Positions 1 through 33,434 of a stretch of 33,434 nucleotides of DNA are shown here, piece by piece. The stretch covers positions 1-33,434 of the IMG/VR virus record IMGVR_UViG_3300035670_000806; one strand, written 5' to 3'. The DNA is from a virus. A program made the position numbers and the translations under genes. Every line of letters starts with the position of its first letter. The stretch's first letter is position 1. The notes under the pieces are model-generated. The model was not told the origin of the DNA and searched no databases. It saw only the letters and a program-made list of their open reading frames with translations.

Positions 1-355
1 CTTTGCGCGGGGAGAAGAATGTAATTCGTTTCGCATTCATCTTGACAGCGCACTCCTTGATGAACTCGATCCCGTTTTCGAACACACAGAAGTCGCGTGC
101 TTCCGAATACGTCAGCCAGATATGCAACACTGGCCCATCAAAACTCTGCGTGGGGGTTAGGACGAGGAATCCGGCATACTCGCCATCAACAGTCCCGATA
201 TGAAACGTCGAATGGCCTTGTTTGCAGGACATATACACGTCTTCTTCCCGCCACGAATCATTCGACTTTGCTCTCACCGCAGCAAGACCCGGCTTAACCT
301 GATCCCAGACCGTTCCTAGGTCTGTTGGCGGGATGAACTTGAAGTCTAAGTTCAT
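1..355 (-). CDS. GNAT-like phage protein, 3' end cut by window edge
   Basis: An open frame starts at an ATG at 353-355 and runs off the left edge without a stop (118 codons visible). The protein begins MNLDFKFIPPTDLG and continues with a pattern of short beta strands and helices (HSTFHIGTVDGEYAGFLVL, then GIEFIKECAVKMNAKRITFF) that resembles the GNAT acyltransferase fold. Small GNAT-like proteins are common beside phage tail genes. It lies 2 nt after the stop of the preceding gene in the same minus-strand operon. No strong Shine-Dalgarno precedes it. Acceptor and substrate are unknown, and the fold call rests on sequence feel only. Confidence 0.6.
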   Translation of the reverse strand, partial: MNLDFKFIPPTDLGTVWDQVKPGLAAVRAKSNDSWREEDVYMSCKQGHSTFHIGTVDGEYAGFLVLTPTQSFDGPVLHIWLTYSEARDFCVFENGIEFIKECAVKMNAKRITFFSPRK

Positions 356-357
356 GC

Positions 358-600
358 TTAATGTACCACACAAACCGTATCAGGGTCACCACCTGTACGG
401 TAAAAGTCACCAGCAACCAGCCCCCCGGCAACAGCCGCCGCGTTGTTCGCATAGACCGGCAGGTTGGGGTTCTGGATCAGTTCATTGACGACACGTCTGT
501 AAAGCCCGAACAGTTCGTTCAGTTTGACGTTCAGCCGACGTTCATAAGACCCCATTGGGGCTTCGGACACCGGCAGGTTGGACTGAGGCAGCTTATTCAC
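358..600 (-). CDS. conserved small phage protein of the tail region (80 aa)
   Basis: The frame starts most plausibly at a GTG at 598-600, just upstream of the stop of the tail-hub gene (593-595), with GAGG 9 nt upstream. A longer upstream ATG at 651 would overlap the tail gene far more. The protein has an amphipathic helix around residues 15-45 (SYERRLNVKLNELFGLYRR) and a distinctive C-terminus (AGGLVAGDFYRTG ending in DPDTVCVVH). I recognise this C-terminal pattern from environmental phage proteins, but no function is known to me. The short helix plus exposed C-terminal motif would suit a small virion or tail-attachment component; that is inference. Confidence 0.75.
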   Translation of the reverse strand: MNKLPQSNLPVSEAPMGSYERRLNVKLNELFGLYRRVVNELIQNPNLPVYANNAAAVAGGLVAGDFYRTGGDPDTVCVVH

Positions 601-2056
601 TCCCGACCACCTCAGTTGTAACGTCGATGGCACCAAACTCCCCGCCACCAAGCCCGACGAACTGCAAGCGATGCCACCGGGCAGCGCGTAGTACGTCGAA
701 CGATCCGTTGCTGACCGTGTAGTTCGTTGTCACGTCTGTTGTGAGCGCCTGCCCCTGCACCATGCGGTAGTAGTTCGTCATCGTGGCAGAGGTGGGTGCA
801 GTGAGGAATCTAGGCCTCGATTTGGTCAGCAGCAGCACTTCGTTCTCGCTACCGAAGTCGTTGGTCGTAATCGACCACCCGCCCCCAGCGCCTGTCAGCG
901 TGAATGTGAAGTTGCCTGTACCAATGAATGCCGGTACGGGGCTTCCGGCAGTCAGCAGGGGTGAGTCAAACGTGATGCCTGTATCCATGCCGCCAAACGT
1001 GTTGGCCGCAGCGAACGAGCTGTCAAATGTCAGGCCTGCCGAGACGTAATCGACAACCTCTTGGATCGTGCGGTCATCCACGCCCCACTTATTGACGCGG
1101 TAGTTATACACCAAGCACTTGTCCAGCGTCCCTGCGCTGCCGCGAGACGGGTAGAAGAAATACACGTTCGATGCCTGCCGATCGTGCAGCGTCTTGATCC
1201 GGTAAGCATACTCCACGTACAGATCGCTCAACCACCAGTCTTTCAGCGGGTTGCCGATCGGTACGGGACGCGAGCCATCGAACATATAGAAGTTGTCATA
1301 CCCGACAAATACGTGCGCTGTACCGATATTGACGATGCCCGCCTGCGATACGCAGCCGATCTCACCGGGGATTTCCTGAATGTCCCAAACCGCAGGAGCG
1401 CCGACATATGATGCGATGTACATGGCGCGGTCTTTGTAGAACACGATGCCATCACCGAGTCGCTTCATCGCAGTAATACGCCCCGGCGCAGAGGTCAGTG
1501 TGCCGGACACGCACTGCGTATCAACGTCAGGCGTCCAGTCGTCGTATGTCCCGATGGCGGAACACCACCAACGGTTCGGGCTATCACCGAAACTTGCATC
1601 GTCTGTATCCGCAAGGAAAACGAACTGATTGACTGTTTCAACCAGTTTGGCTTTCGGTGCGCCTGCCACATCTGCAAAGTCGCCTGTCAGCGAATACTGA
1701 AGCGTGTCAGCCTTGTTGGTCGCCAAGGACACGTTGCCAAACTGGGCAAACGACCAGCGTGTGTCCCCCGCAGCAGCGTAGTCTCCGCCAACAGCCCGCG
1801 AAACATCTGTCCAAGTCGTACCTGTCGATTCGTACAGTTTCGTCGCCGTACCAGCGATGTAGCGCGTCGAATTGTCCAACTTACGCATCACCGCAGCCCC
1901 GAAGCACTCAGAGGCAAGTGCATCAAGCCCCGCATTGACGGCGGTAGGCGCAGCCTTATATCCGCGCAGGGACGGAACAAGCGTACTCATCTCAACAGCC
2001 ACGCCAACTACAGTGAAGTCGGCATCAGGGGCGAATTGATCGAGTTTGACGAGCAT
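593..2056 (-). CDS. putative tail hub/nozzle protein, P22 gp10-like beta-propeller
   Basis: A 487-residue protein rich in repeated short beta strands, with turns such as WTDVSRAVGGDY, NVSLATNKADTLQYS, GDGIVFYKDRAMYIAS and VFVGYDNFYMFDG. This resembles the P22 gp10 (packaged DNA stabilisation/tail nozzle) family, whose members are beta-propellers of similar length. In that family the protein joins the adaptor ring to the distal tail. The gene directly follows the adaptor gene (ATGA overlap at 2054-2058), matching the P22-type order. An AGGTGG-like site precedes the ATG. The last ~130 residues are Gly/Thr-rich and may form a separate beta domain. The family call is from pattern and position and is fairly secure at the level of tail structural protein. 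Confidence 0.65.
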   Translation of the reverse strand: MLVKLDQFAPDADFTVVGVAVEMSTLVPSLRGYKAAPTAVNAGLDALASECFGAAVMRKLDNSTRYIAGTATKLYESTGTTWTDVSRAVGGDYAAAGDTRWSFAQFGNVSLATNKADTLQYSLTGDFADVAGAPKAKLVETVNQFVFLADTDDASFGDSPNRWWCSAIGTYDDWTPDVDTQCVSGTLTSAPGRITAMKRLGDGIVFYKDRAMYIASYVGAPAVWDIQEIPGEIGCVSQAGIVNIGTAHVFVGYDNFYMFDGSRPVPIGNPLKDWWLSDLYVEYAYRIKTLHDRQASNVYFFYPSRGSAGTLDKCLVYNYRVNKWGVDDRTIQEVVDYVSAGLTFDSSFAAANTFGGMDTGITFDSPLLTAGSPVPAFIGTGNFTFTLTGAGGGWSITTNDFGSENEVLLLTKSRPRFLTAPTSATMTNYYRMVQGQALTTDVTTNYTVSNGSFDVLRAARWHRLQFVGLGGGEFGAIDVTTEVVGSE

Positions 2057-2661
2057 CAGACCACCTTAACAGACATACCGGCACCAGACCCGTATTCCTC
2101 TGAGTCTTGGTTGTAAATCTGCGCCTTGATGTCGGCGTACTTGGTTTCCCAGAGGGCCACACGGGGGTCGTCTTTCATGTACGGGGCGGCTTCGCACAGC
2201 GCAGCGAACAGGTAAAGGTCCGGGTTGGCGAGGAACAGCGTGTTGTCTGTTGATTGAACAGACGTAGGTTTAGCATAGTATATGCCCTTGACCGTATAGT
2301 TTGAGTTCGGATACGGGCCGAAGATGAAGTTGGTTCCCTCACGGGCGATCATCACAGGCTTTGCGTCGGGAGAGCGTAGCGGATACTGTTCGTAAATCTG
2401 AGACGCAGACGCGCGGTCCAGTTTGCTTGTCGGTGCAGCGTCGATGTAGGCAAACTTCAGGTCAAGGTAGTCAGCAGGGACAGCCAACACGCCGGAAGCA
2501 ATCGTGCCATTCAGCGCGGTTTCCATGTCACGTGAGCGAACTTCACGGAAGATACGCAGCTCGCCCATCCGAATGAAGTCGGGGATGATCGTCGTCAGGT
2601 CGCTACGATGGACCCAGTTAGCGACAGCAGTTTGAAGTTCGGCGTAGGTGGATATGCTCAT
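2056..2661 (-). CDS. head-tail adaptor-like protein
   Basis: The start used is the ATG at 2659-2661 (MSISTYAELQTAVANW), because GGAG lies 5 nt upstream; an in-frame start 7 codons earlier lacks such a site. The 201-residue protein opens with helices (TYAELQTAVANWVHR, IPDFIRMGELRIFREVR), then a beta stretch (VPADYLDLKFAYI, TNFIFGPYPNSNYTVKGIYY) and a terminal helical part. This is the usual make-up of phage adaptor proteins placed between the capsid and tail-hub genes. It would close the portal and attach the tail. Its stop overlaps the ATG of the next gene. It could instead be another small tail-tube protein. Confidence 0.65.
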   Translation of the reverse strand: MSISTYAELQTAVANWVHRSDLTTIIPDFIRMGELRIFREVRSRDMETALNGTIASGVLAVPADYLDLKFAYIDAAPTSKLDRASASQIYEQYPLRSPDAKPVMIAREGTNFIFGPYPNSNYTVKGIYYAKPTSVQSTDNTLFLANPDLYLFAALCEAAPYMKDDPRVALWETKYADIKAQIYNQDSEEYGSGAGMSVKVV

Positions 2662-2725
2662 ATTCGCTCCGTACAGTCGCAAGTGCGAACGAGCTTGCTT
2701 GCCAAGCTACTTTATACAGCACTTG

Positions 2726-3229
2726 CTATTTTGCGTCAAGTACGACAAAGAACCCGTTGTCCATCTCTTGAAGGATACGCAGCCTGAACCGTTCCTCAAA
2801 CTTCGGCATCCACCAGTCCGCCGGTTGTTGCGTAAGGTGGGCGTTTCTACCGTCAGAAAGCACTTTGACGGCTGGCTTCGTATGCACAGTGAAGACGCCT
2901 ACCTTCTTGGTCAGCCGCTTCAGATCGTCCAGCACTGCATCGAGGTATTCAGGTTCGATGTGCTCCAACACATCAATGCAGGCTACCACGTCATGCGGAT
3001 CGGGCGTACCTGCTATCTCAGGAATGCTTGGGTCGTAAGCATGGTACTCACACGGTTGCGTCAGGCAACCTTTCAACCGCTGCTTGCCCGCCCCGTAATC
3101 CAGCAGGTCAGTCAGGCCGCTGAGTCGAAGCACCTGATCGACTAGCGGGGCGTAATAGGTGGAGGCCACCCCGTAGTTCGGGTTACGGTGCAGCATCTCC
3201 TGTTCTGCTCGATAAGCCTCAGAAATCAT
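2726..3229 (-). CDS. class I SAM-dependent methyltransferase
   Basis: A 167-residue protein with a Rossmann methyltransferase core: SAM-binding motif I LLDYGAGK (residues 42-49), the second-strand acidic end YDP (about 65-67), and a motif IV-like strand CIDVLEHIEPE (84-94). Such proteins methylate small molecules, sugars or proteins; no DNA-methylase DPPY/NPPY motif is present. The ATG at 3229 overlaps the stop of a 13-codon mini-ORF (ATGA); a TTG at 3260-3262 is a possible longer start. It sits directly after a TPR-glycosyltransferase, so a role in modifying a virion-linked or surface glycan is reasonable. That role is inference. Confidence 0.8.
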   Translation of the reverse strand: MISEAYRAEQEMLHRNPNYGVASTYYAPLVDQVLRLSGLTDLLDYGAGKQRLKGCLTQPCEYHAYDPSIPEIAGTPDPHDVVACIDVLEHIEPEYLDAVLDDLKRLTKKVGVFTVHTKPAVKVLSDGRNAHLTQQPADWWMPKFEERFRLRILQEMDNGFFVVLDAK

Positions 3230-3267
3230 TTCTTCGGCGGCTTCTTGCCTTTGGATTTGCAAGCCAT
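3226..3267 (-). CDS. 13-residue basic mini-ORF between two modification genes
   Basis: ATG at 3265-3267 follows GGAG by 5 nt and encodes MACKSKGKKPPKK, then TGA at 3226-3228. Its start shares one base with the stop of the upstream TPR-glycosyltransferase (TGATG), and its stop overlaps the ATG of the methyltransferase (ATGA). It is far too short for usual gene calling but has a better ribosome binding site than the methyltransferase itself. It may serve mainly to carry ribosomes from one gene to the next, or be a very short basic peptide. Coding status is uncertain. Confidence 0.4.
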   Translation of the reverse strand: MACKSKGKKPPKK

Positions 3268-4598
3268 CACAGCTCCTTCACGACTTGGTTGATGACATCC
3301 GACCAACTACGCTCACCCTGCATGATAAGCCTCATTGATCGGCCCCACGGATAGTAGTGATAAGCATACCGCCATTGGTGGTACGTCGGCACCAAACACC
3401 ATGTCTTCACACCGAGTCCGACAGCGCAGTGCTGCGCGGTGGTCGGCGTACCCAGAACCATATCACAAGCCGCGATCAGTGCAGCCTGATCGTCGTAATC
3501 CTCAGACTTCGCTGCGAACGGGAACTCGGCGATACGCGGGTCTTTCACGTTGTCCTTGTAGTCAAGACTGACGAAACGAACGCCTTTCATCGACAACAGC
3601 GGCTCCAAGTCCTCAACAGCCAAGGTGCGCCCTCGCTCGTTATTCGCCTTGACACCCCCATGCGTTGTCAGGCCGATCACTTTCACGTCGCCCCATGACT
3701 TGAACAGCGATTTCCACATCAGCACCCGCTCAGGGTCAGCGTCCAAGTACGGCGTACCGGGGAAGTCGGCATCATTCAGTCGGAAGAACTCGGGCAATCC
3801 GCCGATCGGGCATCTGGCTGTTGGATCAGCGGACAAGACCCATTCCGGCTGTTCTTCCCGCCGCGTCCCATGCACTTCAGCAGTAGGAAAAGACCGTTTG
3901 AACAGATTCTCAAGTTTGGGGTCGCAGTCGATCCACACCTTCTCCGACACTCGGATTGCATCATCAACGCATGAAGCAAAGAGGATTTCATCTCCGAGGC
4001 CTTGTTCTCCGTAGATAACGAGTCGCTTGCCTGCGCTGCCGTCCCATCTGGATTCGTCGCCATACGTCCATTCCTTGCGAAACTTGCCTCCGAGGGACTT
4101 AGCCCACTGCTTCCAGCCATCTGCCCACTTACCCTTTGCGAGGTAGCAATGCGACAGATTGAGCTGCGAGTTGAGATCAGTAGGGTCGCACTCAAGGGCC
4201 ATCTTCGCTGCTTTTTCGGCGCTCTCCCAATCGGAGGTTTGAACCAGCGTGGCAGCGGCATTGGAGTACGCCATCGCGTAATCGGGTTTGATTTCGACAG
4301 ACTTCCAGAAGCAATTGATCGCTTCCTTGGTCATGTTCAGCTCATGCGCTGCGCGGCCCAACGAAGTCCAGATGGCGTGGTTGTTCGGTGCTTCTTGCAG
4401 CGCCCTACGGAACATCTGATATGCAAACGCTTCCTTGCCAGAGGTCAGCCAGATGTAGCCGAGAAAATGCAACGTAGCAGCATCGTTGGGGTGTTCTTCC
4501 AAGACACGGTAGATGACCGGCAGAGCGTTCTCGTAGTCATCATGCTGAATAAGATCGTGGATTGCCAGTTGGCACTTCTTCAGTTCTTCTGGGCTCAT
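3267..4598 (-). CDS. TPR-repeat protein with GT9/GT41-like glycosyltransferase domain
   Basis: The start at 4596-4598 (MSPEELKKCQ) overlaps the upstream stop (ATGA) and has GAGG 5 nt away. The 443-residue protein has about four TPR units in residues 10-165 (for example AATLHFLGYIWLTSGKEAFA, AIWTSLGRAAHELNMTKEAI, NSQLNLSHCYLAKGKWADG). A C-terminal Rossmann-type domain follows, containing YGEQGLGDEILFASC and a late VLGTPTTAQHCAVGLG segment, as in TPR-linked family 9/41-like transferases. Known relatives transfer sugars to proteins or glycans. Its place among virion genes suggests glycosylation of a phage structural protein or of a host surface component. The acceptor is unknown. Confidence 0.8.
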   Translation of the reverse strand: MSPEELKKCQLAIHDLIQHDDYENALPVIYRVLEEHPNDAATLHFLGYIWLTSGKEAFAYQMFRRALQEAPNNHAIWTSLGRAAHELNMTKEAINCFWKSVEIKPDYAMAYSNAAATLVQTSDWESAEKAAKMALECDPTDLNSQLNLSHCYLAKGKWADGWKQWAKSLGGKFRKEWTYGDESRWDGSAGKRLVIYGEQGLGDEILFASCVDDAIRVSEKVWIDCDPKLENLFKRSFPTAEVHGTRREEQPEWVLSADPTARCPIGGLPEFFRLNDADFPGTPYLDADPERVLMWKSLFKSWGDVKVIGLTTHGGVKANNERGRTLAVEDLEPLLSMKGVRFVSLDYKDNVKDPRIAEFPFAAKSEDYDDQAALIAACDMVLGTPTTAQHCAVGLGVKTWCLVPTYHQWRYAYHYYPWGRSMRLIMQGERSWSDVINQVVKEL

Positions 4599-4921
4599 CC
4601 GACCCTCGCAACAGTCGTTTTGCAAAAAGGATAGTTTTGTTCAATCTCTCGGACGATCTCTTTCGTCTGATCGCGGTTGTAGATGTCGAGGCCTTTCTTT
4701 CGCAATTCGATTTCTACGATGGCCGGAATCGTAGCGTAGTGGGCAAATTCTTCCTTGACCCCCTTCTTCCAATACTCAGGGTCGTCACGTCTGCGCTTCA
4801 TCTCATCAAGAAAACCTGAAACATCCTGAACAGATGTGATGCTGTGCTTGTCAGTCACCGGATCGTAATCGTAAAATTGTACGACGCCCGTGAGTGGGTC
4901 GTGATCGAAGTAAATTGCCAT
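4595..4921 (-). CDS. conserved phage protein of unknown function (108 aa)
   Basis: ATG at 4919-4921 with GGAGG 4 nt upstream. The 108-residue protein begins MAIYFDHDPLTGVVQFYDYD and has a helical charged C-terminal half (DPEYWKKGVKEEFAHYATIP, IELRKKGLDIYNRD). I recognise it as a protein found near capsid genes in environmental phages, but not by function. It lies immediately downstream of the capsid terminator, so its transcription depends on read-through or an unseen promoter. Its stop overlaps the next ATG. Confidence 0.8.
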   Translation of the reverse strand: MAIYFDHDPLTGVVQFYDYDPVTDKHSITSVQDVSGFLDEMKRRRDDPEYWKKGVKEEFAHYATIPAIVEIELRKKGLDIYNRDQTKEIVREIEQNYPFCKTTVARVG

Positions 4922-4933
4922 TAGTCCTCCAAG

Positions 4934-4960
4934 AAAAAGGGGGCAGGTTTCCCCGCCCCC
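4934..4960 (-). terminator. intrinsic terminator after the capsid gene
   Basis: On the minus strand a 9-bp GC-rich stem (GGGGGCGGG pairing with CCTGCCCCC, one G-U pair) closes a GAAA tetraloop and is followed by TTTTTC. It lies about 50 nt after the capsid stop. It would end most capsid transcripts while allowing partial read-through into the tail genes. Confidence 0.85.
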
Positions 4961-5009
4961 CTAATGTTACATCAGGTTACGATTACACTCCAACGTCAAG
5001 CTCAATCAC

Positions 5010-5966
5010 CTAGATTCCTACGTTTTGGATCTTTGCATGAGCATCCGGGTTCTGAACCACCAGAGCGTACTCGGTCGTCATCAGCCACTTGGTCGAATCG
5101 CCCGTCTTAGCCAGTTCGGTCTTCTCCATCGGACGGAGAGTAGCCATACCAACGTAGTCGGGGTCAATACACAGAACCGCTTGATCGCGCATAAAGCGAT
5201 CCAGTTTGACCGTGTGGTTGCCGAAGTCACTGACGTACATATCAGCAGCGCCGGTGATGATGGCTTGCGAGGAGCCCTTGATCTCGTTGTACTTCGTGGC
5301 GATGCCAGAGAAGCCAGCAAAACGCGACTTGTTGGTAGCCGACATGAGGATCATGCGGGGATCACCACCATCAACCCAAGCAGCTTGCAGGGCGCTCTTG
5401 AGGTCAGCTTCGATAAAGGTCACTTGCGTACCATCGGTCGGAGCAGCGACGGTGCCGCCAGAGAAGCCGGGGGTCGTACCAGCGGTAGAACCAGTCGCCA
5501 GAATGCGGTTGCCACTGATCCACGACTCGATAGAGGCGGTGGAACGAGCGGTGCCAGCACCACCAGCAGACGAGGCTTGGTTACGGACCAGAGCGTACTC
5601 CATGTCGCGCTTCAGTTCCTTACCCGCTTTCATCAACTGGTAAGCGACTTCCGACTTACGACCGTACTTGCGAACGACATCGTAGGTGTTGGAAATCTGA
5701 ACGGTCTTGGAGCTGATCTGGCAGTAGTTGCCGAGAACAGTCGTCGGGGTAAGCGTGGCGAACGAGGCGTCATCACCTTCGATCTTGGCGTTGGTAGCAG
5801 CAGCGGCCAGCGCGTCGGTCTGCCACTGATGGTAGGTCTGACCAGCCTTGGTGCGCTTGCACATGCTGACGAACGGGGTGTCCTCCGGCGAGATGTCGAA
5901 GATGATATTCTCGAAGTCTTCGGCGATACCAGCGCCGGTATAGGTGTTGGTTGCGGATGCGGCCAT
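5010..5966 (-). CDS. major capsid protein (DUF5309/SU10-like)
   Basis: A 318-residue protein starting MAASATNTYTGAGIAEDFEN, with GGAG 7 nt before the ATG. Features of the DUF5309 (SU10-type) capsid family are visible: the N-terminal segment DISPEDTPFVSMCKR, a central Gly/Ser/Thr-rich loop (about residues 135-185), and the conserved C-terminal run GMATLRPMEKTELAKTGDS followed by TTEYALVVQNPDAHAKI. Family members have the HK97-like fold and build the icosahedral head. The gene follows the scaffold gene by 11 nt and is followed by a strong terminator, as expected for a highly expressed capsid gene. Confidence 0.92.
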   Translation of the reverse strand: MAASATNTYTGAGIAEDFENIIFDISPEDTPFVSMCKRTKAGQTYHQWQTDALAAAATNAKIEGDDASFATLTPTTVLGNYCQISSKTVQISNTYDVVRKYGRKSEVAYQLMKAGKELKRDMEYALVRNQASSAGGAGTARSTASIESWISGNRILATGSTAGTTPGFSGGTVAAPTDGTQVTFIEADLKSALQAAWVDGGDPRMILMSATNKSRFAGFSGIATKYNEIKGSSQAIITGAADMYVSDFGNHTVKLDRFMRDQAVLCIDPDYVGMATLRPMEKTELAKTGDSTKWLMTTEYALVVQNPDAHAKIQNVGI

Positions 5967-5977
5967 AGTGTTTCTCC

Positions 5978-6946
5978 TTAAATCATGCGTTCAATGAGTT
6001 TGGCAGCATAATCAGATTTGCCTGTCTTGCGGAGGGCTTCCCTCGTCTGCTTGACTGCGGCCTGATTAGCTGTCTTGCTATCTTTTGCCCCCGGCTTCAC
6101 AGGATTGGAAGCGGCAGCGACCTTTTGTTTCATTACTGGCTGTTTGCTTTGCAGTTTTCGCCACTGGGCAGCATCATGCAAAACCTTCACCATGCGTGGA
6201 TCGGTGACTGTTGAAAGCTCAGCATCGGTGAAACCGTAGTTCTTTCCGGTGTCACGAATGTCGCGGGCTTTTTCCGGCCCCCAATCGGGAATTTCTCGTT
6301 GCAACTGTTCAAGCCCCGCCGCCGTCTGTTGCTGGATGCGTTCAGCCATGACTTGCTGCAACTGCTGCTGTTTCATCCCCAGTTGCCCTGCAAGCTCCTG
6401 ACGCTTGGTCTGGAGTTGGCTGTACTGGAAAAACAGCTTCTGTGCTTGAACTGGGTCGCTATCAGACAGCGATTGCCAATCAACACCGTTGAATGTTGCC
6501 AATTGATCGTCGATCGCCGTTACTTTGGCAATTTCTTGGATCAATGCAGATTGCATCTGAACTTGGTGCTGAAACGTCTGCTCTTGGGCCTTGAGGGCTT
6601 GAGCTACCGATTCAACTTGCTTCCGTTCTTCAGCAAGTGCCTGCGTCTTCTTCGTGTAATCATACCCTTGTTGAGCCAAAGTGACAACTTCGGTTTCATC
6701 AAGTTCAATTTCTTCGCCATTCCGCTTGATCTTCAGCTTACGGGCGGGTTCTTCTTCGGTCTGTTCTTCGTCTGTTGCCTCGTCTGTTTCTTCGGCGGCA
6801 ACGTCTTCATCAACTGTTTCCTCAGAAATTTCTTCGGCAGATTCTTCCTGCTGTTCTTCTTCATCGAGATTGGGGCGCGGTGTGTCCTCCTGCTCAACGA
6901 AAGCCATCATGCGTTCTTCGACTGACGGTGCTTGGTCGATATTCAA
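5978..6946 (-). CDS. capsid scaffolding protein
   Basis: A 322-residue protein with a very acidic N-terminus (residues about 18-70, rich in E, D and Q), a long Gln/Lys-rich helical middle (about 85-215) and a basic C-terminus ending KSDYAAKLIERMI. This acidic-helical-basic arrangement and the position directly before the capsid gene are typical of scaffolds, which bind capsid subunits through the basic C-terminus. The start is a TTG at 6944-6946: AAGGAG lies 6 nt upstream, whereas the first in-frame ATGs (residues 13-14) have no good site. The unusual start codon may tune scaffold dose. Confidence 0.85.
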   Translation of the reverse strand: MNIDQAPSVEERMMAFVEQEDTPRPNLDEEEQQEESAEEISEETVDEDVAAEETDEATDEEQTEEEPARKLKIKRNGEEIELDETEVVTLAQQGYDYTKKTQALAEERKQVESVAQALKAQEQTFQHQVQMQSALIQEIAKVTAIDDQLATFNGVDWQSLSDSDPVQAQKLFFQYSQLQTKRQELAGQLGMKQQQLQQVMAERIQQQTAAGLEQLQREIPDWGPEKARDIRDTGKNYGFTDAELSTVTDPRMVKVLHDAAQWRKLQSKQPVMKQKVAAASNPVKPGAKDSKTANQAAVKQTREALRKTGKSDYAAKLIERMI

Positions 6947-6961
6947 CTGAGTCTCCTTGGG

Positions 6962-7243
6962 TTAAAAACCTGCTGCGGCGCGAATGCGCCCGAATGTGCC
7001 ACTGTTGGCCTGCAACTTCGCCATCTTGCCTGTTACAGCAACATCCTGAATCTGTTTTTCAATCTGAGATAGCAGTTGCAGCGCAATAACGAGACGATGA
7101 TGCGTGCTTTCATCACCCAAAGCTGAATCCTGCATCGCAGTGAGAATACCGTTACGAACCTTCGTAACCGCCTCAACGTAGATCGGGTTTTCCAAAAGTC
7201 GTTCAGCTTCATCACCGCGTTTGATCTCGGTCAAGGTTTCCAT
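6962..7243 (-). CDS. conserved phage head-region protein (93 aa), unknown function
   Basis: The ATG at 7241-7243 overlaps the upstream stop (TGATG) and is preceded by GGGGG. The protein is mainly alpha helical (METLTEIKRGDEAERLLENP, HHRLVIALQLLSQIEKQIQD). Similar proteins sit between portal and scaffold genes in environmental phages. A role in head assembly is inferred from position only. It is the last gene before the scaffold, 15 nt away. Confidence 0.75.
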   Translation of the reverse strand: METLTEIKRGDEAERLLENPIYVEAVTKVRNGILTAMQDSALGDESTHHRLVIALQLLSQIEKQIQDVAVTGKMAKLQANSGTFGRIRAAAGF

Positions 7244-7632
7244 CAAGCCCCCAGAAGTAACAGGATTTCCTCATCTTCACGCTCTAACGCCTTGCGCTCC
7301 AATAGTCTTTGCCAAATACGATAGATTGTTTCATTTGTTCTGTCAATAGCCGCTTGAATGTGCTCCGTTTCTTCGTCGGGAGAATCCAACAGCTTAACAA
7401 CAGGCTGATATTGCGATTTCTTGTTCTTGCGAACCCGTTTCTTCTGAATCTTGCGGATCGCAGGTTCAGGGGTAATGGAAGCGAGGAAAGAAGCAACTTC
7501 ACTGACCGGAACACGGTATTCCTTGCCTGCGTACTCAAGTACGACAACATTCGGTATCCGTGGTTTAGCCGCGCCGCCTGCACTTCCAGCGGTTAGCGAC
7601 CGATACCAAAGCCCAAAGTAATCAAGCAGCAT
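7243..7632 (-). CDS. conserved phage head-region protein (129 aa), unknown function
   Basis: A 129-residue protein with N-terminus MLLDYFGLWYRSLTAGSAGG, a short beta segment around VVVLEYAGKEYRVPVSEV (about residues 29-46), a very basic patch (IRKIQKKRVRKNKKSQ, about 59-75) and an acidic helical tail. The ATG lies inside the 3' end of the 59-aa gene (11-nt overlap) and lacks a strong Shine-Dalgarno, so it probably depends on coupling. The basic patch could contact DNA or the scaffold; this is speculation. Confidence 0.7.
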   Translation of the reverse strand: MLLDYFGLWYRSLTAGSAGGAAKPRIPNVVVLEYAGKEYRVPVSEVASFLASITPEPAIRKIQKKRVRKNKKSQYQPVVKLLDSPDEETEHIQAAIDRTNETIYRIWQRLLERKALEREDEEILLLLGA

Positions 7633-7801
7633 TCGCTAACAAGGTGCTGATCTTTGTTTCTGTCAGAGCAATACAGAGAACTGTCCCATCAACCATATGC
7701 ACATCGTAATGATCGTCATCCTCATATACGCACTCAATGTATTCGACATTGACGTAATCGTATTTGCCCGGAACCATTGTCAGCAGTTTTGTCAGTTGCA
7801 T
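7622..7801 (-). CDS. small acidic phage protein (59 aa)
   Basis: This frame fills the gap between two recognised genes. ATG at 7799-7801 overlaps the stop of the upstream virion gene (TGATG) and has GGGGAG 8 nt upstream; TGA is at 7622-7624. The protein is MQLTKLLTMVPGKYDYVNVE followed by an acidic DDD-containing stretch and a hydrophobic C-terminus. It has no recognised relative. The good ribosome binding site, overlaps on both sides and continuous frame make it a real gene that a 60-residue cut-off would miss. Confidence 0.75.
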   Translation of the reverse strand: MQLTKLLTMVPGKYDYVNVEYIECVYEDDDHYDVHMVDGTVLCIALTETKISTLLANAA

Positions 7802-9066
7802 CAGATATGCTCCCCGAACTCAATGACACAATCCGATACGGCAGTGGCAGCAGTGCAAGTCACAACGACATAATCACCACGGACAATCGGGAACTTGATC
7901 CCGTCAGGCCACGGGTTATCGACCTCACGCGGAACTGCTGCCTCTACAGGAATGGCCGTAATGAAACGCAATTTAGTAGTATCTACGGCTGTTACTCGCA
8001 CAGCGGTAGCCTTCATATCAGGTGAATCAGTCTCGACATACGACCCACTATTCACTGATTGGAAAGTGCCACCAGTGAAGGCCGTAGCATCTCGCGTACT
8101 CCAAACTTTGAATACCGCTTTCTTGGAGCAAGATACCGAGACACGGGCCAATGTCAGGTCGCGTGTGTTTGTCTGTCCAAGAATCTGAAGCGGCTGACGA
8201 ATGGTCAGAATCGGAGTATCAGTAAGCGTGGTAACACCTGTGGCATAAGATGAACCATACTCAAGTTGTTCGCTTTCTCCGTTTTCTGAGGTGATATCCA
8301 CACATCCGATCTTGATTGCTACATCTGCGGTGATTCGCTGTGCTGCAATGCGTACAGGTAATGCAGGATTCTGCATGGATAGTGCGGTCAGTGTTCCAAG
8401 GAAAGATGCTGTATGCACCCTGACGTTGTTGATGTAGAAGTAGTAGTTCCCGACCCCGCGCCACTGGAACTGGATGTCGTAGATATTGCCCTTCTCGACA
8501 TCGAATCCAGACACACCGGATGTGTCAATGACCTGCTCATATGTCTGAGTATTGCCGGAGCGTACATACGCATACAACAGTCCGTCAGACTTCAGCCGAA
8601 AACCGACCTGATTCTCGGCAGTCCCAAGCCCCCATGTGCGAACACCGTCTGCCGTCTTGGATGGACACCACAATGCCGTCGAGAACAAATGACCACGGTT
8701 AGGCTGATACCGTGGGCAAGTACGGGACTCAACGACAAGTGTGTGATTCGTTGCAGTCGTTACAAGTGACCCTGCGCCATTATCAGAGATGATGTCGGTT
8801 GAGGTATAAACCTGCGTACCATTCTCATACATCATCCACTTGGTTTGTGGGACATCAAACGAAAACATCCCGTGGAACAGAGACTTGGGCAGGGATACCT
8901 TTTGAACGCCCCAAGCATCAGTGGTTAGATCACCAATGCCAAGAGCAGTGTCTTTCAGTGCAACACGCTGACGATAGACGTTCTTGCCGTCACGAACAAT
9001 AAGCTCGTTGTCGATCTGTACGCCTTCCCCTACGAGTGGGACATTTACCGCTGCATCACTCGACAC
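7801..9066 (-). CDS. putative virion structural protein (421 aa)
   Basis: A 421-residue beta-rich protein beginning MSSDAAVNVPLVGEGVQIDN. The middle resembles a lectin- or jelly-roll-like sandwich (for example NIYDIQFQWRGVGNYYFYIN, about residues 195-215) and the C-terminal part carries repeated Thr/Val strands. It overlaps the portal gene by 11 nt and precedes the head-assembly genes. That position and fold suggest a head decoration or head-fibre protein, but I cannot assign it to a named family. No coiled coil, signal peptide or catalytic motif is visible. Confidence 0.7.
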   Translation of the reverse strand: MSSDAAVNVPLVGEGVQIDNELIVRDGKNVYRQRVALKDTALGIGDLTTDAWGVQKVSLPKSLFHGMFSFDVPQTKWMMYENGTQVYTSTDIISDNGAGSLVTTATNHTLVVESRTCPRYQPNRGHLFSTALWCPSKTADGVRTWGLGTAENQVGFRLKSDGLLYAYVRSGNTQTYEQVIDTSGVSGFDVEKGNIYDIQFQWRGVGNYYFYINNVRVHTASFLGTLTALSMQNPALPVRIAAQRITADVAIKIGCVDITSENGESEQLEYGSSYATGVTTLTDTPILTIRQPLQILGQTNTRDLTLARVSVSCSKKAVFKVWSTRDATAFTGGTFQSVNSGSYVETDSPDMKATAVRVTAVDTTKLRFITAIPVEAAVPREVDNPWPDGIKFPIVRGDYVVVTCTAATAVSDCVIEFGEHI

Positions 9067-11293
9067 CGCTTACCCTCCCGGATTCGTCACGGACAACTTT
9101 CTTCGGCTTCGTCATCGCATCCATCTTCTCACGGTGACGCTGATCTTCCATCATCGCCCGCTGAGAGTCCATTTCAGCCTGACGGGCCATTTCCTGCTGC
9201 TTGATCTCAGCCTGAATCATGGCGATCTTCAGATCAGTTTCAGCCTTCAGTTCAGCCTTGTACTTCTCCAACTCGGCCTGCATTTGCAGTTTGTCCCGCT
9301 CGATCGCAACGTCGTTGGTTGAGCGCACTTGCTCCTGTTGCATCTGGGTGTTGGCCTTCTGTTGCTCCAACTGCGCCTGAAGTTCAGCCTCAGCCATCTT
9401 CATCTTGGCGTCCATCTCGGCCTTCATCTTCTCCATCTGAGCCTTCAACTGCAACTCCTGTTGCTTGGCTTGCAGACGCATCTGCTCCACCTGCACCTCT
9501 GGGGGTGGTGACGGCGGCTTCGGCGGTACAGTCGTCGGGTCTGTCCAGAACTCGTCAGGATGCTTGAACCCAGCCGCCTGAGTGAGCTTGATGAGGGCGT
9601 TGTAAATGTTCTTCGGCGTAGCGATACCGAGGGCGATCGCCTCTTTCTGGGCCATCAGCACCGTCTGAACGTGCATCAACTGCTGGTCCTTGTTGCCCGT
9701 ACCCAGACCGACGTTGATCGTCATGTCGCTGCGGTTCGCCCAAGTACGCGGATCAACTTCCACCCACTTACCGCGCAGACGAACGATGTCCGGCTTGGTG
9801 TAGTTCTGGCGAATGGCACGATGCACCAGCAAGAACATATCCTTGACGCCTGTTTCCGCGAACAAACGTGCGACCAACTCCAAACGGGCAGCAGATGCCT
9901 GCATGATGGCGTTGATGCCGGTTGCCGTCTTGTTCAGGCTGTCCGCATCAAGGCCTTGATTGTAGGCTGTGACGCCGGTACGCTTTTCCTTCATCGAGTC
10001 GAGGTATTCGACCATCGTGAAGGACGTCGGCGGGAACGGTGTATGCGACAGCGGCATGATGGCTGTTCCCGGCTCCCCCTGTACTCGCACCACGCCGCCC
10101 GGGCGGCTGGTCAGCATGTCCTCTAGATTCACGCGGTCAGAGATGGCGTAGCGACCGTTGTTGGACAGGTACATATTGTCCAACTGACCACGAACCAGTG
10201 CCGTCTTGACTAACTGGATGTCCATCGTCAGGTCGGCGTAGCTGCGGCCAACGTGGCGATGCGGCATCAGCATCGGGGTCAGACAGGCGAAAGGCACATA
10301 TTCGCACTTCTCACGATGTACGATCGTATTGCCTGCGATGACATAGCGCCAACGCTCACCGTCGATCTTGATGTACGTGTCGCGCACCAGAATGTCTTCG
10401 GCTTCCTCGCTGGTACGATCAAATTGCTCGTCGTACAGGTCGCGGGCGTTCGATTCGATCTGGAAACTGTCAGTGTCCGAGTAGCCTTCGTTGTCAGGCA
10501 ACTTCCAGCCGTTTTCCTTGATGTCGTCCGGCGACATGCTTTCACGATGCTGGACGAATCGGCTGTCCTGCAACGAAACACCTCGAGTATCAACAGACAC
10601 CATCATGTTTTCAGGGGCCACGTTACAAATCTCGATACAGCCGCGCTTGTTCAGCTTCTCGATCTTCACATCGTGCAGCATCATGGGCTGCGGCTGGGGC
10701 GGCATAGGCTGACCCATCTGTTGCGCCTGCATCGCAGCCGCTTGCCACTGTGCCAGCACCAGTTCATACTGCGCCTCGTCGGGGTACGACTCGTGTTCCA
10801 ACAGTTCGATGTCGTCATCCTTGACCAGCATGGTCAGTTGGGCGTCAGTCAAACCACGATAATTCTCGGTTTCCTTTTCTTCCTTTTCTTCGTAGTAAAT
10901 TTTGACGTAGCCATTTTTACTAAGAAGGGCATCCTTGAACCACGTATAGATCACCTCGAAGCCACGGTTCCGCTCCATCACAATATGGTTGATGTAGTCG
11001 GTTTCCTGATCGGCAGCAGCCTCGTCATCAGGGTTGCGGGGCTCAAAACGGGCGACTTGATCGCCAGATGTGAAAATCTTGATGAGCTGCGGCAACGCCG
11101 CCTCAATCGTGTCCTGTACGTCGAAGGAAACGACTTGCGATCGGCCTTCCACCTCATTACCGAGGGGCGCACCGAGGTAATAATCAATCGCTTTCGCACG
11201 ATCATCCGACAGCGCACTGTCGTTGATGCCGTATGCGATCCGTTCTTCCTGCTCTACACGAGCAAGAATCTCATCATCGTCCATCTTAGCCAT
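9056..11293 (-). CDS. portal protein
   Basis: A 745-residue protein of the long podovirus portal type. The N-terminal part has the typical opening (DRAKAIDYYLGAPLGNEVEG, SQVVSFDVQDTIEAALPQLI), followed by the membrane-free clip and wing region. The segment RTGVTAYNQGLDADSLNKTA (about residues 437-456) is characteristic of this portal family. The last ~140 residues are a long Gln/Lys/Glu/Met-rich helix (from about 605), which likely forms a barrel or coiled-coil crown inside the head. Portals form the dodecameric DNA channel and dock terminase. AGAGG precedes the ATG, and terL is just upstream. Confidence 0.92.
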   Translation of the reverse strand: MAKMDDDEILARVEQEERIAYGINDSALSDDRAKAIDYYLGAPLGNEVEGRSQVVSFDVQDTIEAALPQLIKIFTSGDQVARFEPRNPDDEAAADQETDYINHIVMERNRGFEVIYTWFKDALLSKNGYVKIYYEEKEEKETENYRGLTDAQLTMLVKDDDIELLEHESYPDEAQYELVLAQWQAAAMQAQQMGQPMPPQPQPMMLHDVKIEKLNKRGCIEICNVAPENMMVSVDTRGVSLQDSRFVQHRESMSPDDIKENGWKLPDNEGYSDTDSFQIESNARDLYDEQFDRTSEEAEDILVRDTYIKIDGERWRYVIAGNTIVHREKCEYVPFACLTPMLMPHRHVGRSYADLTMDIQLVKTALVRGQLDNMYLSNNGRYAISDRVNLEDMLTSRPGGVVRVQGEPGTAIMPLSHTPFPPTSFTMVEYLDSMKEKRTGVTAYNQGLDADSLNKTATGINAIMQASAARLELVARLFAETGVKDMFLLVHRAIRQNYTKPDIVRLRGKWVEVDPRTWANRSDMTINVGLGTGNKDQQLMHVQTVLMAQKEAIALGIATPKNIYNALIKLTQAAGFKHPDEFWTDPTTVPPKPPSPPPEVQVEQMRLQAKQQELQLKAQMEKMKAEMDAKMKMAEAELQAQLEQQKANTQMQQEQVRSTNDVAIERDKLQMQAELEKYKAELKAETDLKIAMIQAEIKQQEMARQAEMDSQRAMMEDQRHREKMDAMTKPKKVVRDESGRVSGVE

Positions 11294-11295
11294 AA

Positions 11296-11469
11296 TCAGA
11301 CCTCTGGCGTCTGTTCAACATCCTCTTTGCGAGGGCGACCACGGCGAGCAGGCGCATCTTCGACCTTTTCGGCGGGTTTAGCCGCTTCCTGAAGCGCCTC
11401 AACAGCCGCGTACAGTTCAGCGATGGCCTTTTGAATCTGGGGGATGGTGTTCATTACGGGGGCTTTCAT
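11296..11469 (-). CDS. 57-aa protein with AT-hook-like motif between terL and portal
   Basis: Two adjacent ATGs overlap the terL stop. The second (11467-11469) has AGGAG at 7-nt spacing and is preferred. The protein starts MKAPVMNTIPQIQKAIAELY, has a predicted N-terminal helix, then a linker, then ARRGRPRKED near residues 40-49. The core RGRP flanked by basic residues is the AT-hook pattern that binds the minor groove of AT-rich DNA. The stop is 2 nt before the portal ATG. It falls below common length cut-offs. Position between terminase and portal suggests a packaging or DNA-binding accessory, which is inference. Confidence 0.75.
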   Translation of the reverse strand: MKAPVMNTIPQIQKAIAELYAAVEALQEAAKPAEKVEDAPARRGRPRKEDVEQTPEV

Positions 11470-12980
11470 CATACGACTCCTAAATTTGGGTAGCGGATCG
11501 AATTGTTACCAGAAGCCCATGCGAGAGGGTACGAAAACGTAATTGCTATCGCGTCGGCTGAGTCAGGAGAGGCTGCGCCCCGTTTCCTCATATCCTCTTT
11601 CTTTTCAAGGATAATTGCACCAGTTGAGTTATGTTTATACAACGGTCCGGTCAGGTCTGTCAATAAGTCCTTGTCATGCGGGATCGAGGCTGTTTTGATC
11701 CATTCACGCATCAGGCCCCAGATTTCAGCCCGTTTGTTGCCATACATTGTCGGATTGTCTGCTTTTGAGCCAAAATTGACCCCTCTGACACGAAAACGCT
11801 GCTCATTCAGCCGGTCAATCACACCGGCACCCAGCCCGCCCTCGTCAATGATCGTCATCACCGGCTTGAACTCGTTAATCAGTTCGATAGTCTTGCCCAC
11901 CGTCTGCATCGTATCAAGCCCCTGATGCTTGCTGATCTTGATGATGTCCCGGCCTTTTCTGACCACCATCACCGTCTTGTCAGCACCAAACCGCGCCACA
12001 TCGACGCCAAGCACGATCGGCGCAGTGTCGTCATCGTAGCGTTTGCGCTGCATGGCCTCCTCAACCACATACGCCTCGATGAACTGATCGTCACCCTGAC
12101 TCGGGAACTGACCTTTCACCTCGACACGGGCTTGATACGAGTCTTCCCCATGCTCGTCGATGATCTGCTTATACACGTTCGGGTCTGTCCCCTCCACCGT
12201 GCGCGAGTCGATCATCTTGCCGACCCAGAAGTTCCGTTTGCTGTGGAAACACTCGTAAAAGTAGCCCTGATTGCGCCGGGGGTTGCTGAACGCCATCCAG
12301 TACCTGTCCAGAATCGGCTCGGTGAAGTAACCAGCCGCAACATCCCAGATCGAGTTTGGAATACCGCTCGACTCGTCGAAGATCACCATCATTCCGTCGT
12401 GGTTGTGCACACCCGCGTAACTGTCCGGGTTCTCCTCGCTCCACAGCTTGCCCTCTGCTGCCCAGTAGCGCGTACCCTTCTTCAAGTCCCGCTCGACCAG
12501 CTCCGTCAGCCATTTGGCAGGCCATAACTTCGTCGCGCTGACCTCGAACCAGTGCGCGTTGATCGCCATCGCTGCCCACTTCGTCAATTCCGCCCAAGTA
12601 ACAGACCGCAACTGCGCCTCGCTGTTGGCCGAGATGATCGTCGTACTGCCGATCCGCGTCGAGAGCATCCACAGCACCAGCCATGCAACAAGGGCGGACT
12701 TGCCGATACCGCGTCCAGAGCTAACCGCACTTCGCAGCGTCTCCATCGCCAACTTCTGCGCGTCCTTCTCCCGATTCGCCCGAATGTGATTGCGGAGAAG
12801 GCACAGGATGTCCTTCTGCCACGTGCGCGGGCCGCTGAAGTGCGCCAACGGCGTGTTCTTCTGCCCCCATGGGAAGGCGAACATCACGAACTTGTACGGG
12901 TCATCTGCTAACGAAGGCGTCCAAAGCGCCTGCATCAACCTCGCCTCCTCTTGGGGCGAGTAAATCATCTCTTGTGCCAT
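11469..12980 (-). CDS. terL: terminase large subunit
   Basis: A 503-residue packaging motor. The ATPase has Walker A SSGRGIGKS (residues 87-95), Walker B with catalytic acid MMVIFDESS (197-205), and a coupling-motif region near AFSNP (230-234). The RNase H-like nuclease domain carries three acidic clusters: GVDVARFG (Asp 327), TIIDEGG (Asp 379/Glu 380) and SPDSADAIAI (Asp 473/Asp 476). It pumps DNA through the portal and cuts concatemers. The start is ATG at 12978-12980, 1 nt after the upstream gene's stop; its Shine-Dalgarno is weak, so coupling is likely. Length and motif order are normal. Confidence 0.95.
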   Translation of the reverse strand: MAQEMIYSPQEEARLMQALWTPSLADDPYKFVMFAFPWGQKNTPLAHFSGPRTWQKDILCLLRNHIRANREKDAQKLAMETLRSAVSSGRGIGKSALVAWLVLWMLSTRIGSTTIISANSEAQLRSVTWAELTKWAAMAINAHWFEVSATKLWPAKWLTELVERDLKKGTRYWAAEGKLWSEENPDSYAGVHNHDGMMVIFDESSGIPNSIWDVAAGYFTEPILDRYWMAFSNPRRNQGYFYECFHSKRNFWVGKMIDSRTVEGTDPNVYKQIIDEHGEDSYQARVEVKGQFPSQGDDQFIEAYVVEEAMQRKRYDDDTAPIVLGVDVARFGADKTVMVVRKGRDIIKISKHQGLDTMQTVGKTIELINEFKPVMTIIDEGGLGAGVIDRLNEQRFRVRGVNFGSKADNPTMYGNKRAEIWGLMREWIKTASIPHDKDLLTDLTGPLYKHNSTGAIILEKKEDMRKRGAASPDSADAIAITFSYPLAWASGNNSIRYPNLGVV

Positions 12981-12981
12981 A

Positions 12982-13677
12982 TCAGGCTTGTCGGCAGAAA
13001 TTCATATCTTCGTGGTAACGATGCCAGTCATCAGCATACTGGCAGTGCCTATAGTCATCGAAACAACAAGTACCCAACGTATAGTGAATCAGCTTCGCCT
13101 CATTATACGGCGCTTGGTTCGGCTCATCGGCCAGCACGTTCCAACCCTTCGGCAGATCACCGATCTGCTCATCTGTCAGCCACCCAAACCGATGCAAGTG
13201 CTCACCCGTCTGGTTGCCAACGTACTCCGGCGTCAAGACCGAGTTAGGCGCAAACCAGTTGTTCCACAAGATCACGCTCGACCAGTTCTTGCGCGGGTAG
13301 TCGAGATTGACGCTGCCGAGGTACTTCTTGTTAGCCGTCGTCCTGTAGTCATGCTTCACCACCCGCACCCCAAGCCCGGACATATCCATCTCAAACAGCT
13401 CCGCCACATCCCCCTTCACCACCATGTCGCCATCGACGAACAAGGCCTTGTCCCGATAGTTGCTCAAGTACGGCGTAAGGAAACGACTGAATATGAAGCC
13501 GTTGCTCGGCTTGTACCCCTGCTGGTGCTTCGGTGTCTTGAAGTTCTGCAACTGCGGCATGTACAGCGGCGTAATACTCACCGGCACAGACGAGTTCGAT
13601 ATGATCGACTCGGCACAGACGTGGTACGCAACAGGTTCAGCCTTGTCATAGCCGATAAACACCTTCAGCGGTTTCAT
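12982..13677 (-). CDS. glycosyltransferase, GT8-like (GT-A fold)
   Basis: A 231-residue protein starting MKPLKVFIGYDKAEPVAYHV. It has the metal-binding DXD-type motif FVDGDMVV (DGD at residues 82-84), which holds the nucleotide-sugar in GT-A enzymes, and the conserved stretch YPRKNWSSVILWNN (about 127-140) plus a late LIHYTLGTCCF. This type is frequent in phages and prophages. It lies between terS and terL, with an ATGA overlap to terS, so it is co-expressed with packaging genes. It may modify a virion protein or host glycan; the acceptor is unknown. It is unusual cargo in a terminase operon. Confidence 0.85.
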   Translation of the reverse strand: MKPLKVFIGYDKAEPVAYHVCAESIISNSSVPVSITPLYMPQLQNFKTPKHQQGYKPSNGFIFSRFLTPYLSNYRDKALFVDGDMVVKGDVAELFEMDMSGLGVRVVKHDYRTTANKKYLGSVNLDYPRKNWSSVILWNNWFAPNSVLTPEYVGNQTGEHLHRFGWLTDEQIGDLPKGWNVLADEPNQAPYNEAKLIHYTLGTCCFDDYRHCQYADDWHRYHEDMNFCRQA

Positions 13678-14198
13678 TCTCTAGAATCCTCCAATAAAAA
13701 CGGGTCATGCTCGATCAACCGACCTTGAGCAGCTTGCAAAATCTCGGTGATGTTGATGTTCTTCGTAACCTCAACCTGCTGCTTGTCACCGTACCTGCGT
13801 CGATTCAAGCACGATGCAATCCACTTTCGATGCTGTAACCGCAACGACGTTCTCTGCACATCCTCTAACGACTCGACATCATCTGCAATTCGCAGCATGT
13901 CATCAACGAGAGCATCAGCAAACAATTCCTGTGCTTGCTCATATCTAGCCCGACGTTGCGGATCACGATTGATCCACGATCTGAACTTGGCAACATCTGT
14001 GGGCGTATGGTACTCCCGAATAATGTCAGGCAAAGTCGTACCAGCAGCGAGTTTTTCCATCGCGTGCTCAAACAGCGTTTCGTAGAACTGATTGGTGATC
14101 TCCCGAACTTCCTTAGTTGTCAGCCGACTTTCGACTGGAACATCAGGAGTAGGAACGAGCCAATCAGGAACTGTGACAACTGCATCAGGTGTTTGCAT
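13674..14198 (-). CDS. terS: terminase small subunit
   Basis: A 174-residue helical protein. The N-terminal region from about residue 55 (TTLPDIIREYHTPTDVAKFR) looks like a helix-turn-helix DNA-binding fold, followed by RDPQRRARYEQAQELFADAL and the typical C-terminal pattern RKWIASCLNRRRYGDK (about 124-139). This order matches Sf6-like small terminases, which recognise the packaging site and form a ring that stimulates TerL. No Shine-Dalgarno is visible, and a TATGAT hexamer lies 7 nt before the ATG, so a leaderless transcript is possible. It is the first gene of the late block. Confidence 0.85.
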   Translation of the reverse strand: MQTPDAVVTVPDWLVPTPDVPVESRLTTKEVREITNQFYETLFEHAMEKLAAGTTLPDIIREYHTPTDVAKFRSWINRDPQRRARYEQAQELFADALVDDMLRIADDVESLEDVQRTSLRLQHRKWIASCLNRRRYGDKQQVEVTKNINITEILQAAQGRLIEHDPFLLEDSRE

Positions 14199-14895
14199 GA
14201 TTCAAATCATAACATAACGATTCGATTTGTGAAACGAGGGTGGTGGTGATTTGTTTCGTTAGGTCAATAACGGGAATTTGTTTCACAATGATCGCTATTT
14301 CAATAAAAAATTTTGTGTGGGGTGTGCCCTCCTAAACTAATCAAAAGCCGCAGCCCCCACCCCCTAATCTGTGCCACTGGCCCGGCCTACCAAGCGCACC
14401 AGTGGAAAGCACAAATCCGCTGCAACATTAGCACCAGCAATCGGCCCATCTGCTAGGCCGTGCCATTGATCCATGCTATCGGCAAGATTAGACATAACAT
14501 CTGTTATCGGCAGCATGTTCAAGCTGGATAGCGCAGACCTATTGATACACGGTAACGCTGTCGCGTTTGTCACATGTTATGATGCAATGCAACATGTAGC
14601 AGAAAGCACTAATTGTTATGTTGTAACAGTTAATGTTATGATTTGTCGAAGTGTGACAGACGTGCCTTTCGGTGTGTATTCAAAAAAAATAAGACCTTCT
14701 TATCGCGGTTTGTCCATTTCCACATACCCGGCACGCAGGCACATTTGTCACACTTTCCACCACTCGATTTATACCGCACTGCAACATGACCAGCCTATCA
14801 TCAAAGCAAATTCGATTACAATATACAATTGGAAAGTGAAACAAAAACCATTACAATACAATCATCAGCTCAACAAACGGAAAGAGGAAAGCAAA
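14199..14895. promoter_or_regulatory. noncoding divergence region with inverted repeats
   Basis: I see no convincing gene in these 697 nt between the minus-strand late block and the plus-strand early block. It contains several inverted repeats: TTGTGAAAC at 14227-14235 with GTTTCACAA at 14280-14288; an 11-bp stem at 14370-14380/14399-14413 containing CCACTGG and CCAGTGG with a GAAA bulge; ATAACATCTGTTAT at 14494-14507; ACATGTT at 14572-14578 with AACATGT at 14591-14597; TGTTA-N5-TAACA at 14614-14628; and AAGTGTGACA at 14649-14658 with TGTCACACTT at 14746-14755. Likely roles are operators, early and late promoters, and possibly the packaging site or origin; only the repeats are directly seen. 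Confidence 0.6.
14613..14642 (+). promoter_or_regulatory. candidate sigma70-type promoter overlapping a palindrome
   Basis: TTGTTA (14613-14618) is separated by 18 nt from TATGAT (14637-14642). The -35 and upstream spacer coincide with the TGTTA-N5-TAACA palindrome at 14614-14628, so a repressor bound there would block the promoter. It points to the early plus-strand genes that begin at 14896. No activity evidence exists. Confidence 0.4.
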
Positions 14896-15024
14896 ATGAC
14901 ATACGCTGAATTTACACAATACTGGCAAAACCACTCGCCAGAATGGGCGGTTTCGATTGCCCTTGCATTACACGTAAGCAAAACCCAAGTGCAACTATGG
15001 GCGATGCGTGCTAAATCTAACTAA
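14896..15024 (+). CDS. 42-aa Cro-like helix-turn-helix protein
   Basis: The start chosen is ATG 14896, with AGAGG 8 nt upstream; an open frame extends further 5' through the repeat-rich region but shows no protein character there. The protein begins MTYAEFTQYWQNHSPEWAVS. Its second half, WAVSIALALHVSKTQVQLWA, fits a helix-turn-helix: a helix, a turn around HVSKT, and a recognition helix TQVQLWAMR. Cro-type proteins of phages can be this small. It is the first gene after the operator-like repeats, so autoregulation or control of the divergent arms is plausible. Function is inferred. Confidence 0.6.
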   Translation: MTYAEFTQYWQNHSPEWAVSIALALHVSKTQVQLWAMRAKSN

Positions 15025-15025
15025 C

Positions 15026-15045
15026 TGAAGGGGAATAACATCATG
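15026..15045 (+). repeat. translation leader repeat, copy 1
   Basis: The 20-mer TGAAGGGGAATAACATCATG ends in the ATG of the 108-aa gene. The same 20-mer recurs at 15367 and 15596, each ending in a start codon. AAGGGG is the ribosome binding site at 9-nt spacing. Confidence 0.9.
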
Positions 15046-15369
15046 AAAGCATACGTTACATACAGCATTGTCACGCCAGAAAGCGCCGAACATGGCGAAT
15101 ACGACGAATACGGAGACATTGGCGAATACGACAGTCTGCACGATGCCATTGCGGAATTGTTTACTACTCGCACAAATATGGTTGATGGAATCAGAGCCAC
15201 TAGTGGACATTATGCAGACTATGGCAAGCGTATGTGCTTGTCAGTGTTCAATGGTATGGAATACGAAACAGGCGCGGAGGAGCAGCGCAGTATCCATATT
15301 CATGGAATTAGTCGTGCATCCGCCTTCCGCATCTCGAAACTATTGAACATCAAATTAGATAACTTTTGA
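15043..15369 (+). CDS. conserved phage early protein (108 aa), unknown function
   Basis: ATG 15043 lies at the end of the repeated leader with AAGGGG upstream. The protein opens MKAYVTYSIVTPESAEHGEY and has an acidic, Tyr-rich segment (residues about 15-35). The pattern YSIVTPESAEHG is one I associate with small phage proteins of unknown role. It ends in a hydrophobic helix (ASAFRISKLLNIKL). The three following genes lie close behind it on the same strand, so they probably form one early operon. No enzyme motif is visible. Confidence 0.75.
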   Translation: MKAYVTYSIVTPESAEHGEYDEYGDIGEYDSLHDAIAELFTTRTNMVDGIRATSGHYADYGKRMCLSVFNGMEYETGAEEQRSIHIHGISRASAFRISKLLNIKLDNF

Positions 15370-15386
15370 AGGGGAATAACATCATG
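15367..15386 (+). repeat. translation leader repeat, copy 2
   Basis: Second identical copy of the 20-mer. It begins with the stop codon of the previous gene and ends with the start codon of the 74-aa gene. Identity with copy 3 extends five bases further upstream (ACTTT). Confidence 0.9.
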
Positions 15387-15608
15387 GCAATTTTTAACGT
15401 AGAAATTACAGATACTTTTGGCGGTGAGGCTAATTACTCATGGGTCAAACGCTATCAGATCAAAGCAAAGTCTTTCCGTGGCGCTATTACAGCATTAGCT
15501 AAAAAGGATGGATCAGGATGGCGCATTGATTGGTCAGATGGGGAAACCACTCGTTATAACTTGCAAGGCGCTTGCATCTGCGCTTTTGTCACTTTTGAAG
15601 GGGAATAA
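15384..15608 (+). CDS. small phage early protein (74 aa), unknown function
   Basis: ATG 15384 (MAIFNVEITDTFGGEANYSW) is preferred over an in-frame start 6 codons earlier, because that one lies inside the shared leader. The protein seems to be a small mixed alpha/beta domain: two beta strands, a helix (SFRGAITALAKKDG), then WRIDWSDGETTRYNL. Its last codons (FEGE-stop) are encoded by the next copy of the leader repeat, so coding and ribosome-binding functions overlap. I do not recognise a family. Confidence 0.75.
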   Translation: MAIFNVEITDTFGGEANYSWVKRYQIKAKSFRGAITALAKKDGSGWRIDWSDGETTRYNLQGACICAFVTFEGE

Positions 15609-15615
15609 CATCATG
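15596..15615 (+). repeat. translation leader repeat, copy 3
   Basis: Third identical copy of the 20-mer, lying inside the 3' end of the 74-aa gene and ending in the ATG of the 182-aa gene. A looser relative (AAGGGGATTATCATG) precedes the gene at 16172. Confidence 0.9.
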
Positions 15616-16161
15616 AGAGCACTAATCGAAAATAAAGCGGTATCCAATGGTCGCAACTATGGCGGAGAAAAAGAATTGATCTGCGCTTACACTGTACTCG
15701 GCAAGATTGACGGAGAAATGCGCGAGGTTGTGACCGCTCGGGCTTACATGGGACGCAGTAGAAGCGCATCGACTGTATATGCTTCGATCTGGATACATGC
15801 TAACGGTTATCATCTTGCCGGCCATGGTAGCGCTGGCGGTTATGGCTATCACAAAGAGAGCGCAGCGTTTGCCGATGCCATCAGGAGCGCAGGTATCCAG
15901 CTTATTGGCTCACCTTATGCTGATGATAAGGGGATGGTGTATATCGACGTGCCAAACCCAGAATGGGACGCTGCGAAAGCCGAAGCAAACGAAGATAACT
16001 ATAACTGGCACACGCCGAAAATGCTTCATAAGATGGTAAAAGATACCGGCAAAAATCCCTGTCATATCGGCGGATGCGGAGAGCAGTCTATGCGTTCGGC
16101 TTTCATGGCAATCGCTCGGTCAGTCGGCGCAAAAGGTAAATTGATCTTTGTACAACACTAA
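15613..16161 (+). CDS. conserved phage protein (182 aa), unknown function
   Basis: ATG 15613 follows the shared leader. The 182-residue protein starts MRALIENKAVSNGRNYGGEK, has a strand-rich centre with GHGSAGGYGYHKESAAFADA (about residues 75-94) and a C-terminal block CHIGGCGEQSMRSAFMAIAR (about 150-169). I recognise both blocks from phage early regions, but know no function. The conserved Cys/His/Gly residues could bind a metal or nucleotide. No known catalytic signature is visible. It is the largest product of this early cluster. Confidence 0.8.
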   Translation: MRALIENKAVSNGRNYGGEKELICAYTVLGKIDGEMREVVTARAYMGRSRSASTVYASIWIHANGYHLAGHGSAGGYGYHKESAAFADAIRSAGIQLIGSPYADDKGMVYIDVPNPEWDAAKAEANEDNYNWHTPKMLHKMVKDTGKNPCHIGGCGEQSMRSAFMAIARSVGAKGKLIFVQH

Positions 16162-16171
16162 GGGGATTATC

Positions 16172-16468
16172 ATGCTCTCTACGACTATCAACGGCGTTTC
16201 CATCACTTGCAAGCCGGAAAACCTTATCAAATATCAAACGAAACTTGCCAAACCGTCGAAAGGCGGCACCAGCAAAAGCGCAGAAAAGCGCGTATTCCCA
16301 AAAAGCGCCGATTCACTTAGATCAACCGATGCTTATGTTCGGGAGTATTTGCGCCTTAATTCCATTGGCTATTGTGATGTCGCTGTGGCGCATGAACATT
16401 GGATACTGAATACCGCGCCCACAACCTGGCCAGAAGGTCCGGACTGTATCGTGACTGAGGAGGAATGA
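16172..16468 (+). CDS. hypothetical early protein (98 aa)
   Basis: ATG 16172 has AAGGGG at 6-nt spacing and comes 10 nt after the previous stop; an in-frame ATG at 16148 would overlap the previous gene and lacks a site. The protein has a Lys/Ser-rich middle (KLAKPSKGGTSKSAEKR, about residues 27-43) and a helical C-terminal half (DAYVREYLRLNSIGYCDVAV). No family is recognised. The stop lies 4 nt before the next start. Confidence 0.7.
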   Translation: MLSTTINGVSITCKPENLIKYQTKLAKPSKGGTSKSAEKRVFPKSADSLRSTDAYVREYLRLNSIGYCDVAVAHEHWILNTAPTTWPEGPDCIVTEEE

Positions 16469-16472
16469 CACC

Positions 16473-16667
16473 ATGGATAACTTTACTTTCGACGATGCTA
16501 TGCGCGTCGGTGGCGTCGCCCGGTCTTATCTCGAACATGACTTCTGGCAGCTCAAGCGCAATGCGCGTTGCTGGCTGTATCTCGGCAATCTTAACAGAGC
16601 GATAAATCAGACTCGCCTTGCCTTGCTAACTTACCGCGAATTACGGATGACATCATGCACGCAATAG
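16473..16667 (+). CDS. hypothetical early protein (64 aa)
   Basis: ATG 16473 is preceded by GAGGAGG at about 9 nt. The protein (MDNFTFDDAMRVGGVARSYL) is mostly helical and Arg-rich, with C-terminus LLTYRELRMTSCTQ. No family is recognised. The last 13 nt overlap a possible 18-codon hydrophobic peptide gene in another frame. It is near the end of the first early operon. Confidence 0.65.
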   Translation: MDNFTFDDAMRVGGVARSYLEHDFWQLKRNARCWLYLGNLNRAINQTRLALLTYRELRMTSCTQ

Positions 16668-16711
16668 TCGCCCTTGCACTCGCCCTTGTTGCTATAATCT
16701 GGCGCAGTTAG
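16655..16711 (+). CDS. possible 18-aa membrane peptide
   Basis: ATG 16655 opens a frame encoding MHAIVALALALVAIIWRS, then TAG at 16709-16711. Fourteen consecutive residues are hydrophobic and the end is Arg, which is the form of a single membrane-spanning micropeptide. The upstream GATGACATC resembles the spacer of the other early leaders, but the Shine-Dalgarno is weak. It lies just before the terminator. It may be chance; coding is unproven. Confidence 0.3.
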   Translation: MHAIVALALALVAIIWRS

Positions 16712-16744
16712 TTTTCCTCTCCGATGGTGCGCAACGCGCCACTT

Positions 16745-16774
16745 AAAAGGCCCGGTATATCCGGGCCTCTTTTT
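16745..16774. terminator. bidirectional intrinsic terminator
   Basis: A perfect 7-bp stem GGCCCGG/CCGGGCC (16749-16755 and 16761-16767) with loop TATAT is followed by TCTTTTT on the plus strand and preceded by AAAA, which is TTTT on the minus strand. It separates the converging early operon and the primase gene. Confidence 0.9.
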
Positions 16775-16810
16775 ATCTCGTTATCGCGTTGCGTATAACG
16801 CTGATTTCCC

Positions 16811-19264
16811 TTACTCGGCGCCCAATACCTTCCTCGGCCTGTTATACGTCCGGCCGCAACGCTCGACGGTTTCGATCATACGATCCTTTATGGCCTGCTT
16901 GGCACGTATGACACTCTGACGGTAATCCGCGTATAGAGTAGCAACGTGTGGGTTAATCGCCCACGTTATTCCGTTCCTGCGCTCGTCGATGATGCTCACC
17001 CAGTTTGACGCTGCGAGCTGATCCATTATCACGCGGATATCCTGCTCGATCTGATACGGCGTCATTCCATCGGGTATCTGTCGTCTTGCAGATCGGCGCA
17101 GGTCTGACAGGGTAACAGTCGGTTTTTCGCCTGCATAGTGGATAACGTGGTCAATAACCCACTGCTCAAACTCGTTTTCCTCATTGGCGAACGCATAGCG
17201 CAGGGACGGTACGATAAATGTTTTTGTGACGGCAATAGCCTTCTCCATCGTTTCCCTGCTGACACTTCTATCATAGGGCGATGTACAAAGGTGGAAGACA
17301 AGCGCCAGTCGTCCGCACGTCCCCTCGATCTTACCGAGAGCTGTCATATAGACCCCGTTAGTCTTCAGCAATCGCTCGTCGTTTCTCAATAGCAAATACC
17401 AATCTTGAAACTCGTCGAATAGCTGATAGGCCTCGTCTGATAGCTGATAGGTCTGGGCGTCAATAGCGTATAGCGTGCGGATCAGTTGTTCATACTCGCC
17501 TTCGCTGGTCATAAACTCGGGTATCGTCTTAGGCTTGACGGTTTTATCGCCACGGATGCTGATAGGTATGAACCGCTGCAATAGCCCATCGGACGACATT
17601 TTCGCCACTTGCTGCTTGAAGATAGTCGGCTGGATATTGCCATAGATTGCGAGGGCCATATTCTCGGCTGAAATGGTCCCTGCTGTCACACGGTCCATCG
17701 TATAGGGGTTTGATTCATAGCCTGCGATCCAGCAGCCCCGATCGTCACCTGATCGCGGGTCGTTGATCCGGTTGATCCAGTTCCCCATCTCGTCAAGATG
17801 CAATAGGAATCCGCGCGGCCTGCCTTGTGCGAGATGGACGAGCTTTTGACTCGTGGCGTCGTTGATAACCAGTCGGGCAGACTTGGGCTCAGGTGGCAGT
17901 TCAGGGACAGCGGGGATAGCTGTATTGTCCAGTAGGGCATCGGCTGACTGCATATGGTCGTATAGGGCTTTTTTCGCTGTGGCATACGCCGCTTCTTTCG
18001 CGCCCCACATCAGATGCTCCACCTTGAAGCGGTCGATATCTTCAACCTCGAGACGTTGCAGGACCGATAGCATAGGCTTCGCACCGGGCGACTTCTTGTC
18101 GGACGGGTCGCCGATGGTCATCAGCCACAAGATAGGTGGCACGGTATAGCCCGGCAACAACTCGAGTCGCGATCGTGCATCGACAGCAGCGCATACAGCC
18201 CCTAAACCGGCCATTAGCGGCACGACAGGATCACAGCCACGGGTTATGCTCACCTCGGTCGCACGACGCGACAGAAGCTCGGGAAACAGGCTTAGATCGA
18301 CCTCTGGCGGCTGTAGGCGCAGGGTGAGCAGGTCGATCACCTGATTAGGGTTTTCCGGGGTGATCTCCGAGAACAGGTGTGCGACGTCAGGCATAGGGCG
18401 TTTCCATCCGGCTTCTTGGGCGTGATGGAATAGCGTACCGATCGAGATACCGTCACGGTGATCCTTGAACGATCGCCACTGGATAGGCATATCACGGGCA
18501 TCATATTTCTCGGCACTGCTGCTGCTCCACTCGTTCCATAGGTCGAATGCCTGCGGGTGATCGGTACTGTGCAGCGCCATACCACACTCGATCCACGTCT
18601 GACGGTCGCAGGACGGATTGATCGCGTATAGGGCTGATCTAATCTCGTCAATGGACGCATCTGAAACATTATCGACTTTGATGTTCTTGGTCTGATCCGA
18701 GGTTATCAACGACTGCCAAAGCAATAGCAATTCGTTCGGGATGGCTGGCAAGCGTTGCCAGTTACCATGACCACCCCACTGATAGGTCGTACCGCGAGGA
18801 TGCCGTGACGGCGGCAAGACATCCTGTACGGTAAGCCCCTCGGCAGTTGCACAGCGCAGTTCGTATGAGGTCTTCCCATCGTGTTTGATCTTCTTCGATG
18901 GGAGGGTTAAACCGAATGGCATCGCATAGATCAGCTTGTGATGGCCCGGATTACCCGACTCAATTGTGACCGCATCTGGCGCTGATAGCATCAGATCGAG
19001 ATAGATGTTGTGCTGACCGAGTAGCTGACGAGCAGAATCGAGATCGTCGATATCCAGCGCCATCGTGCCGCTATAGGCATGAGCAAGACCTACACCAAAA
19101 TCGTTAGGTAACTGCGTACCGAGTTGCAGGCAATTTTCCTTTTTGTTCCAACCCTTGTGCTGGGGACCTTTGGTGTTAGGCGGGATTGGCACGATCGACC
19201 AACCATGACGGATATAGGCATCGTATGAGACAGACAAACCAGTGACATTCGGTATAGCTGACAT
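16811..19264 (-). CDS. Prim-Pol primase with DUF3987 helicase-like domain
   Basis: An 817-residue replication protein. Residues 15-180 are an archaeo-eukaryotic Prim-Pol domain: metal-binding ALDIDD (69-74), a His motif near GNPGHHKLIY (104-113), and PPSRHPRGTTYQW (151-163). Residues about 205-287 match primase C-terminal domain 2 (SALYAINPSCDRQTWIECGM). The rest resembles DUF3987, with Walker A-like GDPSDKKS (385-392) and Walker B-like LLHLDEMG (487-494). In the A motif the usual GKS glycine is Lys. It likely primes synthesis and unwinds or loads at the origin. It is encoded against the neighbouring replication genes and follows the HNH gene directly (TAAATG junction). Confidence 0.88.
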   Translation of the reverse strand: MSAIPNVTGLSVSYDAYIRHGWSIVPIPPNTKGPQHKGWNKKENCLQLGTQLPNDFGVGLAHAYSGTMALDIDDLDSARQLLGQHNIYLDLMLSAPDAVTIESGNPGHHKLIYAMPFGLTLPSKKIKHDGKTSYELRCATAEGLTVQDVLPPSRHPRGTTYQWGGHGNWQRLPAIPNELLLLWQSLITSDQTKNIKVDNVSDASIDEIRSALYAINPSCDRQTWIECGMALHSTDHPQAFDLWNEWSSSSAEKYDARDMPIQWRSFKDHRDGISIGTLFHHAQEAGWKRPMPDVAHLFSEITPENPNQVIDLLTLRLQPPEVDLSLFPELLSRRATEVSITRGCDPVVPLMAGLGAVCAAVDARSRLELLPGYTVPPILWLMTIGDPSDKKSPGAKPMLSVLQRLEVEDIDRFKVEHLMWGAKEAAYATAKKALYDHMQSADALLDNTAIPAVPELPPEPKSARLVINDATSQKLVHLAQGRPRGFLLHLDEMGNWINRINDPRSGDDRGCWIAGYESNPYTMDRVTAGTISAENMALAIYGNIQPTIFKQQVAKMSSDGLLQRFIPISIRGDKTVKPKTIPEFMTSEGEYEQLIRTLYAIDAQTYQLSDEAYQLFDEFQDWYLLLRNDERLLKTNGVYMTALGKIEGTCGRLALVFHLCTSPYDRSVSRETMEKAIAVTKTFIVPSLRYAFANEENEFEQWVIDHVIHYAGEKPTVTLSDLRRSARRQIPDGMTPYQIEQDIRVIMDQLAASNWVSIIDERRNGITWAINPHVATLYADYRQSVIRAKQAIKDRMIETVERCGRTYNRPRKVLGAE

Positions 19265-19813
19265 TTATTTTTTACCTTTTTTCAAGTTGCATGTAGGACA
19301 CAGCAACTGTAAATTTTCAATCTCGCCTTTTCCGCCTTTACTAGCTGGAATGATATGGTCGATATGACAATGTTCTATGATTGAAACATCGCATATAGCA
19401 CACCGACCAGACTGTGAAATCAACAACTGACGCTCGATACGCCTCTTGTTTTTTATTTGTCCTTCTTTACGTTTATCCATATACGACTTGTATTTTTCAG
19501 GATTGTTTGCTTTCCATTTTTTCACATAGGTCGCATGACGATCCCTATTATTGCCATACCATTCTTTTTTACTAATGTTGTATTTTTGTGCTAGTTCCTT
19601 CTTAACCTCCGAAGGTAACTTATGATAGTTCTCCATTCTTCTTTTGTTGTACTCATCTTTCTTGGTAATCCACGGAGAACACGAACAGCATCTCCCTTTT
19701 TTAGTCATTCTTGCTCCAAAATGTCCATGCTTGCATGATTTTCCAGAATAGAAATGAACAATACCTCTTTCAGCAGCAATGGTTTGAGGTAAGACAACTA
19801 TGTGATCTTCCAT
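19265..19813 (-). CDS. HNH endonuclease (free-standing homing type)
   Basis: ATG 19811-19813 has AGGAGG 4 nt upstream; the frame runs 16 codons further without a comparable site. The 182-residue protein has an N-terminal Cys cluster (CKHGH near 27-31 and CCSC at 42-45), a Lys-rich helical linker (about 50-130), and a classic HNH nuclease at the C-terminus: CAIC (138-141), HIDHIIPASKGG (150-161), NLQLLCPTCN (167-176). Such enzymes nick or cut specific DNA and spread as mobile genes. It is AT-rich compared with its neighbours and sits between the promoter and the primase gene, which supports later insertion. Confidence 0.9.
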   Translation of the reverse strand: MEDHIVVLPQTIAAERGIVHFYSGKSCKHGHFGARMTKKGRCCSCSPWITKKDEYNKRRMENYHKLPSEVKKELAQKYNISKKEWYGNNRDRHATYVKKWKANNPEKYKSYMDKRKEGQIKNKRRIERQLLISQSGRCAICDVSIIEHCHIDHIIPASKGGKGEIENLQLLCPTCNLKKGKK

Positions 19814-19843
19814 ACTACCTCCTAAAAATTTTTCATCTAACCC

Positions 19844-19872
19844 TTGACAAGTGTAAAACACTCAACTATCAT
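19844..19872 (+). promoter_or_regulatory. sigma70-type promoter for the replication operon
   Basis: Perfect -35 TTGACA (19844-19849), 17-nt spacer, -10 TATCAT (19867-19872). It lies 36 nt before the RHH gene. The spacer contains the palindrome AGTGT-AAA-ACACT (19850-19862), a likely operator. The -10 context CAACTATCATTG is identical to that of the promoter at 28088. Confidence 0.75.
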
Positions 19873-19878
19873 TGTCAA
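19850..19878 (-). promoter_or_regulatory. divergent promoter for HNH/primase genes, interleaved with the plus promoter
   Basis: On the minus strand a perfect TTGACA (19873-19878) is separated by 17 nt from TACACT (19850-19855). The -10 lies in the plus promoter's spacer, so only one polymerase could bind at a time. The AGTGT-AAA-ACACT palindrome covers this -10. Confidence 0.6.
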
Positions 19879-19907
19879 CACTTTCATCAAACAGGAGATA
19901 ACAAATC

Positions 19908-20084
19908 ATGTCTCAATCAGCATTGCTGGCGGTCAGGCTTCCTGATGAGGTCAAGCAGCAATTCATTCAGTTGTCGCAAAACTACGGCGGCACGGCTCAT
20001 GTAATGCGGGAATTGATTACAGCATTCGTTGAGAACCGTGTCGAAATCGCAGCACCCAAAAACCCGCTTTACAAGGAGAAGTGA
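19908..20084 (+). CDS. 58-aa ribbon-helix-helix (CopG/Arc-like) regulator
   Basis: ATG 19908, with AGGAG 10 nt upstream, encodes 58 residues, just under common cut-offs. The N-terminal segment MSQSALLAVRLPDEVKQQFI has the RHH pattern: a short beta strand (LLAVRLP), then helix A (DEVKQQFIQLSQNYG), then helix B (TAHVMRELITAFVENR). RHH dimers bind short palindromes or half-site arrays. The gene is the first product of a promoter that carries AGTGT/ACACT half-sites, and that promoter interleaves with the divergent primase promoter. Autorepression and switching between the two directions is the natural hypothesis. Confidence 0.8.
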   Translation: MSQSALLAVRLPDEVKQQFIQLSQNYGGTAHVMRELITAFVENRVEIAAPKNPLYKEK

Positions 20085-20088
20085 AATC

Positions 20089-20598
20089 ATGTCGAACAAG
20101 TCCGAAATTGCTCTGATTGCTGAGTCTGTGCTGGCGAATTGCCGCATTCTTGAATTGCTGATTGCCAAGTTGCCCGATGCGGTCAAGGTTGAGGTGGCAA
20201 AAGAAGTGGCGAAGGTAAATCCTACCCCAGTGCCGGTAGAGGTTCAAGCCCCTGCACCTATCCCCGCTGCGCCCGTACCGGCAGCACCGGCTCCTGTGGT
20301 CACTGCTCCTGTTATGGAGTCCCCTTCTGAGGTGCCTGCTCCCATCCCTGCGCCGCCTCCCGTTGTCACGCCTGCTGCCCCGGCTGTAACGCCTCCCAGC
20401 ACTAACGATTGCCCCATCACCGATCACAAATCGCTCATCGCTTACATGATGAACAAGTATCGTGAGTGCGGCCCTGTACATGGTCAGCAGTTGCAAGCAA
20501 TCATGGAGCAGACGACTGGGTGCAAGAACATCAACGACATTAAGCCAGAGATGTATGGAGCACTGTACGCTGGCATCGAAGCGTTCAAGGTGGCGTGA
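20089..20598 (+). CDS. phage protein with Pro/Ala-rich linker (169 aa)
   Basis: ATG 20089 (MSNKSEIALIAESVLANCRI) is 4 nt after the previous stop, with AAGGAG before it. It has a helical N-terminus (residues 1-45), a flexible linker of about 70 residues made almost wholly of Pro, Ala and Val (about 47-122), and a C-terminal helical domain (KSLIAYMMNKYRECGPVHGQ, ending KPEMYGALYAGIEAFKVA). Similar C-terminal domains occur in phage proteins near RecB-like nucleases, which suggests a recombination or replication accessory. Function is not known to me. It overlaps the next gene (TGATG). Confidence 0.75.
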   Translation: MSNKSEIALIAESVLANCRILELLIAKLPDAVKVEVAKEVAKVNPTPVPVEVQAPAPIPAAPVPAAPAPVVTAPVMESPSEVPAPIPAPPPVVTPAAPAVTPPSTNDCPITDHKSLIAYMMNKYRECGPVHGQQLQAIMEQTTGCKNINDIKPEMYGALYAGIEAFKVA

Positions 20599-21866
20599 TG
20601 AGCGACCATAAGAAGCTCTCGCCGAGCAAGTTTAATCGGGTGCGCCTCTGCCCCGGCTCGGTCCGAGAGGAGGCGAAATATCCCGAGTCGGAAGGTGGCA
20701 CTGCTGCGCTTGATGGGTCACGGGATCACTTACTGCTCGAAGTTTGTATCGAGAAGGGGTTGATCTCTGCCACCGAGATGATCGGCGAGAAACTTAGCAA
20801 TGAGTGGTTGGTCGAGTTCAGCGTTGATCGTGATCGTGCGGATCGTGTTCAGGTTGCTATTGAATATCTGCGTACCCGTGTGATGGACCTGAACTTTGCG
20901 CCGATTTATTCAGAGGTCAAACTTGATAGCCAGATCATGTTCGGTCGTGATGACATGGGAGGAACTTGCGATATTCATATCGTCGGCAAGGACTACCTAG
21001 AGGTGGCTGACTACAAGGGTGGTATGGGCGCAGTCAATCTGCCGTGCGATCAGTTGGACATCTACAGCCTGATGATCCTCGGCAACTATCAGGACCACGA
21101 CTTCAAGACGATTCGACAGACCATCATTCAACCCAAGTTAGCTAACCGTGGCGAGAATGGTGTGATCTACATCGAAATGTCTGTAGATGAATTGCTGGCG
21201 AAGCGTCAGATATACATTGATGCCGCTGCTGCTTCTGATGATCCGAATGCGCCATTGGTTCCCGGTGATGAGCAGTGCAAGTATTGCAAGCATAAAGGTG
21301 CCTGTACGTCGTTGTCGAACAAGGTTATGCAGGATAGCGGTATCAAGTTCGATGATCTAACAGCGATTGCTCACGACGAACCGAACACGATGAGCGACGA
21401 TCGCATTGTGCAGATCATGGAGGCGATACCACTCATCAAGCAGTTCATCGAGGGTGTTGAAACCGAAGCACAACGTCGCCTTGAAGCCGGTAAAGAAATC
21501 GCAGGGCTCAAATTGGTACGTGGTCGTGGCAGCAACGATTGGGCGCTTGCACCTGAAGATATGGCTGAACGGCTGAAGAAGATGAAGGTTCCCAAGGAGG
21601 CTATCTGGGAAACCAAGATTATCTCGCCAGCCAAGGCGAAGAAATTGTGCTGGAAGACGAAGGATGGTACCGATGCCAAGCTGACCGATAAGCAAATCGA
21701 GATGCTGGAGAAGGAGTACATCAAAAAATCTGAAGGTGCTTTGACGGTGGCGCTTGCGTCAGACAAGCGTTCTGCTGTTACAATATCTGTGGCGTCGATG
21801 TTTAGCGCCACTGACTTTTCTGACTTACCTGACTTTCTTAAACCAAGGAGTAATACAAATGTCTGA
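20598..21866 (+). CDS. DUF2800 family, RecB/Cas4-like nuclease
   Basis: ATG 20598 overlaps the upstream stop. The 422-residue protein starts with LSPSKFNRVRLCPGSVR and has a PD-(D/E)XK-type core: CDIHIVG (Asp 125) and EVADYKGG (135-142, the E-x-x-D-x-K form), with a conserved Gln near 152. Cys 18 together with CKYCKHKGAC (227-236) could form a Cas4/AddB-like iron-sulphur cluster. Members of DUF2800 accompany phage recombination genes and probably act on DNA ends or single strands. The C-terminal third (GLKLVRGRGSNDWALAPEDM onward) is typical of the family. The gene overlaps the next start by 8 nt. Confidence 0.85.
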   Translation: MSDHKKLSPSKFNRVRLCPGSVREEAKYPESEGGTAALDGSRDHLLLEVCIEKGLISATEMIGEKLSNEWLVEFSVDRDRADRVQVAIEYLRTRVMDLNFAPIYSEVKLDSQIMFGRDDMGGTCDIHIVGKDYLEVADYKGGMGAVNLPCDQLDIYSLMILGNYQDHDFKTIRQTIIQPKLANRGENGVIYIEMSVDELLAKRQIYIDAAAASDDPNAPLVPGDEQCKYCKHKGACTSLSNKVMQDSGIKFDDLTAIAHDEPNTMSDDRIVQIMEAIPLIKQFIEGVETEAQRRLEAGKEIAGLKLVRGRGSNDWALAPEDMAERLKKMKVPKEAIWETKIISPAKAKKLCWKTKDGTDAKLTDKQIEMLEKEYIKKSEGALTVALASDKRSAVTISVASMFSATDFSDLPDFLKPRSNTNV

Positions 21867-22497
21867 AGTTATCTTTCTGAGCAATGCCCGTCTCTCGTTT
21901 CCTCAACTGGTCGAACCCCGTTCTTCTGTTGAAAATGGTGTCAAAAAGTACAGCGCCGATTTCATCCTCGACCAGACCGATCCTGCTTTCCAGAAGTTCA
22001 TGGCTGAGTACGCCAAACTCGCCGGGGAGAAGTGGGGAACCACCGCACAGAACGTGATGCAGATGATCCAAGCCGATCGCAAACTGCGTTGCTATGGTGC
22101 CGGTGCTGAGAAGATCGACAAGAAAACCTTCCAGCCTTATAGCGGCTACGATGGTAAGGTTTATATCTCTGCGAACAAGGATGTTATGCCGCAGATGATC
22201 CGCACCGACGGCACGCCGGTCGATGCTGGTAACACGATGGAGTATCAGGCGCTGGCCCGTAAGTTGTACGGCGGTTGCTACGTCAATGCTGCTGTTCGTC
22301 CGTGGTTGCAGGACAACAAGCATGGTCGTGGCGTGCGCTGCGATTTGGTAGCCATCCAATTCGCTCGTGATGGCGAGGCGTTTGGCGAAGCTGTTGCTGA
22401 CGTATCGAGCATGTTCGGTGCCGTTGCTGCGGCTCCGGCTACTACCGCTGCTGCTCCAGCAGGTATGCCGCTTCCGCCGTTTATGATGCCTCAGTAA
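21859..22497 (+). CDS. DUF2815 single-stranded DNA-binding protein
   Basis: ATG 21859 has AAGGAG 8 nt upstream. The 212-residue protein begins MSEVIFLSNARLSFPQLVEP and has the DUF2815 pattern, including KKYSADFILDQTDP, YDGKVYISANKD and LYGGCYVNAAVRPWLQDNKH. Family members are OB-fold ssDNA-binding proteins of phages. The C-terminus is Ala/Pro-rich (about 190-212), flexible like SSB tails, but lacks the usual acidic tip. It pairs with the DUF2800 nuclease, a standard neighbour. A hairpin terminator follows. Confidence 0.9.
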   Translation: MSEVIFLSNARLSFPQLVEPRSSVENGVKKYSADFILDQTDPAFQKFMAEYAKLAGEKWGTTAQNVMQMIQADRKLRCYGAGAEKIDKKTFQPYSGYDGKVYISANKDVMPQMIRTDGTPVDAGNTMEYQALARKLYGGCYVNAAVRPWLQDNKHGRGVRCDLVAIQFARDGEAFGEAVADVSSMFGAVAAAPATTAAAPAGMPLPPFMMPQ

Positions 22498-22501
22498 GAC
22501 G

Positions 22502-22524
22502 ACAGGGGCTTCGGCCCCTGTTTC
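22502..22524 (+). terminator. hairpin with UUCG loop after the ssDNA-binding gene
   Basis: ACAGGGGC (22502-22509) and GCCCCTGT (22514-22521) form a perfect 8-bp stem with a TTCG tetraloop, followed by only a short T run. It probably acts as a partial terminator or as mRNA 3'-end protection, reducing transcription into the polymerase genes. Confidence 0.6.
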
Positions 22525-22545
22525 ACGATAACAAGGAAAACGATA

Positions 22546-22683
22546 ATGAAAGACTGTGAATCTTGCGCCTATAGCAAGCGCAAATTATCCATGCTCGGAT
22601 TTCGTACATGGTGCTGGAAATATAAGCAGTTCCGCACAATGAAGTGCATCGACTGGGTTGGTCGTAATGCGCGTGACTTATGA
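22546..22683 (+). CDS. 45-aa Cys-rich protein upstream of DNA polymerase
   Basis: ATG 22546, with AAGGA about 8 nt upstream, encodes MKDCESCAYSKRKLSMLGFR and continues to 45 residues. It is basic and has four cysteines (C4, C7, C23, C34), compatible with a small zinc-binding knuckle. Its 3' end overlaps the polymerase start by 17 nt, which suggests translational coupling. No family is recognised. Confidence 0.65.
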   Translation: MKDCESCAYSKRKLSMLGFRTWCWKYKQFRTMKCIDWVGRNARDL

Positions 22684-24058
22684 TATCGAGACATACCCTA
22701 ACGTATTCATTCTCTGCGCTCAGGTCTGCGATACACCGTTTCGCTATTACTTCGAGATTAGCGACTGGCGTAACGACAGCAGAGAACTGATTGAGTGGGT
22801 CAGATCACTTGACCAGATGATCGGATTCAACAACCTCGGATTCGACTATCCGGTTCTGCACACGCTGATCCGCATGGGTAAGGCTACCGCTGCTGCACTT
22901 TACGAGAAGGCGATGGTAATCATTGCATCAGAGGACAAATTTGAGCATGTGATATTTGCATCAGACCGTTATGTTCCTCAGATCGACCTGTTCAAGATTC
23001 ACCATTTTGACAACAAGGCACGCACTACGAATCTCAAAGCGCTTGAGTTCAACATGAGGATGGACAACATCAGCGATCTGCCGTTCCCTGTCGGATCAAC
23101 GCTGACCCGTGAGCAGGTCGAAGTGTTGCGCGACTACTGTTTCCACGACGTTGCTGCGACTGAACGGTTCAGGTTGGCGTCACTGGATCAGATCAGGTTC
23201 CGGGAGGAGCTTGTACCGACATTAGGCGAGGATGTGATTAACGCTAACGATGTGAAGATTGGCACTTTGATTTTTCAGAAGGAATTGGAGAAAGCTGGTG
23301 TTCAATGCTACGAATATGGTAGCAATGGTCGCCAGCCTAAACAGACACCGAGAGATCGTCTGGTCTTGCGAGATGCGATTCTTCCTTGGATTGAGTTGGA
23401 AACGCCCGGGTTCAAGCGAATCCTTGAACATCTAAGATCGCAAGTCATTACTGAAACGAAGGGTGTGTTTGACGGGCTTGTCGCACACGAATATGGTCTT
23501 GACTTCGTGTTCGGTACTGGCGGGCTTCACGCCGCAGTCGAGAATAAAGCATTTGTCGCTACTGACGATCTACTGATCGAGTCGCGGGACGTATCTAGCT
23601 ACTATCCTAACCTCGCAATCACTAATCGTTTTTATCCTGAACATCTTGGTGAAAAGTTCTGCGATATTTATCAAGACCTGTACCGAAAACGCAAAGGGTT
23701 TTCTAAGGGTACGGCAATGAACGCTGCTTACAAACTGGCGCTTAATGGAACATTCGGTAAAGCTGGTGACAAGTTCAGCGTGTTCTACGATCTACTTTTC
23801 TTGTTGAAGATCACCCTGAACGGTCAGCTTCTATTGTGTCTATTGATCGAGAATCTTGTGAAAGTTCCGACTGTCAAGATGGTGATGTGCAACACGGACG
23901 GGATCGAATACACCATACATCCCGACTACGTTTCACAAGCTGATACGGTATGCGACTGGTGGATGAAGAAAACAGGTTTGGTACTTGAAGGTAGCCGGTA
24001 CAAAAAATTGTTCATCTCCAACTGCAACAATTACATCGGGGAGTTTGTCGATGAGTAA
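22667..24058 (+). CDS. DNA polymerase family B, N-terminal fragment (exonuclease and most of polymerase)
   Basis: The ATG at 22667 (MRVTYDIETYPNVF) is used; a TTG 3 codons earlier is possible. The 463-residue fragment has the 3'-5' exonuclease motifs DIE (6-8), NNLGFD (55-60) and YCFHD (157-161). The polymerase motifs are A RDVSSYYP (307-314), B KLALNGTFG (356-364) and C CNTDG (408-412). All catalytic Asp residues are therefore here. The reading frame is cut after NCNNYIGEFVD by the start of an HNH gene at 24051, and stops at 24056-24058. The missing C-terminal part is encoded from 24574. It should replicate the phage genome if the two parts assemble. Confidence 0.88.
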   Translation: MRVTYDIETYPNVFILCAQVCDTPFRYYFEISDWRNDSRELIEWVRSLDQMIGFNNLGFDYPVLHTLIRMGKATAAALYEKAMVIIASEDKFEHVIFASDRYVPQIDLFKIHHFDNKARTTNLKALEFNMRMDNISDLPFPVGSTLTREQVEVLRDYCFHDVAATERFRLASLDQIRFREELVPTLGEDVINANDVKIGTLIFQKELEKAGVQCYEYGSNGRQPKQTPRDRLVLRDAILPWIELETPGFKRILEHLRSQVITETKGVFDGLVAHEYGLDFVFGTGGLHAAVENKAFVATDDLLIESRDVSSYYPNLAITNRFYPEHLGEKFCDIYQDLYRKRKGFSKGTAMNAAYKLALNGTFGKAGDKFSVFYDLLFLLKITLNGQLLLCLLIENLVKVPTVKMVMCNTDGIEYTIHPDYVSQADTVCDWWMKKTGLVLEGSRYKKLFISNCNNYIGEFVDE

Positions 24059-24581
24059 TGATCCGACAGCAGAACAAATTCGCAATACCTGTTTTTATGA
24101 TCCCGATACAGGTTTATTTGTAAGGGTTATGAAAAAGACATGGAAAGGTAACTGGAAGCCTTGCTACTCGATTCCGAAGTCCAAGACCGCCTATGGTTAC
24201 TTTCAAATGAATGTAAATGGGTGGCCTTATTTAGTGCATAGGTTGATATTCCTCTATATGACAGGTAAATTTCCAGAACATGATGTGGATCATATTAACG
24301 GTGATCGCACTGACAACAGATGGTGCAATCTTAGACAAGTGAGTCGCCAAGATAACCTTAGAAATAGGGGACTAGGTAGGAGAAACACGTCAGGACATTT
24401 AGGAATATCCTACGATAAAGAAAAGAAGAAATACCATGCGTATATTGGGATTGGGGATGGTGAAAGAATCAACATAGGTTATTTCGTAACTCTCGATGAC
24501 GCTATTTCCGCTAGAAAGCAAGCAGAAAAAGACTACGGTTACCATGAAAATCACAGCACACGGGAGGGTTGGCGTGGGTGA
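24051..24581 (+). CDS. HNH endonuclease with AP2-like domain, inserted in the polymerase gene
   Basis: The ATG (24051) overlaps the end of the polymerase N-fragment. The 176-residue protein has an HNH_3-type core: LVHRLIF (61-67) and VDHINGDRTDNRWCNLR (79-95). It ends in a DNA-binding AP2-like segment (TSGHLGISYDKEKKKYHAYI, 113-132, and beyond). The ORF fills the whole insertion: removing 24053-24576 joins GAT to GGT and restores VD-GEVKRKG in the polymerase frame. No room is left for a group I intron fold. Its last codons contain GGGAGGG, which serves as ribosome binding site for the next polymerase fragment. Confidence 0.9.
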   Translation: MSNDPTAEQIRNTCFYDPDTGLFVRVMKKTWKGNWKPCYSIPKSKTAYGYFQMNVNGWPYLVHRLIFLYMTGKFPEHDVDHINGDRTDNRWCNLRQVSRQDNLRNRGLGRRNTSGHLGISYDKEKKKYHAYIGIGDGERINIGYFVTLDDAISARKQAEKDYGYHENHSTREGWRG

Positions 24582-24999
24582 GGTCAAGAGAAAGGGTGCA
24601 TATGAGCATAAGGCACTTTGGCACCAAGACGCATCAGCCCTCATCGTCCCGAAAGTAGCCGAGCAGGTATTGATCTATGACAAGCCGCTGCGTCAGACGG
24701 TCATGGAGTGGCCTGACAAGATGGATTTCATGCAGCGGATCAAAGTGCCGCGTAACGGGTTCCTGCGGTGGGGTGACGACACGGTGCAGAACACTTGCAG
24801 ATACTACGTCAGCATCGGAGGTAAGCCGCTGGTGAAGTGGCTCCCACCGTTAGCGAAGAAGCCTGACCAGTGGAGATCATTCTCGGTACAGAGTGGATGG
24901 ACAGTACAGGTATGCAACGATATCAAGGATGCGGTGCTGCCTATCAATATCGAGTATTACTGTCAAGAAATTGAGAAACTTGTACTCGGAGTAATGTGA
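24574..24999 (+). CDS. DNA polymerase family B, C-terminal fragment (thumb region)
   Basis: A GTG at 24574 lies 5 nt after GGGAGGG and starts VGEVKRKGAYEHKALWHQ. This is in the correct sequence order to continue the upstream polymerase fragment. The 141-residue product contains WPDKMDFMQRIKVPR and NTCRYYVSIGGKPLVKWLPP, patterns found in the C-terminal part of phage family B polymerases. A longer frame from 24496 is open but overlaps the HNH gene. The two fragments would have to associate, as with other phage enzymes split by HNH genes. The stop overlaps the VRR-NUC start (TGATG). Confidence 0.8.
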   Translation: MGEVKRKGAYEHKALWHQDASALIVPKVAEQVLIYDKPLRQTVMEWPDKMDFMQRIKVPRNGFLRWGDDTVQNTCRYYVSIGGKPLVKWLPPLAKKPDQWRSFSVQSGWTVQVCNDIKDAVLPINIEYYCQEIEKLVLGVM

Positions 25000-25283
25000 T
25001 GTTGGAAAAACAGATAGAACGGAAAGTCCGCGATTACGCTGAATCAAAAGGATGGCTCACCCGGAAATGGACTAGCCCCGGTCACGCATTCGTACCCGAT
25101 CAAATCTTCATTAGACCTGATGGGCAAGTGATCTTCATCGAGTTCAAGCAGCAGGGTAAGAAGCCGACAGCAGGACAGGTGCGCGAGCATGAGCGTCTTC
25201 GTGGTCATGGATGTCTGGTCTATGTAATCGACAGTGTTGAGGCTGGTAAGGCATTGGTGGATCATTATGATGGAGCGAATTGA
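24999..25283 (+). CDS. VRR-NUC domain nuclease
   Basis: ATG 24999 has GGAG 7 nt upstream and overlaps the polymerase stop. The 94-residue protein (MLEKQIERKVRDYAESKGWL) is a minimal VRR-NUC PD-(D/E)XK nuclease: PD at 33-34, the catalytic IEFK (47-50) and GKKPTAGQ with the conserved Gln (53-60). Phage VRR-NUC proteins act on branched or flapped DNA, probably resolving replication or packaging intermediates. Length is typical of the stand-alone phage form. Confidence 0.9.
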   Translation: MLEKQIERKVRDYAESKGWLTRKWTSPGHAFVPDQIFIRPDGQVIFIEFKQQGKKPTAGQVREHERLRGHGCLVYVIDSVEAGKALVDHYDGAN

Positions 25284-26084
25284 ATGCAGACAATGCACAT
25301 CTTCGCAGGAGCAGGAGGAGGACTCCTTGCAGACCTCATCCTTGGACATACCCCTGCGGTTGCAGTCGAATGGGAACCCTACGCTTGTCAAGTCCTTAGA
25401 GAACGGGCAGCAGAAGGATGGTTTCCAGACCTGTCAGTGTGGGAAGGGGATGTCCGAATGTTCGATCCATCCGAATACGAAGGACGAGTGGATTGCATCC
25501 ATGCAGGATTCCCTTGCCAAGACATTAGCACTGCTGGAAAGCAAGCAGGAATTGCTGAAGGAACCAGATCGGGGCTTTATCGTGAAGTCTTGCGTATTGG
25601 TAGGATTGTTAGACCCCAATTCATTTACTTGGAGAATGTGGCCGCTATCACGTCCAAAGGACTTGAAGAAGTGGTCAAAGACCTGGCCCAGATGGGGTAT
25701 GACGGTAGATGGTGTTGCCTACGCGCATCTGATGTGGGAGCGAACCATCACCGTGACAGATGGTGGGGATTATTTCGCAACACCGACTACTCAAGCGAAT
25801 CAACTTGCTCCGTCTATGATGAAGCACAAAGGATGTCGAAATCTAGGGGAATCAATGTTACCAACTCCGACAGCACCCAATGCGAAGGAGGAAGCATACC
25901 CCGCAGAGGGTACTCGCAACACGCCAACATTATCTTGGGTTCTTGGTGGAAAAATAAACCCGGAATACACGGAGTGGATGATGGGATGGCCTCTCGGATG
26001 GACAGACTTAAAGCAATCGGAAACGGTCAAGTCCCGCTCCAAGCGGCAGTCGCGTTCAAAATCCTCAGTAAAGGGTGGGTGTGA
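25284..26084 (+). CDS. DNA cytosine-5 methyltransferase
   Basis: ATG 25284 follows GGAG by 8 nt. The 266-residue enzyme has motif I FAGAGGG (7-13), motif IV GFPCQD with nucleophile Cys 78, motif VI ENV (117-119), motif VIII-like HHRDRWW (155-161), and the C-terminal GNGQVP (246-251). The target-recognition region is short, as in small phage enzymes. It would methylate cytosine in phage DNA, likely against host restriction. Most of the gene from 25450 also reads as a second open frame with its own conserved-looking protein. It is followed at once by the diverged helicase 5' end (TGATG). Confidence 0.92.
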   Translation: MQTMHIFAGAGGGLLADLILGHTPAVAVEWEPYACQVLRERAAEGWFPDLSVWEGDVRMFDPSEYEGRVDCIHAGFPCQDISTAGKQAGIAEGTRSGLYREVLRIGRIVRPQFIYLENVAAITSKGLEEVVKDLAQMGYDGRWCCLRASDVGANHHRDRWWGLFRNTDYSSESTCSVYDEAQRMSKSRGINVTNSDSTQCEGGSIPRRGYSQHANIILGSWWKNKPGIHGVDDGMASRMDRLKAIGNGQVPLQAAVAFKILSKGWV

Positions 26085-26097
26085 TGCTAACCCCTGA
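25450..26097 (+). CDS. overlapping +1-frame gene inside the C5 methyltransferase (about 215 aa)
   Basis: This frame is open from 25234 to 26097; the likely start is ATG 25450 (MSECSIHPNTKDEWIASMQD), preceded by GGAAGGGG at very short spacing. The product shows segments I know from phage proteins linked to C5 methyltransferases: TWPRWGMTVDGVAYAH, then LPTPTAPNA, then the pattern INPEYTEWMMGWPLGWTDLK. Those patterns normally occur in the C-terminal part of some methylases or in separate genes next to them. Here they are encoded one base out of frame with an intact methylase. It may be a methylase partner or specificity subunit. Translation and function are unproven. Confidence 0.55.
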   Translation: MSECSIHPNTKDEWIASMQDSLAKTLALLESKQELLKEPDRGFIVKSCVLVGLLDPNSFTWRMWPLSRPKDLKKWSKTWPRWGMTVDGVAYAHLMWERTITVTDGGDYFATPTTQANQLAPSMMKHKGCRNLGESMLPTPTAPNAKEEAYPAEGTRNTPTLSWVLGGKINPEYTEWMMGWPLGWTDLKQSETVKSRSKRQSRSKSSVKGGCDANP

Positions 26098-26173
26098 CCA
26101 ACTTCACTCATATCAACAAAAAGCAATCAACTTTCAATGTACTCATCCCAATTCAATGTTGTGGATGGTATGA
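26084..26173 (+). pseudogene. diverged 5' end of the helicase gene, left of the HNH gene
   Basis: Right after the methylase (TGATG overlap), 29 codons encode MLTPDQLHSYQQKAINFQCT then HPNSMLWMV and a stop. This matches the first 29 residues of the intact helicase at 26682 (MLTQDNLHQYQIRAINHQCT) at 20 of 29 positions. It ends at the Trp just before the helicase Walker A. It is therefore a truncated helicase start, apparently interrupted by the HNH segment. The nucleotide sequences differ in many places, so it is not a fresh duplication. Confidence 0.8.
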
Positions 26174-26203
26174 TATGGTTAGTGTTAATCTCTGGGAAAT
26201 ATC

Positions 26204-26698
26204 ATGCTAACTCAATCAAGACTTCATGAATTGTTCAATTATGTTGATGGCAAACTCATTCGTAAAGTTTCAATCAAAGGGTGGAATATTGGTGATGTGT
26301 TAGGAACACCCAAAGAGAAAGGCTACATTGTAGGAGTGGTAGATGGAAAGATGTATAGAGTTCATCATTTGATATGGTTCTATCATCATGGTGAGTTTGT
26401 CTGTGAGTTAGATCACATCAACAGAGATAGGTCTGATAACAGAATTGAAAATCTCCGTCCTTGTAACCACTCACAAAACCTCGGTAATTCACGACCAAGA
26501 GTTCATAAATATAAAGGTGTCACTTTCTGTAAGCAGACAGGTAAGTGGCGTGCACAAATAATGACTAATGGTACAACTCGTCCGTTAGGTAGATATATGA
26601 CAATCGGAGAAGCCGCTTTAGCGTACAACGAAGCGGCTAAAGAGTTCTTTGGTGAATTTGCTTATCTGAATGAGGTTGAAGATGCTGACACAAGATAA
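26204..26698 (+). CDS. HNH endonuclease with AP2-like domain, next to the helicase
   Basis: ATG 26204 has GGGAAA 4 nt before it. The 164-residue protein carries HNH_3 motifs YRVHHLIWFYHHG (51-63) and LDHINRDRSDNRIENLRP (69-86), and an AP2-like DNA-binding C-terminus (KYKGVTFCKQTGKWRAQIM, 102-120). It is clearly richer in A and T than its neighbours. Its 3' end overlaps the intact helicase start by 17 nt and contains GAGG, the helicase ribosome binding site. It resembles the HNH in the polymerase gene in domain order. It is probably a mobile homing gene targeting the helicase 5' end. Confidence 0.9.
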   Translation: MLTQSRLHELFNYVDGKLIRKVSIKGWNIGDVLGTPKEKGYIVGVVDGKMYRVHHLIWFYHHGEFVCELDHINRDRSDNRIENLRPCNHSQNLGNSRPRVHKYKGVTFCKQTGKWRAQIMTNGTTRPLGRYMTIGEAALAYNEAAKEFFGEFAYLNEVEDADTR

Positions 26699-28091
26699 TC
26701 TACATCAGTATCAGATACGCGCGATTAATCATCAGTGTACTCACCCTCAGTCTATGTTATGGCTCGAACCCGGATTAGGTAAGACCATTGTCACCCTGAC
26801 CAGCATCTCACACTTGATCGGTTGCGGATTTCTCAAGGGAGTGCTGATCCTCGCGCCTATCCGTGTCTGCCGATTAGTGTGGCGTCAGGATGCTGCGAAG
26901 TGGAGCCATACTAAACATCTGCGCTTCAGTATGGTCATGGGTACGAAAGACCAACGCACTCGTGCGCTGATGCGTGAGGCGGATATCTATCTCTGCAACT
27001 ACGACAACCTCGGATGGCTATCGGAGACGCTGCACCAGTATTTCATCAGCAAAGACAAGCCGCTCCCGTTCAACGGTATTGTCTATGATGAGATCACCAA
27101 GACGAAGAACAGCAGCACTCAGCGCGTCAAGTCATTACGGAAAATCTTGCCTCATCTGATATGGCGTACCGGATTGACCGGCACGCCTGCATCCAATGGC
27201 TATAAGGACCTGCATGGGCAATATCTCGTCGTCGATGGAGGGGAGCGTCTGGGTACATCCAAGACGGCGTTCAGAACACGTTTCTATCGCAAGGAAGGTC
27301 AGTACAAGGAAGTACCCTATGCGGATACAGAGGAGACTATCAAGAACCTCATCGGTGACATCACCATCGAGATGAGTGTTGCTGACTATCTGACAATGCC
27401 TGATTTGATCGTCAATGATGTCAATGTGGAGTTACCTGATGATCTGCGAGCGATGTACGACAAAATGGAAAGAGACTTTTTTCTTCAACTCGATAGTGGT
27501 ACTGAAGTGGAAATGTTCAACCAAGCATCACTGACCAACAAGTGTCTGCAATTCTCCAACGGGGCCATGTATCCCATCGCAGGAATGCCAATGTGGGAAC
27601 CTATCCACGATCTGAAACTAGAGGCGCTGGAAGACATAATCGAGGAGTGTAACGGTCAGCCAGTTCTGTGCATGTACCAGTATCGTTCCGATGCCGAGCG
27701 GATCATGAATCGCTTCCGGGACTTGAAACCAATCAATCTTACGAACTGCAAAAGCGAGTTGTCGTTAGCAACAGCCATGTCTCGATGGGATAGCGGTGAC
27801 TGTCCGTTGATGATTACCCACCATTTAAGCGCTGGACATGGAATTGACGGATTACAGAAGACAGGTAACACAATAGTATGGTTTGGTTTGACATGGAGCC
27901 TTGACGGTTATGACCAAGCGAACGCACGTCTGCACCGGCAAGGTCAGGGCAAGCCAGTGATCTGTCACAGGATTCTGACACTAAACACACTCGATCAAGC
28001 ACAAGCACTAGCCCTGAACGATAAGGCGAACACACAACAATCACTCAAAAATGCAATAAAGTCTTATCGTTCAATGAAAGAAAAAGTTTGA
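26682..28091 (+). CDS. SNF2-like superfamily 2 helicase
   Basis: ATG 26682 (MLTQDNLHQY) has GAGG 6 nt upstream inside the HNH gene. The 469-residue protein has Walker A EPGLGKT (29-35), motif II VYDEITK (134-140), motif III TGTPASNG (166-173) and, near 415-430, the SNF2 motif VI pattern DQANARLHRQGQ. Phage SNF2-like helicases act in replication or recombination, unwinding or remodelling DNA. The protein is complete despite the HNH beside it, because its first 29 codons are present in a second copy. Its stop codon lies inside the -35 box of the next promoter. Confidence 0.9.
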   Translation: MLTQDNLHQYQIRAINHQCTHPQSMLWLEPGLGKTIVTLTSISHLIGCGFLKGVLILAPIRVCRLVWRQDAAKWSHTKHLRFSMVMGTKDQRTRALMREADIYLCNYDNLGWLSETLHQYFISKDKPLPFNGIVYDEITKTKNSSTQRVKSLRKILPHLIWRTGLTGTPASNGYKDLHGQYLVVDGGERLGTSKTAFRTRFYRKEGQYKEVPYADTEETIKNLIGDITIEMSVADYLTMPDLIVNDVNVELPDDLRAMYDKMERDFFLQLDSGTEVEMFNQASLTNKCLQFSNGAMYPIAGMPMWEPIHDLKLEALEDIIEECNGQPVLCMYQYRSDAERIMNRFRDLKPINLTNCKSELSLATAMSRWDSGDCPLMITHHLSAGHGIDGLQKTGNTIVWFGLTWSLDGYDQANARLHRQGQGKPVICHRILTLNTLDQAQALALNDKANTQQSLKNAIKSYRSMKEKV

Positions 28092-28116
28092 CATTGTTTA
28101 TTTGTGCAACTATCAT
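28088..28116 (+). promoter_or_regulatory. sigma70-type promoter for the distal early genes
   Basis: Perfect -35 TTGACA (28088-28093), 17-nt spacer and -10 TATCAT (28111-28116), 31 nt before the next ATG. The 12-mer CAACTATCATTG around the -10 is identical to that of the promoter at 19844. The -35 overlaps the helicase stop codon. The AGTGT/ACACT palindrome is absent here. Confidence 0.75.
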
Positions 28117-28146
28117 TGCATCACAGTCAAACAAACGGAGAACATC

Positions 28147-28356
28147 ATGGATCAAGTTTTTATCCAAGCGGCATTGCAAAACTGGAGAGAATTTCTGAAT
28201 GTCATTACCATGCTCGACGAGCAGCAATGCAAAGTCGCGTTAGATATCGAATTGTCTGACAAGAAGCGTAAAAACATTGCGGAGCGTCTGCATCAACGGT
28301 ACTGCAAATTGCGTATGCAACGCGAACGTGCGTCAATGATGGAGGTGTTGAAATGA
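28147..28356 (+). CDS. hypothetical early protein (69 aa)
   Basis: ATG 28147 has GGAG 6 nt upstream; the open frame extends 15 codons further 5' across the promoter, so the internal ATG is right. The protein (MDQVFIQAALQNWREFLNVI) is helical with a strongly basic C-terminal half (KKRKNIAERLHQRYCKLRMQ). It may bind nucleic acid, but no motif is specific. The stop overlaps the next start (ATGA). Confidence 0.75.
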   Translation: MDQVFIQAALQNWREFLNVITMLDEQQCKVALDIELSDKKRKNIAERLHQRYCKLRMQRERASMMEVLK

Positions 28357-28562
28357 GCCGCGTATCTGTTCATATTGACGAATCCATCAGTGCTGATCCG
28401 AAAGCTATCTTGACGGTCAATGGCCAGTCGCTCACGCTGACCCACGCCGAGTTTGGCGGTCTGTGCAACGAGATGCGCTGGGCGCATGCCACCATCGACG
28501 CGCTTCGTCGGCACTATTACGAGTCGCTGGCTCACAAGTACAAGGAGGTGCAAGATGTATAA
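28353..28562 (+). CDS. hypothetical early protein (69 aa)
   Basis: ATG 28353 is preceded by GGAGG at 7 nt. The protein starts with a beta-rich segment (MSRVSVHIDESISADPKAIL) and continues with a helix (EFGGLCNEMRWAHATIDALR). No family is recognised. It overlaps both neighbours by a few bases, as expected for a translated gene in a tight operon. Confidence 0.7.
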   Translation: MSRVSVHIDESISADPKAILTVNGQSLTLTHAEFGGLCNEMRWAHATIDALRRHYYESLAHKYKEVQDV

Positions 28563-28707
28563 GCTCTGGGTGAATCTGAACTACCGTTGGTGCATGGTCA
28601 ATGCCTACCTGTCGCAAGATTACGCACCTGTTGCCTGCGCTCAGTGGTTAAACGAAGCCGACCACTGGAGTCTGGAGCTGTGGCGCATTGATCGGGGGAT
28701 GGCGTAA
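28555..28707 (+). CDS. hypothetical early protein (50 aa)
   Basis: ATG 28555, with AAGGAGG 6 nt upstream, gives a 50-residue Trp- and Tyr-rich protein (MYKLWVNLNYRWCMVNAYLS, ending LWRIDRGMA). The very strong Shine-Dalgarno and overlaps with both neighbours support coding. Upstream extension of the frame lacks a site. Function is unknown. Confidence 0.7.
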   Translation: MYKLWVNLNYRWCMVNAYLSQDYAPVACAQWLNEADHWSLELWRIDRGMA

Positions 28708-29348
28708 TGCGACATGAAGATTTTAGCTTTCCACCGAGAATACTAGATGCTTGTTGCGGTGGTCGAATGTTTTGGTGGAACAAAGAAAACTCGGATGTCT
28801 TATTCATGGATAAGCGTGAGGTTCCAAAAGGTGCTTTTCCTAACGGTTGGAATCCAAACTGGAGTGTTCAACCTGATGAGGTTGCAGACTTCCGCGACAT
28901 GCCATTCCCTGATGAGTCGTTCAAGATGGTTGTGTTTGATCCTCCTCACCTTACAAGTGGATCAATGAAAAGCGTCATTAACAAGAAGTACGGCTTGCTC
29001 AACAAAGACACATGGAAGGAAGATATCGTTGCTGGATTCAATGAATGCTGGCGTGTATTAGAACCAAACGGTATTTTGATATTCAAATGGAATGAAGCGA
29101 ACATTAAAGCCAAAGAATTACTGCGGTCATTCCCTGTTGAACCTTTGTTTGGCGACTTTACTGGCAAGACTGGTAAAACAATATGGGTTACATTTATGAA
29201 GCCTGCTGGAAGCAAGATGGATAAAAAACTGGCTATGTGCGTGGATATACTCAGGCAAGTCGTGCGAGAAAGAGATTGCGATCCGGTTACTGAGGCTAGG
29301 ATAATGGTTGTATTAGAAAAAGTCGGCGCTGATAGGACGGCACCATGA
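28707..29348 (+). CDS. SAM-dependent methyltransferase with DPPH motif (likely DNA or nucleotide base)
   Basis: ATG 28707 overlaps the previous stop (TAATG). The 213-residue protein has motif I ILDACCGGRMFWW (12-24), a following acidic strand VLFMDKRE (31-38) and the motif IV-like VVFDPPHL (75-82), then a typical late strand ILIFKWNE (123-130). DPPH is a variant of the DPPY motif of N6-adenine and N4-cytosine methylases. This family is widespread in phages, and its substrate is not settled to my knowledge. With the C5 methylase at 25284, it would give the phage two base-modifying activities. Confidence 0.85.
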   Translation: MRHEDFSFPPRILDACCGGRMFWWNKENSDVLFMDKREVPKGAFPNGWNPNWSVQPDEVADFRDMPFPDESFKMVVFDPPHLTSGSMKSVINKKYGLLNKDTWKEDIVAGFNECWRVLEPNGILIFKWNEANIKAKELLRSFPVEPLFGDFTGKTGKTIWVTFMKPAGSKMDKKLAMCVDILRQVVRERDCDPVTEARIMVVLEKVGADRTAP

Positions 29349-29536
29349 TGGATAAGATCATCTTCATCGCCGTCGTGTTCGCTTTCGGATTCCTGATGGG
29401 GCTTGATGTGCAGGAAGCCAAAGCAACCCGTGAAACTGATGCCCAGAAATGGGATCGAATTGAGGCTAACAGATCATTGCGCCGGCACAACGAGGCTCAA
29501 TATATGTCCTGCCTGAAATCTTGCCTGAAGGATTGA
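29345..29536 (+). CDS. small membrane or exported protein (61-63 aa)
   Basis: Two adjacent ATGs (29345, 29348) overlap the methylase stop, with AGGA upstream. The N-terminus MDKIIFIAVVFAFGFLMGLD is a clear hydrophobic helix with a basic start; a signal-peptidase-like AKA follows about 6 residues later. The rest is charged and ends in CLKSCLKD with two cysteines. It is either a secreted small protein or an inner-membrane protein with a polar tail. No lysis motif is evident. Function is unknown. Confidence 0.65.
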   Translation: MMDKIIFIAVVFAFGFLMGLDVQEAKATRETDAQKWDRIEANRSLRRHNEAQYMSCLKSCLKD

Positions 29537-29538
29537 AA

Positions 29539-29814
29539 ATGCAAAAGACAAAGTACGACGATTTGACAGCAACTTCAGCGGCGAACATCGACGCACAGAC
29601 CCGCGCCTGTATTCGTCTGTGGGCGGCTGTTTTTCACAGAGGACTGATTGACGCAGCAGATGCGTTCCGCAAAGGCGCTGAGTTCCCGTGGATCACGTCG
29701 CAGGAGAAACACCCCGGCAGCTTCATCTGGCTGTGTGATCTGTTCGACATGGACCCGGACATTGCCCGCAGCATGGCGCGGCGCAAGTACAGAATGCTGA
29801 CGAGGGGGGCATGA
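29539..29814 (+). CDS. conserved phage protein (91 aa), WLCDLFDMDPD type
   Basis: ATG 29539 with AAGGA 6 nt upstream is preferred to an in-frame start 6 codons earlier that would overlap the previous gene. The protein is helical, with a conserved pattern PWITSQEKHPGSFIWLCDLF followed by DMDPDIARSMARRKYRM. I recognise this pattern from small proteins in many phage early or middle regions. The C-terminal half looks like a DNA-binding helical unit. Function is not established. Confidence 0.75.
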   Translation: MQKTKYDDLTATSAANIDAQTRACIRLWAAVFHRGLIDAADAFRKGAEFPWITSQEKHPGSFIWLCDLFDMDPDIARSMARRKYRMLTRGA

Positions 29815-29993
29815 ATCATCCAATTCAAGAAGACCTCAAGGTCGCACAAGCGGAAACCGCAATGGCGCTGAAGTTCATGGAGTCCGGCGAGCACGCTAAA
29901 GCGTTCCAGCACGTCGAGCGGGCGATGTCTGATCTGCGCCGCGCTCACTACGAACTGTGGCATTACTTCGCGCATCAAGGCGAAGTCAAATGA
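29811..29993 (+). CDS. hypothetical early protein (60 aa)
   Basis: ATG 29811 overlaps the previous stop (ATGA), with GAGGGGGG just upstream. The 60-residue protein is a probable pair of antiparallel helices (MNHPIQEDLKVAQAETAMAL and HAKAFQHVERAMSDLRRAHY). No family is recognised. It overlaps the next frame by 4 nt. Confidence 0.65.
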   Translation: MNHPIQEDLKVAQAETAMALKFMESGEHAKAFQHVERAMSDLRRAHYELWHYFAHQGEVK

Positions 29994-30172
29994 GCAACAC
30001 CCACCCCGCCAACGTACCTGTGCGAACACAGGGGATCAACTTGAAAGAAAGGGTGTCACGACGAGTGACGGCAGTTCTGAACGGGATAGGCCACCGTGGG
30101 AATAAGGTCGGCGGGGTGGATTCTTTTTATGGGGCGGCAGCCGGATGCGGCGCTGGCGGTATTCCAGCGTAA
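29990..30172 (+). CDS. possible 60-aa ORF coinciding with a structured RNA
   Basis: ATG 29990 overlaps the previous stop (ATGA). The frame encodes MSNTHPANVPVRTQGINLKE, then a basic part and a Gly/Ala-rich C-terminus (FYGAAAGCGAGGIPA). No Shine-Dalgarno is close by. The DNA of nearly the whole frame is taken up by strong inverted repeats, so the open frame may be incidental to an RNA, or the RNA may regulate this gene. Composition (low-complexity C-terminus) is unlike its neighbours. Confidence 0.4.
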   Translation: MSNTHPANVPVRTQGINLKERVSRRVTAVLNGIGHRGNKVGGVDSFYGAAAGCGAGGIPA

Positions 30173-30209
30173 GTCCAGAGGCTTAAAGGCCGGTTGTCAC
30201 CGCCCCGCC
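30001..30209 (+). ncRNA. candidate structured RNA with alternative long stems
   Basis: Several perfect stems occur in 209 nt. CCACCCCGCC (30001-30010) pairs with GGCGGGGTGG (30110-30119). Inside this are CCTGTG-CGAA-CACAGG (30017-30032) and GTCAC-GACGA-GTGAC (30055-30069). Further on, GGGGCGGCAGCCGG (30131-30144) pairs with CCGGTTG plus CCGCCCC (30190-30206) around a TCA bulge, enclosing CGCTGG/CCAGCG (30151-30169). The 30110 arm can also pair with CCGCCCCGCC (30200-30209), so two folds exclude each other. A gene with GGAG follows at 30226. I cannot match it to a known RNA family; it may be a cis-regulator or a small RNA. Confidence 0.5.
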
Positions 30210-30225
30210 TTATTTGGAGATTGAG

Positions 30226-30411
30226 ATGAACGAAGTTGAACAACGCAAGCAACAAGCCAAAGATGCCGGATACACAAATCCGATGTGCGCCTCATGCGCG
30301 AAGATGAGCAAGCCGACCAACAAAGAGTGCCGAGACTGCATGAGTGCGACACCTATGTTTACTGCGGCAGTGAAAGATTTTCTCACGACAGTTGAAGGAA
30401 CAAAGCAATGA
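30226..30411 (+). CDS. 61-aa protein with CxxC zinc-knuckle pattern
   Basis: ATG 30226 has GGAG 6 nt upstream; an in-frame TTG 4 codons earlier overlaps that site and is rejected. The protein (MNEVEQRKQQAKDAGYTNPM) contains CASC, then CRDC about 15 residues later, a likely four-Cys zinc knuckle (residues about 21-38). It ends in a helical segment. It may bind nucleic acid or protein. It directly follows the structured RNA candidate. Confidence 0.7.
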   Translation: MNEVEQRKQQAKDAGYTNPMCASCAKMSKPTNKECRDCMSATPMFTAAVKDFLTTVEGTKQ

Positions 30412-30737
30412 CTATCGACGAGATGCTAGAAGTTTTGCAGGCAGCGAAGCGCGGTGAGACAGTTGAATGCAGGTTATGCGGGGCATCTACTTGGAAACCT
30501 ATTCCATTCAACCAACCAAGCTGGGCTTTCGACAAGTTCGACTACCGCATCGCACCGAAGAAAGAGATGACGTTGGTGGAGCGTGCGAGAGAAGAGGCGC
30601 AGGATGATCCAGATTCGTTGTTGTGGAAGCTCGCTGACCGGATCGAGGAGCTTGAAGCCGCGCTTGAGTCGATACAACCATCTGAATACACCACAGACGA
30701 ACTGCTGGCTGAGATTAAGAGGAGAACGTCATGCTAG
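30408..30737 (+). CDS. conserved phage protein (109 aa), unknown function
   Basis: ATG 30408 overlaps the previous stop (ATGA), with AAGGA upstream. The N-terminal half (MTIDEMLEVLQAAKRGETVE, then WAFDKFDYRIAPKK) matches a pattern common in small phage proteins, where a helix is followed by a short beta unit ending in a YR motif. The C-terminal half is a charged helix with coiled-coil character (LWKLADRIEELEAALESIQP). Function is unknown. Confidence 0.75.
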   Translation: MTIDEMLEVLQAAKRGETVECRLCGASTWKPIPFNQPSWAFDKFDYRIAPKKEMTLVERAREEAQDDPDSLLWKLADRIEELEAALESIQPSEYTTDELLAEIKRRTSC

Positions 30738-30943
30738 ACGAACAACAAATCGTAATGCGTTGGCAAAACGCAGAGGCCGCAGTCGGAAGATTTGGGTTGA
30801 AGATCGAGGTCAGCACCGACCTGTACCGAGTTGTGAATGCCGGTAATGCGAGCTTTGCTGGTGGAGCCAACTGGTCATTCGCAACACTTGATGGGATTCT
30901 TGGCTGGTGTAGTGGTATTGATCTTGGGAGGGCGATGAAATGA
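30731..30943 (+). CDS. hypothetical phage protein (70 aa)
   Basis: ATG 30731 has GAGGAG 6 nt upstream. The protein begins MLDEQQIVMRWQNAEAAVGR and continues with a beta segment (KIEVSTDLYRVVN) and a Gly/Ala-rich end. It overlaps the genes on both sides by a few bases. No family is recognised. Confidence 0.7.
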   Translation: MLDEQQIVMRWQNAEAAVGRFGLKIEVSTDLYRVVNAGNASFAGGANWSFATLDGILGWCSGIDLGRAMK

Positions 30944-31494
30944 CCAACGACAAGATCATCGAGATGGCGAAGCAGTATGGGTATTGGTCAGGACAGACAA
31001 TCGAGATGAACGACGTAGGAATCATAAACATGCGAACTGACATCGTAGAAAGACTGCGTACTAGCTCGTCAATCAGTTTGGATATTGGTGATGAAGCAGC
31101 CGACGAAATCGAATCCTTGCGCCAAAGGGTAGCGGAGTTGGAAGCTGACAAAGACGCAGTGAAGTTGTTCCAGAACGGTGAGGTGATGGTGCCGATCAGT
31201 AGGCTTTCTGCCTGCGAGAAGGAGCGGGATGACCTTGCTGCAATCAATCTGAAGAATGTAGTTGAGTGGCGCAATGAATTGGCCGCCTGCCAGTACTACG
31301 CGCAGAAGTTGCGGGAGGCGCTAGCTGGAATTTCGGCCAATAGGTATTACGAAGGGAAGGTCGGATGGGAACAGTTATACAAACGTGCAGCAATTGAAGC
31401 CAGCTATGCCCTCTCCCTCACCCACGACACCTCGGCGTTGGATGCGATGGTTGCACGATTCGACGCTGTAATTGATGAGGCGATGAAGAAATGA
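30940..31494 (+). CDS. phage protein with coiled-coil segment (184 aa)
   Basis: ATG 30940 overlaps the previous stop (ATGA), with GGGAGGG upstream. Residues about 1-35 resemble a short helical unit (MTNDKIIEMAKQYGYWSGQT). Residues 45-75 form a charged coiled coil (EAADEIESLRQRVAELEADK), and the C-terminal 60 residues are helical. This two-part build is common among phage accessory proteins of unknown role. No enzyme motif is visible. Confidence 0.7.
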   Translation: MTNDKIIEMAKQYGYWSGQTIEMNDVGIINMRTDIVERLRTSSSISLDIGDEAADEIESLRQRVAELEADKDAVKLFQNGEVMVPISRLSACEKERDDLAAINLKNVVEWRNELAACQYYAQKLREALAGISANRYYEGKVGWEQLYKRAAIEASYALSLTHDTSALDAMVARFDAVIDEAMKK

Positions 31495-31640
31495 ACGAAA
31501 AAGAACTTGCACTACGAATAATGATGTTGTTATCTGCGCTTGAGTCTTGGGCATGGCAGGAAAAGAATAAACAGCCGGAGTATCTAATGGAAGAACTTGA
31601 ATACTTGCAAGACAAACTGAAGGAGGTAGTTTTGGGATGA
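31491..31640 (+). CDS. 49-aa helical protein
   Basis: ATG 31491 overlaps the previous stop and the frame ends at TGA 31638-31640, where it overlaps the next ATG. The product, MNEKELALRIMMLLSALESW, continues as an acidic helix (YLMEELEYLQDKLKEVVLG). It fills an otherwise empty 140-nt gap exactly, with ATGA overlaps at both ends. It is shorter than common cut-offs. Function is unknown. Confidence 0.7.
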   Translation: MNEKELALRIMMLLSALESWAWQEKNKQPEYLMEELEYLQDKLKEVVLG

Positions 31641-32011
31641 GTCCGCTTCTTATGAACCTTGGTCTAGCACCAATCCCTGCCACACCTTTCAATCCAGATC
31701 AGAAGATGGTAAAGGCATACGAACCTCCAGTCAAAGGGCAGCGCAGGCCAAAGGCACAGACGAATCTATCCCGTGCCGAGATTGCTGCCCGTGCTTCAGC
31801 TATCAGTATTGCGAAGCGTAAGACTATCCGTGAAGCAAACAAGCAGATGCTGATCGACCTGTGCGACCGTGCAAGAAGTATCAGCGAGTTGATGAAACTA
31901 ACCGGATTCTCCAAGACCTACGTGCAGAATCTTATGCGTGAGGCGAAAGAAGATAAGATCGTCCGGCGTAGCAAGGTAGCGACAATCGTTTTCTACTACG
32001 AGAAAATCTAA
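31637..32011 (+). CDS. winged-helix DNA-binding protein (124 aa)
   Basis: ATG 31637 has AGGAGG about 10 nt upstream. The N-terminal half is disordered and basic (EPPVKGQRRPKAQTNLS). The C-terminal half reads as a winged helix: MLIDLCDRARSISELMKLTG, then recognition helix SKTYVQNLMREAKED, then a wing KIVRRSKVATIVFYYE. This arrangement is typical of MarR/IclR-type or phage transcription regulators. It may control late genes or a host promoter; no target is visible. Confidence 0.75.
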   Translation: MSPLLMNLGLAPIPATPFNPDQKMVKAYEPPVKGQRRPKAQTNLSRAEIAARASAISIAKRKTIREANKQMLIDLCDRARSISELMKLTGFSKTYVQNLMREAKEDKIVRRSKVATIVFYYEKI

Positions 32012-32284
32012 ATGCCCGGACTAGAACATGCCGTCAGCGAGATGACGAAGCGGGGCAATGAACCATACGGCTGTTGCAATGGTACTCACCGATCTGGATA
32101 CTACGGCACCAATCGTTTTTATGCCCCTGATGGTCGATATACTGTCTATCAAACATGGATACCGCACAGAATGAGTACCGAGTGCAGGTATGATGCCAGT
32201 CTTTCAGACCCCCGCTGCTCCACCTGTAGCAAGAAAGGTAGCGGGGAACAATACGATCAAATGATTAGGAGAAACGGGAAGTGA
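32012..32284 (+). CDS. Cys-rich hypothetical protein (90 aa)
   Basis: ATG 32012 follows the previous TAA directly. The protein (MPGLEHAVSEMTKRGNEPYG) has cysteines at about residues 21-22, 58, 69 and 72, the last two as CSTC, and is rich in Tyr, Gly and Arg. This suggests a small zinc-bound fold. No Shine-Dalgarno of note, so it probably relies on coupling. No family is recognised. Confidence 0.6.
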   Translation: MPGLEHAVSEMTKRGNEPYGCCNGTHRSGYYGTNRFYAPDGRYTVYQTWIPHRMSTECRYDASLSDPRCSTCSKKGSGEQYDQMIRRNGK

Positions 32285-32475
32285 GAGATGTAATCGTTGA
32301 TTCAGTACGTCAGAAATTACTTGAGCGTAGTCAGGTAGGAATCCAGAAGTATGGGACTATGATGGACAGGACTGATCTGGATACTCTGGCATGGCTCAAA
32401 CATGCACAGGAAGAAGCACTCGATTTGGCCGTTTATCTTGAGCGGCTTATTGAGGACATGACTTCAACTGGCTGA
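32281..32475 (+). CDS. MazG-like/conserved phage helical protein (64 aa)
   Basis: The start is a GTG at 32281 that overlaps the upstream stop, with AGGAG 9 nt before it. The protein has the pattern VRQKLLERSQVGIQKYGTMM followed by TLAWLKHAQEEALDLAVYLE. I know this pattern from small phage proteins related to MazG-like or DUF550-like helical bundles. The EEALD unit corresponds to the helical metal-binding motif of MazG pyrophosphohydrolases, but only one such motif is present. Enzyme activity is uncertain. It converges and overlaps by 29 nt with the minus-strand receiver gene. Confidence 0.7.
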   Translation: MRDVIVDSVRQKLLERSQVGIQKYGTMMDRTDLDTLAWLKHAQEEALDLAVYLERLIEDMTSTG

Positions 32476-32827
32476 AGTATTCAAGCCCACGGTTCAGGTG
32501 ATACATTGTGATTGGCTTGGAGAATACGAATCCGATCTGATACATCTGTCGAATATTGTATTCGTCTGTTACGCCAGAGCAATAGATGACAGGAATACCG
32601 TGGGCTTTGAGTGATCTGCCAACATCCAATCCACTCCCATGCTGCAAGACAAGATCAAGGAATGCCCCGTCGTATTGACCTTCCCTGAGTTTGTCTTGTA
32701 CCTGATAGAAGTTCTCGGCTGTTGTGACACTGCCAACACCAAGCTGGGTTAGCATAGCCTCCATGTACTTCACCAGCAAATCATCGTCATCTACAACAAT
32801 GATTCGCAGGTCTTTGAAGTTGCTCAC
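32447..32827 (-). CDS. stand-alone CheY-like response-regulator receiver protein
   Basis: A GTG at 32825-32827 overlaps the upstream stop (GTGA). The 126-residue protein is a complete receiver domain without output domain: acidic pocket VVDDDD (11-16), phospho-acceptor Asp 58 in GAFLDLVL, the Ser switch in YCSGVT (Ser 84), and the invariant Lys 104 in VFSKPI. In bacteria such domains are phosphorylated by histidine kinases. No kinase is seen here, so it would use a host kinase or interfere with host signalling. Receiver domains are rare in phages. It is last in the minus-strand cluster. Confidence 0.9.
   Translation of the reverse strand: MSNFKDLRIIVVDDDDLLVKYMEAMLTQLGVGSVTTAENFYQVQDKLREGQYDGAFLDLVLQHGSGLDVGRSLKAHGIPVIYCSGVTDEYNIRQMYQIGFVFSKPITMYHLNRGLEYFSQLKSCPQ
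32461..32478. terminator. weak hairpin at the convergent 3' ends
   Basis: ACTTCA (32461-32466) and TGAAGT (32473-32478) form a 6-bp stem with loop ACTGGC, lying in the 29-nt overlap of two convergent genes. No T-run follows on either strand. It may slow polymerase, but is weak as a terminator. Confidence 0.25.
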
Positions 32828-33282
32828 TGATGATCCCCACGATCAAACCTTGCTTCATCTTGAGCAAGCCTGAGTTCAAGGTGATGGATTCTGTCTTTCA
32901 ACTGTAGGATTTCCTGCATTAGTCTGCGGTTCTCAAAGATCGCGTCGGCAATGATCTTGTCTTTCTCGACAAGTTTTTGTTTTAGCACCTCCACAAGCCC
33001 CTCGCAGTCCTCCAACTTTTGAATCCGTTGGCGCATGACGACCATTTCTTCCTTGAGGCCGTTACGCTCGTCATACACGTTACCGATCTTGGTGTTCAGG
33101 TCTGCTATCTGCTCACGGGCATCAGACAGCTGTTGCTGCAACTGTTCATACAGACCAGCATTAACACCATCAACCCGACCGTTATTACGCATCTTGGACA
33201 GCAGATGGTAGATGAACCCACCTGCTAACAGTAGCGCACCAAGGCTACCGAATGCTTCTATGATCGGCTTGATCTCAGTCAT
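32824..33282 (-). CDS. membrane-anchored coiled-coil protein (152 aa)
   Basis: ATG 33280-33282 overlaps the upstream stop (ATGA). Residues 11-31 form one membrane helix (FGSLGALLLAGGFIYHLLSK), followed by KMRNNGR and a long heptad-rich coiled coil (about 45-145). Overall form resembles an inner-membrane spanin of a phage lysis cassette. The positive residues after the helix, however, favour the coiled coil facing the cytoplasm, opposite to a spanin. It is translationally coupled to the receiver gene, so a signalling pair is an alternative. Both readings are inference. Confidence 0.7.
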   Translation of the reverse strand: MTEIKPIIEAFGSLGALLLAGGFIYHLLSKMRNNGRVDGVNAGLYEQLQQQLSDAREQIADLNTKIGNVYDERNGLKEEMVVMRQRIQKLEDCEGLVEVLKQKLVEKDKIIADAIFENRRLMQEILQLKDRIHHLELRLAQDEARFDRGDHQ

Positions 33283-33434
33283 TTAGTTACCTCGTGTGTC
33301 TTCTTTACCCATTCGATCAACCAAATCAACTGCGTGGCATCTTTAATCCCGTCGTTGAGGTGGGCTTCGCATTGCTCGGCACTAATGGTGTGAGTAGCGG
33401 AGGTGTCATCAGGCTCATTGGCGGCTCTGGGTAC
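33279..33434 (-). CDS. partial gene at right edge, 5' part outside window
   Basis: A frame open from the right edge ends at TGA 33279-33281, overlapping the start of the coiled-coil gene. Fifty-one residues are visible, including THTISAEQCEAHLNDGIKDA and LIWLIEWVKKTHEVTK. The C-terminal segment is amphipathic or hydrophobic and could be a helix. No family is recognised. The ATGA overlap and the same strand place it in the same operon. Confidence 0.6.
   Translation of the reverse strand, partial: VPRAANEPDDTSATHTISAEQCEAHLNDGIKDATQLIWLIEWVKKTHEVTK

Follow-up and report, generated by a model that had tools for sequence, protein, structure and literature searches.

Two overlapping reading frames at the methylase locus

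The window, namely the whole analysed stretch of 33,434 nucleotides of viral DNA (positions 1 to 33,434 of IMG/VR record IMGVR_UViG_3300035670_000806), carries on its plus strand two overlapping open reading frames, of which frame 0 (25284–26084; 266 aa) is proposed as the alpha subunit providing the large domain of a C5 methyltransferase, and the +1 frame (25234–26097; 864 nt including the stop) is proposed as the beta subunit. Frame 0 can be further differentiated into motifs I–VIII (FAGAGGG, PCQD, ENV, and HHRDRWW; 25284–25766), constrained in frame 0 according to position-3 differences and dN/dS; an open but unconstrained linker (25767–26012), a shadow of the +1 recognition segment as indicated by dN/dS and a position-1 peak at 25833–26012; and motif X (GNGQVP) with the C-terminus (26013–26084), where frame-0 constraint resumes. 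A PHROG search matches the frame 0 protein over its whole length to phrog_363 (E 3e-55), and a Pfam search matches PF00145 (E 1e-29) over residues 1–168 only. The catalytic hallmarks of C5 cytosine DNA methyltransferases (PF00145 with motifs I, IV (PCQ), VI (ENV), and VIII) are hence present in frame 0, whereas the TRD and motif IX are not constrained in the frame of motifs I–VIII, as they are in a single-chain enzyme. The sequence-only reading had described this frame as a complete C5 methylase with all expected motifs; this description stands for motifs I–VIII and GNGQVP, but not for the TRD and motif IX, which are constrained in +1. Because the Pfam match covers motifs I–VIII only and frame 0 shows no constraint from there to motif X, it lacks the full constrained motif set.

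The +1 frame is open for the 864 nt and contains the motifs first read from it. Its identifiable features are a recognition-type module 1 (ATPTTQANQLAPSMMKHKGCRNL; 25774–25851; alignments A1 and A3), found in frame after motif X in locus L027; a recognition-type module 2 (LPTPTAPNAKEEAYPAEGTRNTPTLSWVLG; 25858–25947; alignments A1 and A3); and a motif IX element, KINPEYTEWMMGWPLGWTDLK (25951–26013), that aligns to the in-frame LNPxFxEWMMGWPxGW of fused methylases and in which W, MG, and P are invariant across 109 aligned sequences. The +1 protein matches phrog_1008 ("DNA methyltransferase"; E 1.7e-16), as do 22/22 members of its alignment, as well as two small PHROGs of unknown function, while Pfam, NCBIfam, and PDB-sequence searches with it gave no match. 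An AlphaFold model of beta alone is poor (mean pLDDT 62.8), and a PDB fold search with this model gave no match. No published description of the +1 protein in phage methylases was found in a literature search.

The best candidate for the beta start is a tandem ATG ATG in +1 (25267–25272), located 14–17 nt before the methylase ATG, with ATG 25267 or 25270 being of the type conserved among relatives. In the relatives, a +1 ATG is found close to the methylase start, at +4 in 99 loci, and in close relatives of the window it lies within about 20 nt of that start, with exceptions that include L038 and L194. Among 126 dereplicated loci in the start analysis, 74 have Asn as the second methylase residue, and 71 of these 74 read [AGT]TGAATGAG, i.e., [A/G/T]TG-AAT-GAG, with the third codon differing in a few; the Asn codon is AAT at this position in 71/74, compared with only 34% elsewhere in these domains. 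As a result, the +1 ATG four bases further on is invariant, whereas the alpha start codon varies (ATG, GTG, or TTG). The alternative start at ATG 25450, put forward when the frame was first read, was rejected, since it is not conserved (L002 lacks it), and the +1 ORF is open back to the methylase start, with an ATG there. The likely beta start is near 25270, which is better supported than 25450, and the frameshifting from the methylase that had been offered as another route to the +1 protein becomes unneeded.

Directly upstream, a 95-aa ORF (24996–25283) appears VRR-type nuclease-like by eye, with no Pfam match at E<0.01. The TGA that ends this ORF is directly followed by the methylase ATG (TGAATG), a junction that suggests coupled translation. 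Further upstream, an HNH_3 endonuclease (23985–24581; Pfam E 9e-17) overlaps an ORF (22658–24058) at its 3' end; this ORF resembles a polymerase or exonuclease by eye and has no Pfam match. Immediately downstream of the methylase stop codon, a short frame at 26085–26176 (MLTPDQLHSYQQKAINFQCTHPNSMLWMV*) repeats the N-terminus of a downstream SNF2/DEAD helicase (MLTQDNLHQYQIRAINHQCTHPQSMLWLEPG; 26670–28091), and a second endonuclease, HNH_3+AP2 (26204–26698), lies between the two, an arrangement resembling the scar of a homing-endonuclease insertion.

Alternating constraint in the two frames

Synonymous shuffling of the frame-0 codons of the window yields a mean of 4.7 stops in +1, compared with 0 in the actual sequence (P = 0.002). 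With the +1 protein as the query, IMG/VR yielded 29 loci, nearly all with a methylase in frame 0 and a +1 ORF alongside; shuffled frame-0 codons leave 4–10 +1 stops, the loci themselves show 0–5, and at each locus no more than 0.6% of the shuffles attain the observed longest open +1 stretch. In the +2 frame, on the other hand, nearly all loci are as expected under shuffling. Moreover, the similarity of the relatives' +1 to that of the window exceeds that of shuffled shadows by Z = 5–10 in nearly all of 22 loci (lowest, 2.9), and this excess, together with the shuffles, substantiates the initial argument that the frame is no chance shadow. In 48 dereplicated loci, 14 stops occur in +1 over the catalytic part against 68.9 expected and 0 in frame 0 over the recognition segment against 131.8 expected, the latter count being partly ascertained by the class definition, while the third frame, used as a control, has 260 against 239 expected. 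The stops in the +1 frame of homologues that would have spoken against overprinting are thus strongly depleted, and an interruption of frame 0 in the VIII–X region was noted at two loci only, L111 and L148. Of 80 loci in an independent set, which was collected through frame-0 catalytic motifs alone, 63 carry a +1 ORF with [WL][LM]MGxP (70 with a relaxed motif), and in 62 of these 63 the +1 ORF is open back to the methylase start. One relative on an E. coli record (L368; PCP07014, 301–1062) has stops in both frames at almost the same place and is annotated as a pseudogene.

The distribution of substitutions by codon position was profiled in 254 gene pairs of 78–95% identity, which are not independent of one another. 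From 25293 to about 25616, the substitutions fall mostly at frame-0 codon position 3, followed by a mixed pattern from 25617 to 25760; from 25833 to 26012, frame-0 position 1, i.e., the +1 wobble position, takes 57–66% of the substitutions and position 3 only 17–22%, and at 26013, where the GNGQVP motif begins, the profile flips back (position shares 0.20/0.13/0.67). Similarly, dN/dS, estimated from non-independent pairs by counting the frames one at a time with each ignoring the other, is 0.19 for frame 0 and 1.11 for +1 over the catalytic part, as opposed to 2.30 for frame 0 and 0.09 for +1 over the segment bounded by motif VIII and TDLK. Over the same segment, the window and its nearest relatives are 62–73% identical in +1 and 30–42% in frame 0; the pair S9-5 and E. 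coli PT62 (94.5% identical) has only 3 TRD differences, too few for the frames to be distinguished. Both frames are under selection, with the constraint alternating at domain borders, and both are kept stop-free throughout, even where unconstrained. The comparison of synonymous change in the two frames, which had been named as the way to check for overprinting, accordingly comes out strongly in its favor.

It could be argued that the +1 ORF is a mere shadow, in which methylase conservation and codon bias generate a similar open frame that is never translated, and the +1 amino acids are indeed unconstrained over motifs I–VIII. This explanation is extremely improbable: it is contradicted by the codon shuffles, by the shift in codon position and dN/dS, and by the existence of in-frame relatives of the +1 segment; the +1 protein matches in-frame methylase C-termini and the L027 fusion, and not shadow translations alone. 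A pure shadow frame was rejected on the basis of the shuffles, the depletion of stops, and dN/dS.

The recognition segment also appears to move independently of the catalytic part, as a specificity module would, a putative role suggested by patterns of sequence identity. For instance, L010 and L007 are 73–78% identical to the window in the +1 segment (module 2 and motif IX), but only 46–48% in the catalytic domain; conversely, L035/L036 are 82–83% identical to the window in the catalytic domain and 62–63% in the +1 segment. The (W/L)PTPxA modules number from one to about six per locus (L009, L157, L032), and by analogy with multispecific phage methyltransferases, multiple copies are possibly several target-recognition modules.

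Fused and split relatives and known enzymes

In a fused class of 17 + 2 loci, whose actinophage members are L282–L296 and L030, the parts seen in the window all lie in a single frame, with the actinophage order being motifs I–VIII, one to several LLPTPxA modules, LxPxFSEWMMGWPxGWVT, and then GNGVVPQQ. A profile of the +1 segment from the TPTT module to TDLK aligns to the fused profile with an hhalign probability of 97.6 (E 4e-12). The PF00145 alignment of one fused member covers positions 5–318 of 324 and therefore includes both motif IX and motif X; an AlphaFold model, likewise of a fused member, aligns with M.HhaI 13–326 at Z 23.2. Because the fused relatives join the +1 segment to an M.HhaI-type fold, the +1 protein corresponds to the small domain, with the TRD and motif IX. 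This in-frame homology and the alternating constraint together support the initial suggestion of overprinting, in which a methylase shares its DNA with a partner or with an alternative methylase module. A further arrangement is found in L027, a single metagenomic contig in which an alpha-like part with motifs I–VIII and X precedes TPTT..SMMKHKGCRNF..EWLMGFPIG within one frame and with no overlap; a beta-like domain fused behind an alpha-like part in this manner points to partners (a Rosetta-type fusion). Two loci in which an indel joins the frames (L124 and L209) were left out of the evidence. In L282, L283, L285, L287, and L290, all fused, +1 holds the first LPTP module or modules past motif VIII and frame 0 the later ones, so that the modules appear to have switched frame repeatedly.

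The same homology bears on the idea that the +1 frame encodes a genuine overprinted protein with a different function, for example that of a regulator or an anti-restriction factor, derived from methylase sequence. Selection on both frames and the long upstream leader of beta would fit such a protein; yet its constrained part is homologous to the TRD and motif IX of fused methylases, and frame 0 would itself be left with neither a recognition domain nor a motif IX under constraint, thereby making this origin unlikely.

In a split class (L018, L157, and L300–L329), frame 0 stops just after motif VIII, and the +1 ORF contains the TRD, IX, and X; when fused and split relatives are scored in the frame of motif IX, their position shares look like those of +1 in the window's class. 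These relatives touch on a third explanation, in which ribosomes change from 0 to +1 past motif VIII and return to 0 ahead of motif X by programmed frameshifting, giving one chain of I–VIII, TRD-IX, and X. The constraint traces exactly this chimeric path, and one shift would be enough in the split class, but two efficient shifts would be required within one gene, and the explanation accounts neither for the open +1 frame across the catalytic domain and the open frame 0 across the TRD, nor for the invariant +1 ATG at the start; it is thus improbable.

Among characterized enzymes, M.HhaI and M.HaeIII have a large domain with motifs I–VIII and X and a small domain with the TRD and IX (PMC3404938), and this domain border is the border between the two frames in the window, although both enzymes are single polypeptides with no overlapping frame. 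The fused actinophage methyltransferases (L282–L296 and L030; PHROG 116/363/1008) share (L)LPTPxA modules and an SEWMMGWPxGW motif IX between VIII and X with the window, differing in having one frame and one polypeptide. The beta gene of M.EcoHK31I is reportedly located inside the alpha gene in another frame, with both proteins being required. The larger polypeptide of this two-polypeptide enzyme is described as holding motifs I–VIII, X, and the predicted TRD, and the smaller one as holding motif IX only (PMC3404938, citing Lee et al. 1995). M.EcoHK31I (YGGCCR) is the nearest known enzyme, with which the window shares the placement of I–VIII and X on one polypeptide and IX on another, as seen from the constraint profile and motif IX homology; the two differ in that the TRD of M.EcoHK31I is placed in the larger subunit, while the recognition segment of the window is in the +1 subunit, the VIII–X region being unconstrained in frame 0. 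The window would therefore be a variant of the M.EcoHK31I kind by motif distribution, with a differing TRD assignment.

M.AquI, a two-subunit C5 methyltransferase (CYCGRG) in which motif X goes with IX (PMC3404938), resembles the window in having small-domain motif IX on a separate polypeptide. Its layout, with I–VIII in one ORF and TRD, IX, and X in a second, is shared by the split relatives only; in the window, by contrast, X is in frame 0, which is open to 26084, and the two ORFs overlap over almost their whole length.

A proposed two-subunit methyltransferase and its distribution

Considering the domain assignments above, one gene in the window probably encodes, in overlapping frames, both halves of an obligate two-subunit C5 cytosine DNA methyltransferase, since the +1 protein corresponds to the small domain (TRD and IX) and frame 0 to the large domain (I–VIII and X). 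Frame 0 would give alpha, the large catalytic domain with motifs I–VIII and motif X joined by an open, sequence-free linker, and +1, initiated at the ATG beside the alpha start codon, would give beta, which would consist of a free-sequence leader, i.e., the shadow of the catalytic domain, and a small domain with recognition module(s) ((L/W)PTPxA...) and motif IX (NPxxxEWMMGWPxGW). The TRD is assigned to beta because the VIII–X segment is constrained in +1 only. The two subunits would assemble into the enzyme, each carrying the shadow of the other as filler, and alpha alone should be inactive. From sequence comparisons, we infer the translation of both frames, the binding of alpha to beta, the need for both, and the setting of specificity by the modules. 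Several findings count against a heterodimer: the unconstrained beta leader of some 150 residues would be an odd burden, beta alone is poorly modeled, the L027 fusion is one contig, frame 0 is broken in L111 and L148, and the TRD of M.EcoHK31I was assigned to the larger subunit (PMC3404938).

Relatives occur in IMG/VR and in 60 phage records, among them phages of Mycobacterium, Streptomyces, Vibrio, Salmonella, and Klebsiella; Salmonella phage S9-5 and the mycobacteriophage Spikelee are cultured phages with the arrangement. Others were found in 153 genome-contig stretches (proteobacteria, verrucomicrobia, planctomycetes, patescibacteria, and archaeal MAGs), 8 plasmids, and 4 E. coli genomes out of 5426. 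The records inspected annotate one frame only; for example, the frame-0 protein alone is named in the two RefSeq plasmid records inspected, and the +1 ORF alone is annotated, as the methyltransferase, in Stenotrophomonas phage SOVA965. Because the same design recurs in hundreds of phage and bacterial loci, most database entries appear to list half of the enzyme. It is fairly likely that a heterodimer from two frames is the usual architecture of the class, that the shadows serve as filler, that exchanges of the +1 segment change specificity, that members have shifted among fused, split, and overlapping forms, and that most annotated members are half-enzymes without a recognition domain. If true, two-subunit methyltransferases from overlapping frames would be common in phages and also present on bacterial chromosomes and plasmids, and M.EcoHK31I would no longer be a mere curiosity; at the same time, activity would be lost on cloning only the annotated product or on recoding it. 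These loci would also form a large natural set for examining how one stretch of DNA serves two proteins through constraint that alternates at a domain border.
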